Origin: Kofleriaceae bacterium
GTDB taxonomy: Bacteria > Myxococcota_A > Polyangia > Haliangiales > Haliangiaceae
DNA: 59,093 nt
Direction: 5' to 3'
Assembly (NCBI GenBank): GCA_018057825.1
Contig: JAGPCY010000044.1
Location: 11,853 to 70,945, forward strand
Shown here: one piece after another, positions 1-59,093 of the stretch
Numbering within the stretch: the first letter of the stretch is position 1
Layout of the letters: the number at the start of each line of letters is the position of its first letter
Made by a program: the position numbers and the translations under genes
Notes under the pieces: generated by a model
The model's input: only the letters and a program-made list of their open reading frames with translations
Told to the model about the DNA's origin: nothing
Database searches by the model: none

Positions 1-270
1 CCGCCGCGCCCCCGGACCACGGCTCCTGGGCGTTCGTGTGGACGGCGCTGTGGAAGACCTCCGCGGCAGATCCGGAACTCGCCTCCCTCGCCCGCGCCTG
101 GCTCGCCGCCGCGCCCCCGGACCACGGCTCCTGGAAGTACGTCTGGGAGGCGCTGTGGAAGACCTCCGCGGCAGATCCGGAACTCGCCTCCCTCGCCCGC
201 GCCTGGCTCGCCGCCGCGCCCCCGGACCACGGCTCCTGGGCGTTCGTGTGGACGGCGCTGTGGAAGATGT
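1..270 (+). repeat. 105-bp in-frame tandem repeat
   Basis: Units begin near 3, 108 and 213 (period 105 bp, 35 codons). The stretch from the GACCT at 56 and at 161 onward is identical for more than 60 bases. Near-identity at DNA level points to recent duplication or gene conversion; the array probably continues left of the window. Confidence 0.85.
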
Positions 271-968
271 CTACGGGAGATGCCCGGCTGATCGAACTCG
301 GGCTGGCATGGCTTCGACGCGCGCCGCTGCATCGCTCCTGGGCCTTCGTCTGGCTTGCCCTCCACGAGTTCGAGCCTGGCAGCGAACATCTGACTCCGCT
401 CGCTGAACAGTTCCTGGACTCTGCGCAACCTGCCCACCCGCGGTATCGGGACGTCGCTGCCAAAGCCCGCCGCGCCATGCGCGACGAACCGATGTCTCCG
501 TCCGTCGAACTCCAGGTCGGCCAGACGTTCGCCGGCGTCGTTCATTCATGTGCCGACTTCGGCGTTTTCGTCTCTTTCCATGGCTCGCGAGGACTCTTGC
601 ATGTAACGGCGCTGCCGCTCCCGTACGCCGTTGACTGCCGCAGCCACTTCTCTCCGCACCAGCCCCTGCTCGTCAAGATCAAGTCCCTTGACCTGCCTGC
701 AGGGCGAGTACAACTCGAGCTCGCCGAGCTGCTACCCGCGCTGCGGGAGCCCACGACGCTCGCACGCATCAAGGTCGGGGAAACGTACGACGCGCTCGTG
801 GTCAAGCGCTTCGGCCCTGGCTATCATGTTCGCCTCGGCGAGTTTGACGCGTGCCTGCGCCTCCCGACGCCTGGCCCCTTGAGGCATCTCAACCGCAGGG
901 CGAGCATACGGGTGGTCGTCGTCGAGGTGGACCCGGCACGTCAGTGGATCGATGTCGAGGAGACGTGA
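3..968 (+). CDS. 35-residue-repeat protein with two C-terminal S1-like domains (5' end outside window)
   Basis: The reading frame is open from the left edge, so the gene starts upstream. The visible 321 residues begin with Trp-rich helical repeats of 35 residues (SWAFVWTALWKTSAADPE and similar); two units are almost identical and two more have diverged. The C-terminal half has an S1/OB-fold stretch (VGQTFAGVVHSCADFGVFVSF, then RGLLHVTAL) and a second, weaker one (IKVGETYDALVVKRFGPGYHV). S1 domains normally bind RNA or single-stranded DNA, and the repeats look like an alpha-solenoid protein-binding scaffold. It lies 536 bp upstream of a DISARM core on the same strand. A defence role is possible but not shown. 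The repeat family was not identified. Confidence 0.75.
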   Translation, partial: AAPPDHGSWAFVWTALWKTSAADPELASLARAWLAAAPPDHGSWKYVWEALWKTSAADPELASLARAWLAAAPPDHGSWAFVWTALWKMSTGDARLIELGLAWLRRAPLHRSWAFVWLALHEFEPGSEHLTPLAEQFLDSAQPAHPRYRDVAAKARRAMRDEPMSPSVELQVGQTFAGVVHSCADFGVFVSFHGSRGLLHVTALPLPYAVDCRSHFSPHQPLLVKIKSLDLPAGRVQLELAELLPALREPTTLARIKVGETYDALVVKRFGPGYHVRLGEFDACLRLPTPGPLRHLNRRASIRVVVVEVDPARQWIDVEET

Positions 969-1504
969 ACATCGTGAAGCCCGCATCAGCACATCTACTC
1001 TTTCGACTCTCATGAGAAATGCGAGAAATGCTGGATGGTTCGCGGAGTGAGGTGAAAGACCTGCCGATCTCCTCGGCGAACACCGACGGCGACGCGAGTT
1101 CCGCGGCGACCCCAGCGGCCATCCCCACCTCGATCGCGCTGGCGGCTGAGCCGAGCTGGTCGCTGCGGTGGCGCCCGTCGCGCCCTCGTCGTCGGCGACC
1201 TGGCGGCGATTCGGATCACTGGCGACGGTCTAGGTGCGCGCGAAGGTGTGAACCAACCCGTCGCGGCGAGGACATGGCGATCGATCCGCCGACCACTGGC
1301 TACCCCGATTGCTGCATCATGCTCGAATTCGCCCCGACCGGCGCCCCGCGGATCGTCCATGGCCGCGGCAGTGTGGTCGTGACGCGCGGCTGACGGGTGC
1401 AACCGGCCCGCAAGGGACACGACGAATGTCCTCGCAGCGGCGCCACCGGATCCGCCGACTTCTTGTATCTTCACGGTCAACGTGAGGTCAGGGGATCCGT
1501 CGCC
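969..1504. other. 536-bp stretch without a recognised gene
   Basis: Short open frames exist on both strands but none has a convincing start or recognisable motif. The right end carries an AGGGGA ribosome binding site at 1490-1495 for the next gene. No WYL or helix-turn-helix regulator, such as accompanies some defence islands, is visible. Confidence 0.4.
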
Positions 1505-4500
1505 ATGAGCACGCTGTCGACCGCCGCGGAGGTCCGTGAGCACCTGGTGCGCGCACTGGCGACCGAGCTGGTCGGGCCGGCCGCGGTGGACGAGGAGCTC
1601 GACCGCGCGCCGTCGCGTACCTACCTGACGGGGTTCCTCGTGCCCCGCGAGGACCGGACCGGCGGCTCGTTGATCGAGCCGGACGACGACAACGAGACCG
1701 AGGAGGCCGAGGCCGACGGCGACGAGGAGGTCAGCGGCGGCGATGGCGAGCGTGCGGCCGGCGAGGCGTCGCGGCGACCGCAGGTGCTGCCGGCGTCGCT
1801 GGGCCTGTCGGTGCTGCTCCCGCCGGGCGCGCGCGACGAGACGGTGCTCGTGACCCTGCGGTGCGCCGAGTACGTGCCCTTCCACCCCGAGGGCACGAAG
1901 AAGACCAAGCGACCGTGGTGGCGACGTGTGCCCCACGCCCCGCCGCCGATCACGCTTCGCCTCGACCCGTCGGCGGTGCGCGCAGGGGTGCCGGTGGCCG
2001 GCCTGCCCGGCGTCTGGATCGAAGGCAAGCTGGGCGAGACCTCGACGCCAGTGCCCGGGACCCGGGCCCTCAGCGTGTTCGTGGTCAACAAGCGCGGCGC
2101 CGGCGACCCGGGACGGCGCGACGCCCAGATGGTGTTTCAGGTGTCGCTCGAGGTCGAGTTCGCCCGCGGCTTCACGGCGCGGCCGGCGCTGCGCCGCGGT
2201 CAGGATCTCGATGACCACATCGCGGCGTTGCAGTTCCGCGACGTGTGCGAGTACGCGGTCGGCCACGGCGTGGCGGTGACCGCGCCGACCTGGCGCGGGG
2301 AGCGGTGCACGCGGGTCACGACCACCTGGTTGCCGACCAGTACGGTCCAGCGCGTCGGCACCACCGAGCGCCTGGCCGAGGGCTTCGCGGTCGAGGCGCG
2401 GATGCGCGCGCTCGCCGACCTGGCCGACGCCGACGCGGTCCGGCGCGCGCTCGGCGATCTGCCGGCGGCGTATCGCGCCTGGATCGTCGAGCAACGCGGC
2501 CTGGCGGTGGCCGACGACGATCGCGCCACGCTCGACGCGCTGATGGAGCGCGCTGACGAGGCCTGTCGCCGGATCGCCGCCGGGGTCGAGCTGCTCGCGC
2601 ACGACGCGCTGGCTCGCGAGGCGTTCACGCTGGCCAACCGCGCGATGGCCGACCAGGCCAAGCAACGCCTGGGCCTCGCCGATCCGGCTTGGCGCATGTT
2701 CCAGCTCGCCTTTGTGCTGCTGTGCCTTCCATCGGTCACCGACGAGCGTCACCCCGAGCGCGACTGGGTCGAGCTGATCTTCTTTCCGACCGGCGGCGGC
2801 AAGACCGAGGCCTACCTCGGCGTGATCGGCTATGTCCTCTTGCTGCGCCGGCTGCGCGGCGCGACGCGGCCCGACGGCGGCCGCGGGGTCGCGGTGATCC
2901 TGCGCTACACGCTGCGGCTCCTGACCCTCGACCAGTTCGAGCGCGCGACCACCTTGATCTGCGCGCTCGAGCTGCTGCGCCGGGCCGCCCCGGCTCGCCT
3001 CGGCCACGCGCGCTTCGCGGCCGGCCTGTGGGTCGGCGCCAGCGCGACCAGCAACACGCTCTTGCAGGTGAAGGCCGACCTGGTCGAGCACTGGGGCGGC
3101 CGCGGCCCGTCACCGTGCCCGCTCGAGCGCTGCCCATGGTGTGGCACGCCGCTGTCGAGCCAGAGCCTGACCCTCGATCACCCGAACAAGCCGACCGGGG
3201 TCGTGGTCGGCTGCGACGACGATCGCTGCGCGTTCTCGCCCGGTCAACACCGCGACGGCCTGCCGGTGGTGTTCGTCGATGAGCAGGTCTATCGCGAGCT
3301 GCCGGCCTTCGTGGTCGGGACCGTCGACAAGTTCGCGATGGTGCCGTGGCGCGCCGAGGCCGGCCTCTTGTTCGGTCAGGTGGCAGGGTTCGACGGCCGT
3401 CAAGCGGTCGCACCCGGCGAGACCCTACCGCGCACCGCTACCCGGTTGCCGAGCGGCCTATTGCCGCCCGAGCTGATCGTCCAGGACGAGCTGCACCTGA
3501 TCTCGGGCCCGCTGGGGACGATGGTTGGCCTCTACGAGACCGCGGTCGAGGAGCTGTGCGCCCGGCAGGTCGATGGCGCGCGCGTGGTGCCCAAGGTGAT
3601 CGCGTCGACGGCGACCGTGCGCCGCGCGGCGCAGCAGGTGCAAGCGCTCCTGGGCCGCCCCGAGATCCGGGCGTTCCCGCCGCAAGGTCCTAACCCGGGC
3701 GAGACCTTCTTCGCCGAGGTCAAGCCCGACGGCCGGCAGTACCTCGGCGTGGCGGCGCCCGGGCGCGCCTTCCGGGCGGTGCAGGCGCGGGTCTACACCA
3801 CGCTCTTGGCCGCCGCGCAGCACGCGGCCAACCAGGACCCGAACGCGGCCGATCCGTACCTGACCCTGGTCGGCTATTTCAACGCCCTGCGCGAGCTGGG
3901 CGCGATGCGCCGCGTGGTGGAAGACGAGGTGCCGCAGCGCGCGACCCAGATCGACAGGCGCCGGCTGCCGGCCGGGGCGACGCCGCTCCTGGCCAGCCGC
4001 ACCGTCAGTCACATCATCGAGCTGACCAGTCGCGAGCCGAGCGCGAAGATCAAGGCGGCCAAAGATCGCCTGAAGCAGCGCTTCGCGGTCGGCCACGTCG
4101 ACGTGCTCTTGGCATCGAACATGATCTCGGTCGGGGTCGACATCGATCGCCTCGGACTCATGGTGGTCGCCGGTCAGCCGACGACCTCGGCCGAGTACAT
4201 CCAGGCCTCGAGCCGGGTCGGCCGCGATCACCAGCGACCGGGCCTGGTGGTGACCTGCTACAACATGCGCCGGGTCCGCGACCGCTCGTTCTACGAGCGC
4301 TTCGCCGCCTATCACCAGAGCTTCTACGGCTGGGTCGAGGCCACCAGCGTGACGCCGTTCTCGCAGCCGGCGCTCGACCGGGCGCTGGCTGGGGTCCTGA
4401 TGATGATGATCCGCCACGGCCACCCCAGCCTGGCGCCCAACCGCGCGGCGATGCGCGTGGCCGACCATCCAGCGGTGATCGAGCGCGCGATCGCCGCGCT

Positions 4501-4810
4501 CGCGCGCCGCGCGGCGATGCAGCAGGACGCCGAGCTCGAGGGTCTCGCCGAGGTGGTGAGGGCGCGGGCGCGCGACCTCATCGACGCCTGGAACCGCAAG
4601 ACCGCCGAGGAGGCCGCCAAGAATATCGAGCGCGGCTACTCGCGGTTCGATCTCGACAAGAAGGGCCTGGCGACGGCGATGATGCTGGCGCCCGGCGAGG
4701 TCCCGATCGATGAGGTTCAGGCCAAGTTCGCGGCGCCGACCTCGATGCGCGATACCGAGCCGACGGTGCACCTGTGGCTGCGCTACGGCCTCGGGAAGAA
4801 GGCGGTATGA
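1505..4810 (+). CDS. drmA: DISARM core helicase DrmA
   Basis: This 1,101-residue superfamily 2 helicase belongs to the DISARM anti-phage system, in which DrmA and DrmB act together on invading DNA. Walker A is FFPTGGGKTEAY (K433), the DExH-type box is DELH (661-664), motif III-like ASTATVRRA follows, and the C-terminal lobe has SVGVDIDRLGLMVV and the motif VI QASSRVGR (R904, R907). A Cys cluster near residues 540-580 (CPWCGTPL and a later CAFSPG) could bind zinc. The ATG at 1505 has AGGGGA nine bases upstream; an upstream in-frame GTG at 1397 lacks such support. The stop overlaps the drmB start as ATGA. Length and motif order match the family. Confidence 0.93.
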   Translation: MSTLSTAAEVREHLVRALATELVGPAAVDEELDRAPSRTYLTGFLVPREDRTGGSLIEPDDDNETEEAEADGDEEVSGGDGERAAGEASRRPQVLPASLGLSVLLPPGARDETVLVTLRCAEYVPFHPEGTKKTKRPWWRRVPHAPPPITLRLDPSAVRAGVPVAGLPGVWIEGKLGETSTPVPGTRALSVFVVNKRGAGDPGRRDAQMVFQVSLEVEFARGFTARPALRRGQDLDDHIAALQFRDVCEYAVGHGVAVTAPTWRGERCTRVTTTWLPTSTVQRVGTTERLAEGFAVEARMRALADLADADAVRRALGDLPAAYRAWIVEQRGLAVADDDRATLDALMERADEACRRIAAGVELLAHDALAREAFTLANRAMADQAKQRLGLADPAWRMFQLAFVLLCLPSVTDERHPERDWVELIFFPTGGGKTEAYLGVIGYVLLLRRLRGATRPDGGRGVAVILRYTLRLLTLDQFERATTLICALELLRRAAPARLGHARFAAGLWVGASATSNTLLQVKADLVEHWGGRGPSPCPLERCPWCGTPLSSQSLTLDHPNKPTGVVVGCDDDRCAFSPGQHRDGLPVVFVDEQVYRELPAFVVGTVDKFAMVPWRAEAGLLFGQVAGFDGRQAVAPGETLPRTATRLPSGLLPPELIVQDELHLISGPLGTMVGLYETAVEELCARQVDGARVVPKVIASTATVRRAAQQVQALLGRPEIRAFPPQGPNPGETFFAEVKPDGRQYLGVAAPGRAFRAVQARVYTTLLAAAQHAANQDPNAADPYLTLVGYFNALRELGAMRRVVEDEVPQRATQIDRRRLPAGATPLLASRTVSHIIELTSREPSAKIKAAKDRLKQRFAVGHVDVLLASNMISVGVDIDRLGLMVVAGQPTTSAEYIQASSRVGRDHQRPGLVVTCYNMRRVRDRSFYERFAAYHQSFYGWVEATSVTPFSQPALDRALAGVLMMMIRHGHPSLAPNRAAMRVADHPAVIERAIAALARRAAMQQDAELEGLAEVVRARARDLIDAWNRKTAEEAAKNIERGYSRFDLDKKGLATAMMLAPGEVPIDEVQAKFAAPTSMRDTEPTVHLWLRYGLGKKAV

Positions 4811-6645
4811 AGCGACGACGGTTCAAGAAGGGCAAGGAACAACCGCCGGTCGGCGAGGCCCGCCGCAGCCAGCTCCTCACCACCTACGGCGCCGGCTCGA
4901 TGATCGATCTGGTCGACCGCTCGATCCTGGTCGGCGGACTCGACTACTGGAACTACGACGGCAAGCGTCCGGTGATCCACGAGCCGCGCCTGGCGGCTCG
5001 GCTCCTGGTGCAGTTCAAGCAGGCCGGCCGCACCCTGAACCCGGTGGAGCCGTTCTCGCCGCCGCCCGAGTGCGACGACCAGACGCCGAACGAGAAGGCT
5101 GGCATCCAGGTCCTCGAGTTCCCGCGCTGGCTGGTGTGCCAGGCGTGTCGTCAGCTCGTCCAGGCCAGCAACAGCTTGCCGCAGTCCGAAGGCCGCTACC
5201 GCCATCCGTGCGGCGGCAAGAACCCGCTCTTGGTGCCAGTGCGCTTCGTGGTGATGTGCGGCAACGGTCACCTCGAGGAGTTCCCGTGGTCGCAGTTCGT
5301 CCACGAGGAGGCCGGCGGCTGCACCGGCACCACGCTGACCCTGACCGAGGACGCCGGCGCCGAGCTGCTCGACGTCCGGGTCACGTGCGTGACGTGTGAG
5401 ACCTCGCGCACGATGGACAAGGCCGAGCCGTTCGTCCGCGGCTCGAAGTGCCACGGCTACCGGCCGTGGCTCGGGCGGCTCCCGTCCGAGGACTGCAACG
5501 CCACGCCGACCATGAAGGTGCGGACCTCGTCCAGCACCTACTTCGGGATCGCGGCCAGCGCGCTGTCGATCCCGAACGCCGCCGAGCGTCTCGAGAAGCT
5601 GGTGCGCAAGCACCTGGCGATGCTGATGGACGTCGAGCACGGCGACCTCGCGGGCTTCATCCGCCTGGCCGCACCGCTACGCGTCGATCTCGGCACCTTC
5701 CCGACCGAGCAGGTGTGGACCGTGCTCGACGCCGTGCGCCGGGGCGAGACCATCCCGTCGCCGCCGGTGCGCGAGGCCGAATACACCTACGTGCAAGGCG
5801 TACCGATCGAACGCCCGGGCGACACCCCGACGGAGGACGAGCGCGCTGCCTCGTTCTTCGCGCGCCGCCTGGCGCCAGCCCACCGACTGCCGACCGGGAT
5901 CGAGCGCGTCGTCCTGGTACGCCAGCTCCGCGAGGTCCACGCCCAGGTCGGGTTCTCACGTCTGGCGCCGATCGACAGCGAGCTCGACGGCGACGTCCAG
6001 GTCGACCGCGCGCACCTCGGGCACCTCACCGACTGGTTGCCGGCGGTAGAGAACCGCGGCGAGGGCCTGTGGATCCAGCTCGACGAGGACCTGCTCGCGC
6101 GATGGGAGCAGCGCGCGGTGGTCCAGCGGCGCGCGACCGCGCTGCGGACCGGCTGGCACCGTGAGTTCGGCAGTCGCACCGGGCCGGCGTTCTTCGGCCC
6201 GCGTTACTACCTCCTGCACTCGCTGTCGCACCTCCTGATCCAGGCGATCGCGCTCGACTGCGGCTACGGCGCGAGCTCGTTGCGCGAACGCATCTACTGC
6301 TCGCGACCCGGCGCGAGCCAAACGATGGCGGCGATCCTGTTGGTCACGACCACGCCGGGCAGCGAGGGCACGCTGGGCGGCCTGGTCGCGCAGGGCCGAC
6401 GCGTCGACGTGCATCTCGAGCGCGCGCTGGCCTTGGCGCGATTGTGCTCGAACGATCCAGTGTGCGCCGGCCACGCTCCCGATGACGACCACGGCGAGCG
6501 CCACCTCGAGGGCGCGGCCTGCCACGGCTGCTTGTACCTGGCCGAGGTGAGCTGCGAGCGCATGAACCGGATGCTCGACCGTGCCCTGGTGGTGCCGGTG
6601 ATCGATCAACCGCCCGAGCTAGCGTTCTTCGGGGACGGCGCATGA
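4807..6645 (+). CDS. drmB: DISARM protein DrmB (DUF1998)
   Basis: This 612-residue protein has the DrmB layout: an N-terminal GEARRSQLLTTYGAGSMIDL block, central Cys pairs (CQAC, CVTC) likely to hold zinc, and a C-terminal DUF1998 region (YLLHSLSHLLIQAIALDCGY) ending in a CHGC/C cluster. In characterised DISARM systems DrmB forms a complex with the DrmA helicase. The start ATG overlaps the drmA stop (ATGA at 4807-4810), and the end overlaps drmC in the same way, so the three proteins are probably translationally coupled. Nothing looks truncated. Confidence 0.93.
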   Translation: MKRRRFKKGKEQPPVGEARRSQLLTTYGAGSMIDLVDRSILVGGLDYWNYDGKRPVIHEPRLAARLLVQFKQAGRTLNPVEPFSPPPECDDQTPNEKAGIQVLEFPRWLVCQACRQLVQASNSLPQSEGRYRHPCGGKNPLLVPVRFVVMCGNGHLEEFPWSQFVHEEAGGCTGTTLTLTEDAGAELLDVRVTCVTCETSRTMDKAEPFVRGSKCHGYRPWLGRLPSEDCNATPTMKVRTSSSTYFGIAASALSIPNAAERLEKLVRKHLAMLMDVEHGDLAGFIRLAAPLRVDLGTFPTEQVWTVLDAVRRGETIPSPPVREAEYTYVQGVPIERPGDTPTEDERAASFFARRLAPAHRLPTGIERVVLVRQLREVHAQVGFSRLAPIDSELDGDVQVDRAHLGHLTDWLPAVENRGEGLWIQLDEDLLARWEQRAVVQRRATALRTGWHREFGSRTGPAFFGPRYYLLHSLSHLLIQAIALDCGYGASSLRERIYCSRPGASQTMAAILLVTTTPGSEGTLGGLVAQGRRVDVHLERALALARLCSNDPVCAGHAPDDDHGERHLEGAACHGCLYLAEVSCERMNRMLDRALVVPVIDQPPELAFFGDGA

Positions 6646-7385
6646 GCCGCGGCGTGTGGGGGCTGTCGAGCGAGCGGCTCGCGCAGCTCGCCACCGCCTT
6701 GGGTCGGCGTGGCGCCGCGCCGGTGACGGCGGTCGGGCTGCAGCACGACGGGTTCGATGTGCGCGACTGCGGCGCGCTGGTCGGCTTGCCGGGGAACGCC
6801 GCGCGGATCGTGGTCGAGGCCGTGCTCGGCGAACGCGCCGCGCACCCGCGGCCAGAGCTCGAGCTGGTCTGGACCGGTCGCGAGGCTGGCGCCACCCTGT
6901 CGCGCGACGCCAGCCAGGTCCTGCCCCAGCTCTTCTCCCGGGCGAACCACCACGTGCTGGTCGCGGGCTTCGCGTTCTACGACGCCAGCGCGCTGTTTGC
7001 GCCGCTCCACGCCCGGGCCCGGGACGCTGGCGTCACCGTCGAGTTCTTCATCCACGTCGACGGCACCGGGCGGGACGGGACGATGTCGATCGAGCGGTTC
7101 TTCGAGCGTTCCTGGCCGTGGCGCGACGTCCAGCCCCGGGTCTACTACGACGCGCGCGCCGACGACGGCGCCGGCGGCTCCACCATGCACGCGAAGTGCG
7201 TGATCGTCGACGACCGCGAAGTGCTGATCACCTCGGCCAACTTCACCGAGCGAGCCCAGCGCGCGAACGTCGAGCTCGGTGTGCTGATCGGCGACCCGAC
7301 CTTCGCGGCCCGGGTCGCAGCACAATGGCGGGCCTTGATCGGCCACGGCCTGTTTCGCGAGGCCTCTGGACCGTCTGGACCGTGA
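6642..7385 (+). CDS. drmC: DISARM phospholipase D-like protein DrmC
   Basis: This 247-residue protein has one HKD-type motif near the C-terminus (MHAKCVIVDDREVLITSANF; H183, K185), typical of the phospholipase D/nuclease superfamily and of DrmC. Proteins with a single HKD motif usually form the active site as dimers. The N-terminal 80 residues are a less conserved lead-in. The ATG overlaps the drmB stop (ATGA at 6642-6645). It is the last gene of the operon; the next gene is convergent and unrelated. In studied DISARM systems DrmC is the least critical core component. Confidence 0.9.
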   Translation: MSRGVWGLSSERLAQLATALGRRGAAPVTAVGLQHDGFDVRDCGALVGLPGNAARIVVEAVLGERAAHPRPELELVWTGREAGATLSRDASQVLPQLFSRANHHVLVAGFAFYDASALFAPLHARARDAGVTVEFFIHVDGTGRDGTMSIERFFERSWPWRDVQPRVYYDARADDGAGGSTMHAKCVIVDDREVLITSANFTERAQRANVELGVLIGDPTFAARVAAQWRALIGHGLFREASGPSGP

Positions 7386-7412
7386 CTGCCGCGGGCCCCA
7401 GCGCGCCGCTGA

Positions 7413-8915
7413 CTAGCGCACCATCACGCGGGTCGTGACGTCGAGGTCGATCGGCGCGAGGACCGGCGGGTCGGTCTCGGGCGACTCGAGGACGGGCGGA
7501 TCGAGGACGGGCGGGTCGATCACCGGCGGGTCGATCACCGGCGGGTCGATCACCGGCGGATCGATCACCGGCGGGCCGTCGAGCGGGACGCCGGCGTCAG
7601 GGCTGCCGCTGCCGCCGCCGGGGCCGGCGTCGCGGTCGTCGTCGGGCGGCGGCTCGACGGGATACGAGGTGGCCTGGAAGGACTCGTAGGGGTAGTCGAC
7701 GTCGTGGGGGTCGTTCTCGAGGCCGTCGAGGTCGGTGACCCACACCTTGTAGCGGCCGGGGCCGGTGGGGGTGAACTGGAACTGGGCGAAGCGACCGTCG
7801 GCGCTGGCGGTGGCGCTGCTCGGCGACAGCCGCGCGCCCGACGGCGTCTCGATGATGATCGACGCCGTGAGGAACTGGCCGGAGAGGTAGAACGAGCTCG
7901 GGCCGCCGGCCGGCACCTGCATCGGGAAGGTGGTGAACATGGGGTACTTGTCCTGGATGCGACAGCCCATGTTCTCGGGGCACGACCGCGGCTCCTGCTT
8001 CCACGGCGAGTCGGCCGGGTAGTCGGCCTCATCGACGCGGCGGAGCGGGATGTTGACGGCGGTGAACGACCGGCTCGGCACGGTGTCGGTCTTGGTCTGC
8101 ATGGTGAAGACGTAGTCGCGGCCGGCGGTGGCAGTGCCGCGGGCGGTGCCATCGCCCTTGATCACGGTGGCGTCGCCGCGGACGCGGGCCTGGGCCTCAC
8201 CGGGGAGCTGGCGCTTCTCCTGGGTGCAGAACAGCTCGCTCTCGGTCGGGCGCACCGTGCCGTTCTTGCACGCGACGATGTTGTCCGACGGGATCGAGAA
8301 GTACGTCGACACGAACGACGCCGGCGCGATGTTGTTCAGGTACGTGCGCGGGTTCTGCGTGAGCTGACGCCGGGTGGCGTGCTCGCCGGTGTTGCCAGCC
8401 CAGCAGGTGCTGAGCGCGAGGAGCGGGATGCCGCGCGCGCCACCGAAGCCGACGCGCAGGATGCTGCCCTGGCCCTGGGCGCCGGCGTTGTCGGGCAGGC
8501 CCTGGATCCAGCCGGGCTCGCCGTGGGCGCCGTAGACCGCGGCCACCGGGCGACCGCCAGCGTCGGGGAAGCCCTTGGCGAAGGCCTTCTCGCGGCCGAC
8601 CAGGACCGCGTCGGTGGTGGCGTCGATGCCGGTGTACACCAGCGACCGCGCGGCGTTCTCCGCGTTCTCGGGCGTCGCGCCGGCGCCGCCCCAGGTGCTC
8701 TCGATCGTGAGGCAGTCGGCCTGGTCGGCGGTGTTGGCGGGGCTGGCCGCGGCGCCGCAGGCCGCGCCGCTAGAGGCGCGGACCACGCTCGAGGCCAGGT
8801 AGACCGAGGTGGTGCCCGGGTCGTCGTCGTCGTCGCCACGGTCGTTGGGGGCCTCGGCGCAGCCGATCCCAAGTACGAGCGACGAGCACACAGAGATCGA
8901 GACAAGCTTCTTCAT
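7413..8915 (-). CDS. Secreted lipoprotein with caspase-like-position motifs unclear and a PPVID repeat tail
   Basis: A 500-residue protein of unknown function. The start at 8915 is chosen because MKKLVSISVCSSLVLGIGCAEA is a clear lipoprotein signal (lipobox LGIGC) preceded by GGAG; longer frames upstream lack support. An Asp-rich linker (DDDDDP) follows. The middle has YGAHGEPGW and ALSTCWAG, an H...C pair with the spacing and surroundings seen in some C80/C13-like cysteine peptidase or CHAT-type folds; this is suggestive only. A later segment (SFYLSGQFLTASIIIETPSGA) looks like a beta-sandwich. The C-terminus is Pro/Asp rich with PPVID repeats. It converges on drmC with 27 bp between. Confidence 0.75.
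   Translation of the reverse strand: MKKLVSISVCSSLVLGIGCAEAPNDRGDDDDDPGTTSVYLASSVVRASSGAACGAAASPANTADQADCLTIESTWGGAGATPENAENAARSLVYTGIDATTDAVLVGREKAFAKGFPDAGGRPVAAVYGAHGEPGWIQGLPDNAGAQGQGSILRVGFGGARGIPLLALSTCWAGNTGEHATRRQLTQNPRTYLNNIAPASFVSTYFSIPSDNIVACKNGTVRPTESELFCTQEKRQLPGEAQARVRGDATVIKGDGTARGTATAGRDYVFTMQTKTDTVPSRSFTAVNIPLRRVDEADYPADSPWKQEPRSCPENMGCRIQDKYPMFTTFPMQVPAGGPSSFYLSGQFLTASIIIETPSGARLSPSSATASADGRFAQFQFTPTGPGRYKVWVTDLDGLENDPHDVDYPYESFQATSYPVEPPPDDDRDAGPGGGSGSPDAGVPLDGPPVIDPPVIDPPVIDPPVIDPPVLDPPVLESPETDPPVLAPIDLDVTTRVMVR
7457..7576 (-). repeat. 15-bp tandem repeat coding PPVID/PPVLD
   Basis: About seven consecutive 15-bp units (plus-strand GATCACCGGCGGGTC and variants) encode the five-residue repeat PPVID or PPVLD at the C-terminus of the lipoprotein. 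The repeat preserves frame, so copy number can change without truncation. Confidence 0.85.
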
Positions 8916-9198
8916 GACACGCTCCATCGTTGTCGTTGGTGGCGTCGATCCCGTCGACGCCTCGACCTCGGTGCAGTGCACTGGCGATGCCACGCCGCGA
9001 TCGCGTCGGGGCCCGGTGGCTACGCGATCGTCGACGAGCGGACCGCGCCCCCGGCGCAACAACGTTGCGTCACTGACAACGGCGCCGCCCGCGATGGCAC
9101 GCCCGCTCACGCTTCGTGACGACGCAGAGCCTCCCGCGCCCGGACGGGGCGTGATCGAGCACCGCGTGAGCGCCGCGTCTGCAACCGGCGTCTGCAAC

Positions 9199-9214
9199 CC
9201 GCGTGCGCACGCGG
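9199..9214. promoter_or_regulatory. 16-bp perfect palindrome in divergent promoter region
   Basis: CCGCGTGCGCACGCGG lies in the 349-bp region between two divergent genes (8916-9264), with another dyad CGCAAC-AAC-GTTGCG at 9055-9069 and a direct repeat GCGTCTGCAACC near 9175 and 9189. These could be operators. In GC-rich DNA such dyads can arise by chance. Confidence 0.3.
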
Positions 9215-9253
9215 TCGAACCGATCTGGTCGCGCGGCGCGCGCTGGGTTCGAG

Positions 9254-9259
9254 TAGCCT
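9254..9259 (+). promoter_or_regulatory. Putative -10 box of a leaderless transcript
   Basis: TAGCCT ends 5 nt before the ATG at 9265, with no ribosome binding site between. Confidence 0.45.
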
Positions 9260-9264
9260 CGGGC

Positions 9265-11481
<2,217 letters not shown>

Positions 11482-11490
11482 CATCGCGAG

Positions 11491-14400
11491 GTGTCCGACG
11501 ATCCCGCGCTGACCGCCACCGCGTCGCCCGCGACGCCGCGCGACGCCGGGACCGACCCGACGGTGGCTGCCGACGCCGGGCTCGACGCCACCGTGGCCGC
11601 CCCGTCGGCGTCGACGAGCGACCCCGGGACCGACGCCACGGTCGCCGCCGCGCCGAGCGCCGGCCCCGATGGCACCCTGGCCGCGCGGCTGGCCCCGGTG
11701 GTGCTCGGCGAGGTCAGCCTGATCGCGCACGCCGGCTCGACGGCGGATAGCGGCGCGATCACCCGCACGGTCGGCGACGAGCTGCGCGGCGCCTCGATCG
11801 AGCGCTTCGATGAGGTCGCCCGCACCCGGTTCGAGGTGCTGGGCGAGCTGGCGCGCGGCGGGCTGGGCCGAGTCCTACGCGCGCGCGATCCGCGCACCGG
11901 CCGGGTGGTCGCGCTCAAGGAGGTCCTGCGCCCGACGCCAGACCTGCTCGCGCGGTTCGCCCGCGAGGCGATGGTCACGGCCAACCTCCAGCACCCGGCG
12001 ATCGTCCCGGTGTACGAGGTCGGGCGCTGGCCCACGGGCGAGCCGTTCTACGCGATGAAGCTGGTGCGCGGCCGCGCCCTCGACGCGCTGATCGCCGAGG
12101 CGGACACGACCGAGGCGCGCATCGCGCTCGTGCCCCACGCGATCGCGATCGCCGAGGCGCTGGCCTACGCCCACAGCGAGCGCGTGATCCACCGCGACCT
12201 CAAGCCGGCCAACGTGTTGATCGGCCCCTACGGCGAGACCGTGGTGATCGACTGGGGCCTGGCGCGGAACCTCGGCGAGCGCGAGCTGGCATCAGCGGCG
12301 CCGGCGCCGTCAGCGATCGACGAACCCGGCGCGACCGTGGTCGGCGCGGTCCTGGGCACGCCGGCCTACATGCCGCCCGAGCAGGCCGCCGGGGAGCCCC
12401 TCGACGAGCGGGCCGACGTCTACGCGATCGGCGCGATCCTCTACCACGTGCTGGCCGGCGTCCGGCCCTACGCCGAGCAGCGCACGATCGAGCAGCTCCT
12501 GCGCGCGGTCGAGGACGGCCCGCCGCGCGCGCTGGCGGAGCTGGCCCCGACGGTGCCGGCTGAGCTGGTGACGATCGTCGACAAGGCCATGGCCCGCGCG
12601 CCCGCCGAGCGCTACCCGACCGCCGAGGGGCTGGCCGACGATCTGCGGCGGTTCCAGACCGGCCAGCTCGTCGGGGCCCACCGCTACTCGACCTGGCAAC
12701 GGCTGCGGCGCTGGGTCGGCCGCCACCGCGGCGCGGTCGCGACCGCGGCGGTCGCGCTGGTCGCGCTCGCCGGGTTCGCCGGGCTGAGCGTGTCGCGGAT
12801 CGCCCGCGAGCGCGACGTCGCCGAGCGCGAGCGCGCCGCCGCCCACGCCGCCCAGGCGGTGGCCGAGCAACAGGTCGGCGAGACCCTCGAGGAGCTGGGC
12901 CGCCAGGCGCTCCTGGCCGGCGAGCCCGAGCGCGCGCTGCCGTACCTGGCGGCGGCCGGCGGCCGCGCACCATCGCGGCCGACGCTGGCGCTCTTGCTCG
13001 GCCAGGCGCTCGCGCCGTTCGCCGGGCTGCGCGCGGTCCTGCCGCGAAGCGAGGTGGCGGTGGGCTCTGCCGACCTGGCGGCCGACGGGCGGCGCGCGAT
13101 CACCGCCACCGCCGGGCTGGCGATCGCCTACGACGTCGCGACCGGCGTCGAGGCCTGGCGCGCGCCCGGGGTCCATCAGGTGGCGGTGTCCCCCGACGGC
13201 ACTCTGGCGTTGTGTGTCGGCCCCGAGCGCGCCGTGACGGTGCGCCGCGCGGAGGACGGCGTCGTCGTGCGGCAGTGGACGCTGGCCGATCCGGCGCGCG
13301 CGGCGCTGATCGCGTGGAGCCGCGACGGTCAGCAGGTCGCGATCGGAACCTACGGCGGCGTGATCGCGACCGGCCGGCTCGACGAGGCGACCTTGACCGA
13401 GCGCCGGCTCCACACCGGGCGGGTGTGGACGGTGGCGTTCGCGCCCAGCGGCGACCGGTTGGCGACCGTTGGCGAGGACGGGCGCTTGACGGTGCTCGAT
13501 CCGCGCGGGCCGGCCGATGGCCCGATCGCCCTGGTGGGCGAGGCCAGCATCGGCGCCGGCTGGGCCGGCGATCGCGCGCTGATCAGCGTCGATCGCGACG
13601 GCGCGATGCGGCGGTGGGCGCCCGATGACGGCGGGCGCTGGGGCGAACGCCGAGCGCTGCCGCACGGCCCGGATCCGTACGGCGTGCTGGTCGATCCCGC
13701 CGGGGCCTGGGCGGTGACCTACGGCCATGGGCCGCGCGCCCGGCTGTGGGATCTGCGCACCGACACGCTGCGCGCCGAGCTCGTCGGTCACGAGCTGGCG
13801 GTCGCCGCCGCCGCCGCGGTCGGCCGGTACCTGGTGACCTGCGACGAGCGCGGCGGCCTGCGGGTGTGGGATCCGACGACCGGGGCGCACTTGCAGTCGT
13901 TGCCCGTCGAGGAGCCGGCGCCGGGGCTGGCGGTCCGCGGTGAGCTCCTGCTGACCTACGGCGCGGGCCGACCGCGGGTGTGGCAGCTCCGCCCCGAACA
14001 GCCGTTGCGCCAGCGCGCGCTTCACGAGGCGCGGGTGCGCGCGCTCGCCTTCGATCCGGCGCGACCGATCGTGTGGTCGGCCTCGAACGACGGCGCAGCC
14101 CGCGGGCTGGCCCTCACCTCCGACGAGGTCGTGACCCTGGGCCAGGCCGACTACCGCGAGCCGGTGGTGGCGAGCATGGCCGAGGCCGGGTCGGTCCAGT
14201 CGTCGCCGCGCGGCCTGCGCTCGATCACGTTGACCGACGACGATCGCCTGATCACCACGCGCGAAGACGGCGCCGTCACGTTCTGGGATCGCGCGCGCGG
14301 CCAGCCGCTCGCGACCTGGACTCATGCCGGCCGGGCCCGCCGCGTCGTCTTGAGCCGCGATCGTCGGCGCGCCTACGTGATCGCCGGCGCGACCTTGTAT

Positions 14401-15135
14401 CTGCGCGACGCCGCGACCGGCGCGGTGCTGGCTGAGGCGCCGCTCGGCGCCACCGGCTGGGACGTCGCGCTCCTGGCCCAAGACACCGTGGTCGCGACGC
14501 TCGACGACGAGCGCCAGACGAGCTTGTGGGACGCCGCGACGTTGGCCCCGCGCCCGGGCGTCCGGGCGTTTCCCGACCGGCTCCGCGAGCTACTGGTGAT
14601 CGACGATCGCCTGGTGGTGGCGTCGGACCAGGAGGTCTTCGCGATCGACGTCGACGGCAAGATCCACGGTCGCGCCAACCACCCGGCGGCGATCGCGGCG
14701 GCGTGGTCGGGCAGCGACCAGCTCGCGGTGGCGTCGTCGGTTGGCGACCTCGCGGTCCGCCGCGCCGCGGACGTGGCGCTGGTCCGGCGCTGGCGCATCG
14801 ACGACGGCGTGGTCGCCCTGGCCTATCGCCCCGACGGCGCGGTGCTGGCCAGCGCCGGCGGACGGCGAGTGCGGTTGTGGGATCCGGACACCGGCCGCGA
14901 GCTCGCGGCGTCACCCGAGGTGCCGGCGCTGGTCACCCAGCTCGCGTGGAGCGCCGATGGCGCGATGCTGGCGTTCGGCGGTGGCTCGGGCGTGGTGTAC
15001 GTGTGGAACCTGGCCGCGCCGATGGGCGACCTCGCGGCCCAGGCCCGGTGCTTCTCGCCGTGGCGCCTCGACGGCAGCGGGCTGTCGGCGGCGCCGCTGG
15101 ATCTCGCCGCGTGTGCCAAGGCCCTGGCACCATGA
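11491..15135 (+). CDS. Transmembrane Ser/Thr protein kinase with WD40-like repeats
   Basis: A 1,214-residue Hanks-type kinase. Residues 1-110 are Thr-rich with repeated DPTVA, DATVA and DGTLA motifs, possible phosphorylation or FHA-docking sites. The kinase domain (about 115-385) has GELARGGLGRV, K143 in ALKEV, HRDLKPAN (H234, D236), and DWG (254-256) in place of DFG, then GTPAYMPPEQ. One membrane span lies near 413-434. The rest carries a coiled-coil or TPR-like segment and about a dozen WD40-type blades (VAFAPSGDRLATVGEDGRL and others), probably two propellers outside the cytoplasm. DWG occurs in active bacterial kinases. The GTG start follows a -10-like box at 6 nt. Confidence 0.88.
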   Translation: MSDDPALTATASPATPRDAGTDPTVAADAGLDATVAAPSASTSDPGTDATVAAAPSAGPDGTLAARLAPVVLGEVSLIAHAGSTADSGAITRTVGDELRGASIERFDEVARTRFEVLGELARGGLGRVLRARDPRTGRVVALKEVLRPTPDLLARFAREAMVTANLQHPAIVPVYEVGRWPTGEPFYAMKLVRGRALDALIAEADTTEARIALVPHAIAIAEALAYAHSERVIHRDLKPANVLIGPYGETVVIDWGLARNLGERELASAAPAPSAIDEPGATVVGAVLGTPAYMPPEQAAGEPLDERADVYAIGAILYHVLAGVRPYAEQRTIEQLLRAVEDGPPRALAELAPTVPAELVTIVDKAMARAPAERYPTAEGLADDLRRFQTGQLVGAHRYSTWQRLRRWVGRHRGAVATAAVALVALAGFAGLSVSRIARERDVAERERAAAHAAQAVAEQQVGETLEELGRQALLAGEPERALPYLAAAGGRAPSRPTLALLLGQALAPFAGLRAVLPRSEVAVGSADLAADGRRAITATAGLAIAYDVATGVEAWRAPGVHQVAVSPDGTLALCVGPERAVTVRRAEDGVVVRQWTLADPARAALIAWSRDGQQVAIGTYGGVIATGRLDEATLTERRLHTGRVWTVAFAPSGDRLATVGEDGRLTVLDPRGPADGPIALVGEASIGAGWAGDRALISVDRDGAMRRWAPDDGGRWGERRALPHGPDPYGVLVDPAGAWAVTYGHGPRARLWDLRTDTLRAELVGHELAVAAAAAVGRYLVTCDERGGLRVWDPTTGAHLQSLPVEEPAPGLAVRGELLLTYGAGRPRVWQLRPEQPLRQRALHEARVRALAFDPARPIVWSASNDGAARGLALTSDEVVTLGQADYREPVVASMAEAGSVQSSPRGLRSITLTDDDRLITTREDGAVTFWDRARGQPLATWTHAGRARRVVLSRDRRRAYVIAGATLYLRDAATGAVLAEAPLGATGWDVALLAQDTVVATLDDERQTSLWDAATLAPRPGVRAFPDRLRELLVIDDRLVVASDQEVFAIDVDGKIHGRANHPAAIAAAWSGSDQLAVASSVGDLAVRRAADVALVRRWRIDDGVVALAYRPDGAVLASAGGRRVRLWDPDTGRELAASPEVPALVTQLAWSADGAMLAFGGGSGVVYVWNLAAPMGDLAAQARCFSPWRLDGSGLSAAPLDLAACAKALAP

Positions 15136-15223
15136 GCGCCGACGTCCCCGTGAGGCGCACGCGCCACACCGTGTATCCAACTCTTCGCAGACACAACCCG
15201 CGCGCCGACGCGTCAGGAGGAAC

Positions 15224-15862
15224 ATGACCCGCATCGACCGATCGTCTCCCCTCGCCCTCGCCGCGGTCGCCTGCGCCAGCTTCGCGCTGGCGATCGGGGT
15301 CACTGCCTGCGTCCGGACCACGAGCGGCCCGCTCGCCCAGGCCCAACCACCACCTGCCCCGCCGCCCGCGGGCATCGGGGTCGGCGGCGTCGGCTACGGC
15401 GCCTCGGACGAGAGCTTCGGCCACGGCGGCTACGGCCTGCGCGGCTACGGCGACGCCGGCTACGGCGGCGCCAGCTACGGCACGATCGGCATCGGCAGCG
15501 GCTACGGCGGCGCAGGCTACGGCGGTTACGGCTACGGCGGCTACGGCTACGGCGGCGCGGGCTACGGCGGCGCGGGCTACGGCGGCGCGCCCGCGAGCGT
15601 CGATCTCTACGCCTGTCAGGTCGACGCCGAATGCACGGTCTACTTCCGCCACGACGGCTGCTTCCCCGGCGACCCGGTCGGCGTCGCGGTGGCCCGCCTC
15701 GCTGACGCCCGCCGCCTGATCCCGGTGCGGCGCGACGCCTGTGGCATGGGTGGCCCCGACTACGAGCGCCGGCGCTTGGCCAACGAAGGTCGCTACAGCG
15801 CCCGGTGCGAGCGTCAGCGCTGCGCGGTCGTCGATCGCGGCCCGCGGCGCACGCCGTTCTGA
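15224..15862 (+). CDS. Gly/Tyr-rich lipoprotein with Cys-rich C-terminus
   Basis: A 212-residue secreted protein of unknown function. The ATG at 15224 has a perfect AGGAGG at 15215-15220. A signal peptide ends in a lipobox-like AIGVTAC. A Pro/Ala linker leads to about 75 residues of GYGG/GYGGAG repeats, a flexible, possibly phase-separating or cell-wall-associated segment. The C-terminal 85 residues have spaced Cys (DLYACQVDAECTVYFRHDGC) resembling the small Cys-rich modules seen in other myxobacterial lipoproteins (CxxDxDC type), perhaps disulphide bonded. Translation starts 88 bp after the kinase gene, so it could be co-transcribed. Confidence 0.75.
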   Translation: MTRIDRSSPLALAAVACASFALAIGVTACVRTTSGPLAQAQPPPAPPPAGIGVGGVGYGASDESFGHGGYGLRGYGDAGYGGASYGTIGIGSGYGGAGYGGYGYGGYGYGGAGYGGAGYGGAPASVDLYACQVDAECTVYFRHDGCFPGDPVGVAVARLADARRLIPVRRDACGMGGPDYERRRLANEGRYSARCERQRCAVVDRGPRRTPF

Positions 15863-15947
15863 CTGCGCCGCGTGCCGGCGCGACCGATCGGCGGCGCACG
15901 GCGACGGAAGGTTTGACCGCCGCGCGGCGCCAGCCGACACTGGAGGG

Positions 15948-16754
15948 ATGCGACCGCTCCTCGCCTGTCTCGCCCTCGCCGCCGCGTGTGGTCCCGAGGC
16001 CGCCACTGAGGTCGACGCGCCGCCGGCCGATGCCGCGGCCGACGCGCGCCTGATCGACGCGGTGCCGATCGACAGCCCCGACGCGCCGCCGCCGCCCGAC
16101 GTCGAGGTCGTCGTGACCGCCGACAACGCCTACAGCTTCGGCTACGGCGACGACACCGGCATCGGCACCTACATCCAGGGCACGCGCGCGGTCACCGCCG
16201 GGCAGATCTTCAACTGCCCGATCGGCGAAGGCCCGGAGCGCTACGTCGTGCCCGGCGCGTCGGCGCCCGACACCGCGTACCTGTATATCGTGTCGTGGGA
16301 CGACCTTCGGGTCACCCAGGGCGTGCTCGGGCAGTTCCGACGCGGCGCCGGCGCGCCGGTCTACACCGGCGGCGAGGACTGGCAGGTGTGCGCGACCGGG
16401 ATCGACCTGTCGGCCTCGGCCAACGGGCCGACGCAAGCCGAGGTCAACGCCCAGATCGCGATCTGCAACGCCGGCACGGGCGCCCCCGGCACGACCAGCC
16501 GCGGCTGGGTCAACACCGTCGGGGCGGTCACCGCCGGCGCTCTCGGCACCCTGGCGATCGGCGAACCCAACGACGGCGCCGCCGGCGACTTCCCGCTGGT
16601 GTGCCCAGCCTCGATGGGCGGCATCGACGCCAACGCAAGGTGGATGTGGTACCAGCCCGGCGGCGTGGCCAACCCGTTCCGGTCGACCGGGACGAACACG
16701 TTCCGCGCCTACTTGATCTTCCGCCTGCCGACGGTCGAGATCCCGATCGGTTGA
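15948..16754 (+). CDS. Secreted lipoprotein of unknown function
   Basis: A 268-residue protein with a short lipoprotein signal (LACLALAAACGPEA) and an Asp/Ala/Pro-rich linker (DAPPADAAADARLIDAVPID) of the type common in Myxococcota lipoproteins. The folded part (about 55-268) is rich in aromatic residues and beta-like stretches (DTAYLYIVSWDDLRVTQGVLGQF, FRAYLIFRLP) and may bind a ligand at the surface; no known family was recognised. GGAGG is only one base from the ATG at 15948, an unusually short spacing, but no better start exists because the signal peptide begins here. Confidence 0.65.
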   Translation: MRPLLACLALAAACGPEAATEVDAPPADAAADARLIDAVPIDSPDAPPPPDVEVVVTADNAYSFGYGDDTGIGTYIQGTRAVTAGQIFNCPIGEGPERYVVPGASAPDTAYLYIVSWDDLRVTQGVLGQFRRGAGAPVYTGGEDWQVCATGIDLSASANGPTQAEVNAQIAICNAGTGAPGTTSRGWVNTVGAVTAGALGTLAIGEPNDGAAGDFPLVCPASMGGIDANARWMWYQPGGVANPFRSTGTNTFRAYLIFRLPTVEIPIG

Positions 16755-16793
16755 GGTCGACGGCGGGCGGCGGGTGAGGTCGATCGTCGCGGG

Positions 16794-16817
16794 CACGCGC
16801 GCCGGTGGAGGCGCGTG
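16794..16817. terminator. Possible hairpin between lipoprotein gene and che operon
   Basis: CACGCGC and GCGCGTG form a 7-bp stem with a 10-nt loop, 40 bp after the lipoprotein stop. There is no U tract, so intrinsic termination is uncertain. Confidence 0.25.
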
Positions 16818-16956
16818 GGCCGGCTGCGTCCGTGATCCGCGCCGGTACGACGGCCCGCGGTGTAGGCCGGTGTCGCCTGCGCGCGCGGCCCTCGGTCGAT
16901 CTCCGAGGCCGGACCTTCACGTCCTGGGTCGGCGGACGAATCGAGGATCACGGGCC

Positions 16957-19173
16957 ATGGACGACGAGGTCATCCGCGAGTTTCTGGTCGAGAGCCTCGA
17001 GGGGCTCGATCGGCTCGACCGCGACTTCGTCGCCCTCGAGAGCGCCCCGGGCGACCGCGAGCGCCTGGCCGCGGTGTTCCGGACCATCCACACGATCAAG
17101 GGGACCTCGGGGTTCCTCGGGTTCGGCGGGCTGGAACGGCTGACCCACGCCGGCGAGAGCGTGCTGGCCCGGCTGCGCGATGGCTCGCTGATGCTCACGC
17201 CGGCGATCACCCAGGCGCTCCTGGCCATGGTCGACCGGGTGCGCGAGGTCCTGCGCACGGTCGAGGCCACGTCCGCCGAGCCGCCGTGCAGACACGACGA
17301 TCTCGAACGCGCGCTCGAAGAGGTCGCGCACGGCGCGGCACCGACCCACGCCGCGCCGGCCGCGATCGCGCCGCCGGCGGCACCGGCCGCGGTCGCATCG
17401 CCCTCCGAGCCAGCGTCGACCGCGGTGCCCCCATCGCCCCCAGCGCCCGCGCCCACGCCCACGCCCACGGCCTCACCCGCGCCGTCGGCGGAGGGCCCCG
17501 GGGTCGCCGATGGCTACGTCCGGATCGACGTCGGCCTCCTCGACAAGCTCATGAACCTGGTCGGCGAGCTGGTGCTGTCCCGCAACCAGCTCGTCCAGAC
17601 CGCCGCCCACCTCGACGACGCCCTGGTCCAGAGCGCGGCCCAACGCCTCGACCTGGTGACCACCGAGCTGCAGGAGCAGGTCATGAAGACCCGCATGCAG
17701 CCGATCGGCGTGGTGTGGAGCAAGCTCCCCCGGGTGGTCCGCGATCTCGCCGCGGCCTGCGGCAAGCAGGTGCGGATCGAGATGTCGGGCAAGGACACCG
17801 AGCTCGACCGCTCGCTCCTCGAGGCGATCAAGGATCCGCTGACTCACGTCGTCCGCAACGCGATCGATCACGGCATCGAGCCGGCCGCCACCCGGGTCGG
17901 CCGCGGCAAGCCGCGCACAGGGACGCTGTCGCTGCGCGCGTTCCACGAGGGCGGCCAAGTCAACCTCGAGATCTCCGACGACGGCGCCGGCCTCGACCTC
18001 GACGCGATCCGACGCAAGGCGCTCGAGCGGCGCCTGGTCACCGCCGAGCAGATCGCGCGCATGACCGACCGCGAGCTGGCCCAGCTCGTGTTCGTGCCCG
18101 GGTTCTCGACCGCGCGCGCGGTCTCCAACGTCTCGGGCCGCGGGGTCGGCATGGACGTGGTCAAGACCAACATCGAGCGCATCGGCGGGGCGGTCGACCT
18201 GGTCAGCCGCCCCGGGCGCGGCACGACGGTGCGGATCCGCATCCCGCTGACCCTGGCGATCGTCCCGGCCCTGGTGGTCACGCAAGGCGGACAGCGCTAC
18301 GCGATCCCGCAGGCCAACCTGGTCGAGCTGGTGCACGCCACCGGGACCCACGGCCACGCCGCGGTCGAGCTCCTGGGCGGCGCGCCGGTCTTGCGCCTGC
18401 GCGGCCAGCTCATGCCGCTCATCGACCTCGCCCCGATCCTGGGCGGCCCGGCGCCGACCGCGCCGCCACCGGGGCGCGAACGCTCGGCCGCCAACATCGT
18501 CGTCCTCGACGCCGATGGTCGCCGGTTCGGCGCGGCGGTCGACGAGGTCGGCGACACCGAGGAGATCGTGGTCAAGCCCCTGGGCAAAGAGCTCAAGGGC
18601 CACCCGCTGTTCGCCGGCGCGACGATCATGGGCGACGGCCGGGTCGCGCTGATCCTCGACGCGGTCGGGCTGGCCCACCACGGCGGGCTGACCGCCGGCG
18701 CCGGCGACGCCCCGAGCGATCGCGCCGCGCCCACCACCGCGGTCGATCCGATCGAGGTCCGCCAGGAGCTCTTGCTGTTCTCCACCGGTGACGGCACGAC
18801 CCTGGCTGTGCCACTCGACGCGGTGGCCCGGCTCGAGGAGTTCCCGCGCGCCCAGCTCGAGCGCACCGCGGGCGGCTACGTCGTCGCCCACCGCGGCGGC
18901 CTCTTGCCGCTGATCGAGCTGCGCGACCTGACCGCGAACGCCACCCTCGATCCCCTGCCGGTGATCGTCTTTCGCGACGGCGAGCGCGCGGTCGGGCTGG
19001 CGGTCGAGCGGGTGGTCGACGTGGTCGAGCAGGTGGTCCACGTGACGCCCCACGGCGCCGGCCGCCATCGCCTGGGCGCGGCGATCGTCGCCGGCAAGGT
19101 CACCGAGCTGCTCGACCTGCCCGCGGTCCTGCGCGAGCGCGCGCCGTGGTTCCTGGCTGGAGGTGCGCCGTGA
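16957..19173 (+). CDS. cheA: Chemotaxis histidine kinase CheA with two CheW-like domains
   Basis: A 738-residue CheA. The P1 Hpt domain has the phosphorylated H45 in RTIHTIKGTSGF. A Pro/Ala-rich linker (about 125-180) replaces most of a P2 domain. P3 dimerisation follows (LLDKLMNLVGELVLSRNQL), then the P4 ATPase with N box HVVRNAIDHGIE, G1 DDGAGLDL and G2 GRGVGMDVVK, and the CheW-like P5 (LAIVPALVVTQGGQRYAIP). After about 590 a second CheW-like domain is present (RQELLLFSTGDGTTLAVPL), which most CheA proteins lack. It opens an eight-gene chemosensory operon; the stop overlaps the cheW start (GTGA). It should phosphorylate the CheY and CheB encoded downstream. Confidence 0.93.
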   Translation: MDDEVIREFLVESLEGLDRLDRDFVALESAPGDRERLAAVFRTIHTIKGTSGFLGFGGLERLTHAGESVLARLRDGSLMLTPAITQALLAMVDRVREVLRTVEATSAEPPCRHDDLERALEEVAHGAAPTHAAPAAIAPPAAPAAVASPSEPASTAVPPSPPAPAPTPTPTASPAPSAEGPGVADGYVRIDVGLLDKLMNLVGELVLSRNQLVQTAAHLDDALVQSAAQRLDLVTTELQEQVMKTRMQPIGVVWSKLPRVVRDLAAACGKQVRIEMSGKDTELDRSLLEAIKDPLTHVVRNAIDHGIEPAATRVGRGKPRTGTLSLRAFHEGGQVNLEISDDGAGLDLDAIRRKALERRLVTAEQIARMTDRELAQLVFVPGFSTARAVSNVSGRGVGMDVVKTNIERIGGAVDLVSRPGRGTTVRIRIPLTLAIVPALVVTQGGQRYAIPQANLVELVHATGTHGHAAVELLGGAPVLRLRGQLMPLIDLAPILGGPAPTAPPPGRERSAANIVVLDADGRRFGAAVDEVGDTEEIVVKPLGKELKGHPLFAGATIMGDGRVALILDAVGLAHHGGLTAGAGDAPSDRAAPTTAVDPIEVRQELLLFSTGDGTTLAVPLDAVARLEEFPRAQLERTAGGYVVAHRGGLLPLIELRDLTANATLDPLPVIVFRDGERAVGLAVERVVDVVEQVVHVTPHGAGRHRLGAAIVAGKVTELLDLPAVLRERAPWFLAGGAP

Positions 19174-19610
19174 CCGCCCCGCGTCAGATCTGCACGTTCC
19201 GCGTCCACGATCATCAGCTCGGCGTCGACGTCGCGCAGGTGCAAGAGGTCCTGCGCGAGCAGCCGATGACCCCGGTGCCGCTGGCGCCGGCGGTGGTGAG
19301 CGGGCTCATCAACCTGCGCGGCCAGATCGTGACCGCGGTCGACCTGCGCCGCCGCCTCGACCTGCCGCCGCGCCCGAGCGATCAGCCACCGCTCAACCTG
19401 GTGGTCCGGGTCGGCGGCGGGCTGCAGAGCCTCCTGGTGGACGACATCGGCGACGTGATCGACGTCGATCACGACCGCTTCGAGGCGCCGCCCGGCACCC
19501 TGTCCGCGACCTGGCGGGCGGTGGTCGACGGCGTCTATCAGCAGCACCCAGACCTCGTGCTGGTCCTCGACGTCGAGGCCACCACCCGCCTCGAGTCCCC
19601 CACGTCCTAG
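19170..19610 (+). CDS. cheW: Chemotaxis coupling protein CheW
   Basis: A 146-residue single-domain CheW that links receptor to CheA. Signature parts are FRVHDHQLGVDVAQVQEVL, VVSGLINLRGQIVTAVDLR and LLVDDIGDVIDV. The GTG start at 19170 overlaps the cheA stop and has GGAGG six bases upstream, so translation is likely coupled. With the extra CheW-like domain on CheA, two coupling modules are available to build the receptor array. Confidence 0.92.
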   Translation: MTAPRQICTFRVHDHQLGVDVAQVQEVLREQPMTPVPLAPAVVSGLINLRGQIVTAVDLRRRLDLPPRPSDQPPLNLVVRVGGGLQSLLVDDIGDVIDVDHDRFEAPPGTLSATWRAVVDGVYQQHPDLVLVLDVEATTRLESPTS

Positions 19611-19620
19611 GGAGCCCGCG

Positions 19621-20232
19621 ATGCAACCGACCCCCAGCTACCAGAACGGCCACAACCGTCGCCCCGGCCAGGCCCCGCTCGCCGCTCCGGCCGCCGACCG
19701 GATCGTCCTGGCCCGTCACGTCGAGCCGACCGGCCGTGAGGTCCGGTTCGGCGCCGACGAGATCATCGTCTCGAAGACCGACCTGACCGGCCACCTGACC
19801 TACGCCAACGACGTCTTCCTGCGGGTCGCCGGCTACACCGAGGCCGAGGTGATCGGTCAGCCCCACAGCTTCATCCGTCACCCGGAGATGCCGCGCGCGG
19901 TCTTCAAGCTCCTGTGGGACACGATCCAGAGCGGGCGCGAGGTCTTCGCCTACGTCGTCAACCTGACCAAGCACGGCGACCACTACTGGGTGTTCGCCCA
20001 CGTCACCCCGACCCTCGACGGCACCGGGGCCACGATCGGCTACCACTCGAACCGCCGCTGCCCCGACCGCGATCAGGTCGAGGCGATCAGCGACCTGTAC
20101 CGCGAGATGGTCAAGGTCGAGCGCGCCCACACCCGCAAGCCCGAGGGGATCGCCGCGTCGATGCAGCTAATCGACGGCGCGATCGCCGCGCGGGGCTTCA
20201 CCACCTACGAAGAGTTCGTCTTCTCGCTGTGA
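19621..20232 (+). CDS. Stand-alone Aer-type PAS sensor protein
   Basis: A 203-residue soluble protein made of one PAS domain (about 45-150) of the aerotaxis-receptor type: [20 protein letters not shown], then [19 protein letters not shown] and [19 protein letters not shown]. In Aer this fold binds FAD and senses redox state or oxygen. In typical Aer receptors PAS is fused to the signalling domain; here the receptor is the next gene, 10 bp downstream, so input and output are split. Residues 155-203 form helices that may dock to the receptor. GGGAG precedes the ATG. Confidence 0.88.
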
Positions 20233-20242
20233 AGGAGCCGCC

Positions 20243-21601
20243 ATGCCGGACCTCGCCTCTCGCCCCAAGCCCCGCCGTTCCCTCGACGCCGCCGACCGCG
20301 CCGAGCTGGAGCGCTACCGCCAGTGGATCCCCCGCCTCGCCGAGCTGTGCGAGGAGGCGTCGCGCGGCAACCTCGAACCCCGCCTGCTCGGCTGCGACGG
20401 TGAGGGCGACCTGGGTCGGATGGTCCGCGGCATCCACCGGCTCCTCGACCTGGTCGACGCCTTCGTCCGCGAGTCGCGGGCCTCGGTGACCGCCGCCAGC
20501 GAGGAGCGGTTCCACCGCCGCATCCTCCTGCGCGGCCTGGGCGGCTCGCTGCGCTACGCCGCCAGCGCGATCAACGCCACGACCGACAAGATGAAGGCCC
20601 AGAGCGTCGAGCTCAAGCACCAGCGCGAGCACGAGCGGCAGACCGCCGCCGAGCTCGCCGACAAGGTCGATCGGGTCAACACGGTCGCCGCGGCCGCGGC
20701 CCAGGGCGACCTGACCCGCTCGATCGACGTCCACGGCGACGACGCGATCGGCCAGCTCGCCGGCGGCCTGGGCACGTTCCTCGCCGAGCTGCGCGGCAGC
20801 ATCGCGACGATCGCCGGCAACGCCCTGGCCCTGGGCGGCGCCGCCAAGGAGCTGACCGAGGTCAGCCACGAGATGAGCGCCAACGCCGCCGAGACCTCGG
20901 CCCAGGCCAACGGCGCGTCGGCGGCCGCCGAGCAGGTCAGCATCAACGTCCAGACCGTGGCGGTCGCGACCGAGGAGATGTCGGCCAGCATCCGCGAGAT
21001 CGCCCGCAACGCCGCCGAGGCGACCCGGGTCGCGCGCGACGCCGTCCAGATCGCGTCGGCGACCAACCACACGGTCACCAAGCTCGGCGAGAGCAGCGCC
21101 GAGGTCGGCAAGGTCATCCGCGTGATCACCTCGATCGCACAGCAGACCAAGCTCCTGGCGCTCAACGCCACGATCGAGGCGGCGCGCGCCGGCGAGGCCG
21201 GCAAGGGCTTCGCGGTGGTGGCCAACGAGGTCAAGGAGCTGGCCAAGGAGACCGCCAAGGCCACCGAGGACATCAGCTTCAAGATCGAGGCGATCCAGGC
21301 CGACACCACCTCGGCGGTCGGCGCGATCGGCAAGATCGCCTCCATCATCAACCAGATCAACGAGATCCAGACGACGATCGCCGGCGCCGTCGAGGAGCAG
21401 ACCGCGACGACCAACGAGATGAGCCGCAACATCTCCGAGGGCGCCCGCGGCACCAACGAGATCGCCACCAGCATCACCGGCGTCGCCAAGGCGGCGCAGG
21501 AGACCTCGGCCGGCACCGCCCGCTCGCTCCAGGCCGCCACCGAGCTGGCGCGTATGGCGGCGGACCTCCAGCGCCTCATCGGCAAGTACCAGGTCGCGTG
21601 A
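20243..21601 (+). CDS. Soluble methyl-accepting chemotaxis protein
   Basis: A 452-residue receptor without any membrane segment or sensor domain. Residues 20-170 hold two helical, HAMP-like modules ([41 protein letters not shown]). The rest is the long coiled-coil signalling hairpin with the conserved tip ([23 protein letters not shown]... in the order expected) that contacts CheA and CheW. It probably sits in a cytoplasmic array and takes its signal from the neighbouring PAS protein. AAGGAG precedes the ATG. No CheR-tethering C-terminal pentapeptide is seen. Confidence 0.92.
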
Positions 21602-21618
21602 CCAAGAAGGACCCACCC

Positions 21619-22005
21619 ATGTTGACCAGAGCTTCTCGGGCAATCATCGTCGACGACTCGCGCGCCACCCGCACCATCCTCCGGCGCACCCTGACCGAAG
21701 AGGGCTTCGAGGTGATCGAGGCCGGTGACGGCCAGCAGGCCCTCGATCAGCTCACCCAGGCCGGGGCCCTCGACCTGGCGCTGGTCGACTGGAACATGCC
21801 GGTCATGAACGGCCTCGAGCTGATCGGCCAGCTCCGCGCGCGCAGCGAGTTCGACGGCATGGCGATCATGATGGTGACCACCGAGACCGAGATCCATCAG
21901 GTCCAGCGCGCGCTCGACGCCGGCGCCAACGAGTACGTGATGAAGCCGTTCACGCCGGACATCCTGCGCGAGAAGCTCTTGCTCCTGGGCCTGGGCAAGG
22001 ACTGA
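21619..22005 (+). CDS. cheY: Response regulator CheY
   Basis: A 128-residue single receiver domain: acidic pocket IIVDDS, phospho-acceptor D57 in LALVDWNMPVMNG, the conserved Thr in MMVTTE and Lys in VMKPF. It should be phosphorylated by the CheA of this operon and act on a motility or other output not encoded here. The ATG at 21619 has AAGAAGGA seven bases upstream. A GTG at 21598 overlapping the receptor stop would add seven residues and is less likely. CheB starts 3 bp downstream. Confidence 0.92.
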   Translation: MLTRASRAIIVDDSRATRTILRRTLTEEGFEVIEAGDGQQALDQLTQAGALDLALVDWNMPVMNGLELIGQLRARSEFDGMAIMMVTTETEIHQVQRALDAGANEYVMKPFTPDILREKLLLLGLGKD

Positions 22006-22008
22006 GTC

Positions 22009-23055
22009 ATGACCGCGCGGGTCTTGATCGTCGACGACTCGACGGTGGCGCGCCGCCTCCTGACCGAGGTCCTGGCCGGCGATCCGACGATCGAGGTGGT
22101 CGGCACCGCCAGCGACGCCGACAGCGCCCTGGCCAAGATCGCGCAGCTCACGCCCGACGTGGTCACCCTCGACGTCGACCTGCCGGGACGCAACGGCCTC
22201 GACCTCCTGGTCGATATCCGCAAGGCCAGCCCGCGCCTGCCGGTGATCATGGTCAGCGCGTCGACTCAGCAGGCGGCGACCACCACGCTCGACGCCCTGG
22301 CCCGCGGCGCGTCGGACTACGTGACCAAGCCGAGCGGGCTGCCGCGCGACCAGGCCCTCGCTCACATCCGCGACCAGCTCGTGCCGCGGGTGCGCGCCCT
22401 GACCGGGTCGGCTGGGCCCCGCACCGTCGCGCGCCGCGGCACGCCGTCGCCCCGCGTCGAGCTGCTCGCGATCGGCGCGTCGACCGGTGGCCCCAACGCG
22501 CTCGACCAGCTCTTCCGCGGTCTGCCCGCCGACCTGGCGGTGCCGGTGGTCGTGGTCCAGCACATGCCGCCGACCTTCACTCGGCTCCTGTCCGAGCGCC
22601 TCGACAGCCGCGGCCCGCTGCGCTTCGCCGAGGCGGTCGACGGCGAGCCGCTGCGCCCGGGCCGGGTCTTGCTGGCCCCCGGCGATCATCACCTGCGGGT
22701 GGTGCGGCGGCGCGACGGCCTCGCGGTCGCCCTCGATCGCGGCCCGCCGGAGCACTCGTGCCGACCGGCGGTCGACGTGATGCTGCGCTCGATCGCCGAG
22801 GCCGGGCTGGCGGCCCTGGCCGTGATCCTCACCGGCATGGGCCAGGACGGCCTGCTCGGCTGCCAGGCCATCCACGATCGCGGCGGCCAGGTGCTGGCGC
22901 AGGACGAGGCGACGTCGGTCGTATGGGGCATGCCGGGCTTCGTCGCGCGCGCCGGGCTGGCCGCCCGGGTCCTCCCTCTCGTCGATCTCGCTCCCGAGAT
23001 CCTGTCCCGCGTCGGCACCGCGCCGCCGCTCGTCCGAGGTTGCCATGGCGCTTGA
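22009..23055 (+). CDS. cheB: Chemotaxis protein-glutamate methylesterase CheB
   Basis: A 348-residue CheB that removes methyl groups from (and deamidates) the receptor. The receiver domain carries D55 ([11 protein letters not shown]). The C-terminal methylesterase domain has the catalytic triad S158 (IGASTGGP), H185 (QHMPPTFT) and D280 (GMGQDGLLG). It overlaps cheR by 11 bp. Both adaptation enzymes are thus encoded together with the soluble receptor, so the pathway is likely adaptive. Confidence 0.93.
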
Positions 23056-23866
23056 CGCTAACGACGCCCAGTTCGTCCGCGAGCTGGTCCACCGCCGATC
23101 GGCGATCGTCTTGTCGACCGACAAGGACTACCTGATCGAGTCGCGCCTCGAGCGCGCCGCCCGCGACCGCCGGCTCGACGGCGGGATCCCTGAGCTGATC
23201 GCGCGGGCCCGCGGCCGCCGCGCGACCTCGGAGACCGCGATCATCGAGGCGATCACGACCCACGAGACGTCGTTCTTCCGCGACGCCGCGCCGTTCGAGG
23301 CGCTGGCCAAGGACGTCGTGCCGCCGCTGGTGGCCGCGCGCCAGGGGACCCGGAGCTTGACCGTGTGGTGCGCGGCGTGCTCGACCGGTCAGGAGCCGTA
23401 CAGCGTCGCGATCATCCTGCGCGAGCGCTTCCCGCAGCTCGCGACCTGGAACCTGCGGATCATCGCCACCGACCTGTCGAACCTGGTCCTGGCCCGGGCC
23501 GCCGAAGCGACCTTCACCCAGCTCGAGGTCAACCGCGGGCTGTCGGCGGCGTACCTGGTCAAGTACTTCGAGCGCGCGGGCACGAGCTGGCGCGTGAAGG
23601 ACGACGTGCGGCGGCTGGTCGAGTTCCGGCAGCTCAACCTGCTCGAGCGGTGGCAAGTGACGCCGGCGCCCGACGTGGTCTTCCTGCGCAACGTCCTTAT
23701 CTACTTCGACCTGCCGACCAAGGCCCGGATCCTCGATCGCGTCCGCACGACGATGCGGCCCGACGGCGCGCTGTTCCTCGGCGGCGCCGAGACCACCCTC
23801 AACGTCGCCGAGGGCTGGCAGCGCGTGCCCGCCACCGGCACCACCTTCTACAGGATCGCCCCATGA
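23045..23866 (+). CDS. cheR: Chemotaxis protein methyltransferase CheR
   Basis: A 273-residue S-adenosylmethionine-dependent methyltransferase acting on receptor glutamates. The N-terminal helical domain ([24 protein letters not shown]) is followed by the SAM-binding core with [30 protein letters not shown] and [10 protein letters not shown]. No TPR extension is present. The start lies inside the cheB 3' end and the stop overlaps the next start (ATGA at 23863-23866). Confidence 0.93.
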
Positions 23867-24330
23867 CCGACGTCTTCAAGACCCTGCCCTCCCTCCGTGA
23901 CATGCAGCAGATCGTCGAGCAGGTCGCGACCACCTTGCTCGGGCTCGAGGCGGTCGACGGCTCGCCCCCGGCCGGCCTCGGCGGCGACGACCCGCTGTGG
24001 AGCGGCCAGGTCCACATCACCGGTTCGTTCAACGGCGACGTCGCGCTGTCGTGCACCCGCGGCTTCGCCCTGCGCGCCGCCCAGGCCATGGAGACCACCG
24101 GGGCCGGCGACGACGACGACGCCCGCGAGGCCCTGGCCGAGCTGACCAACATCATCGGCGGCAACCTGAAGGCCCTGCTGTCCGACGGCTTCGAGCCGTG
24201 CAAGCTATCGCTGCCGGTGATCGCGCCGCGCGCGGTGGCGGTGGACGGCGACACGCTCCTCGAGTCGTGGCACCGGCTCGGCCCGGACTGGCTCGGGGTG
24301 CGGCTGATCGCGGCCCCGGCCACGGCCTGA
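23863..24330 (+). CDS. CheX-like CheY-P phosphatase
   Basis: A 155-residue protein with the CheX/CheC fold signature: [16 protein letters not shown] gives the ExxN motif (E93, N96) used by CheC/CheX phosphatases to dephosphorylate CheY-P. Flanking beta strands ([26 protein letters not shown]) fit CheX. It is the final gene of the operon and supplies signal termination that the cluster would otherwise lack, as no CheZ is seen. An inactive paralogue cannot be excluded. Confidence 0.82.
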
Positions 24331-24336
24331 GCGCGG

Positions 24337-25509
24337 TCACCCGGCCAGCCCGGCCCGGCGCGCGCGGGTCCGCCAGTAGCGCCGCACGTACCACGGGCGA
24401 TCGTCGGTGGTGGCGGCAGCGCGCGGCGTGAACTGCGCCAGCAGCGCGTGGTGCGCGGCGAACGCGTCGGCCGGCGCCGGCGGGGCGGCGAGCCAACTCG
24501 CCTCGAGGGGCGCGCGGGCCGCGACCCAGGCCGCGGCCAGGGCCGGAGCGCCGATCGCGCGGCGGTGAAAGCGCTCGTGGCGCCACCACAGGCTGGCGCC
24601 GTCGTCGCGATCGCGCGGCGGTGGGCCGAGGTCGATCGGGTGCTCGATCGCGATCGGCTTGAACAAGGACAGGCACGGCGCCGCGGTCGCGGTGACCCAG
24701 TGGCGGGCGCCGGTCGGGGTCAGCTCGGCGACCCACGACGCGGTGGTCTGCGACGACGCCAGCGCGCCGCCGGCGTGGACACACGGCGCGGCCAGGGCGC
24801 CGCGGTGCCACTGGTAGTGTGGACGGGGGCCACCGTGGTCGCGCAGCGCGGCGAACAGGTCGGCGGGACCGCGCGCGGCGCCGGCCGCGGCCAGGGTGCA
24901 CGCCTGCCGGGCGTCGGCCCCGGCCACCCACGACCGCAGGCGATCGCGGTGGCGGCGCAGCGCCGGCAAGGTCAGCGCGTTCGAGATCGTCGCGGCGCCG
25001 GTGACCCGAGCGGCCTGCCAGCGCCGACCGACGGTCTCGACGACGTAGGCGCCGCCAGCGTCGGCGACGAGGAAGCTCGAGTGGTAGCTGAAGCGCGGGT
25101 CCTCGTGGCCGCAGCCGCCGCCCTGGCCGTGGCGCTCGAGGAGCTCGCCGATGAGTTCGACCGCGGCGGCGGCGGTGGCGGCGCGCTCGAGGGCCAGGCG
25201 GACCAGATCCATGCCGGTCAGGCCGACCTCGGCGAGCGGTGCGTCGGTGAAGACCGCCTCGTTGCCGATCACCACGCCGGCGGCGTTGGCGCCCATCTCG
25301 GCGCCCCACATCCAGAACGGCCGCGACAGCGCGACCGCGTGGGTCGCCGGCGCCTGCGCGATCGTCAGGTGAGTGCAGCGGAGCCGCGCTCCCGGGCGAT
25401 GGGTGCGCGCCGGTTGCCAGGTCAGGCGTTGCGCCTCATTGGGATCGCGATCGGAGTTCTTGCCGAACAGGACCCGGCCGTCGACGATCGCGACCATCGT
25501 GTCGCACAT
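24337..25509 (-). CDS. C69-family (secernin-like) Ntn-hydrolase peptidase
   Basis: A 390-residue protein starting MCDTMVAIVDGRVLFGKNSDRD. After removal of the initiator Met, Cys2 would be the N-terminal nucleophile of the C69/secernin family of Ntn-hydrolases (dipeptidases). Supporting motifs are FWMWGAEMGANAAGVVIGNEAV and ISNALTL. This fixes the start at 25509. The family cleaves small peptides or amide bonds; the substrate here is unknown. It is convergent with the che operon and divergent from the amine oxidase, with only 51 bp between start codons. Confidence 0.87.
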   Translation of the reverse strand: MCDTMVAIVDGRVLFGKNSDRDPNEAQRLTWQPARTHRPGARLRCTHLTIAQAPATHAVALSRPFWMWGAEMGANAAGVVIGNEAVFTDAPLAEVGLTGMDLVRLALERAATAAAAVELIGELLERHGQGGGCGHEDPRFSYHSSFLVADAGGAYVVETVGRRWQAARVTGAATISNALTLPALRRHRDRLRSWVAGADARQACTLAAAGAARGPADLFAALRDHGGPRPHYQWHRGALAAPCVHAGGALASSQTTASWVAELTPTGARHWVTATAAPCLSLFKPIAIEHPIDLGPPPRDRDDGASLWWRHERFHRRAIGAPALAAAWVAARAPLEASWLAAPPAPADAFAAHHALLAQFTPRAAATTDDRPWYVRRYWRTRARRAGLAG

Positions 25510-25516
25510 CGTCGCG

Positions 25517-25522
25517 AGTGTA
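25517..25522 (-). promoter_or_regulatory. Putative -10 box for the C69 peptidase gene
   Basis: On the minus strand TACACT ends 7 nt before the ATG (25509); no ribosome binding site lies between. Confidence 0.45.
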
Positions 25523-25560
25523 CCTGGCGCCGCGACCGCCGGCGTGATGCAGTCGCGGTG

Positions 25561-26909
25561 ATGTTGGAGCGCTGTGACGTCGTCGTGATCGGCGCCGGCT
25601 TCGCCGGCTTGACCGCGGCCCGCGCGCTGGCCGCCGCCGGACGCACCGCGATCGTCCTCGAGGCCCGCGACCGGGTCGGCGGCCGGGTCCTGACCCGGCA
25701 GCTCGCCGACGGGCCATGGGTGGACCTCGGCGGCCAGTGGGCCGGGCCGGGCCAGGACCATCTCCTGGCGCTCCTGGCCGAGCAGGGCGCGCCGACCTTC
25801 GCGACCTGGACCCAGGGCGCCAACCTGGTGATCGTCGATGGAAAGGTCCGGCGTTACCGCGGGACGATCCCCAAGCTCGGCCTGCGCAGCCTGCTCGACG
25901 TCGGGCTGGCGCAGTGGCGGCTCGAGCGGATGGCCCGTCAGGTGCCGCTCGACGCGCCGTGGCTGGCGCCGCGAGCTGCGGCCTGGGACGCGACGACGCT
26001 GGGGGCCTGGCTCGATGAGCACCTGGCGACGCCCTTGGCCCGCACGCTCCTCACCGCTGGGCTCGAGACGGTGTTCGCGGCCTCGCCCCACGAGCTGTCG
26101 CTCTTGCACGCGCTGTTCTACATCCACAGCGGCAAGGACCTCGACACGCTGTTCGGCACCACCGACGGCGCCCAGGCGACGCGGGTCGACGGCGGCATGA
26201 TGCCGGTGGCCGAGCGCCTGGCGGTCGGGCTCGACGTGCGCCTCGAGAGCCCGGTGCGACGGATCGAACATGGCGACACGGTCGTGGTCCGCCACGAGCG
26301 CGGCGAGGTCGCGGCCGCGCGCGCGATCGTCGCGATCCCGCCGCACCTGATCGGCGCGATCGAGTTCACGCCCGGCCTGCCGCCGGCCCGCGCCGCGCTG
26401 GCCACCCGCATGCCGATGGGCGCGGTCGTGAAGTGCACCGCGATCTACCGCCGACCGTTCTGGCGCGACCGCGGCCTGTCGGGCATGTGGCTGTCGGACC
26501 GCGGGCCGCTGCACGTCGGCTTCGACAACTCGCCGCCCGACGGACGCTGGGGCGTGTTGATGGGCTTCGCCGAGGCCCACGAGGCGCGCCGCCTGGGCCG
26601 GCTGACCGAGGCCGAGCGCCGCGCCGAGGCGCTGGCCTGCTTGGCCGCGATCCACGGCGACGAGGCCCTGGCCGCGGTCACCTACGTCGATCACGTGTGG
26701 GAGCACGACCCGTGGTCGGGCGGCTGCTACGGCGCCTTCGCGCCACCCGGGGTGTGGACCACGCTGGGCCCGGCGTTGCGCGCGCCGGTCGGGCGGCTGC
26801 ATTGGGCCGGCACCGAGACCGCGACCCGGTGGGCCGGCTACATCGACGGCGCGATCGAGTCCGGGCGGCGGGCCGCCGCCGAGGTGGTCGGCGCGGTAGC
26901 ATCGCCGGG

Positions 26910-26913
<4 letters not shown>
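25561..26913 (+). CDS. FAD-dependent amine oxidase
   Basis: A 450-residue flavoprotein of the monoamine oxidase/FAD-dependent amine oxidoreductase family. The N-terminal Rossmann motif is VVVIGAGFAGLTAARAL with the acidic end VLEARDRVGGR, then DLGGQWAGPGQDHLLAL. The C-terminal FAD signature is LHWAGTETATRWAGYIDGAIESG. Such enzymes oxidise amines with release of hydrogen peroxide; the substrate is not predictable. No signal peptide is visible. The stop overlaps the start of the cyclophilin gene (ATGA). Confidence 0.88.
26897..26902 (+). promoter_or_regulatory. Putative internal -10 box
   Basis: TAGCAT lies inside the 3' end of the amine oxidase gene and ends 7 nt before the ATG at 26910. Confidence 0.35.
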
Positions 26914-28071
<1,158 letters not shown>

Positions 28072-28085
<14 letters not shown>

Positions 28086-28545
28086 CCGCGCCGCGGGGCG
28101 GGTGCGCGCGATAGAAGTCGCGGGCCGCGACCTTGCCGCCCTTGTCGCGGATCACGATCCGCCGCACCGACTCGTCCGGCATCTTGACCGTGATCTTGCC
28201 GAAGAACCCGGTCGAGATCTTGAAGATCTCGAGCTCGGCGATCGGGAACAACCACCGGGTGCGGCTGCGCGCGAACATCTGCGTCAACCGCGCCTCGAGG
28301 TCGGGCACGGTCATGGTCGGCTCGTCGACCAGCTCGCGCACCGCGCCCACCGGATCGTCGCCGAAGCGGGTCGCGATGTTGGCCACGAACATCGAGCCGA
28401 CGCTCTCGACCGGCAACATCGCGATCAGGTTGGGCGTGAGCAAGAGCGAGCCGCGCGCCATCGCCGCGACCAGCGACTGGTTCGAGCAGTCGACGGTCTC
28501 GAACCACAGGTAGTCGGTCCCGACGTCGATCGCCATCGCCGCCAT
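28072..28545 (-). CDS. Conserved-looking protein of unknown function
   Basis: A 157-residue protein without signal peptide or membrane segment. It has an alternating hydrophobic pattern in the C-terminal half (WLFPIAELEIFKISTGFFGKITVKMP, SVRRIVIRDKGGKVAARDFY), consistent with a beta-rich fold of the PH- or DUF-type. A second ATG three codons in is equally possible and no ribosome binding site is clear. Codon use matches its neighbours, so it is probably a real gene. It overlaps the cyclophilin gene tail to tail. Confidence 0.6.
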
Positions 28546-28596
28546 GGTAGCGCGGCTCGGCCACGGCCGCCGCGCGCGCCGACGCCCGTCAGCGGC

Positions 28597-29652
28597 TCAC
28601 CCGGCGGCGGCGGCGGTGCTGGCCGCGACCGCGACCGCGAAGCCGACCCGGGCGCCTCCGCCCGGGCGGGCCTCGGCGAAGGCCCGGCCGTCGTGGGCGG
28701 CGGCGATGCGCGCGATCAGCGACAGCCCCAGGCCGAGACCGCCACCAGCCGACGGCACGAAGGCGCGGAACGGATCGGCGGCGCGCTCGGCCGGCAGGCC
28801 GGGGCCGGCGTCGTCGACCTCGATCACGACCTCGTCGCCGCGGCGGGCGATGCGGACCGCGCGCACGCCGCCGCCGTGGCGAGTGGCGTTGTCGAGCAGG
28901 TTGGCGATGGCGCGGCGGATGAGCGTCGGATCGACAGCCGCGGTGGTGTCGCCGTCGGCGGTGATGGCCTCGGCCTCGACCCCGCTGGCCAGGGCGACGT
29001 CGGCGACCAGCGCGCCCAGCTCCTCGGGCGCGCGGTCGAGGCGCGCGAAGTCGAGGCGCGCCGACGCCAAGAGCCGGCCGACCAGGTCGTCGAGGGCGAG
29101 CAGCTCGCGCTCGGCGGCGGCCAGGGCCGACCAGTCGTCGCGCTCGCGCGCGGTCTCGATGAGGACCCGCAGGTGACCCAGCGGCGTGCGTAGCTCGTGG
29201 GACACCGCGGCCAGGAGCGCGCGCTGATCGCGGAGCTGCTGCTCGATGCGCGCCGCCATGTCGTTGAGCGCGGCGGCGAGCGCGGCCAGCTCGCCGTGGC
29301 GGTGGCCGACCTCGACCCGGGTGTCGAGCTTGCCGGCGCCGATCGCGCGCGCGGCGGCGATCGCCACGACCAGCGGCCGGGTCAGGCGCCAGGCCATGGC
29401 CCCGGCCACGACCCACAGCGCGAACAGGATGAGCCCGAGCTGCCACCAGTGACCGCCGCGGGCACCGACCCAGGCCCCGGCGGTGAGCGCCACGCCGAAG
29501 CCGAGGAAGATCCGCAGCCGCAGCCGCGCCTCGAGCCACCACGGCCCGCGCCGATGGTGGCGGTGGTGCCCGCGATGATGGGCGTGATGATGGGCCTGCC
29601 AGCGCGCGCGCTGTTCGGCCATCGCCGCGCGCCAGCGCTGCCGCGACCTCAT
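28597..29652 (-). CDS. Sensor histidine kinase with His-rich N-terminus
   Basis: A 351-residue membrane kinase. Residues 21-33 read HHHAHHRGHHRHH, a likely metal-binding stretch that precedes TM1 (about 46-64) and should face the cytoplasm. Only about five residues separate TM1 from TM2 (70-89), so there is hardly a periplasmic sensor. HAMP follows, then HisKA with H152 (AAVSHELRTPLGH) and HATPase_c with N box (NLLDNATRHGGG) and DDAGPGLPAE. Its start overlaps the response regulator stop (ATGA on the minus strand). Together with the CpxP-like gene it forms a Cpx-type three-gene operon. Confidence 0.9.
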   Translation of the reverse strand: MRSRQRWRAAMAEQRARWQAHHHAHHRGHHRHHRRGPWWLEARLRLRIFLGFGVALTAGAWVGARGGHWWQLGLILFALWVVAGAMAWRLTRPLVVAIAAARAIGAGKLDTRVEVGHRHGELAALAAALNDMAARIEQQLRDQRALLAAVSHELRTPLGHLRVLIETARERDDWSALAAAERELLALDDLVGRLLASARLDFARLDRAPEELGALVADVALASGVEAEAITADGDTTAAVDPTLIRRAIANLLDNATRHGGGVRAVRIARRGDEVVIEVDDAGPGLPAERAADPFRAFVPSAGGGLGLGLSLIARIAAAHDGRAFAEARPGGGARVGFAVAVAASTAAAAG

Positions 29653-30335
29653 GGCGCCTCGTCGGCGCTGCGGGCCAGGGTGTAGCCGACGCCGCGCACG
29701 GTCTTCACGCGCGCCGCGGCGGCATCGCCGAGCTTCTTGCGCAGGCGCGAGACGTGGACGTCGACCGTGCGATCGCCGACCGCGACGTCGCCGCGGCCGG
29801 CCAGCTCGAGGAGGACGGCGCGCGGCACGACCCGACCGGCGCGGCGGACCAGCGCGATCAAGAGGTCGAGCTCGAGGGCGGTCAGCTCGAGGGGCGCGCC
29901 GTCGACCCAGGCCTCGCGGGCGGCGACGTCGATCGCGATCCCGGCCGCGGTCAGGCGCTCGGCGAGGGCGTCGGGGGTGGCGCGGCGGACCACCGCGCGC
30001 AGCCGGGCCAACAGCTCGCGCGGCGAGAACGGCTTGGCGACGTAGTCGTCGGCGCCCAGCTCGAGGCCGACGACGCGATCGGACTCGTCGCCGCGCGCGG
30101 TCAACATGATCACCGGCAGGCGCGGGGCCTGGGTCCGGAGCTGGCGCAGGACCGCCAGGCCGTCGAGGCCCGGCATCATCACGTCGAGCAAGACCGCGTC
30201 CCAGCCGCCGCCGGCGAGCTGCGCCAGCCCGGCCTGGCCGCCTGGCGCGTGGGTGAGCGCGACGCCCTGCGGGCCGAGGTAGCCGACCAAGAGCTCGGCC
30301 AGCCGCTGGTCGTCGTCGATCAGGAGGACCCGCAC
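29649..30335 (-). CDS. OmpR-type response regulator
   Basis: A 228-residue regulator: receiver domain with DDD pocket, phospho-acceptor D51 (AVLLDVMMPGLDG), T in MLTARG and K in VAKPFS, then a winged helix (ELTALELDLLIALVRRAGRVV; RTVDVHVSRLRKKLG; VRGVGYTLA). A GTG start at 30335 is chosen because GAGGA lies seven bases upstream and translation then begins at the receiver beta-1. It is the middle gene of the operon and probably controls its own operon and envelope or metal stress genes. Confidence 0.9.
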   Translation of the reverse strand: MRVLLIDDDQRLAELLVGYLGPQGVALTHAPGGQAGLAQLAGGGWDAVLLDVMMPGLDGLAVLRQLRTQAPRLPVIMLTARGDESDRVVGLELGADDYVAKPFSPRELLARLRAVVRRATPDALAERLTAAGIAIDVAAREAWVDGAPLELTALELDLLIALVRRAGRVVPRAVLLELAGRGDVAVGDRTVDVHVSRLRKKLGDAAAARVKTVRGVGYTLARSADEAP

Positions 30336-30354
30336 CGGTTCATCCTCGCACGGC

Positions 30355-30852
30355 TCACCCGCGGTACGGCCCGGCCGCGGGACGGGGCGCACCGAGCAGC
30401 TCGGCGACCACCGCGCGCTGCTTGGGGTCGAGGAGCCCGTGCAGCTTGCGCACGCTGTCGGCCAGCGCGGCCCGGACGTCAGCGACGACCGCGTCGAGGC
30501 TGGCCTCGAGGCCGGCGGTGGCCGAGGCGTCGAGGTGCTCGCTGCGCAAGGCCTCGCCGAGGGCCGGACGCAGGGCCGCCAGGTCGCCGCGCGCGGTGCG
30601 CAGCCGCCCCTCGAGGGCATCGAGCTCGGCGACCAGGGCCCGCTCCTGGGCCGGGGTGGCGTCGAGGCGCTCGAAGAACCGGCCGAGGAGCCAGCGGCGA
30701 CGACCGCGGCCGAAGCCGCCGTGACCGTGGCGGTGATGACCGCAACCGTGGCGATGGTGATGCCAGCCGTGGTGCCAGGCGTGATGCCGACGGTGGCGGC
30801 GGGCCAGGAGATACGCGCCGAGCAGCCCGGCGCCGAGAGCGAAGACCAACAT
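30355..30852 (-). CDS. CpxP/Spy-like periplasmic protein with His-rich segment
   Basis: A 165-residue protein. The ATG at 30852 has AAGGAG upstream and is followed by a hydrophobic helix (LVFALGAGLLGAYLLA) acting as anchor or signal. Residues 20-44 hold 13 His (RRHHAWHHGWHHHRHGCGHH), a strong candidate metal-binding loop. The rest is helical and resembles the CpxP/Spy/CnrX family of heavy-metal or misfolding sensors (LLDPKQRAVVAELLG in place of the LTxxQ motif). The regulator and kinase genes follow on the same strand. Likely job: bind metal ions or restrain the kinase. The family call is moderate. Confidence 0.75.
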   Translation of the reverse strand: MLVFALGAGLLGAYLLARRHRRHHAWHHGWHHHRHGCGHHRHGHGGFGRGRRRWLLGRFFERLDATPAQERALVAELDALEGRLRTARGDLAALRPALGEALRSEHLDASATAGLEASLDAVVADVRAALADSVRKLHGLLDPKQRAVVAELLGAPRPAAGPYRG

Positions 30853-30936
30853 GTGTGCTCCTTTCACCGTCCATGCTGGTGGTCGGGTGTTGCGCGCGCG
30901 CCCAGGCGTTCGTGAAGAAACCTTGCGCGCGCAGCT

Positions 30937-30957
30937 CCCCGCCCCCAACCGGCGGGG
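30937..30957. promoter_or_regulatory. Dyad between cpxP-like and sigma factor genes
   Basis: CCCCGCC and GGCGGGG form a 7-bp dyad with a 7-nt centre, just upstream of the sigma factor -10-like box. It could be an operator in the shared divergent promoter region (30853-30986). Confidence 0.3.
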
Positions 30958-30970
30958 TGAGCGGCAGTGG

Positions 30971-30976
30971 TAGGAT
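30971..30976 (+). promoter_or_regulatory. Putative -10 box for the sigma factor gene
   Basis: TAGGAT ends 10 nt before a GTG at 30987. It overlaps the alternative ATG at 30975, so if used as promoter that ATG cannot be in the transcript. Confidence 0.35.
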
Positions 30977-30986
30977 GCTTGCCAGC

Positions 30987-31577
30987 GTGGACGACGACGC
31001 CCAATTGCTCGCCGCCTGGCGAACCGGCGACGCCCTCGCCGGCAAGGCGCTGTTCGCGCGCTACTTCCAGCCGCTGTACCGGTTCTTCGCCAGCAAGACC
31101 GACGACCCCGACGAGCTGGTCCAGCGGACCTTCCTGGCGATCGTGCGGGCCCGCGATCAGTTCGCGGGGCGCTCGTCGTTCCGCACCTATCTCTACACGG
31201 TGGGGCGCCACGAGCTGTACCACCACCTGCGCGGGCTGCAGCGCGCCCGCGCCTTCGACCCGGAGCTGTCCTCGATCGCCGATCTGGTCACCAGCGCCGG
31301 GTCGCGGATGGCCCGCGGCCAGGAACACGAGCGGTTGCGCGCGGCGCTGCGGACCTTGCCCGTCGAGCAGCAGACCCTGCTCGAGCTGCACTACTGGGAC
31401 GGCCTCGACGCCGCGGCCCTGGCCGAGATCTTCGAGACCAATCCGGCGGCGATCCGCAACCGGCTGCACCGGGCTCGCGGCAACCTGCGCGAGGCGCTGG
31501 CGGGGATCTCCGGGGTCGACGCGGCCACGGTGGCCACGGTCGAGGCGGTCGACGCGTTGGCCCGCGGCGCCGGCTGA
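30987..31577 (+). CDS. ECF-type RNA polymerase sigma factor
   Basis: A 196-residue group 4 sigma factor. Region 2 reads FARYFQPLYRFFASKTDDPDELVQRTFL and SSFRTYLYTVGRHELYHHLR; region 4 reads LPVEQQTLLELHYWDGLDAAALAEIF with helix-turn-helix NPAAIRNRLHRARGNLREAL. The start is uncertain: ATG 30975 adds four residues but overlaps the -10-like box. No anti-sigma factor gene follows. It is divergent from the His-rich CpxP-like/two-component operon, so both may respond to one envelope or metal signal. Confidence 0.87.
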   Translation: MDDDAQLLAAWRTGDALAGKALFARYFQPLYRFFASKTDDPDELVQRTFLAIVRARDQFAGRSSFRTYLYTVGRHELYHHLRGLQRARAFDPELSSIADLVTSAGSRMARGQEHERLRAALRTLPVEQQTLLELHYWDGLDAAALAEIFETNPAAIRNRLHRARGNLREALAGISGVDAATVATVEAVDALARGAG

Positions 31578-31715
31578 GCGACCGAGCGATCTCGCGCGGT
31601 TGACGATCGCGGGCGAAGGGCGAGCCCGGCCCGACGAAAATCGACCGGACCCCGCGACACGTTTCGGGCCTGCCGTTCTCTACCAGGTCGCTCACCCTCC
31701 TGGGAGGTCCGCTCG

Positions 31716-32735
31716 ATGAAGTCCCTGGCCACGGTTCTCTTGCCCCTCGCGCTCCTGGCCGCCGCCCCGCGCGCCCACGCGGCCGGCAAGTGTTCACAGT
31801 TCGACTGCGGCACCAACTCACCGGTGATCGATGGGCTCGGCTTCCACGAGCTGAGCGTGGTCGGTGACCTCAACGCCCAGGGCCTGCGCCTCGGCGATCT
31901 CGTCAACCCGGCGAACGGTAGTCGTCACCGCGTGCGCGTCCTCGAGGACCAGCTCGTCGGCCAGAGCAAGCTCTTCCCCTACTGGACCGTGGTCACCGGC
32001 GAACAGCTCGTCGGCCGCTATATCGAGGTCTTCCGCGGCCGGTCGGCGTACCGGCTGAAGATCCTCCACGTCACCCGCGCGGTCGACTACCTGGTGGCCC
32101 CAGGGCAGGGCGATCGCTTCGAGACGTACCAGTTCGCGTGGTCGCCCGAGACGGACTTCCACGTCGTCGAGCCGCTGTGCCCGGAGTACGAGCCCGGTCA
32201 ACCCGGCGTGACCCAGGCGATGCTCGAGTCGGTGGTGTTCACCGGCAACCGCTACGACGCGCCGACCAAGGACTTGCTCCCGGCCGCGGCCTCCGATCCG
32301 TACTGGGTCAACCTCGGCTGCTACAACACGACGCTCTACAAGCTGAAGACCACGCGCCACAACGATCAAGCGGCCTCACCCGCGTTCACCGCGCCGCGCG
32401 AACTGCAGCAGGCGATGGTGCGAATGTGGACCGGCGACGTCTGCGGCGACGGCGACGCTCACACCGAACAGGGCACGCCGCTGTACTGGCAGCACCCGGC
32501 TGGGGTCGGCTCGGCGTGGTACGGGTCGCCCGACGAGACCACCGAGGGGATGTGGGGCGCCGACGGCGCGCTGTGCGTGAGCGACTACCGCTTGGGCTGG
32601 CCTTACTATCTGGCCGAGGTCGACTGCGATCCGTCGCCGTCGGTGATCGCGCGACCACCGCTGTGCCCGATGACGTTCGGCGGCATGTGGACGCTGCCGG
32701 GCGCCCAGGTGTACAGCTCGTTCCCGACCCCGTAG
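31716..32735 (+). CDS. Secreted ADYC-domain-like protein
   Basis: A 339-residue exported protein. The ATG has GGGAGG eight bases upstream; a cleavable signal peptide ends at AHA-A. Residues 215-330 resemble the ADYC domain of Myxococcota (MVRMWTGDVCGDGDAHTEQGTPL, normally containing ADYCGDG), but Tyr of the name-giving motif is replaced. Paired Cys (CSQFDC, CPEY, CYNT, DVC, CPM) suggest disulphides. The first half (LNAQGLRLG... and YRLKILHV) also fits that family. Function unknown. The residue change makes the assignment a moderate one. Confidence 0.72.
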   Translation: MKSLATVLLPLALLAAAPRAHAAGKCSQFDCGTNSPVIDGLGFHELSVVGDLNAQGLRLGDLVNPANGSRHRVRVLEDQLVGQSKLFPYWTVVTGEQLVGRYIEVFRGRSAYRLKILHVTRAVDYLVAPGQGDRFETYQFAWSPETDFHVVEPLCPEYEPGQPGVTQAMLESVVFTGNRYDAPTKDLLPAAASDPYWVNLGCYNTTLYKLKTTRHNDQAASPAFTAPRELQQAMVRMWTGDVCGDGDAHTEQGTPLYWQHPAGVGSAWYGSPDETTEGMWGADGALCVSDYRLGWPYYLAEVDCDPSPSVIARPPLCPMTFGGMWTLPGAQVYSSFPTP

Positions 32736-32773
32736 CCCGCGGCCAGCGGCGCGCGGCGACGGGGCGGTCACGG

Positions 32774-35248
32774 TCAGGGGCGCGCGGTGAGCGCGGCCAG
32801 CGCGGCCGCGCGACGCCGGTAGGCCACCGGCGCCATGCTCGGCCCGACCGCCGCCAGGAGCGCAGCTGCGCCGCGCGGATCGGCCGGCGGCGTCGGCGCG
32901 ACCACGAGCAGCGCCAGCTCGACGTCGAGGGCGCGCTTGCGCTGCCACCACGGCGCGTCGGCCGCGACGGCGAGCTGGGCGCGCAGCTCGGTGAGCTGGG
33001 CGGTCGCCGCGGCCGCGTCGCCGCGAGCCCACGCGGCGAAGGCCGCCGCCCAGGTCAGCTCGTGGCCCGGCGCGCCGGTCGACGCGGCGGCCGCGACCCG
33101 GGCCGCGAGCCGCGCCACGACCTCGCGCTGGCCGGCGCGGGCGGCCAGCCACAGCGGCTCGTGGGCGACCTCGGCGAGCAGGCCGCCGCGGCTCGGGTGG
33201 TCGGCGGCGAGCTGTTCGACCACCGCGGTCAGCTCCGCGAGCGCGCGCGCGTCGTCGCGATCGGCCAGGGCGACCGCGGCGCGGGCCGACAGCGCCTGCG
33301 GGTGGCGCGACCCGAGCAGCCGGTCGAGGGTCGCGCTCAGCTCGCGGCCGACCGCGCGACGATGGTCGTCGTCGTCGAGGACCAACAGCAGGTTCTGGCT
33401 GGCCGCGGTCAGCTCGATCGCGCCCGGGCCACCGAGCTCGCGGGCCAGCACCCGCGCCTGCTCGAAGCGGGCCCGGGCCAGGGCGCGGTCGCCGCGCCCG
33501 AGCGCGATGCTGCCGAGGTTGTTCTCGAGGAGCGCGCGCGCGAATTGTCCGCGCGGCCCGAGGCTGTCGTCGAGCCCGCGCACGATCTCGAGCCCGGCGA
33601 TCGCCTGGGTCGCGTCGGTGAGGCCGGCGGTGGCGGAGGCCCAGGCCCGACGAGCCCAGGCCTCGATCGCCAGCGCGAGCTCGCCGCCGGCCAGGGCCGC
33701 GCGCTGGGCGATCGCGAAGTCGTCGACGCCGAGGCCATCGTCGTCGAGGGTCAAGGCCAGGCGACCGCGCGCCAGCCGAGCGCGCGCGATCAGCGGGCGA
33801 TATCCAGTCGCCTCGGCGCGCGCCACCGCCGCGTCGAGCGCAGGGCCGAGCTCGCCGGTGCGCCCGGCGTCGCGCTCGACGGCGAGCTGGACCAAGGCGG
33901 CGTCGATCGCGGCGACCTCGGCGGCCTGGGCCGTGGGCGGCGGCGCGAGGCCGGCGGCCAGCGCGGCGTCGTCGTCGCAGGCGGCGGGATCGGGCAGCTC
34001 GGCGGTGGCGCGGACCAGGCCGGGGAGCTCACCGATGGTGGTCGCGGCAATCAGGGCAGCGACCGCGGCCAGCGCCGCGCGCGGGCGGGCCAGGCACGCG
34101 AGCCGCCGGTCGTAGGCAGCATCGGATAGCTCGCGGCGCTCGCGAGCCAGGCACGACGCGCGGTGCAGCGCGACCCAGGCGTCGGCGTAGCGATCGAGGG
34201 TCGCCACCACCCGCGGCCCGGCCTCGGCGACGTACGATCCGCCCAGCCCGCGCAGGTGCCGCGCGAGCTCGGCGCGCCGCGCCGGGCCCCAGCTCGCGGC
34301 GATCGACGACGCCGCGCCGGAGCACGGCTCGACCCGCTCGCTCGACCGCGCCTGGCCCAACCAGAACGCGGCGCCGGCGGCGGCCACCGCGAGCGCGGCG
34401 CCGGCGACCAAGCCGCGGCGTCGCCACCGCGTCATGGGATCGAGCGCCAGCGCCGCGGCCAGGGCCTCCATCGACGGGAAGCGCTCCTCGGGTCGGGCCG
34501 CGGTCCCGCGCGCGAGGAGCGGCGCCAGCCAGCGCGGCACGCCCCCGCGCGCGACCAACGCCTCGCGCAGCGACACGCACAGCGCGTATTGATCGACCGC
34601 CTCGGTCAGCGCCGCGCCGGCCTCCTGCTCGGGCGCCATGTAGCCGCGGGTGCCAGCGACGCGGCCGTCGCCACCGCCGGCCTCATCGGCCAGGCCGAAG
34701 TCGAGGACGCGGACCCGGCCGTCGTCGCCGAGGATCGCGTTGTCGGGCTTGAAGTCGCGATGAATGAGCCCGGCGCGGTGGGCGGCGGCCAGACCGTCGG
34801 CGGCCTGGCGATAGTCGCGGATGAGCTGGGCCGGGGTGCGGGCCCGGCCGGCCGCGCGCAAGGTCTCGCCCTTGACCAGCTCCATCACCAGGAACACCCG
34901 CTCGTCGTGATCGAGCACGTCGTAGATCGGCACGACGTTGGGATGCGATAGCCGGCCCAGGGCGCGGCCCTCGTCGCGGGCCCGCGCGCGCGCGACCGCG
35001 TCGCCCGACGACGCCAGCTTGAGCGCGACCGCGCGACCGATCGTCGGATCCCACGCCGACCACACCACGCCCATGCCGCCGGCGCCGATGCGCTCGATCA
35101 CCCGGTAGCGCCCGATCTTGACCGCCTCGCTGGCGCCGAACAGCGCGGCCTCGGCCCGAGCCTGCGCGACGCGCAGATCGAGGGTCGGGATCTGCGGCTC
35201 GGCGCTGGCGATGGCCTCGGCCGAGCTGGGCGGCGGCGGCTCGCTCAC
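32774..35248 (-). CDS. Ser/Thr protein kinase with TPR-like sensor region
   Basis: An 824-residue Hanks-type kinase of the common Myxococcota layout. The kinase domain (about 48-275) has ERIGAGGMGVVWSA, K77 in VALKLA, HRDFKPDN (H163, D165) and DFGLAD (D183), then GTRGYMAPEQ. The lobe after the activation loop is somewhat short (LCVSLREALVARGG), consistent with a compact C-lobe. One TM lies at about 279-298, followed by about 520 residues of TPR-like helices rich in Ala and Leu (LLENNLGSIALGRGDRALAR). A GTG start at 35248 follows TATGCT at 6 nt. Divergent from the SRAP gene. Confidence 0.88.
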   Translation of the reverse strand: MSEPPPPSSAEAIASAEPQIPTLDLRVAQARAEAALFGASEAVKIGRYRVIERIGAGGMGVVWSAWDPTIGRAVALKLASSGDAVARARARDEGRALGRLSHPNVVPIYDVLDHDERVFLVMELVKGETLRAAGRARTPAQLIRDYRQAADGLAAAHRAGLIHRDFKPDNAILGDDGRVRVLDFGLADEAGGGDGRVAGTRGYMAPEQEAGAALTEAVDQYALCVSLREALVARGGVPRWLAPLLARGTAARPEERFPSMEALAAALALDPMTRWRRRGLVAGAALAVAAAGAAFWLGQARSSERVEPCSGAASSIAASWGPARRAELARHLRGLGGSYVAEAGPRVVATLDRYADAWVALHRASCLARERRELSDAAYDRRLACLARPRAALAAVAALIAATTIGELPGLVRATAELPDPAACDDDAALAAGLAPPPTAQAAEVAAIDAALVQLAVERDAGRTGELGPALDAAVARAEATGYRPLIARARLARGRLALTLDDDGLGVDDFAIAQRAALAGGELALAIEAWARRAWASATAGLTDATQAIAGLEIVRGLDDSLGPRGQFARALLENNLGSIALGRGDRALARARFEQARVLARELGGPGAIELTAASQNLLLVLDDDDHRRAVGRELSATLDRLLGSRHPQALSARAAVALADRDDARALAELTAVVEQLAADHPSRGGLLAEVAHEPLWLAARAGQREVVARLAARVAAAASTGAPGHELTWAAAFAAWARGDAAAATAQLTELRAQLAVAADAPWWQRKRALDVELALLVVAPTPPADPRGAAALLAAVGPSMAPVAYRRRAAALAALTARP

Positions 35249-35254
35249 GCCCCG

Positions 35255-35260
35255 AGCATA
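35255..35260 (-). promoter_or_regulatory. Putative -10 box for the kinase gene
   Basis: On the minus strand TATGCT ends 6 nt before the GTG at 35248. It faces a similar box for the divergent gene 27 bp away. Confidence 0.45.
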
Positions 35261-35287
35261 TCGCGGCGACGGCGACCGCCGGCCTGC

Positions 35288-35293
35288 TACCCT
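35288..35293 (+). promoter_or_regulatory. Putative -10 box for the SRAP gene
   Basis: CTGCTACCCT: TACCCT ends 7 nt before the ATG at 35301, without a ribosome binding site. Confidence 0.45.
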
Positions 35294-35300
35294 GCCGGCG

Positions 35301-35996
35301 ATGTGCGGCCGCTTCCCGTCGACCAAGCCGGCCGCGCTGATCGGCGCGATCGAGGATCGCGCGGGCGCGGCCGCGACCGCGGTGCTGGCGACCGCGCCGC
35401 GCCTGCCCGCCGGGCTGACCTCGTGGTGGGCGCCGCGCGCCAACGTCGCGCCGACCCAGCCGGCGCGGACGATCGCTCTGGTCGACGGCGCCCTGACCGC
35501 GACGCTGGCCCGCTGGGGCCTGACGCCGCCGCCGCGCGGCCCGGCGCGCGGCCCGATCATCAACGCGCGCAGCGAGACCGCGGGCGGGTCGCCGCTCTTC
35601 CGCGGGCCGCTTGCCCGCGCCCGGGTGTTGGTCCTGGCCGACGGCTTCTACGAATGGCGCGGCAAGGCGGCGCAGCGGATCGCCCCCGGCGACGACGGCG
35701 CCGTGACCTTCGCCGGCCTGCTCCGACCGTGGCGCCACGGTGAGCACGTCGTGCCGGAGGTCGCGATCCTGACCGCAGCGGCCGGGCCCTTGGTCGCGCC
35801 GATCCACGACCGCCAGCCGGTGGTGATCGCCGCCGATGCCCGCGCGCGCTGGCTCGATCCCGACCTGCCGCTCGACGCCGTGGCCGACCTCCTCGCTCCC
35901 GATCCGCTGGTCGACTGGACGGTCGCCGCGGCGCCGGCCTGGATCAACGACGCCCGCACCGAGGCCGGGGCGGCGCCGCTCACGCTCGGGCTGTAG
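35301..35996 (+). CDS. SRAP-family abasic-site DNA crosslinking protein (YedK/HMCES-like)
   Basis: A 231-residue protein beginning MCGRF. In this family Cys2, exposed after Met removal, forms a thiazolidine crosslink with abasic sites in single-stranded DNA and protects them. NARSET, LADGFYEWRG (the conserved Glu) and PIHDRQPVVI (the conserved His) are all present; the usual HxRMP is HDRQP. The required N-terminal Cys fixes the start at 35301. It likely acts in DNA damage tolerance, although no LexA-like box was identified upstream. Confidence 0.93.
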   Translation: MCGRFPSTKPAALIGAIEDRAGAAATAVLATAPRLPAGLTSWWAPRANVAPTQPARTIALVDGALTATLARWGLTPPPRGPARGPIINARSETAGGSPLFRGPLARARVLVLADGFYEWRGKAAQRIAPGDDGAVTFAGLLRPWRHGEHVVPEVAILTAAAGPLVAPIHDRQPVVIAADARARWLDPDLPLDAVADLLAPDPLVDWTVAAAPAWINDARTEAGAAPLTLGL

Positions 35997-36017
35997 GTCG
36001 CCACGACCGACGCGTAG

Positions 36018-37166
36018 CTAGCCCCCGAGCGACGCCCGCTGCTCGCGCTGGAGCCAGGTCGGCTCCTCGTAGACGTCGTCGAACAGCGAGCTCGCGGGCG
36101 GCGGCCCGACTTGCTCCTGGGCCGCGATCACGTCGCGGACCTGAGCCTCGTACGCCGCAGCCAACGCGTCGTGCTCGCCGGCGTCCAGCCAGCCGCGGCG
36201 CTCGAGCAGGAGCCGCATCCGGCGCAGCGGATCGCGCTGGCTCTTCCACACGTCGGTCACGCGCTCGTCGCGGTAGCGCGACGGATCGTCCGACGACGAG
36301 TGGGCGCTGACCCGGTAGGTCAATAGCTCGACGAAGGTCGGCCCGTCGCCGGCCCGGGCCTTGGCGGCGGCGCGCCGGCACACGTCGTAGACCGCCAGGA
36401 CGTCGTTGCCGTCGGCGCGCAGCGGCTCGACGCCGTAGCCGATGGCCTTGCACGCGATCGTCTCGGCCGCGGTCTGCACCGCGCCGGGGGTCGAGATCGC
36501 CCACTGGTTGTTCTGGCAGATCAACACCACCGGCGCCTTCATCACGCCGGCGAAGTTGAGCGCGACGTGGAAGTCGCCCTCGCTGGTGCCGCCGTCGCCC
36601 ATGTAGCCGAAGGCGCACCGGCCGTGATCGCCCTGGATCTTCATCGCCATCGCGACCCCGACCGCGTGGGGGATCTGGGTCGAGACGCACGACGACATCA
36701 CGACGTAGTGGTGGGCGCGATCGCACGGGTGACACGGCATCTGCCGGCCCTTGGTCGGATCGGCGGCGTTGCCCATGATCTGGGCGATGTAGCTGTCGAG
36801 GGTCATGCCGCGGAACAGCCCGACCCCGGCTTCGCGCAAGGCCGGGATGATCCAGTCGTCGGGGCGAGACGCCGCCGCCGAGCCGACCACCGCCGCCTCC
36901 TGGCCCATGGCCTCGCCGTAGAACCCGATCCGGCCCTGCCGCTGCAGCGCCATCATGCGCGCGTCGGTGACCCGAATCATCAACATGCCCTCGTACAGGC
37001 GTCGCGCCAGGGCGCGGTCGAGCCAGGCGATCGCCGCGTCCGACGCGGCGCCGTCTTCGTCGACGAGCTGGTACAGGCCGCGGGCCTTGGCCAGGTCGTC
37101 GCCTGCGAAGTAGCCGGCGAAGCTCGGGGGCAAGGTCGCGGAGCTCGAGCGAGGCGCGTCGATCAT
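36018..37166 (-). CDS. Orphan 2-oxoacid dehydrogenase E1 alpha subunit (BCKDH type)
   Basis: A 382-residue thiamine diphosphate-dependent E1 alpha subunit of branched-chain 2-oxoacid dehydrogenase type: GRIGFYGEAMGQEAAVVGSA, PALREAGVGLFRGMTL, NAADPTKGRQMPCH and the TPP/Mg motif GYMGDGGTSEGDFH...NNQWAIS. The end FDDVYEEPTWLQREQ matches that of bkdA1 at 47697. No E1 beta gene is next to it, so it must share a beta subunit, perhaps that of the operon 11 kb away. The start at 37166 is supported by the -10-like box just upstream; longer frames run into non-conserved sequence. Confidence 0.88.
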   Translation of the reverse strand: MIDAPRSSSATLPPSFAGYFAGDDLAKARGLYQLVDEDGAASDAAIAWLDRALARRLYEGMLMIRVTDARMMALQRQGRIGFYGEAMGQEAAVVGSAAASRPDDWIIPALREAGVGLFRGMTLDSYIAQIMGNAADPTKGRQMPCHPCDRAHHYVVMSSCVSTQIPHAVGVAMAMKIQGDHGRCAFGYMGDGGTSEGDFHVALNFAGVMKAPVVLICQNNQWAISTPGAVQTAAETIACKAIGYGVEPLRADGNDVLAVYDVCRRAAAKARAGDGPTFVELLTYRVSAHSSSDDPSRYRDERVTDVWKSQRDPLRRMRLLLERRGWLDAGEHDALAAAYEAQVRDVIAAQEQVGPPPASSLFDDVYEEPTWLQREQRASLGG

Positions 37167-37173
37167 CGCGCGG

Positions 37174-37179
37174 ACGATA
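37174..37179 (-). promoter_or_regulatory. Putative -10 box for the orphan E1 alpha gene
   Basis: Minus-strand TATCGT ends 7 nt before the ATG (37166); a TTGCCC lies 18 bp further upstream as a possible -35. Confidence 0.5.
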
Positions 37180-37366
37180 CGCAGCCCAGCGCCGCCCGGG
37201 CAAGCGCTCACCCGCGCCAATGCCGATCGCTCGGCGGCTCCTCCTCGACGAGGCTCCCGAAGCCAGGAAGACGGGTCGTCGGGGTCCGATGCGATCCGAT
37301 CCCGATCCGATCCCGGCTTCGAAGAGGACGTTCCCATCGAGGAGCCGCCCCGGAAGGTCACCGACC

Positions 37367-38062
37367 TCAGCGCCAGTTCGGCGGCGGCGGCGCCGACAAG
37401 CCATACGGCCCAGCGCCCGGAGGCTGCGGGTACGTCAGGCCGACGTCGAAGCTGGTCGGGGGTAGCTCGGCCAGGCGATTGATCCGCGCCTGCAGGATGC
37501 CGTTACTGAGCGGCCAGAAGATCAGGTAGGCCAGGGCCCAGCCAACGTACGGGATGACGGTCAAGATCGACGCCGTCAGGTACAGGCCGCGCGGCGCCCG
37601 GTCGGGCAGGCCGCGCAGCTTGAACTGCAGCGACACCCGATCCGAAAGCCGCAGCGTGTTGAAGAACACCCAGTACAGGTTGAAGTAGGGGATGAACCCG
37701 AACCCGATGGCCTTGCCCGCGCTCGGATCGTCGCTGGCGGCGACCGGCAGCCGGCCGTGCTTGGCGCTGTAGTAGAAGTAACTGAAGATCCCGAAGGTCA
37801 GGTAGTGCAGGAGCACCGCCGCGGCGACCGGGAACCTGGTCAGCGTATGGTGGCTCAGGCGGGCCCGCTCGGACAGCGGCACCATCGACAGGTCCGGCAG
37901 CTTGTAGATCATCGGCCCCGGCATCGCGACGAACGTCGGCACGGCCTGGCCCTGCACCATCAGGGCGTTGCGCATGGCGTCGTTCTCGTTGCGCAGCCGC
38001 TCGGCCTCGCGCGTCGCTTGCTCGGCGCGCGCCAGCGCCGCTTCCTGATCGTCCCGGTACAT
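37367..38062 (-). CDS. Membrane protein with N-terminal coiled coil (DUF4234-like)
   Basis: A 231-residue protein. Residues 5-35 form a short Glu/Arg-rich coiled coil (ALARAEQATREAERLRNEND). Three or four hydrophobic segments follow (AAAVLLHYLTFGIFSYFYYSA; GFGFIPYFNLYWVFF; LYLTASILTVIPYVGWALAY; LIFWPLSNGILQARIN), an arrangement seen in small DUF4234/TM2-like membrane proteins of unknown function. The C-terminus is Pro-rich. The segments are close to the lipid boundary in length. No partner is obvious. Confidence 0.7.
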   Translation of the reverse strand: MYRDDQEAALARAEQATREAERLRNENDAMRNALMVQGQAVPTFVAMPGPMIYKLPDLSMVPLSERARLSHHTLTRFPVAAAVLLHYLTFGIFSYFYYSAKHGRLPVAASDDPSAGKAIGFGFIPYFNLYWVFFNTLRLSDRVSLQFKLRGLPDRAPRGLYLTASILTVIPYVGWALAYLIFWPLSNGILQARINRLAELPPTSFDVGLTYPQPPGAGPYGLSAPPPPNWR

Positions 38063-38068
38063 GCCTTT

Positions 38069-38074
38069 ACGCTA
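38069..38074 (-). promoter_or_regulatory. Putative -10 box for the membrane protein gene
   Basis: Minus-strand TAGCGT ends 6 nt before the ATG (38062). Confidence 0.45.
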
Positions 38075-38087
38075 GCGCGAAACTCGG

Positions 38088-39092
38088 CTACGGCCGCGGG
38101 TGCGCGACGAAGAACGCCCACAGGCGCGCGGTGGCGTCGAGGTCCCTCGACTGATGACCGCCGGGGAACGGCCCGCCGCCCGGCCAGGTGTGGCCGCCGC
38201 CGGTGATCGTACACAGCTCGACGGCGGCGCCGCCGGCGCAGCTGGGGTACGCCACACAGCGGGCGTCGCCGCGCGCGAACACCTCGGTCGCCTCGCCGGT
38301 GCAGCCGTTGCGCGCGACCCAGCCGGCGATCGTGGTCGCCACCGAGGCGAACCCGAGCGCGACGCTGCCGTCGTAGGGCACGACGGTGTCGGCGGTGCCA
38401 TGGATGTGCAGCACCGGCATCGGGCGGCTGGGCGCGCAGTCGGGGACGCCGAGCACGCCGGCCACCGGGCCAATCGCGGCGATCACGTCGGCGCGCTCGC
38501 AGGCCAGGCGGTGGGCGAGGAAGCCGCCGTTCGAGAACCCGGTGGCGTAGATCCGCTGGCGATCGAGGCACAGCGTGGCGTCGAGCTCGGCCACCAGCGC
38601 GTCGACGAAGCCGACGTCGTCGACCCCGGTGGCGGCGGCGGTGCCACAACACGCGCCGGCGTTCCAGCCCTGCACCGCGCCCGTGCCGTCGGGGTGGACG
38701 GTGACGAAGCCGCTGGCGTCGGCCTGCTCGGGCCAGCGGGTCAGGTCCTCCTGGGTCAGCGACGACATCGAGTAGCCATGGAAGTCGAGGACCACTGCGG
38801 TCGGCCGCGCCGGATCGTAGCTGGCCGGGACATGGACCCGCGCGGTCCGCACCCGACCGTCCACGGTCAGCCGCCAGATCGCGTCGCGGGGCTGCGGGCT
38901 GCGGCCGACGCAGGCGCCGGCGTCCGGGGCTCCGGCGTCGCCGCGCCCACCATCGCCCGTCGGGGCGTCGAGCACGGGGGCGTCGAGCACCGGAGCGTCG
39001 ACCACCGCCGCGTCGGCGGGACCGCCGGCGGGCGCACCGTCGGAGCAGGCCAGCGCCAGGGCAGCGCCGGCGGCGAGCGAACGCACGACCAT
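38088..39092 (-). CDS. Secreted PHB depolymerase/feruloyl esterase-like lipoprotein
   Basis: A 334-residue alpha/beta-hydrolase of the LpqC/polyhydroxybutyrate depolymerase-type esterase family. A short lipoprotein signal (LAAGAALALACSD) and a repeated VDAPVLDAPVLDAP linker lead to the catalytic domain: VLDFHGYS oxyanion region, nucleophile Ser in YATGFSNGGFL, Asp in GTADTVVPYDGS and His in GGGHTWPGG. Paired Cys (ACCGTA; CTGE/CVAYPSC) suggest disulphides outside the cytoplasm. It probably hydrolyses ester bonds in polymers or plant-type feruloyl esters; the substrate is unknown. Confidence 0.87.
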   Translation of the reverse strand: MVVRSLAAGAALALACSDGAPAGGPADAAVVDAPVLDAPVLDAPTGDGGRGDAGAPDAGACVGRSPQPRDAIWRLTVDGRVRTARVHVPASYDPARPTAVVLDFHGYSMSSLTQEDLTRWPEQADASGFVTVHPDGTGAVQGWNAGACCGTAAATGVDDVGFVDALVAELDATLCLDRQRIYATGFSNGGFLAHRLACERADVIAAIGPVAGVLGVPDCAPSRPMPVLHIHGTADTVVPYDGSVALGFASVATTIAGWVARNGCTGEATEVFARGDARCVAYPSCAGGAAVELCTITGGGHTWPGGGPFPGGHQSRDLDATARLWAFFVAHPRP

Positions 39093-39098
39093 CGCGGC

Positions 39099-39104
39099 AC
39101 TATG
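39099..39104 (-). promoter_or_regulatory. Weak -10-like box for the esterase gene
   Basis: Minus-strand CATAGT ends 6 nt before the ATG (39092). It is a variant of the pattern, with C in place of the first T. Confidence 0.3.
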
Positions 39105-39131
39105 ACATGCGCGGCCCCGGCGGCGGGGCGG

Positions 39132-40301
39132 TCACTCGACGATCACGCCACACTCGAAGGTCGCCGACAGGGTCGCACCGCCGGCGCGGAAGTTGGTGCA
39201 CGCGGTGCCCAGGAGCTCGATCGTGTCGTCGTCGACGAAGCGCCAGTCGGTGCCGAACATGAGCCGGGTCCCGCCGAGGGTGACGATCCCAGACTCCTCG
39301 GCCTGCTGGCGGTTCTGGATCGTGCCGTTCAGGTCGAGCGTGCACGACAGGGCGCCGGTGATGATCGAGCGGAGCTGATCGGCGAGCTGCGTCGGGTCGT
39401 TGGCCTTGTAGAACGGCGAGGTGCCGGTGGCGACGTCGGCGCCGACGCCGGCGTTGGCGACCCGCTGCAGGTGGGTATCGCCGACCTGATTGCCGACCGA
39501 CAGGATGTAGGTCTTGATCCCGGCGGTGAAGGCCCGCTGGGTCTCGCTGATCGTGAGGTTCTGAGCGACGATGTTGCCGTTCTCGTCGATGTCGGCGCAG
39601 GTGTCGGGCAACCCGTCGGTGGCCAGGAGCAAGATCGGGGTCGAGCCGGCCGGCGGCGGGGTCGCGATCAGGCCGTCGATGATCGGCCGCAGGGACTCGC
39701 CGGTCGGGGTGTCGGTCAGGAGGTTGTCGCGCAGGAGCGTGTCGATCGCCGCCTGGTTGTTGAGCATCCGCGTCGGGGTCGACCGGACGTCGGGGCAGGT
39801 GCCGGAGCGATCGCTCGAGTAGGTGGTGGCGCCGAAGAAGACGCGATCCTGGAGCTGCGTGACCACGCCCGAGGTCCCGGTCAGCGCGGTGCGCACGGCG
39901 GCCCAGCGGCTGGTGCCGCCGAAGGACTGGTCCATCGAGCCGCTGCGGTCGATCACCAGGTGGACGGTCGGGGTCGTGGCCATCGGCGTGACCGTGACCG
40001 ACGGGCACTCGTCGCCATCGGGGGACGTGCCGCCGTCGCCGCCGGAGCCGGTGCGCACGCAGTGACCGCGGGGATCGCACTCGAACCCGCTGCCGCACTC
40101 GCTGCCGCCCTGGGTGCAGTCGGCGGTGCAGGTGTCGACCGGGCCGCAGTAGAAGCCCAGCGGGCAGGCGCTGTCGTTGCCATCACAGTCCAGCGAGCAG
40201 GCCGGGTCGGGCGGGTTGACGTCACAGGGGCCATCGGCCCCCACGGTGTTCGATCCGCACGCGGCGGCCAGGGCCAGGACGGTCAAAAGCTCTGCGCGCA
40301 T
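39132..40301 (-). CDS. von Willebrand factor A domain lipoprotein
   Basis: A 389-residue secreted lipoprotein. Signal MRAELLTVLALAAACGSN is followed by a Cys-rich region (CSLDCDGNDSACPLGFYC, CTADCTQGGSECGSGFEC) like small disulphide modules in myxobacterial surface proteins, and a vWA domain (about 115-335) with the MIDAS motif DRSGSM and later LLATDGLPDTC. vWA domains bind protein ligands through a metal ion. The start at 40301 is set by the signal peptide and the -10-like box; a much longer upstream frame only reads the hexamer array. Confidence 0.85.
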   Translation of the reverse strand: MRAELLTVLALAAACGSNTVGADGPCDVNPPDPACSLDCDGNDSACPLGFYCGPVDTCTADCTQGGSECGSGFECDPRGHCVRTGSGGDGGTSPDGDECPSVTVTPMATTPTVHLVIDRSGSMDQSFGGTSRWAAVRTALTGTSGVVTQLQDRVFFGATTYSSDRSGTCPDVRSTPTRMLNNQAAIDTLLRDNLLTDTPTGESLRPIIDGLIATPPPAGSTPILLLATDGLPDTCADIDENGNIVAQNLTISETQRAFTAGIKTYILSVGNQVGDTHLQRVANAGVGADVATGTSPFYKANDPTQLADQLRSIITGALSCTLDLNGTIQNRQQAEESGIVTLGGTRLMFGTDWRFVDDDTIELLGTACTNFRAGGATLSATFECGVIVE

Positions 40302-40308
40302 AGCTGCC

Positions 40309-40314
40309 AGCCTA
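40309..40314 (-). promoter_or_regulatory. Putative -10 box for the vWA lipoprotein gene
   Basis: Minus-strand TAGGCT ends 7 nt before the ATG (40301). Confidence 0.45.
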
Positions 40315-40574
40315 TCTGCAACCGTCGATCCAGGCACGATAAACCCGGCCGACGTCCCCAGCCACCAGCGCGTGGACCCGAGAGCGTGTCGGTGCCCACA
40401 CGATGGCGCGGCCAACCCACCCCAGATCGCGCCGATCTCGCTGGGGTCGGCCGATCGCCTGAACATCCGACCAGCCGCGCCGGCGGCCCGCGACCGTCGA
40501 CCGGCTTCGACATCCCGCTCCTCGCGCTGGGGTCCGGCGCCCCACCTGCGGGGATCGCGTCGCCGGTCACCCGC

Positions 40575-40765
<191 letters not shown>

Positions 40766-40766
<1 letters not shown>

Positions 40767-41263
40767 CACCCGCCGCTACAACGCATCTTGCTGGCGGTCA
40801 TCGGCACCTCGACCTGCGTGACCGCCGCGGCGACCACCTGCGCGGAGCCGTACACCTGGTTGCAGGTATCGCCGGCCGACGCGTGCACCGTGATCCGCAC
40901 CGGTCGCCCGGCCTCGACGAGGGCAGTCGTGAAGGTCAGGACCTCGCCCGGCGCGGGCGGCCGAAGCGAGAACCGCTCCTCGGCCGGCGGCGGCGGCGGC
41001 GGACACGGGGCCGCCGGCCCGTAGGACTTGCTGCAGCCGTAGCTCGCCCCGCCCTCGGAGATCACCACCGACACGTCCGCCCGGGTGTCGAAGCGGTCGC
41101 CGGTCAAGCGCAGCTCGTAGCGGATCGGACCGACGTAGCCGGGGGCATCGATCGACACCCCGGCGTCGAGACCCGACGGCGGCGGCGGATCGGGATCGTT
41201 CGGCGACGGCGGTGGGCCGCAGGCGATGAGGAGGGCGAGGGTCCAGAGCGCGACGCGGAACAT
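40766..41263 (-). CDS. Small lipoprotein of unknown function
   Basis: A 165-residue predicted lipoprotein: signal [19 protein letters not shown] (Cys15), Pro/Asp linker, then about 125 residues with beta-like segments ([42 protein letters not shown]) and four Cys that may form two disulphides. No family recognised. The start at 41263 is chosen from the signal peptide. Its stop codon abuts the hexamer array. Confidence 0.65.
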
Positions 41264-41295
41264 GGCGCCATGGACGCACGACCCGCGCGATCGGT

Positions 41296-42414
41296 TCAAG
41301 TCCGCGGTCCCAGGTCGGGCTCGTCGACGCCGAGCTCGCGGCGGACCAGGCGCGCGCCGGCCACCAGGGCCCGGAGCTTCTGCCGGGCGCACGGTCGCGG
41401 GAGCTGCTTGAGCCCGCAGTCGGTGGTGAGCGTGACCCGCTCGGGCTCGATGTGGCGCAGCAGCTTGCGGATGCGCTCGGCGACCTGCTCGGGGTGCTCG
41501 ATCTCGAGGGTGCGCACGTCGATCACCCCGGCGGCGATGCGCTTGTCGGCCGGGAGCTGGCGGACCAGATCGGCGTCGGCCATCTCACGGCACGCGAAGT
41601 CGAGGACGTACTCGTCGACCGCGACCTCGAGGTAGCGCGGCAGGATCGCGCGGTAACCGCCGGCGGTCATGCCCTCGAGCTGGTTGCCCCAGGCGTTGCC
41701 CATGCAGAAGTGCCACGAGGTCGCGACCGCGCGGCGATCGATCCCGCGCATCGTGCGATCGACGGTCTCGTTGACCCACGCGTAGTCCTGATCACCCGAC
41801 AGAAACGGCATCCACGCGCCCAGGTCCTCGAGCTGGATGTGCCGACATCCCGCGGCGATCACCTCGTGGATCTCGGCCGAGAACACGTCGGCGAGGGCGG
41901 CCGACAGCGCGTAGCGATCCTTCACCGGCCCGCCATGGAAGTGGGCGAGCGTCGAGAGCTGGACCGGGCCAGCGCCGATACACGCCTTCACCGGCCGCGC
42001 GGTGTGGGCCTGGGCCCAGCGGTACAAGAGCGCCATCCGCACCGGGCCGCGCTCGATCGGGCCGACCACCGCGACCCCGCCGGCCTCGTCGAGAGCCCAG
42101 GCGTCGCGCCCGCGGGCCTTGGCGCGCGCTGGGTGCGGCAGCTTCTCGGGCGAGAAGCCGCGGGTCCGCTCGAGCCAGTACCAGAGGAACGAGCCGATCC
42201 CCATCTGATAGTCGTCGAACCACATCTGGCCATCGGTCAGCACGTCGAGGCCGGCGTCCTCCTGATCGGCGATCACCGCGCGGGTCGCGTCGTGGAAGGC
42301 CTCGGCGTGCGCCGCGAGCTTGAACGCCTCGAGCAGATCGCGGCCGGCGAGCTGATGCGTGAACCACTGCGGCCGCGGATAGCTGCCGACCATCGTCGTG
42401 GGGAGGAGCGTCAT
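41296..42414 (-). CDS. MetE-like cobalamin-independent methyltransferase (catalytic domain only)
   Basis: A 372-residue protein matching the C-terminal catalytic half of cobalamin-independent methionine synthase. MVGSYPRPQWF, GIGSFLWYWLERTRG and the zinc ligands H235 and C237 (TSWHFCMGN) and C333 (LTTDCGLKQLP) are present; an acidic residue in VDEYVLDF would be the fourth. The N-terminal half of classic MetE (about 750 residues) is absent, as in archaeal and core-type MetE, which take the methyl group from methylcobalamin proteins or other donors. It may make methionine or demethylate another thiol-acceptor substrate. Confidence 0.85.
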   Translation of the reverse strand: MTLLPTTMVGSYPRPQWFTHQLAGRDLLEAFKLAAHAEAFHDATRAVIADQEDAGLDVLTDGQMWFDDYQMGIGSFLWYWLERTRGFSPEKLPHPARAKARGRDAWALDEAGGVAVVGPIERGPVRMALLYRWAQAHTARPVKACIGAGPVQLSTLAHFHGGPVKDRYALSAALADVFSAEIHEVIAAGCRHIQLEDLGAWMPFLSGDQDYAWVNETVDRTMRGIDRRAVATSWHFCMGNAWGNQLEGMTAGGYRAILPRYLEVAVDEYVLDFACREMADADLVRQLPADKRIAAGVIDVRTLEIEHPEQVAERIRKLLRHIEPERVTLTTDCGLKQLPRPCARQKLRALVAGARLVRRELGVDEPDLGPRT

Positions 42415-42422
42415 CGCGGCCG

Positions 42423-42428
42423 ATGCTA
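42423..42428 (-). promoter_or_regulatory. Putative -10 box for the MetE-like gene
   Basis: Minus-strand TAGCAT ends 8 nt before the ATG (42414). Confidence 0.45.
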
Positions 42429-42521
42429 CGCCGCGTCGCGCCGCGGTCGCGCTTACCCGACTTACTTGCACCGCGCCGCGGTGTGCACCCGGCGGTCTCC
42501 GGCATATGCGATCGTCGGGCC

Positions 42522-42989
42522 ATGGATGCACCTCGCGATCTCGGGATCGCCAACATCCTCCACCGCGGCACGCTGGCGGTCCTGGCCGGCGCGCGCACCT
42601 TCGAGCGCGGCCAGGCGTGCTTCGCCAGCGGTCGCGTCGAGCAGGTCGCGGCCGGACGCGGTGAGCTGCGCGGCGTGGTCCGCCCGCAGGAGCGCGGTCG
42701 CCCGGCGTATCAAGTGCGCCTGTGGATCCGCGCCGACGGGCTGGCGTACTCCTGCACCTGTCCGATCGGCAGCGAGCGGCAATTCTGTAAGCACGCCGTG
42801 GCGATCGCGCTGGCCCATCTCGATCGCGAGCGCCAAGACGCGGCCGGTGGCCTCGACGTCCTGGCCACCGCGCTGCGCACGATCCCCCCGACCGCGCTCG
42901 TCGATGAGCTCCTGGTCCTGGCGCGGCGCGATCCGGCGACCGCCGACGCGCTCAAGCGGTTGTGCCTCGACGTCCTGGCGCGGAGCTGA
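42522..42989 (+). CDS. SWIM zinc-finger protein
   Basis: A 155-residue protein with the SWIM motif CxCxnCxH: SCTCPIGSERQFCKHAVAIAL (positions about 77-97). SWIM fingers bind DNA or proteins and are found in SNF2 helicase-associated and MULE transposase contexts; here the domain stands alone with a short helical tail. The ATG at 42522 begins just before the conserved domain (FERGQACFASGRVEQVA). Divergent from the MetE-like gene (107 bp between starts). The role is not predictable from the context. Confidence 0.85.
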   Translation: MDAPRDLGIANILHRGTLAVLAGARTFERGQACFASGRVEQVAAGRGELRGVVRPQERGRPAYQVRLWIRADGLAYSCTCPIGSERQFCKHAVAIALAHLDRERQDAAGGLDVLATALRTIPPTALVDELLVLARRDPATADALKRLCLDVLARS

Positions 42990-43054
42990 GGCCGCGTCGC
43001 GCCGACCGCGTCACCGACGCTCGGCCGGGGCGCCAGCGCGGATCGATGACCTGC

Positions 43055-43060
43055 TACACT
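43055..43060 (+). promoter_or_regulatory. Putative -10 box for the kinase gene
   Basis: CTGCTACACT: TACACT ends 10 nt before the ATG at 43071. Confidence 0.4.
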
Positions 43061-43070
43061 GCGCGCGCCG

Positions 43071-46000
43071 ATGCCGACCGACGTGCTCGACGCCACCGCG
43101 ACCAGCGGCGCCCTCGCGGCGGCGCCCGCCGGCGGCGGCCTGCGGATCGGCGATCAGCTCGGCCGCTACGTGATCGAGCGGGTGCTGGGCGCCGGCGGCA
43201 TGGGCCTGGTCTACGCCGCCCACGATCCCGACCTCGATCGCCGGGTGGCGATCAAGGTGCTGCGCGGCGACGCCTCCGATGAGTCGCGGGTGCGGCTCCT
43301 GCGCGAGGCCCGGGCGATGGCCAAGGTCAGCCACCCGAACGTCATCACCGTCTACGAGGTCGGGACCGATGGCGGGGTCGACTTCGTCGCGATGGAGCTG
43401 CTCGAGGGCGGCACCCTGGCCGAGTGGCTGCGCGCCGAGCGCCGCCCCGCCGTCGAGGTGCTGCGCCGGCTGCGCGCCGCCGGGGCCGGCCTGGCCGCCG
43501 CCCACGCCAGCGGCCTGGTCCACCGCGACTTCAAGCCCGCCAACGTCCTGCTCGGCCGCGACGGTCGGGTGGTCGTGACCGACTTCGGCCTGGCGCGCGG
43601 CTTCGAGTCCGACGCGGTCGCCGAGACCTTGCCGGCGACCGCCGAGGCCGCGCGCGCGTCGACCGCGACCGGGGCGCGCGCGAGCGGGCCAACCGCGCCC
43701 ACGGTCGGCGCCCTGGACATCACCCAGGCCGCGACCGACCGACCGGCGACCGCGACCGCGCCGTCGATCACGCGCCCGAACCTGTCGGCGCGGTCGGGCG
43801 ACCTGGCGTCGACGTTGACCCGGACCGGCGCGATGATCGGCACCCCGGCGTACATGGCGCCCGAGCAGTTCAGCGGCGGGACGGTCGGTCCGGCGGCCGA
43901 TCAGTTCGCGTTTGCGGTCGCGCTGTGGGAGGGCCTGACCGGGGCCCGGCCGTTCGCCGGCGCCTCCATCGACGAGCTGCGCCGCGCCGTCGATCGCGGA
44001 CCTCCCGACGCCAGCGCCCTGCCGCGCGCGGTCCGCCCGGCGGTGGTGCGGGCCCTGGCGCGCGATCCCGGCGGCCGCTGGCCCGACGTCGCGGCGATGC
44101 TGGCCGCGCTCGATCGCGGACTGGCCCGGCCCCGGCAGCTCAAGCTCGGCGTGGCCGCGGCCCTCGGCCTGGCCGCGGTCGCCGGCGGCGTGATGCTGAC
44201 CCGTGGCGACGAGCGCCGCGCCACCGCGCCGGCCGCGGCGTGCGCGCTCACCGGCGCCGAGCTCGACGCCACCTGGACGCCGACGGTCATGGCCGACCTC
44301 GACCGCCGGTTCGCCGACGCCCCGGCCTGGCGCGAGCTGCGGACCGGCCTCGAGCGCTTCGTCGCCGACTGGCGCACCGAACGCGCGGCCGCGTGCGCCG
44401 CCCCCGATGCGCCGAGCCACCACGGTCGGATCGCCTGCCTGGCCGGCTTGAACGCCGAGCTCGAGGCGGCGCTGACGCTGTTGCCCCAGGTCCGGGTCGA
44501 GGACCTGCCGCGCGCCGGCCTGGCCGACGTCCTGCCACCGCCGGAGAGCTGCAAGAGCGGGCGGCGCGCGGCGATGCCGGCGCTGCCCACCGATCCGTCG
44601 ACGCGGGCGGCGCTGTCGAAGCTGATCGCCGCGGCCTCGACCGCCAAGCTCCTGGCCCGCGGCCCGACCCCGGATCAGGCCAAGGCCAAGGCCGACGAGG
44701 TGGTCGCCGAGGCCCGGCGACTCGCGTCGAGCTACCCACCGGCCCTGGCCATCGCCCTCGAGACCAAGGCGATGATCATCCACGTCGCGGGCGAGTGCGC
44801 CCAGGCCATGCCGCTCTACGAGGAGACCGCGACCGCGGCCGAGGCGGCCAGCGCCGACGGGCTGCGGGCGATGGCGCGGATCGGCCTGCTCGAGTGCGCG
44901 ATCGCGTCGTCGTCGGATCTGGCGCAGATCCAGCGCTACGCCGATCAGGCTCGGGCCGCGATCCAGCGCGCTGGCGACGATCGCCAGCTCACCGCCGCGC
45001 TCGAAATGACCCTGGCCGGCCTCGACGCCACCGTCGGCAAGATCGACGAGGCGATCGTCCGCGTCGCGGCCGCGCGCACGATCTTCGTCGAGTACGGCGA
45101 TCTGCGGCGGGCCGGCAACGCGACCTTGTTCGAGGCCGAGCTGCGGATGCTGGTCGACGGGTGGGGCCAGCGCGCCGCGATCGAACAGCTCTACCGCGAC
45201 GGCCTGGCGCTGCGCGAGCGGGTCTACGGCGACGGTCATCCGATGACCGAGTCCGTGCGGCTCGGCCTCGGCCTGATCCTCGAAGATCGCGATCCCGTCG
45301 AGGCCAACCGGCTGGTCAGCCAGGCGGCGGCCAGTGTCGCGATGAAGCCGGCGCCGGCCGACGCGATCGCGCTGCGCGGGCGGGTGGTCGACGAGCGCGG
45401 CCGGCCGTTGACCGGCGCCCAGGTCCTGGCGGCCAGCCAGATCTGGGCCCGCCCCGACGGCGTCCCGGCGGTGTTCGACGATCGGTTCCGCAGCCAGACC
45501 ACGACCGGCGCCGACGGGCGCTTCGCGTTGACCGCGCCACCTGGCGCGCTGGTGACCGCGTGGACCGACACGGGCCTGGCCCGCGCGGTCCCGGTGTCCG
45601 CGGCCCGCGAGCTGCGCATCGATCGCCCGGCCGCTCTGGAGCTCGAGATCGTCGAGACCCGCGCCACCGGCGCGCGCGATCCGCTGGTGGCCCTGGCGTC
45701 GCGGGCCGCGATCGCGATCGTCGCGGTGCTCGACGCCCCCGGCTCCCGCGTCAGCACGGTCCTGGCTCGCCGCGCCGATCGCCAGCGCTGGAACGTGACG
45801 CGGACCTACCCGGGCCGGCTGCAGCTCATGGCGATCACGCTGTCGCCGCTCGGGGACACGCTCCTGGCGTCGTGGCCACTGACCGTGGCGCCGGGCGCGA
45901 CCGCGACCGCGTCCCTGAGCCTGGACCTGCGCGGCGCCGTGGTCGACGTGGTCGTCCGCGCCGAGCGCGGCACGATCCCGACCGCGCAGATCATGTTGTT

Positions 46001-46355
46001 GGCTGGACGCACCGCACGCGCCCCGCGGACCGTCGGGGACCTGAGCGCGCACTGGCGCAACCCGCGCCGCCACATCGCCAACGCCGCGCCGATCACCGAC
46101 GCGAACCAGACCGAGATCGGGCGGCCGCTGTACCGCCCCGGCGACATCCACGGGCGCATGGCGGCGGTCTTGCCCGGCATCTACACCGCGTGTGTCATCC
46201 CGTTCGCGGGCGACGTGCGCGACCGCGCCTACCTGAAGACCTTGACCGACGAGGAAGATCTCGAGGTCAAGTGCACGCCGATCACCGTCGGCGACGCCCC
46301 GGTCCAGGCCTTCGTGGTCGAGGCGCCGCCGATGAAGAACCTGCCGACGCCGTGA
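43071..46355 (+). CDS. Ser/Thr protein kinase with TPR-like and carboxypeptidase-regulatory-like C-terminal domains
   Basis: A 1,094-residue Hanks-type kinase. Kinase domain about 30-345: RVLGAGGMGLVYAA, K62 in VAIKVL, HRDFKPAN (H151, D153), DFG at 171-173, and a Thr/Ala-rich insert of about 75 residues between DFG and GTPAYMAPEQ, an unusually long activation segment with many possible phosphosites. TM about 357-376. Outside: a Cys-containing helical region, TPR-like repeats, then from about 765 a beta-sandwich module (ALRGRVVDERGRPLTGAQVLA; GRFALTAPPGA) of the carboxypeptidase regulatory-like type. The last 180 residues match no recognised family. Confidence 0.87.
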   Translation: MPTDVLDATATSGALAAAPAGGGLRIGDQLGRYVIERVLGAGGMGLVYAAHDPDLDRRVAIKVLRGDASDESRVRLLREARAMAKVSHPNVITVYEVGTDGGVDFVAMELLEGGTLAEWLRAERRPAVEVLRRLRAAGAGLAAAHASGLVHRDFKPANVLLGRDGRVVVTDFGLARGFESDAVAETLPATAEAARASTATGARASGPTAPTVGALDITQAATDRPATATAPSITRPNLSARSGDLASTLTRTGAMIGTPAYMAPEQFSGGTVGPAADQFAFAVALWEGLTGARPFAGASIDELRRAVDRGPPDASALPRAVRPAVVRALARDPGGRWPDVAAMLAALDRGLARPRQLKLGVAAALGLAAVAGGVMLTRGDERRATAPAAACALTGAELDATWTPTVMADLDRRFADAPAWRELRTGLERFVADWRTERAAACAAPDAPSHHGRIACLAGLNAELEAALTLLPQVRVEDLPRAGLADVLPPPESCKSGRRAAMPALPTDPSTRAALSKLIAAASTAKLLARGPTPDQAKAKADEVVAEARRLASSYPPALAIALETKAMIIHVAGECAQAMPLYEETATAAEAASADGLRAMARIGLLECAIASSSDLAQIQRYADQARAAIQRAGDDRQLTAALEMTLAGLDATVGKIDEAIVRVAAARTIFVEYGDLRRAGNATLFEAELRMLVDGWGQRAAIEQLYRDGLALRERVYGDGHPMTESVRLGLGLILEDRDPVEANRLVSQAAASVAMKPAPADAIALRGRVVDERGRPLTGAQVLAASQIWARPDGVPAVFDDRFRSQTTTGADGRFALTAPPGALVTAWTDTGLARAVPVSAARELRIDRPAALELEIVETRATGARDPLVALASRAAIAIVAVLDAPGSRVSTVLARRADRQRWNVTRTYPGRLQLMAITLSPLGDTLLASWPLTVAPGATATASLSLDLRGAVVDVVVRAERGTIPTAQIMLLAGRTARAPRTVGDLSAHWRNPRRHIANAAPITDANQTEIGRPLYRPGDIHGRMAAVLPGIYTACVIPFAGDVRDRAYLKTLTDEEDLEVKCTPITVGDAPVQAFVVEAPPMKNLPTP

Positions 46356-46387
46356 GCCCAGGGCCGACCGCGGTCGGTCAAGCGCGG

Positions 46388-46873
46388 TCAGTAGCCGAGC
46401 GGCACCCAGGCCCAGCGCTGCCCCGGCCCCTGCCAGGCCAGCACCGCCGCAGCGTCGCCGCCGAGGAGCACCAGCGCGCGACCGGTCGGGATGGCCGGCG
46501 CGGCGCTGGCCGGGACCTGCGGCGCGTCGGCGCCCGACCACACGGTGATCGCGGCGCCACTGGGATCGCACGGCGTCGTGCCGGCCTCCTCGATCCCGTC
46601 GAGGTCGAACTCGAGCACCGCCACCTCGGGGGCCGCGTCGCCTCGGCACACGAGCGGCGGCGCGGCGGTGGTGACGATCTCCAGACACATGACCGCGTCC
46701 GCCGACGGCGCCAGGATGACGCGATCGTCCCGGCCGTCGCCGTCGAGGTCGGCCGCCAGCTCGACGCCGGCGCCGCAGGCCGAGGGCGCGGGCGCCGCCG
46801 CCTCCGGTCGCGACGCCCCAGCGCCGCAGCCGAGCGCGAGGCATGCCACCCAGGCCAGCGCGGTACGGTTCAT
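46388..46873 (-). CDS. Small lipoprotein with FG-GAP-like calcium motif
   Basis: A 161-residue predicted lipoprotein: signal MNRTALAWVACLALGCGAG (lipobox LALGC). The mature part has LAADLDGDGRDDRVILAP, the Asp-rich calcium-binding loop of FG-GAP/VCBS-type blades, and a second weaker one (LEFDLDGIEEAG). It is too short for a full propeller, so a single or paired blade is likely. Five bases separate it from the stop of the next upstream minus-strand gene, so the two are probably co-transcribed. Confidence 0.7.
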   Translation of the reverse strand: MNRTALAWVACLALGCGAGASRPEAAAPAPSACGAGVELAADLDGDGRDDRVILAPSADAVMCLEIVTTAAPPLVCRGDAAPEVAVLEFDLDGIEEAGTTPCDPSGAAITVWSGADAPQVPASAAPAIPTGRALVLLGGDAAAVLAWQGPGQRWAWVPLGY

Positions 46874-46878
46874 GGCTG

Positions 46879-47514
46879 TCACGATCCCGGGATGAGATCG
46901 ATGGTCTCGCCCGCCACCTTCTTGCCGCGCAAGACGCGGTAGTCCGAGCCCCACTGCTCGACGATCGCGGCGTCGTCGCCCGACGAGGTGTACAACCACC
47001 ACCGGCAGCGCTCGACCGTGCCCTCCGGCCGGGTCGCCTTGGCGCCCAGCAGGTTGCCGACGTCGCCGTGCAGCTTGCAGGTCGCGGTGCCGCGCTTGTC
47101 GAGGGAGAACCGGACCTCGCCCAGGACCAGCACCTCCGGCGGGTAGCCGGCGACGTCGGTCGGGTCGAGCTCGAGGATGCGCACCGCCGCCGTGCCGGTG
47201 CGCTCGAGGCCGATCACGCACCACACCACCTGCTGACCGTCGACCAGGCGGCCGGCGACCCAGCGGTGGCCGTCCTCGTCGTAGTTGATCGCGCCCTCGC
47301 ACAAGAGATCCTTGCCGTCGATCGTCACGACGTCGCCGATCCGCAGGTCGCGCAGGCTGCGCTCGATCAGCACGTCCTTGCTGGGCGCCGGCAGGGCCCG
47401 ACCGGCGCCGCCGCCGAGCCCGCGCCGCTTGCGCTCGTTGCCGTAGGCGATCGCGGCGGCCCCACCGCCGAGGGCGGCGACCGCGATGGCCGCGATGATC
47501 AAGATCGTGAACAT
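46879..47514 (-). CDS. Membrane-anchored DUF4178-like protein
   Basis: A 211-residue protein. The ATG at 47514 has GGAGGATCG upstream and is followed by a membrane helix (TILIIAAIAVAALGGGAAAIAYG) and a basic stretch. The soluble domain resembles DUF4178: LRIGDVVTIDGKDLLCEGAINYDEDGHRWVAGRLVDGQ, with later VIGLERTG and ILELDP. DUF4178 genes often sit with membrane stress or AdoMet-decarboxylase-like genes; that context is absent here. Function unknown. Confidence 0.72.
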   Translation of the reverse strand: MFTILIIAAIAVAALGGGAAAIAYGNERKRRGLGGGAGRALPAPSKDVLIERSLRDLRIGDVVTIDGKDLLCEGAINYDEDGHRWVAGRLVDGQQVVWCVIGLERTGTAAVRILELDPTDVAGYPPEVLVLGEVRFSLDKRGTATCKLHGDVGNLLGAKATRPEGTVERCRWWLYTSSGDDAAIVEQWGSDYRVLRGKKVAGETIDLIPGS

Positions 47515-47594
47515 CGATCCTCCGGGTCGGACCATAGCGCACCGCGGCGCGACCGGCGCGTCGCGATCGCGCACGCGGTTACCGGCCGGTCGCC

Positions 47595-47624
47595 TTGACA
47601 CATACGGATGGCACTCGCTACACC
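47595..47624 (+). promoter_or_regulatory. Sigma-70-like promoter of the bkd operon
   Basis: TTGACA at 47595-47600 and TACACC at 47619-47624, 18 bp apart. The -35 is a perfect consensus, rare in this GC-rich DNA. A start near 47631 would leave a leader of about 65 nt with GGAGGG before the ATG at 47697. Confidence 0.5.
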
Positions 47625-47696
47625 GTGCGCCGACGCGGGCCCCGCGTCGCCACGCCACGCCTCACTCACCGCCGATCGATCGGCGCGGAGGGACCC

Positions 47697-48809
47697 ATGG
47701 TAGCCGTGCTAGCAGACCACGACCTGCGCCGCGTCCTCGACGACGACGGCCGGGTGCTCCCGGGCGCGACCGTGCCCCAGGTCGCCGACGACCTCCTGCG
47801 CAAGATCTTCGACGTCATGTCGCTCGTGCGCATCATGGACGACCGCATGATGCGGCTCCAGCGCCAGGGCCGCCTCGGCTTCTACATGAAGGCCATCGGC
47901 GAGGAGGCCTCGCACTTCGCGGTCGCGCCGCTGCGGTCGGGCGACTGGATCTACCCGAGCTATCGCGAGCAGGGCGCGTGGTTCTGGCGCGGCTACACCG
48001 TCAAGCAGTTCATCGATCAGCTCTTCGGCAACGCCAACGACCCGGTCAAGGGTCGGCAGATGCCGGTCCACCACTCGGCCAACTGGCTCAACCTGGTGTC
48101 GATCAGCTCGCCGGTCGGGACCCAGATCCCGCAGGCGGTCGGCTCGGCCTACGCCGCCAAGGTGCTGGGCAAGGACGACGTGTCGATGGTGTACTTCGGC
48201 GAGGGCACCTCGTCGACCGGCGAGTTCCACGTCGGCCTGAACTTCGCCGGCGTGTGGAAGGCGCCGTGCGTGTTCGTGTGCCGCAACAACGGCTGGGCGA
48301 TCAGCGTGCCGCGCGAGAAGCAGACCGCGGCCAAGACCTTCGCGTCGAAGGCCATCGGCTACGGCATGCCCGGCATCCGCGTCGACGGGAACGACATCCT
48401 GGCCGTGCTGCAGGTGTCGCAGGAAGCGATCGACCGGGCCCGCGCTGGCGACGGCCCGACCCTGATCGAGGCCCTGACCTACCGGGTCCAGGGCCACTCG
48501 AGCTCCGACGATCCGTCGGTCTATCGCGATCCCAACGAGCCGGCCGAGTGGGAGAAGCGCGATCCGCTCAACCGCCTGCGCAACTACCTGAAGCACCGCG
48601 GCCTGTGGGACGAGGCGTGGGAGAAGGACCTGGGCGAGCGCTACAACCAGGAGATCACCGACGCCCTGGCCGCGTCGGACGCGACCCCGCCGCCGCCGGT
48701 CGAGTCGATCTTCGACGACGTCTACGAGGAGCTGCCCTGGCACCTCCGCGAGCAGAAGGCCTGGCTCATGGCCCAGGCCCGGACCAAGAACCCCCACCAC
48801 CACGGCTAG
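47697..48809 (+). CDS. bkdA1: Branched-chain 2-oxoacid dehydrogenase E1 alpha
   Basis: A 370-residue thiamine diphosphate-dependent subunit that decarboxylates branched-chain 2-oxoacids with E1 beta. Family motifs: GRLGFYMKAIGEEASHFAVA, YPSYREQGAWFWRGYTV, NANDPVKGRQMPVHHS, and the TPP/Mg site YFGEGTSSTGEFH...NNGWAIS. The phosphorylation-loop region HSSSDDPSVYRD is conserved. GGAGGG precedes the ATG at 47697. E1 beta follows after 13 bp. In myxobacteria this complex feeds branched-chain acyl-CoA into iso-fatty acid synthesis; that link is inferred. Confidence 0.92.
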   Translation: MVAVLADHDLRRVLDDDGRVLPGATVPQVADDLLRKIFDVMSLVRIMDDRMMRLQRQGRLGFYMKAIGEEASHFAVAPLRSGDWIYPSYREQGAWFWRGYTVKQFIDQLFGNANDPVKGRQMPVHHSANWLNLVSISSPVGTQIPQAVGSAYAAKVLGKDDVSMVYFGEGTSSTGEFHVGLNFAGVWKAPCVFVCRNNGWAISVPREKQTAAKTFASKAIGYGMPGIRVDGNDILAVLQVSQEAIDRARAGDGPTLIEALTYRVQGHSSSDDPSVYRDPNEPAEWEKRDPLNRLRNYLKHRGLWDEAWEKDLGERYNQEITDALAASDATPPPPVESIFDDVYEELPWHLREQKAWLMAQARTKNPHHHG

Positions 48810-48822
48810 AGCGGAGTCCCCC

Positions 48823-49797
48823 ATGCCCGTCATGAACATCATCCAGGCGGTCAACGACGCGCTGCGCCTGCAGATGCGCCAGGACCCGCGCACCGTCGTG
48901 CTCGGCGAGGACGTCGGCAAGTTCGGCGGCGTGTTCCGCGCCACCAGCGGCCTCTTCGAGGAGTTCGGCGGCGATCGCGTGATCGACACGCCGCTGGCCG
49001 AGGCCGGCATCATCGGCACCGCGATCGGCATGGCCCTGTACGGCCTACGCCCGGTGCCGGAGATCCAGTTCGGCGACTTCATCTTCCCGGCCTTCGATCA
49101 GATCGTGAACGAGCTGGCCAAGTTCCGGTACCGCTCGGGCGGCCAGTACCCGTGCCCGGTCATCATCCGCACGCCGGTCGGCGGCGGCATCCGCGGCGGC
49201 CACTACCACTCGCAGTCGCCCGAGGCGCTGTTCATCCACACGCCGGGCCTGAAGGTCGTGGCGCCGTCGAACCCCTACGACGCCAAGGGGATGCTCCTGG
49301 CGTCGATGCGCCAGAACGATCCGATCCTGTTCATGGAGCCCAAGCGGATCTATCGCGCCAGCAAGGGCGAGGTGCCCGAGGGCGACTACACCGTCGAGCT
49401 CGGCCAGCTCGCGGTGACCCGGCCCGGGACCCAGGTCACGCTGATCGCGTGGTCGGGCATGGTGTCGATCGCCGAGGAGGCGGCGGCCAAGGCCGCGGCG
49501 GCCGGGATCTCGGTCGAGGTCCTCGACCTGCGCACCCTCATGCCGTTCGATCTCGAGGGCATCCTGGCCTCGGTGAAGAAGACCGGGCGGTGCGTGATCG
49601 TCCACGAGGCCCCCAAGACCTGCGGGTTCGGCGCCGAGCTGATCGCGTCGATCCAGGAGCGGGCGATGGAGCACCTCGAGGCGCCGATCCTGCGGGTCGC
49701 GGGGTTCGACACGCCGTTCCCGTACACGCTCGAGCACGAGTACCTCCCCAACGCCGATCGCGTCCTGGGCGCGATCCGCCAGACCCTGGAGTGGTGA
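48823..49797 (+). CDS. bkdA2: Branched-chain 2-oxoacid dehydrogenase E1 beta
   Basis: A 324-residue E1 beta subunit completing the alpha2-beta2 E1 heterotetramer. Characteristic parts are VLGEDVGKFGGVFRATSGL, DTPLAEAGIIGTAIGMAL, PVIIRTPVGGGIRGGHYHSQ and APKTCGFGAELIASI. GGAG lies ahead of the ATG. One base separates its stop from the E2 start, so E1 and E2 are translated together. Confidence 0.93.
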   Translation: MPVMNIIQAVNDALRLQMRQDPRTVVLGEDVGKFGGVFRATSGLFEEFGGDRVIDTPLAEAGIIGTAIGMALYGLRPVPEIQFGDFIFPAFDQIVNELAKFRYRSGGQYPCPVIIRTPVGGGIRGGHYHSQSPEALFIHTPGLKVVAPSNPYDAKGMLLASMRQNDPILFMEPKRIYRASKGEVPEGDYTVELGQLAVTRPGTQVTLIAWSGMVSIAEEAAAKAAAAGISVEVLDLRTLMPFDLEGILASVKKTGRCVIVHEAPKTCGFGAELIASIQERAMEHLEAPILRVAGFDTPFPYTLEHEYLPNADRVLGAIRQTLEW

Positions 49798-49798
49798 T

Positions 49799-51117
<1,319 letters not shown>

Positions 51118-51121
<4 letters not shown>

Positions 51122-51299
51122 AGCACCGAACGGTTTGAGATGCCTGCTGCGACGCGGCCGTGCGGGCACCTCCGAGCGTACGTCCGATGCTCGCTCGTCG
51201 TGTAGTTGACTACACTCCTCCCTGCGCTTCGGGCGTGCGCCCGGATCTGCCTCACACGTCCGCGTCTCGCGACGGCATTCAAACCGTTCGGTGCTCTAG
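51118..51299. mobile_element. 182-bp palindromic foldback element (MITE-like) seated in the bkdB stop codon
   Basis: CTAGAGCACCGAACGGTTTGA at 51118-51138 is repeated perfectly in inverted orientation at 51279-51299 (21 bp). The symmetry continues inward: after one unpaired base both arms read ATGCC, and the next 60 bases match at roughly three positions in four. At the centre is GTGTAGTTGACTACAC (51200-51215), whose midpoint is within 1 bp of the element midpoint. Removing the element with one TA copy leaves an intact TAG stop, as expected for insertion at a TA target. It encodes no protein. It could be a foldback transposon derivative or a long RNA hairpin acting as 3' end of the bkd mRNA. 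Confidence 0.75.
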
Positions 51300-51370
51300 C
51301 CCACCGAACGGGCTCCCCGCCCCCTGAACGCCGCCGGCGGCCCCGCCCGCGTCTCCGTTTCCGGTTCGCC

Positions 51371-51618
51371 CTCGGCCTCGGTCTCCGTTTCGGGTTCGGG
51401 TTCGGGTTCGGGTTCGGGTTCGGGTTCGGGTTCGGGTTCGGGTTCGGCTCGGGTTCGGGTTCGGCCTCGGTTCGGCCTCGGTCTCGGGTTCGGGTTCGGT
51501 CTCGGCCTCGGTCTCGGGTTCGGGTTCGGGATCGGGTTCGGGATCGGGTTCGGGATCGGGTTCGGGATCGGGTTCGGGATCGGGTTCGGGATCGGGTTCG
51601 GCCTCGGTCTCGGCCTCG
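51371..51618. repeat. Hexanucleotide array (TTCGGG/CTCGGY)n
   Basis: About 41 units. The left part is mostly GGTTCG, the middle mixes TTCGGC and CTCGGT, and the right part is a 12-bp super-repeat (GGTTCGGGATCG) repeated about six times. It lies between bkdB and the AbiE pair and is open in all frames, so predicted proteins from it are artefacts. Confidence 0.9.
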
Positions 51619-51654
51619 ACGGGCGGAGGCTGCGGCAACTTGAGGGTTGCCACC

Positions 51655-51712
51655 GGGCGTGATACGAATCGCATGTCCCCCTTTCTTCCCGCCAACGTTC
51701 CGTATCATGCCC
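51655..51712 (+). promoter_or_regulatory. Inverted-repeat operator at the abiEi start
   Basis: GGGCGTGATACGAA (51655-51668) and TTCCGTATCATGCCC (51698-51712) are inverted copies with one substitution and one extra base, 29 bp apart. The right arm contains the ATG of abiEi. Known AbiEi antitoxins bind inverted repeats in their own promoter and repress cooperatively; this dyad fits that role. Confidence 0.65.
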
Positions 51713-52315
51713 ACCGCGGCCCCGACAAAGACCACCACGCTCCTCCGGCTCGCCCGGAAAGGGCCGGTGCGCGCTCGGGACCTGGACGCCGCCGCCATCC
51801 CGCGGGCCTACCTCAAGCGGCTCTGCGATCGCGGCCTGCTCGAGCAGGTGGACCGTGGCCTGTACCGGCGCACCGACGCGCCCCTGACCGAGCTGAGCTC
51901 GCTTGCTGACGTGAGCAAGCGCGTCCCGCACGCGGTCATCAGCCTGCTCAGCGCGCTCCAGGTCCACGGGCTGACGAGCGAGGCCCCGCACGCAGTGTGG
52001 GTGCTCATCGACCGGCACGCGCGCATGCCGAAGGTCACCTCGCCTACCCTTGAGGTCGTGCGTGCGAGCGGGGACGCACTGGAGCATGGCGTCGAGGCCC
52101 GGGTCATCGACGGCGTGAAGGTGAAGCTCACGACGCCCGCCAAGACCGTCGCCGACTGTTTCCGCTTCCGCCGGCATGTCGGGCTCGAGGTCGCGCTCGC
52201 GGCGCTCAGGGACTACCTGCGAAAGCGCAAAGGCAGCATCGACGCGCTGGTCGAAGCCGCCCGCGCCGATCGCATCTACACGTTCATGCGGCCATACCTG
52301 GAGGCGCTCGCATGA
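51707..52315 (+). CDS. abiEi: Type IV antitoxin AbiEi
   Basis: A 202-residue antitoxin and autorepressor. An N-terminal winged helix ([21 protein letters not shown]...[21 protein letters not shown]) is followed by the AbiEi C-terminal domain ([38 protein letters not shown]). The ATG at 51707 lies in the operator arm; an in-frame GTG or ATG upstream would start before the dyad and is less likely. The stop overlaps the toxin start (ATGA). The pair aborts phage infection or stabilises mobile DNA. Confidence 0.9.
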
Positions 52316-53226
52316 CGAAGACGCCACCCAAGGACATCGGCGCGTCGGTGCGCGCACGCCTGCTCCGCGTCGCCCGCGATCAGGGCGAGGACTTCCAGCT
52401 CGTCCTCATGCGCTATGCGAACGAGCGCTTGCTCTTTCGGCTCGCGTCGTCGAGGTACGCCGAGCGGTTCGTGTTGAAGGGAGCGGCGCTGTTCACGCTC
52501 TGGACTGGCAAGCCGCATCGAGCGACCCGCGACCTCGACCTGCTCGGCTTCGGCGACCCAGGCGTGGACCACATGCGCGGAGTCTTCTCCGAGGTGCTCA
52601 CGCTCGACGTGCCGGACGACGGAGTGCGATTCGACCTCGAGTCCCTCACGGTCGGCCTCATCCGCGAGGAGCAGGAATACGGCGGCGTTCGGGTCGAACA
52701 CGTCGCCCGCCTCACGAACGCGCAGGTGCGCTTGCAGGTCGACGTGGGCTTCGGCGATGCGATCACGCCGGAGCCAAGCGTCGTGGAGTTTCCGCCGTTG
52801 CTCGACTTCCCGGCACCAAGGCTGCGGGCGTACCCGCGCGAGACCGTCGTCGCCGAGAAGCTCGAGGCGATGGTGCAACTCGGCATGGCCAACAGCCGGA
52901 TGAAGGACTTCTACGACGTCGCCGTGCTCGCGCGGGACTTCGACTTCGACGGTGTGGTACTCGCCCGCGCGATTCGCGCGACCTTCGAACGCCGGAAGAC
53001 CGCGCTGCCGACCGCGATGCCGGCTGCGCTTACCAACGCTTTCGCGGAGGACCCGGCGAAGAGGACACAGTGGTCCGGCTTCGTGCGCAAAGCCGGTGTC
53101 CGCGAAGCCGGTGCCCTCGCTGAGACGATCGCAGCGGTACGAGCATTCGTCGACATGCCGCTCGCCTCGGCCGCAAGTGGCACACCCGCGCCAGGGACAT
53201 GGCGAGCGGGCGTGGGCTGGAGGTGA
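52312..53226 (+). CDS. abiEii: AbiEii nucleotidyltransferase toxin
   Basis: A 304-residue DUF1814/AbiEii-family nucleotidyltransferase. Motif I is [10 protein letters not shown] followed by the metal site [11 protein letters not shown] (DxD). The later conserved block is [15 protein letters not shown] with [17 protein letters not shown]. Such toxins transfer nucleotides to target RNA such as tRNA. The last 20 residues ([15 protein letters not shown]) are unlike the family and are encoded by a short sequence that recurs near 53946, so the natural end may have been altered. It overlaps abiEi by 4 bp. Confidence 0.9.
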
Positions 53227-53321
53227 ACGTTCAGGCTGGCACATCGAAGCGTTCGAGTGCGAGAGCGAACGGCGGATAGCGTTGTGCCAGGCCAACGAGC
53301 AGCGCCCCGCCCGCCACGCCT

Positions 53322-53386
53322 GCCTCCCGAAACGACCCCCGGTTCGGCCGCCCCCGGTTCGGCCGCCCCCGGTTCGGCCGCCCCCC
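53322..53386. repeat. REP-like hairpin plus 15-bp tandem repeat
   Basis: GCCTCCCGAAACGACCCCC leads into three copies of GGTTCGGCCGCCCCC (53341-53386). CCGAAACG and CGGTTCGG can pair (one A/G mismatch) around a C-rich loop. The same core is found at 56299, 56617 and 57409. It abuts the stop codon of the next minus-strand gene. Confidence 0.75.
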
Positions 53387-53387
53387 G

Positions 53388-53654
53388 TCAGAACGGTGGA
53401 GGCTCGTACCTGTCCACGAAGTCCAAGTAGCCGAATGCGTCTGGGTACTTTCTGGCGTAACACTCCAGGCTGAGCCGAACATCCTCGACGTATTCGTCTT
53501 TCCAGGCTGCCAGCCATCCCGGCAGCGGCTCCAGAGCGTCCGCCAAGTCGAGCACTTGTTGCAACTTTCCCGCTTGTGCCAGGAGTCGTGCCTCGACCAG
53601 GCCGCGATGGAGAATGAACAGCATCCGACGTTCCACTTGGCTGGGCGTCCTCAT
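53388..53654 (-). CDS. Small protein of unknown function
   Basis: An 88-residue mostly helical protein (RTPSQVERRMLFILHRGLVEARLLAQ; KLQQVLDLADALEPLPGWL) ending in aromatic residues (CYARKYPDAFGYLDFVDRY). It has no signal peptide. It lies among immunity-like genes, and small helical proteins of this sort are often found next to polymorphic toxin loci in myxobacteria; that context is the only hint of function. A longer in-frame start exists at 53816 but its coding looks unlike protein. Confidence 0.6.
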   Translation of the reverse strand: MRTPSQVERRMLFILHRGLVEARLLAQAGKLQQVLDLADALEPLPGWLAAWKDEYVEDVRLSLECYARKYPDAFGYLDFVDRYEPPPF

Positions 53655-54000
53655 GGCAGAATCGTCACCTGGCCCAGGGGCGCCGTGGGCACCTGATCCC
53701 GGCAAGCCTAGCGGCTGCACCTGGATGGGTGTGTGGATCGGTGGCTCGATCCTCAGGATCCGCGCGTCGAGGGGCACCGACGACTTCCGACGACTTCGGT
53801 GAGAAGAGCTGATCAAGCCGCAGCGTCGTCGTCACCGGCGCCTCCCGGGCCGGGGGATCGTGGCCGGCACCTCGGCCAGCCCTGCCTCACGGATTCGAGA
53901 CAGACGCTTCGTGTCAGGCCAGGCCACAGCCTTCAAGTCCACGCACCCCCGCGCCTGGGACGTGGCGAGAGGGCGGGGCGTGGGGGTGAAGTGAGGGAGC
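53655..54000. other. 346-bp stretch without a recognised gene
   Basis: No convincing coding frame. Near 53946 about 50 bp (CGCGCCTGGGACGTGGCGAG and following) resemble the 3' end of abiEii near 53190, with similar spacing, suggesting a short dispersed duplication. Confidence 0.45.
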
Positions 54001-54564
54001 TCATCGCTTCATTCGAGCCCACGTGTCGTAGAGCCTTCGCAGGTCGACCCGCTCCTTGTTTGCCGCCTTGTATGCGTTCGTCACGATCACGCGCACCGGG
54101 TTGAGAGGCACCGTCCCGAACCCGATGATCACCGGTTGCCCATAATCGGCGAAGTTCTTGTTTCCCAGCAGCTGATCCCATCGAGTCCCCGGCACGTTCC
54201 TCAAGACAACCTGTGCGAAGTACATGCCGATGTCCATTGCCAGGGAGAAGGTCCTGTTCGTGAGTTCCTCGTCGGGAATGTCGATCGGGAACGTCAGCTT
54301 CGCCCGCGTTTCCTCGATCTCTTCGTCACCCTTCTTGCGCGTTTGGACTTGGCTCTCGAACCACCGGCCCAAGTCCTGTAGGGACTCGGGAGTCATGTTC
54401 GGCTCCCATCGCTCGTAGCCCGAGGTGCCTGTCACGGCGCTTGTCAGCTCCGCAATGCGTCCCGGCACTGAGTCATGGAACCACGCCGCGTACGCGATGA
54501 GGTCCTTCTTCGCCATGTTGCGAAACTGCAAGGTGAAGGGCGGTTGGATAGTCGAGTAAGTCAT
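54001..54564 (-). CDS. Protein of unknown function, candidate immunity protein
   Basis: A 187-residue soluble protein (TYSTIQPPFTLQFRNMAKKDL; WFHDSVPGRIAELTSAVTGT; DIGMYFAQVVLRNVPG; NPVRVIVTNAYKAANKERVD). GAGGA lies eight bases before the ATG at 54564. Sixteen bases upstream is the end of a decayed fragment that looks like a toxin tail, on the same strand, which is the arrangement of toxin and cognate immunity gene in polymorphic toxin systems. The immunity role is inference from position only. Confidence 0.65.
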   Translation of the reverse strand: MTYSTIQPPFTLQFRNMAKKDLIAYAAWFHDSVPGRIAELTSAVTGTSGYERWEPNMTPESLQDLGRWFESQVQTRKKGDEEIEETRAKLTFPIDIPDEELTNRTFSLAMDIGMYFAQVVLRNVPGTRWDQLLGNKNFADYGQPVIIGFGTVPLNPVRVIVTNAYKAANKERVDLRRLYDTWARMKR

Positions 54565-54580
54565 CTGGACGTCCTCAGCG

Positions 54581-54817
54581 TCAATGAATGACGATTCCGA
54601 CGCCGGCCTGCTCGAGCGCCTGGCGTAGCGGTGCAGACGGGCCACCGTGTCCGGTCACAGGGCCCTGGAAGAAGTGCCAGGTAGCTCCTCGGACCTGTTC
54701 TGTGGCGATCAGCTCGGCGTCTTTGGCTCTCTCAGCTCGGATGGCAGACTGCCGGCCGCAACGTACTTGCGCGCCGCCTTGGTGGTCCCTGTCCTCTCTC
54801 GTGGCGGCCCGTGTCAC
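54581..54817 (-). pseudogene. Decayed toxin-tail-like fragment
   Basis: The minus strand encodes RAERAKDAELIATEQV then TWHFFQGPVTGHGGPSAPL and RQALEQAGVGIVIH to a stop, which reads like the extreme C-terminus of a larger secreted toxin of Rhs or similar type. Just upstream, another frame gives KAARKYVAAGSLPSEL, which would join smoothly if a single-base frameshift near 54740 were corrected. The 5' part is absent; the next upstream gene ends at 54814. So it appears to be a truncated, frameshifted remnant. The family is not certain. Confidence 0.5.
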
Positions 54818-56016
54818 GGCAAGGCCTCTGTCGGCGCCGTCAGCGTCTGACCTGAGTGGGTCGCTCCCGCCGCGCCCAGCTTGAACGCCACCGTTCGAGC
54901 CGCGCCCGACTCCCAGGGCGAAGAGGCGCGCAGTGCCTCATCGATATCCCCCTTCACTGCGCGCCACCCACTCGCGTCGGCGACCGCGATCTCGCTTGCG
55001 AAAGCCATCACGATCGCTTCACTGCGCATTGAGTTCGGGCCCAGCTCCGGGGCGGCGACCACCCGTCCGAACAGCTCCTCGACCGACAACTGACCATGCT
55101 GCATCCAGTCCACTGCGCACGAGACCAGCCACCAGCTGTCGAGATGCGTAATCGTGCAGGCTGGGGCACAGGAGAGCACATCGTGAAGAATGTGCCCAAT
55201 AGTTTCATGCGCATTGGGTGTGCCACATCGAAAGAAGCGCGAGGCCTGGCTGCGCAACCACGTTAGCCCATCGACCAGCTGCAGATCACCCACGGAATCG
55301 GGTACCGAAGGTCGCAGGAGCTCGCCCTCCTCAACCAGAAACTCATCCCACAGATCAAAGAACAGCTCCAGACCGTCTAGCCCAGGGCCGCCGTAGACCC
55401 GGAGAATTCGGTGCCACGCGGCGTCCGGGCACTCGTAACGGCCCTGCAGCCATCGCTCGAATCGGGTGTACTGAGGGTTCCTGTGTGCGACCCGCCCAGG
55501 AAAGCAATCCTCGTCCGCGGCCCTTGCGCCGAGCAGGAAGTTGTATAGCCAGTCGAGCGTCAGCTCGCCCAGGTAGATGCCGACCCTCTGTAGCCGCCAC
55601 GCTTGTCCAAGAGTTCGAACGACATGCTCCGGCGGCGACTGGGACACCAGTGTTCCTTGCGAAGCCTCCGGATCTCGGGGCCCATGCGACACGACTGCCA
55701 GTATCGCCTTTGCTACCTGCACAAGTCCGTCGCGCCCCCGAAGCCGCATGTACACATGATGCCATGAGCGCATAGACGTCCCCGAAACGCCGATATGCGC
55801 GTCAACAGCGCCAGGAATCCATCCAACGCCCGGAACGGCAAAGGCGTAGCCACCGTAAAACGCCGCCAGGTGGAGCGCGGATGGCGCTTCGAGAATCTCG
55901 GGGTCAGCAAGAATCGCTTCCACACGTCGTGCGAACTTCACGGACACATCTTCACAGTGGATCATACGCGATATCGACTCCAGCGTGGGCGTGCAACGCA
56001 CGGACGTAGTCGTCAT
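54814..56016 (-). CDS. Protein of unknown function whose 5' end is duplicated nearby
   Basis: A 400-residue soluble protein with no family recognised. It is Trp-rich and helical (LSALHLAAFYGGYAFAVPG-like start region; WRLQRVGIYLGELTLDWLYNFLLGA; ITHLDSWWLVSCAVDWM). The ATG at 56016 is followed by TTTSVRCTPTLESISRM; the same start with about 40 codons recurs as a truncated copy at 57441-57589. The last residues (THSGQTLTAPTEALP) read into the toxin-tail remnant, so the native end may be lost. An immunity or effector-associated role is possible from context only. Confidence 0.65.
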   Translation of the reverse strand: MTTTSVRCTPTLESISRMIHCEDVSVKFARRVEAILADPEILEAPSALHLAAFYGGYAFAVPGVGWIPGAVDAHIGVSGTSMRSWHHVYMRLRGRDGLVQVAKAILAVVSHGPRDPEASQGTLVSQSPPEHVVRTLGQAWRLQRVGIYLGELTLDWLYNFLLGARAADEDCFPGRVAHRNPQYTRFERWLQGRYECPDAAWHRILRVYGGPGLDGLELFFDLWDEFLVEEGELLRPSVPDSVGDLQLVDGLTWLRSQASRFFRCGTPNAHETIGHILHDVLSCAPACTITHLDSWWLVSCAVDWMQHGQLSVEELFGRVVAAPELGPNSMRSEAIVMAFASEIAVADASGWRAVKGDIDEALRASSPWESGAARTVAFKLGAAGATHSGQTLTAPTEALP

Positions 56017-56037
56017 GTAGCACGCCCTGCGGACATC

Positions 56038-56117
56038 GTACTGCCTCGCGCGCTTCGCGAACATCACCGTCGCCCGATCGTGAACATCACCGTCGCCGCC
56101 GTCGCGTGACGACCGCC
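56038..56117 (+). pseudogene. Truncated 3' end of the RAYT transposase gene (copy 1)
   Basis: About 80 bp match the last codons of the transposase at 58133-59026 and the bases after its stop (CTCGCGCGCTTCGCGAAC onward). A 24-bp internal duplication and a premature TGA are present. The 5' joint falls directly at the border of the sequence shared with 57441-57589. Confidence 0.75.
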
Positions 56118-56298
56118 TCGGTATTGGTCGACCTCTGGAACCGCGGGAATTCTGACCGGCTGAACGAGGGCGTGCCGCCGGCGTCGGCCGCCGCCGCCGC
56201 GCCCGTCGGGCCCGCACCTCTCCCGGCCCGCCGCGCCCCCGTCGCGCCCGCCCCGCTCCCGGCCCGCCACGCCGGCCGCGCCCCGCCCGCCACACCCG

Positions 56299-56330
56299 CC
56301 TCCCGAAACGACCCCGGTTCGGCCGCCCCC
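56299..56330. repeat. REP-like hairpin
   Basis: CCTCCCGAAACGACCCCGGT continues into TCGGCCGCCCCC and ends exactly where the next transposase fragment begins (56331). It is preceded by a C-rich spacer shared with the copy at 56617. Confidence 0.75.
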
Positions 56331-56530
56331 ATCGACGCCTACCGCGCCGCGCGGCTCTTGTGGCGGGCCGGCCTACCCGCGGTCTTCCCGCCCGGCACGT
56401 ACTGGCTCGCGCGCTTCGCGAACATCACCGTCGCCCGCTACGCGAACATCACCGTCGCCGCCGTTGCGTGACGACCGCCCCGGTCCGCCGCCCGGCGCGT
56501 GCCTCCCGCACGCGCCGTCGCGGCGTGGCC
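56331..56530 (+). pseudogene. Truncated 3' end of the RAYT transposase gene with downstream flank (copy 2)
   Basis: IDAYRAARLLWRAGLPAVF and the following residues to the stop at 56469-56471 match the end of the transposase, with an extra eight-residue repeat (RYANITVA). The similarity continues about 60 bp past the stop and includes a hairpin GGCGCGTGC-CTCCC-GCACGCGCC (56494-56516) also found after the intact gene. Confidence 0.8.
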
Positions 56531-56616
56531 GATCCGCCGGTTTCGCCGCCGCCGCGCCCCGTCGCGCCCGCCCTCTCCCGGCCCGCCGCACCGGCCGCGC
56601 CCCGCCCGCCACGCCT

Positions 56617-56650
56617 GCCTCCCGAAACGCCCCCCGGTTCGGCCGCCCCC
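56617..56650. repeat. REP-like hairpin
   Basis: GCCTCCCGAAACGCCCCCCG plus GTTCGGCCGCCCCC, preceded by GCGCCCCGCCCGCCACGCCT as at 53302 and, with variations, at 56282. It closes a second unit of transposase tail, spacer and REP. Confidence 0.75.
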
Positions 56651-56824
56651 GGCCCGCCGCACCGGCCGCGCCCCGCCCGCCGCGCCCGGCACCACAACCG
56701 CGGCACGTTTCGGTCGACCTGGAGCAGCACGTCGGCCGATAGTGCGCTCCGAGGAATCTGAGCTGCCGCCCGCCGCGCCCGGTCGCCGGGTCTTGCGGAG
56801 CGGCTGCGAGCGGAGATTCGTGCG

Positions 56825-57370
56825 TTATCCAGACCAGACCTTGTTGAAGGCGAGGCCTCGGAGCCCGGCTGCCTTGACCCGCTCGACGAAGCGCTCGCTG
56901 ACGTAGGTGGAACTTGCACGATGAGGCAGGCGGAACAGGTCGATCCCCTCGACCTTGGACGCGACGAACGCGATCTTCTTGATGCGCATGATGCGGTTCG
57001 TCCCGGGGAACTTCATGAGCGACGGGTTGGCCTCGTCCAAAGCGTCTAGGATGCGCGCGTTGAGCACGGACAGCTCGACGCCGTCGTCGGTCGACAGCGG
57101 CAGCACCTCACCGTTCGCGTCGAGGATGTCGCGGAGCGCGTCCACCGCATACCGCCGCATGATGAGCGCGTGGCTGCCGAGCCACGGGAAGTCCGAAGGG
57201 TTGAAATCTTGGCGCTCGTCGGCACGGACACGACGGACAGCGATCGGCTTCCACGTCGAGGCCAGGGGCTGCCCGTCGAATGGCAGAAAGACCTCGTAAT
57301 CCCCGTCCTGGACCGCGTTCACCCACTCGTAGCCCTCCGCGACCAGCGGCTCGTAGATCACCTCGCTCAT
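56825..57370 (-). CDS. Imm11/DUF1629-like immunity protein
   Basis: A 181-residue soluble protein. Its C-terminal pattern FRLPHRASSTYVSERFVERV then KAAGLRGLAFNKVW matches the immunity family Imm11 (DUF1629), where a protein binds and blocks a cognate polymorphic toxin. The N-terminus (EPLVAEGYEWVNAVQDGDYE) and middle (RYAVDALRDILDANGEVLPL) fit the family length. No toxin gene is adjacent, so it would be an orphan immunity gene. The start at 57370 is the first in-frame ATG; the ribosome binding site is weak (CCGGGGG). Confidence 0.75.
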   Translation of the reverse strand: MSEVIYEPLVAEGYEWVNAVQDGDYEVFLPFDGQPLASTWKPIAVRRVRADERQDFNPSDFPWLGSHALIMRRYAVDALRDILDANGEVLPLSTDDGVELSVLNARILDALDEANPSLMKFPGTNRIMRIKKIAFVASKVEGIDLFRLPHRASSTYVSERFVERVKAAGLRGLAFNKVWSG

Positions 57371-57408
57371 AGGCCCCCGGAGAGAAGTGCGCTTCGGATC
57401 GCACCTTG

Positions 57409-57441
57409 CCTCCCGAAACGCCCCCCGGTTCGGCCGCCCCC
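57409..57441. repeat. REP-like hairpin
   Basis: GCCTCCCGAAACGCCCCCCG plus GTTCGGCCGCCCCC directly joins the truncated gene copy that starts at 57441. Confidence 0.75.
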
Positions 57442-57589
57442 GAGAATCTCGGGGTCAGCAAGAATCGCTTCAACACGTCGCGCGAGCTTCACGGGCACAT
57501 CTTCACAGTGGATCATGCGCGATATCGACTCCAGCGTGGGCGTGCAACGCACGGACGTAGTCGTCATGTAGCACGCCCTGCAGACATCG
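57441..57589 (-). pseudogene. Truncated 5' copy of the gene at 54814-56016
   Basis: 149 bp match 55890-56038 with six differences by eye, covering the start codon (57567), about 42 codons and 22 bp upstream. It then runs into the REP hairpin on the 3' side and the hexamer array on the 5' side. The open frame continues into unrelated sequence, so the product would not be functional. Confidence 0.85.
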
Positions 57590-57748
57590 GTCTCGGGTTC
57601 GGCCTCGGTCTCGGTCTCGGTCTCGGGTTCGGCCTCGGGTTCGGTCTCCGCCTCCGCCTCCGCCTCGGTCTCAGTCTCGGTCTCGGGTTCGGTCTCGGTC
57701 TCGTCTCGGTCTCGGGTTCGGTCTCGGTCTCGTCTCGGGTTCGGTCGG
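57590..57748. repeat. Hexanucleotide array (TCGGTC/TTCGGG/CTCCGC)n
   Basis: Third array of the same family as those at 40575 and 51371, about 26 units, with two short slips (TCGTCTCGG). Confidence 0.88.
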
Positions 57749-57753
57749 TATGG

Positions 57754-57925
57754 ACCGGCAACCTTGGCAACAACTCAGACCGGGAGCCTTGGTAACGACG
57801 AACCGGGAGCCTTCGTCGCATGCGGACCGGCAGCCTTGGATACAAGTGGACCGGCAGCCTTGGTTGCAATGGACCGGCGGCCTCGGTAGCGAATGGACCG
57901 GCAGCCTTGGTGACCAGCGAGCCGG
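57754..57925. repeat. Seven to eight direct repeats of about 24 bp
   Basis: A conserved core GGACCGGCAGCCTTGG recurs at 23-25 bp spacing (ACCGG at 57754, 57779, 57802, 57826, 57850, 57873, 57897 and a decayed one at 57920) with 7-9 variable bases between. The spacers are too short for CRISPR. Iteron-like binding sites are one possibility. Confidence 0.8.
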
Positions 57926-57968
57926 AAGATGAGCTGGGAGGAGGGGTCTCTGCAGCCGCCGAGCAGCG

Positions 57969-58060
57969 CGTCCGGGAATATCCAAAAGCCGGACATATTG
58001 CCAGATCTCGAGCTCGTCCGGGAATGTCCGACAGCCGGACGGATGGCCGAATCTCGGACG
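57969..58060. repeat. Two 46-bp direct repeats with GTCCG/CGGAC dyads
   Basis: Units start at 57969 and 58015 with CGTCCGGGAAT and share AGCCGGAC and ATCTCG. GTCCGACAGCCGGAC inside unit two can form a 5-bp hairpin. They lie 70 bp upstream of the transposase. Confidence 0.65.
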
Positions 58061-58132
58061 AAGCCGGACAGGCGCCGTCTGTGATGGCGGGCGGTTGGCG
58101 TTGGCAAGGCGTTTGCTGGTGCGGCGCAGGCG

Positions 58133-59026
58133 ATGTCGCTTCCACGGCAGGTGTTGCCTGGTCGGTTCTTGATGATCAACCGGCGGTGCGTGCAGCGAGA
58201 GTTCTTGCTGCGGCCGGACGAGGAGACCAACCAGACGTACTTGTACTGCCTGGCGGTGGCGGCGGCGCGGTGCGAGATCGAGCTGATCTTGCCGTCGGCG
58301 ATGTCGAACCATCACCACGACGTGCTGTACGACCGGCACGGGCGCGAGGTGGAGTTTCGGGAGTACTTCCACGGCTTGATCGCGCGGGCGATGAACTCGC
58401 TGCGAGGGCGGTGTGAGAACTTCTGGTCGTCGGATGCGCCGTGCGTCGTGGAGCTGGTGGACCCGGCGGACGTGATGGACAAGCTGGTGTACGCGGCGAC
58501 CAACCCGGTGGCCGGGCTGCTCGTCGAGCGGGTGCATCACTGGCCGGGCGTGAACGGGCTGGGCGCGCTCCTGGCGGGGCGGACGCTGACCGTGAAGCGG
58601 CCGAGGCACTTCTTCCGCGCCGACGGCACGCTGCCGGAGGAGGTGACCTTGACGCTGACGATACCGCCGGAGCTCGGGGATGCCGCGGTGGTGCGGCGCG
58701 AGCTGCGGGCGCGAGTGGCGGCCGTCGAGGAGGCCATGGCCGCCGAGCGGCGGCGCACCGGCGCGCGGGTGCTGGGGCGGCGGGGCGTGCTGCGGCAATC
58801 GTGGCGGTCGAGCCCGAGCCGGCCGGCGCCGCGAGGTGGCCTGCGGCCGCGGGTCGCCGCGCGCAGCCGGTGGCAGCGGGTCGCGGCGCTGCAGCGCAAT
58901 CGGGACTTCATCGACGCCTACCGCGCCGCGCGGATGCTGTGGCGGGCCGGCCTGCCCGCGGTCTTCCCGCCCGGCACGTACTGGCTCGCGCGCTTCGCGA
59001 ACGTCACCGTCGCCGCCGTCGCGTGA
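58133..59026 (+). CDS. REP-associated tyrosine transposase (RAYT, IS200/Y1-like)
   Basis: A 297-residue HUH-type Y1 transposase. The HUH-like motif is MSNHHHDVLYD (H60-H62), and the catalytic Tyr is Y120 in DKLVYAATNPVAGLL, the arrangement of the RAYT group. RAYTs act on single-stranded REP hairpins and are usually single-copy and domesticated. The C-terminal 100 residues are Arg-rich and end with DAYRAARMLWRAGLPAVF, a tail also present as two decayed copies at 56038 and 56331. The ATG at 58133 has a weak CAGGCG. Direct repeats lie upstream and a hairpin downstream. Confidence 0.88.
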   Translation: MSLPRQVLPGRFLMINRRCVQREFLLRPDEETNQTYLYCLAVAAARCEIELILPSAMSNHHHDVLYDRHGREVEFREYFHGLIARAMNSLRGRCENFWSSDAPCVVELVDPADVMDKLVYAATNPVAGLLVERVHHWPGVNGLGALLAGRTLTVKRPRHFFRADGTLPEEVTLTLTIPPELGDAAVVRRELRARVAAVEEAMAAERRRTGARVLGRRGVLRQSWRSSPSRPAPRGGLRPRVAARSRWQRVAALQRNRDFIDAYRAARMLWRAGLPAVFPPGTYWLARFANVTVAAVA

Positions 59027-59049
59027 CGACCGCCCCGGTCCGCCGCCCA

Positions 59050-59070
59050 GCGCGTGCCCCCCGCACGCGC
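59050..59070. repeat. Hairpin after the RAYT gene
   Basis: GCGCGTGC-CCCCC-GCACGCGC, a perfect 8-bp stem 23 bp after the stop. The same hairpin follows the truncated copy at 56494-56516, so it belongs to the conserved unit. It may be a terminator or the RAYT's own REP. Confidence 0.6.
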
Positions 59071-59093
59071 CGTCGCGGCGTGGCCGATCCGGC

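Follow-up and report, generated by a model that had tools for sequence, protein, structure and literature searches.

A CpxP-like gene, a response regulator gene and a sensor kinase gene form one cassette that is widespread in myxobacteria and was found in Kofleriaceae, Myxococcus, Sorangium and others. The cassette was studied in a window of 59,093 nucleotides from a Kofleriaceae bacterium. Our preferred reading, to which a probability of about 0.55 is given, is that of a self-contained, autoregulated two-component cassette in which the CpxP-like protein would face the cytoplasm as an accessory of the kinase.

The cassette in the window and its relatives

The gene set of the earlier note, namely the CpxP-like gene, the OmpR/PhoB-type regulator, the His-rich kinase and a divergent ECF sigma factor gene, was confirmed (Table 1). 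The CpxP-like protein consists of an N-terminal hydrophobic helix, a His/Arg/Gly-rich linker, a helical domain with the motifs TPAQE and LDPKQR, and a C-terminal GPYR. Its 13-His segment (13 of the 25 residues at positions 20-44) and the nine-His N-terminus of the kinase (9 of the 13 residues at positions 21-33, ahead of TM1) were both found as described. Among the 315 stop-to-stop ORFs of at least 100 aa in the window (mean His content 2.8%), the two highest His densities, 13 and 9 per 27 residues with the next at 7, fell exactly in the CpxP-like and kinase frames, so this richness is not due to chance. The regulator gene starts with a GTG (30335-30333), its stop codon is overlapped by the kinase ATG, and its product was ~70-85% identical to the cassette regulators of same-family loci (those covered in one piece). 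Domain set and gene pairing place the two in the class of OmpR/PhoB regulators with HAMP-HisKA kinases. By hydropathy, TM1 (46-64) and TM2 (72-90) of the kinase enclose an outer loop of 7 residues, in line with the earlier observation that the kinase is nearly devoid of a periplasmic domain.

Table 1. Features of the cassette and its divergent neighbours (positions in the window)
Feature	Position	Strand	Basis or remark
HAMP-HisKA-HATPase_c sensor kinase	28597..29652	-	351 aa; domain matches, hydropathy
OmpR/PhoB-type response regulator	29649..30335	-	receiver + Trans_reg_C
CpxP/Spy/CnrX-fold protein	30355..30852	-	165 aa; sequence, profiles, predicted fold
Candidate regulator operator or promoter element, GCAAGGTTTCTTCAC-N18-GCAACA	30888..30926	-	35 bp upstream of CpxP-like ATG
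TAGGAT, -10-like box before ECF gene	30971..30976	+	similar position before many ECF homologues (by eye)
ECF sigma factor	30987..31577 (open frame from ATG 30975)	+	Sigma70_r2 + r4_2
ADYC-domain (PF20032) protein, signal-peptide-like N-terminus	31716..32735	+	E 2.7e-23

Outside the window, the CpxP-like gene was followed by the regulator gene at 15 of 16 same-family loci and the kinase was present at 14; the gene-order misses were L033 and L034, where the contigs end. L018 and L035 had been dropped, as their His-containing frame was judged from its sequence to be desaturase-like. A locus search with the single window CpxP-like protein gave no related loci, and 76 related loci came from a search with the CpxP-like alignment A1. 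Matches in 96 of 377 genomes include weak ones, which may be Metal_resist paralogues. Among the 67 related loci with at least 1.5 kb of room, the kinase lay downstream in 61, and at the other six a CpxP-like gene was present with no kinase detected nearby. Alignment A2 of the CpxP-like proteins held 72 rows including the window (L142, L146, L167, L185 and L188 omitted from the 76), and kinase alignment A4 held 61 rows including the window (L114 omitted from 61 kinases). No account of the cassette was found among the listed matches in non-subscription literature on CpxP and histidine kinases in Myxococcus xanthus, CpxP/Spy topology, LTXXQ and CnrX/CnrH.

The upstream element and the divergent ECF gene

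In 76 of 77 upstream regions, the element ahead of the CpxP-like gene outscored every one of 760 random stretches drawn from these loci. Of the held-out regions not used for the matrix, 21 of 22 did so as well. Two patterns, the stricter allowing up to 3 mismatches, each gave one site in the 8.9-Mb genome. The three-repeat pattern found one site in each of five of eight other genomes, with coordinates inside the fetched cassette locus, and missed L132, L118 and L140; L132 (M. xanthus) and L118 have a last spacer shortened by one base, and L140 has a different first half site. A conserved upstream element that is single in the genome suggests autoregulation, and the cassette is probably controlled by its own regulator through this predicted element. 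The element, whose spacing varies by one base, could instead be some other type of promoter. A pattern search like this one would miss weaker sites for the regulator in other places.

The earlier note had joined the ECF gene to the other three as one metal or envelope stress module. The CpxP-like, regulator and kinase genes were indeed conserved together, but the ECF gene was judged not to belong: a homologue was found adjoining the cassette at none of the 16 same-family loci and at none of the 76 related loci, 72 of which had at least 700 bp upstream. The ECF gene is divergent and lacks an adjacent anti-sigma gene, as had been noted; none was found beside it, and the next plus-strand gene encodes the ADYC-domain protein. 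When the 30 of 47 ECF matches that had loci were checked, 13 of the 17 homologues at least 50% identical preceded an ADYC gene, as in the window. G025, from the window's genus, has no ECF gene at its cassette; its ECF, 74% identical, is encoded on a different contig. Membership of the ECF gene in the module was rejected because other cassette loci showed no adjacent ECF homologue and ECF relatives pair with ADYC genes elsewhere; the ECF gene looks like an unrelated neighbour of the cassette, and the ECF-ADYC pair like a separate unit. A conserved divergent target gene was not found across the cassette loci either: in the window's family, 8 of the 10 scanned frames taken as the divergent neighbour encoded a ComM-type Mg_chelatase, and outside the family the neighbours varied.

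The intergenic region between the ECF and CpxP-like genes measures 122 bp, or 134 bp with a GTG start. The start at GTG 30987 is the more probable, because ATG 30975 overlaps the TAGGAT box, and the ECF mRNA is perhaps leaderless from this GTG. The shared intergenic region, together with the similarity of the CnrX fold, would fit an arrangement like CnrYXH of Cupriavidus metallidurans, with the divergent ECF factor under metal-responsive control by the CpxP/CnrX-like protein. In a passage of PMC4598750, CnrX is thought to control CnrH through CnrY. An anti-sigma gene next to ECF and CnrX-like genes was found neither in the window nor in the relatives, ECF linkage was not seen in the latter, and the conserved partner is the two-component pair; with the ADYC pairing and G025 also against it, this arrangement is highly improbable. 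Searches of non-subscription literature on the ADYC domain, and on a periplasmic heavy metal sensor in Myxococc-, found nothing.

Fold and topology of the CpxP-like protein

The window CpxP-like protein alone matched PF13801 with E 1.7e-4, below the curated cut-off, and had no NCBIfam match. PF13801 was matched by 68 of 72 family members and PF07813 by 62 of 72 (E 0.01 or better). These profiles give the CpxP-like label weak support for the window protein taken alone and firm support for its family, and the predicted fold agrees with it. The model had a pLDDT of 82, with low confidence in the membrane helix (64-68). The top Foldseek rows were Spy and CnrX, with a probability of 1.00 but E values of 0.03 and up; CpxP ranked 25 among the PDB matches, and no match had E <0.001. 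Spy was recovered by profile at E 8.4e-4. VIA-align gave Z values of 8-10 for CpxP relatives, with unrelated helical bundles mixed in and no separation. TPxQE and LDxxQR align with two Spy LTxxQ-like motifs, and His138 is invariant in A1. The profile, the predicted helical hairpin and the two motifs place the protein in the CpxP/Spy/CnrX fold superfamily.

The fold is periplasmic in Spy, CpxP, ZraP and CnrX. None of the 77 CpxP-like proteins had Lys or Arg in residues 1-5, and residues 17-36 were net positive in all 77. Such a pattern, basic after the helix and free of Lys/Arg ahead of it, predicts a cytoplasmic domain with both His segments inside, and the CpxP-like protein is predicted to be N-out/C-in and not exported. 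The earlier proposal of metal binding on both sides of the membrane is not supported by this charge pattern, which predicts the CpxP-like His segment on the same side as that of the kinase. By this sequence prediction, the proteins would lack the export signal or C-out anchor of periplasmic CpxP/Spy/ZraP accessories. PspB, ZipA and YhcB have an anchor of the type predicted here, a single N-out/C-in helix followed by basic residues, and their cytoplasmic parts are unrelated.

As a control, 27 of 30 fetched PF13801 loci (a class sample) gave a hydrophobic start; L205 and L222 (no profile match) and L207 (no hydrophobic start) were lost. Three of the 27 were subfamily members (147-151 bits) with no Lys/Arg before the helix, and 22 of 24 paralogues (61 bits or less) did have it. 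With the start-picking rule of the control, 77 of 77 CpxP-like proteins again lacked Lys/Arg before the helix. At 40 of 76 loci the chosen ATG had no further ATG, GTG or TTG upstream in its open frame. The topology depends on charge rules and on start choice, and the start picker prefers starts near the helix. At 16 of 77 loci, starting from an alternative ATG or GTG further upstream would place Lys/Arg ahead of the helix; 8 of these loci have a Shine-Dalgarno-like match. The window is among the 16; its alternative, a GTG six codons upstream, has no such match, and the frame stays open up to a TTG at 30948.

The kinase, the metal question and a proposed mechanism

Of the 57 related kinases whose helices could be measured, 47 keep a loop of 70-109 aa. 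These kinases probably sense in the periplasm, which makes a CpxP-like domain on the other side harder to explain. These loops of at least 70 aa, the Spy and CnrX chains leading the PDB matches, the PF13801 matches and the Spy profile match would suit a canonical Cpx/Zra-type module, in which a CpxP-like protein, exported or anchored on the periplasmic side, has metal or misfolded protein as its ligand and holds the kinase in check from outside. The uniform charge pattern, from which 22 of 24 paralogues differ, and the 7-residue loop of the window kinase, which offers little binding surface, make such a module unlikely. CpxP-CpxR-CpxA and ZraP-ZraS-ZraR are envelope or zinc stress systems; the likeness of the cassette to them lies in a small CpxP-fold accessory gene beside a two-component pair and in possible autoregulation and feedback. 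Unlike in Cpx/Zra, the accessory is predicted N-out/C-in with a His-rich linker after the helix, its gene stands first in the same gene string, and the window kinase has no periplasmic sensor domain.

LiaR is of another regulator type than OmpR/PhoB. A LiaF-like_C domain was located before TM1 in 5 of 61 aligned kinases (E 0.001 or better), and the window kinase had no match to it. The best PDB match of the model of this LiaF-like domain was 4QRK (E 0.044, probability 0.99), which is cited as an instance of the Toastrack in PMC11237479, where an intracellular location is argued for it. The likeness to the LiaFSR/Toastrack membrane-stress systems described there is a LiaF-like domain on the cytoplasmic side in these five kinases and a window kinase that is minimal outside. 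Unlike in LiaFSR, the domain forms an N-terminal fusion with the kinase and is missing from the window kinase, and the regulator is OmpR/PhoB-type. Across the 57 measured loci, 38 combined a small exported gene with a long loop and 8, all in the window's family, had neither; 2 (L134, L152) had the small gene with a short loop, and 9 had a long loop with no small exported gene passing the filter, at least L125 being a filter miss. This pattern is no more than suggestive of a joint loss of the small exported gene and the kinase loop.

His-rich segments as a conserved defining trait were rejected, because counts vary and are uncorrelated between the two proteins (kinase N-terminus against CpxP-like linker across loci, rho 0.13, p 0.35). 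Short-loop kinases averaged 8.7 His before TM1 (10 loci) against 4.2 in long-loop kinases (47 loci), relatedness not being corrected for, and same-family relatives have His-rich, often Cys-containing linkers. Together with the His density of the two window segments, these figures would fit a sensor whose signal is the binding of Ni, Cu, Zn or Co by both segments, on a single side of the membrane, which is compatible with the preferred reading. Against it, the His number is not conserved, and low-complexity runs of His, Arg and Gly are common in GC-rich genomes. No metal-transport family, and no adjacent efflux or metal-handling gene as in a metal-resistance operon, was found in the six frames beside the window cassette or in 20 proteins that flank the cassette at 12 relative loci; 8 of these proteins matched no family at all (E 1e-6). 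Metal sensing is possible but rather doubtful, and the signal may instead be envelope or membrane stress.

Returning to the autoregulated cassette with a cytoplasm-facing accessory, the kinase lacks a periplasmic sensor domain and would therefore monitor either the bilayer or the inner face of the cytoplasmic membrane and phosphorylate the regulator. The regulator would bind the repeat element ahead of the CpxP-like gene, raising cassette expression. Anchored by its N-out/C-in helix, the CpxP-like protein would sit on the cytoplasmic side by the kinase N-terminus and HAMP region as an accessory that can be titrated, in the simplest case a feedback inhibitor. A ligand would pull it away, which might be metal on the His/Cys-rich juxtamembrane linker, a disturbed membrane or misfolded protein.

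A broader proposal, held at slightly less than even odds, is a myxobacteria-wide family with a CpxP/Spy-fold kinase partner on the cytoplasmic face. The kinase of the window's family would have lost its periplasmic sensor and some genomes would have gained a Toastrack domain, stress would be read from inside, and the regulator would serve essentially its own promoter. CpxP-family proteins are usually regarded as periplasmic. A cytoplasm-facing subfamily would mean that periplasmic names are misapplied in many myxobacterial genomes and that kinase control by a CpxP fold needs no external sensor domain. The conserved candidate operator makes the circuit testable in M. xanthus, itself a carrier of the cassette (L132).

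Distribution of the three-gene cassette

The cassette of a CpxP-like protein, an OmpR/PhoB-type regulator and a kinase is real and widespread. In the family of the window, 17 of 30 genomes, counting that of the window itself, had a match to the CpxP-like protein (a second match in one genome, G028, was spurious). At the 16 other family loci, the regulator gene was downstream of the CpxP-like gene in 15 cases and the kinase gene in 14, the missing genes being due to contigs that end there. An alignment of 16 CpxP-like members gave matches in 96 of the 377 genomes of the phylum sample (E 1e-8), a count which possibly takes in weak paralogues, and 76 loci in named genome records, 12 of which are the same contigs as family loci, so that the two sets overlap. 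The record titles included Kofleriaceae, Polyangium, Sorangium, Archangium, Myxococcus xanthus and Anaeromyxobacter. One record, titled Comamonas sp. KCTC 72670 (locus L156), carried a Myxococcus-like cassette, and this genome is perhaps mislabelled.

A kinase was detected downstream in 61 of the 67 record loci with sufficient room. No kinase was detected near the CpxP-like gene at six loci (L135, L136, L140, L142, L146 and L166), four of which were titled Polyangium. In myxobacteria outside the window's family, a small gene encoding a basic and hydrophobic N-terminus was often present between the CpxP-like gene and the regulator, in 50 of the 76 loci as found by a filter that requires the basic N-terminus, and by this filter was retained at five of the six kinase-less loci. 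The filter found it in none of the 12 record loci of the window's family, of which L137 does have a frame at that position.

Features of the cassette region and of the small protein in relatives
Feature	Coordinates	Strand	Remarks
CpxP-like gene	30355-30852	minus	from 30852 downward; first gene of cassette
OmpR/PhoB-type regulator	29649-30335	minus	19 bp after CpxP-like gene
HAMP-HisKA kinase	28597-29652	minus	start overlaps stop of regulator
ECF sigma gene with the TA-box before it, then ADYC-domain gene	30971-32735	plus	outward from 122-bp intergenic region common to CpxP-like gene
Neighbouring genes	24448-28082; 32777-35993		flavin amine oxidase, cyclophilin, Ser/Thr protein kinase, SRAP peptidase
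Small protein	L132:6516-6734 (Myxococcus xanthus cassette locus) and equivalents		N-terminus MRRRLLIVLLALGTVGGYASGF...; often His-containing

The ECF-ADYC pair and the upstream element

The ECF sigma factor had been proposed as a member of the same stress module, but no ECF homologue adjoined the cassette at the 16 family loci or the 76 record loci (upstream sequence was shorter than 700 bp in four of the latter). The sole ECF match near a record-locus cassette, of 30% identity, was 3.4 kb downstream, in L176. By this comparison of loci, the ECF gene is not part of the cassette. An ADYC match was found downstream on the same strand in 13 of 17 ECF loci with at least 50% identity, compared with 0 of 12 weaker ones (30 loci were fetched from 47 ECF matches; these counts leave out the window's own), and within 0.5 kb after four of the five ECF matches in the window's genome. 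The pair recurs in several copies per genome (also on contigs C43, C28 and C12 of genome G000). As a TA-box was seen by eye close to the start codon of many ECF homologues, the ECF gene probably has its own promoter; in the recurrent pairs the box immediately precedes the start, and these genes are perhaps leaderless. A search of one literature library for 'ADYC domain' found no paper.

Upstream of the CpxP-like gene, a conserved element was formed by two CTTCAC-like half sites set ten bases apart (in the window's family, the first of them is GCAA-like at most loci) and a third repeat, TTCACA or GMAACA, 18 (sometimes 17) bases further on. A four-variant regular expression detected the core at all 17 family loci, and pattern searches found the element once in the window's genome. 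All upstream regions except that of L136 (76 of 77) outscored every one of 760 random controls; these 76 include 21 of the 22 regions held out from the matrix. Judged solely by repeat spacing and location, the simplest reading of the element is a candidate operator of the cassette's own regulator.

Predicted topology and kinase input

The His counts of the earlier note were correct for both the CpxP-like and the kinase segment, which had the highest His density among the 315 ORFs in the window. Its proposal of metal binding on two sides of the membrane does not agree with the charge patterns. The CpxP-like N-terminus consists of Met and a hydrophobic helix without Lys/Arg, followed by a basic stretch: none of the 77 proteins had Lys/Arg in residues 1-5, and all 77 had a positive net charge in residues 17-36. 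The basic flank of a membrane helix marks the cytoplasmic side (the positive-inside rule), and this pattern therefore predicts an N-out/C-in orientation. An alternative upstream start was impossible in 40 of 76 loci; an upstream ATG/GTG could place Lys/Arg ahead of the helix in 16 of 77, the window included. In the window, GAAAGGAG forms a good Shine-Dalgarno sequence ahead of the ATG used, and comparable ones occur at same-family loci. Among 24 control PF13801 proteins of the same class, clearly apart by score, 22 carried Lys/Arg ahead of the helix, versus 0 of 77 in the cassette set under the identical picking rule. The strongly basic N-terminus of the kinase is predicted to be cytoplasmic, and both His-rich segments would thus lie at the inner membrane surface.

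Among the 57 related kinases whose helices could be measured, the loop between TM1 and TM2 was 70-109 residues long in 47 and shorter than 20 in ten, eight of these ten being from the window's family; that of the window kinase has 7 residues. In the consensus of the long-loop kinases, two Cys recur in the periplasmic loop, possibly a disulphide or metal site. A LiaF-like_C match was found in five of 61 aligned kinases (L122, L124, L126, L128 and L143), with the LiaF-like/Toastrack domain fused ahead of TM1. The predicted model of one of these best matched 4QRK (E 0.044, probability 0.99), which is cited for the Toastrack domain in PMC11237479.

The His content invites a metal as a possible ligand, but this content varies among the relatives, and no metal-handling genes were present among the scanned neighbours in the window and relatives. 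A kinase without an external domain may sense the membrane state or a cytoplasmic ligand, the regulator would turn on its own operon, and feedback on the kinase might come from the CpxP-like protein on the inner side of the membrane.

Follow-up and report, generated by a model that had tools for sequence, protein, structure and literature searches.

A palindromic element in the bkdB stop codon

Why does a long palindrome begin exactly in the stop codon of a gene? The question arises at the end of bkdB, the gene of a dihydrolipoyl acyltransferase, in a stretch of 59,093 nucleotides from a Kofleriaceae bacterium that was analysed as a whole and is called the window here. The bkdB frame (49799-51121, forward strand) closes at the TAG within a CTAG word, and this CTAG (51118-51121) is also the left end of a 182-bp element (51118-51299, forward strand, CTAG words at both ends included). 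In all probability the element is a MITE, a DNA transposon of the non-autonomous kind, whose terminal repeats are those of IS1182-family insertion sequences.

The terminal inverted repeats, CTAGAGCACCGAACGGTTTGA, are exact over 21 bp including CTAG, the left one at 51118-51138 (forward strand) and the right one at 51279-51299 (reverse strand). Scanning the whole window for exact 21-bp inverted repeats with arms at most 300 bp apart returned this pair as the sole case. The predicted fold of the whole element has an energy of -117.9 kcal/mol, with z = -11.4 against dinucleotide shuffles, so the palindrome is not due to chance. On both counts the foldback with perfect terminal repeats that an earlier note had described is real. 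The 16-bp palindrome placed by the same note at the midpoint turned out to be imperfect: the central hairpin GTGTAGTTGACTACAC (51200-51215), found in the inverted-repeat scan, consists of 7-bp arms around TG, and 14 of its 16 positions are self-complementary. Most of the interior (51140-51277, forward strand) belongs to a quasi-palindromic conserved core, described by a covariance model (R1) and common to elements with other terminal repeats. No transposase gene lies inside the element, whose length is below the 500 bp taken as the upper size of a MITE.

In relatives with a readable 3' end, the bkdB orthologues finish at the same last residue (...MFMEMV/I*) and the element is absent. The stop codon is formed by the left end of the element with the protein unaltered, as had been proposed. 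The DNA downstream of bkdB is not alignable between species. In the window, an AbiEi/AbiEii type IV toxin-antitoxin-like gene pair (PF13338, PF08843) occupies 51701-53226, just 3' of the element.

Copies in the same genome and in relatives

The element's own genome, an 8.9-Mb draft, gives 68 BLAST matches to it: about 20 are nearly complete, with 90-99% identity, and many are truncated. An 18-bp terminal sequence, searched with up to three mismatches, occurs there at 78 places, against 2 for a reversed control pattern. The element is also multicopy in four related genomes (G003, G005, G010 and G011), with copies in three more (G004, G015 and G021). Those genomes carrying the terminal sequence that have a name are Kofleriaceae or unclassified deltaproteobacterial metagenome-assembled genomes. 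In the Zod_Metabat.169 contig, the terminal repeat lies at the contig end, followed by MDFEPTKE; the contigs are short. The BLASTN search for several dispersed copies that the earlier note had suggested is therefore positive, both in the own genome and in relatives. Together with the IS-type terminal repeats and the absence from the same site in relatives, these dispersed paralogues bear out its reading as a mobile element of the MITE kind.

About one third of the own-genome copies sit within larger composite repeats, and these may have been duplicated passively. At L003-L006 and L007 (G000 C51, C46, C29 and C20), the palindrome lies within a repeat of about 450 bp (GGCGTGGATCCGGTGATGACTCCGGAG...) with hexamer arrays at its flanks; one L003 unit of this repeat is without the palindrome. 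A second composite repeat (L009-L013, L016, L017, L019 and L020) holds the palindrome between GGAACGTTTTGGGAGGGGGCC and CGCGAATGCTGGGGGAGGGTTTTG. Hexamer arrays, (CTCGGT/TTCGGG)n, are found in the window at 40575-40761, 51389-51601 and 57587-57746. Of 33 own-genome copies, 11 have such an array no more than 150 bp away, and among 18 truncated copies 4 end abruptly at an array. The link between element and array may be indirect, both favouring intergenic DNA.

Ends shared with IS1182-family elements

Across the class, the ends of 1.74-1.79-kb IS1182-family elements differ from the terminal repeat by 1-5 mismatches in 21, and the repeat is present in 105 of 290 genomes of the class, with a control near zero. 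In G063 (L207), a pair of terminal repeats 1785 bp apart encloses the gene of an IS1182-family transposase of 538 aa (NCBIfam NF033551, E=3.8e-91, 306 bits, cut-off 270). Other genomes contain more IS1182 copies, 1736-1778 bp long, whose ends match too and show CTAG at nearly all extremes. The window's own family contributes a decayed copy of 1749 bp (G040, L243), whose ends match.

Since its ends match the terminal repeats of complete IS1182-family elements, the 182-bp element is very probably a MITE moved in trans by an IS1182-type transposase. No IS1182-like transposase at E<1e-20 was detected in the own genome, a draft assembly, or its genus, with only a few candidates scored per genome, and we therefore infer the transposase source of the own-genome copies. 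The same ends, with other interiors, recur in many further MITEs of 76-371 bp in the class. Examples in families f7 and f8 (L208-L226) span this size range with IS1182-type ends and different interiors; one of 163 bp occurs in several f7 genomes.

CTAG as the probable target

When full copies are aligned, CTAG or a near variant stands at most starts and ends, and the flanks further out differ. Most copies have CTAG at one or both ends; several have a non-CTAG word at a single end, which is explained as decay. Of the expected TA duplications, a repeated word at the ends was indeed found, but this word is CTAG at both ends, and many copies have one end mutated. The target is probably CTAG, not simply TA. 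In the bkdB copy, the left CTAG (51118-51121) is the target word according to the bkdB frame, the orthologue ends and the copy alignment. The right one (51296-51299) is presumably the target duplication; the copy alignment points to this, and the ends of IS1182 relatives also start with CTAG. As the target is palindromic, a 2-bp and a 4-bp duplication look the same in this copy. A larger repeat in L003 has versions with and without the palindrome. The empty junction reads ...ACCTAGCGGG and contains CTAG, and small indels at both joints make the filled and empty pair imperfect.

Among 79 unique copies, 28 copy ends (17 left and 11 right, orientation fixed) fall on the stop codon of a gene whose reading direction leads into the element. 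The own genome has about six times fewer CTAG words than expected (61 observed, 352 expected), and background CTAG sites there are stop codons in 9 of 36 classified cases. The exact insertion in the bkdB stop follows from a target that is this rare and often spells C-TAG stops. The stop-codon position is explained by CTAG targeting and the loss of gene-breaking insertions; no preference for stops is needed.

The following course of events would account for the locus. An IS1182-type transposase would act in trans on the terminal repeats and insert the element at CTAG, duplicating this word. With CTAG scarce and many remaining sites being C-TAG stops, neutral insertions would often lie exactly on stops and leave the upstream protein unaltered. 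After insertion, copies would decay by deletions within the palindrome. Where an old copy is bordered by CTAG, a second copy could end up sharing this word, and the small adjoining hairpin would result.

Internal deletions and the adjoining hairpin

The own genome presents a series of internally deleted copies of 127, 62, 57, 56, 55 and about 25 bp. The mini copies of 55-62 bp are joined at GCGACG, the direct repeat flanking the core; in the window, the left edge of this deletion corresponds to 51149-51154 and the right edge to 51269-51274.

Directly after the element, the flank CTAGCCCACCGAACGGGCT is present as described earlier, and its best reading is that of a tandem relic with an internal deletion. 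The relic (51300-51316, forward strand; CCCACCGAACGGGCTCC) would derive from a second, tandem copy sharing the right CTAG, to judge from the right flank of L124 and the mini copies L317 and L325. At L124, a CTAG-like word is shared between a full copy and the deleted copy, about 45 bp long, that comes after it. Because a full and a deleted copy meet there across a shared word, the window's CTAGCCCACCGAACGGGCTCC is likewise taken as the probable relic of a second copy.

A conserved core with differing arms

The copies of G004, G015 and G021 keep the interior (about 73-82% identity), and their arms are different yet self-complementary. An 883-bp IS5-family element in G003, and its relatives in G015 and G037, have ends that the G004 arms (CTAGAGCGCATCTCaATAACC) match. 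The IS5-type partner families PF13340 and PF01609 have no match in the own genome; the search with them led to this IS of G003 (L142), whose ends, CTAGAGCGCGTCYCATAACCC, match the G004-type MITE arms. It occupies L142:1397-2279 (G003 C126) and has two frames of 164 and 221 codons, possibly through a frameshift.

Searching with the covariance model of the core brought up related elements in several groups. Those of family f18 have IS1182-type ends; f2 (G022) gave 17 matches, with ends TAGGAGGCTGTTGCGCATAG; the elements in G003 carry CTAGCACTACTGCGTCAGG at their ends; and those of f22 (G122 and G127) have copy-specific arms. These distant matches have E values of about 1e-8 to 1e-3 per genome under a roughly calibrated model. 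The f22 relatives mostly start no more than about 15 bp from a stop codon or a tRNA-Ser 3' end, on the same strand. At L267 and L287 (G122 and G127, of two genera), core-like hairpins lie directly 3' of tRNA-Ser(CGA), and their stem sequences differ.

As far as sequence comparison can tell, the deeply conserved part of the element is its interior, not its terminal repeats. MITEs that bear the same core appear to have ends of the IS1182 type, of the IS5 type and of at least two more types; the core also appears to occur in the f22 hairpins downstream of genes and tRNAs. We tentatively suggest that a palindromic core of about 90-135 bp persists across the class and that the outer, transposase-recognised arms are replaced around it; the core would be a module, or would have a function at gene 3' ends.

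It seems rather unlikely that the core is a separate genetic unit, inserting into palindromic carriers or exchanged between them, with the IS1182-type ends only as its present vehicle. Unrelated arm types do surround the same core: IS1182 in the window and f18, IS5 matching the L142 IS in G004, CACTACTGC in L283 and L110, AGGAGGCTGTTGCGCATAG in G022 and copy-specific arms in f22. The core-less mini copies also join exactly at GCGACG, the direct repeat flanking the core, but deletion by slippage, from one short direct repeat of a palindrome to the other, explains them equally well. Moreover, no recombinase is linked to the core, and terminal repeats could have been replaced during the descent of one MITE lineage.

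DNA element or structured RNA

A second possibility raised in the earlier note was a 3' structure protecting the bkd mRNA. In its general form, this reading holds that the hairpin is selected as a terminator or stabiliser at mRNA 3' ends and that its dispersion is secondary. The 28 copy ends placed exactly at gene stops fit it, as do the f22 core relatives, which lie directly downstream of genes or tRNA-Ser in a biased orientation, mostly one direction. In the window's clade, however, the orientation relative to the abutted gene is not clearly biased (17:11), and in 25 of 31 diverse cores the reverse strand reaches an equal or better fold. The bkdB orthologues of relatives lack the element, a search of Rfam returned no family matching it, and no T run follows the hairpin. 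Double changes are seen in 28 of 56 predicted pairs of the stem, but the terminal repeats of a transposon have to match each other anyway, and the same covariation is expected of them.

Strand-specific RNA selection was considered separately. Conserved T.G pairs were suggestive (129 GU against 27 AC cells) in a structure that itself came from RNA folding of that strand; the idea was dropped on the equal or better reverse-strand folds of the 25 cores. A structured RNA is thus an improbable account of the element, and the protected 3' end proposed for bkd finds no support. Our conclusion is that of a DNA element; copies in f22 may differ in nature, and the hairpin may incidentally affect the bkd transcript.

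Two other mobile-element readings are highly improbable. A REP/BIME-type palindrome moved by a RAYT (Y1 HUH transposase) would likewise be extragenic, palindromic and clustered in places (C46, C80), but Y1_Tnp (PF01797) and with it a RAYT is absent from the own genome searched, the 21-bp terminal repeats match DDE-type IS ends, and the element is longer, at 182 bp. A TA-target MITE of an IS630/Tc1 (DDE_3) element would agree with the TA at both ends, but DDE_3 (PF13358) has no match in the own genome searched, CTAG is the word in common and the ends agree with those of IS1182 elements. An integron attC site was also considered; the copies are dispersed and no cassette array was seen.

Relation to known elements

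The closest counterparts of the MITE are the IS1182-family insertion sequences themselves (here the 1785-bp element of G063; in the literature, ISPse1 and IS1272). In the elements compared here, the terminal repeats, 21 bp long with CTAG counted in, differ from its own by 1-5 mismatches, and CTAG stands at the flanks. Contrary to them, it has no transposase gene and measures 182 bp instead of about 1.75 kb; we noticed no interior similarity beyond the ends. ISPse1, a trapped IS1182 element, is reported to have a direct repeat of 4 bp (PMC3281130). Stem-loops are replaced by IS1272, with no duplication of the target (PMC5678879), unlike what the bkdB site shows.

MITEPsy1 of Pseudomonas syringae, a 100-nt, IS5-like MITE, duplicates CTAG or YTAA (PMC3189936). 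It resembles the window's element as a short, non-autonomous element with IS terminal repeats and a CTAG-type target, the duplication being that of MITEPsy1. It belongs to another IS group, and no sequence relationship is claimed; MITEPsy1 was caught moving, whereas the element described here is known from sequence.

ERIC and RU elements and the Rickettsia palindromic elements are dispersed quasi-palindromes of about 100-180 bp. They are alike by description, in size and as dispersed quasi-palindromes; the window's element has an identified matching IS family. Prokaryotic MITEs are reviewed in PMC10969869.

Searching the literature for IS1182 with CTAG or for myxobacterial MITEs, we found nothing that describes this element family. 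Altogether, we regard it as an undescribed family with an ordinary mechanism, that of a MITE, and an unusual conserved core. An eye-catching palindrome on a stop codon is explained by a MITE whose scarce target, CTAG, is often a stop. A widespread myxobacterial MITE set, undescribed in the literature searched, is now tied to IS1182 elements; copies of this kind can be misannotated as terminators or riboswitch-like RNAs. What the analysis exposes is the puzzle of a conserved palindromic core with differing transposase ends, which is open to comparative genomics. If the core does persist while its arms are replaced, the inside of the element would be conserved, the reverse of the usual MITE pattern, and the core would insert into or recombine with palindromes, or be selected for a function at gene 3' ends.
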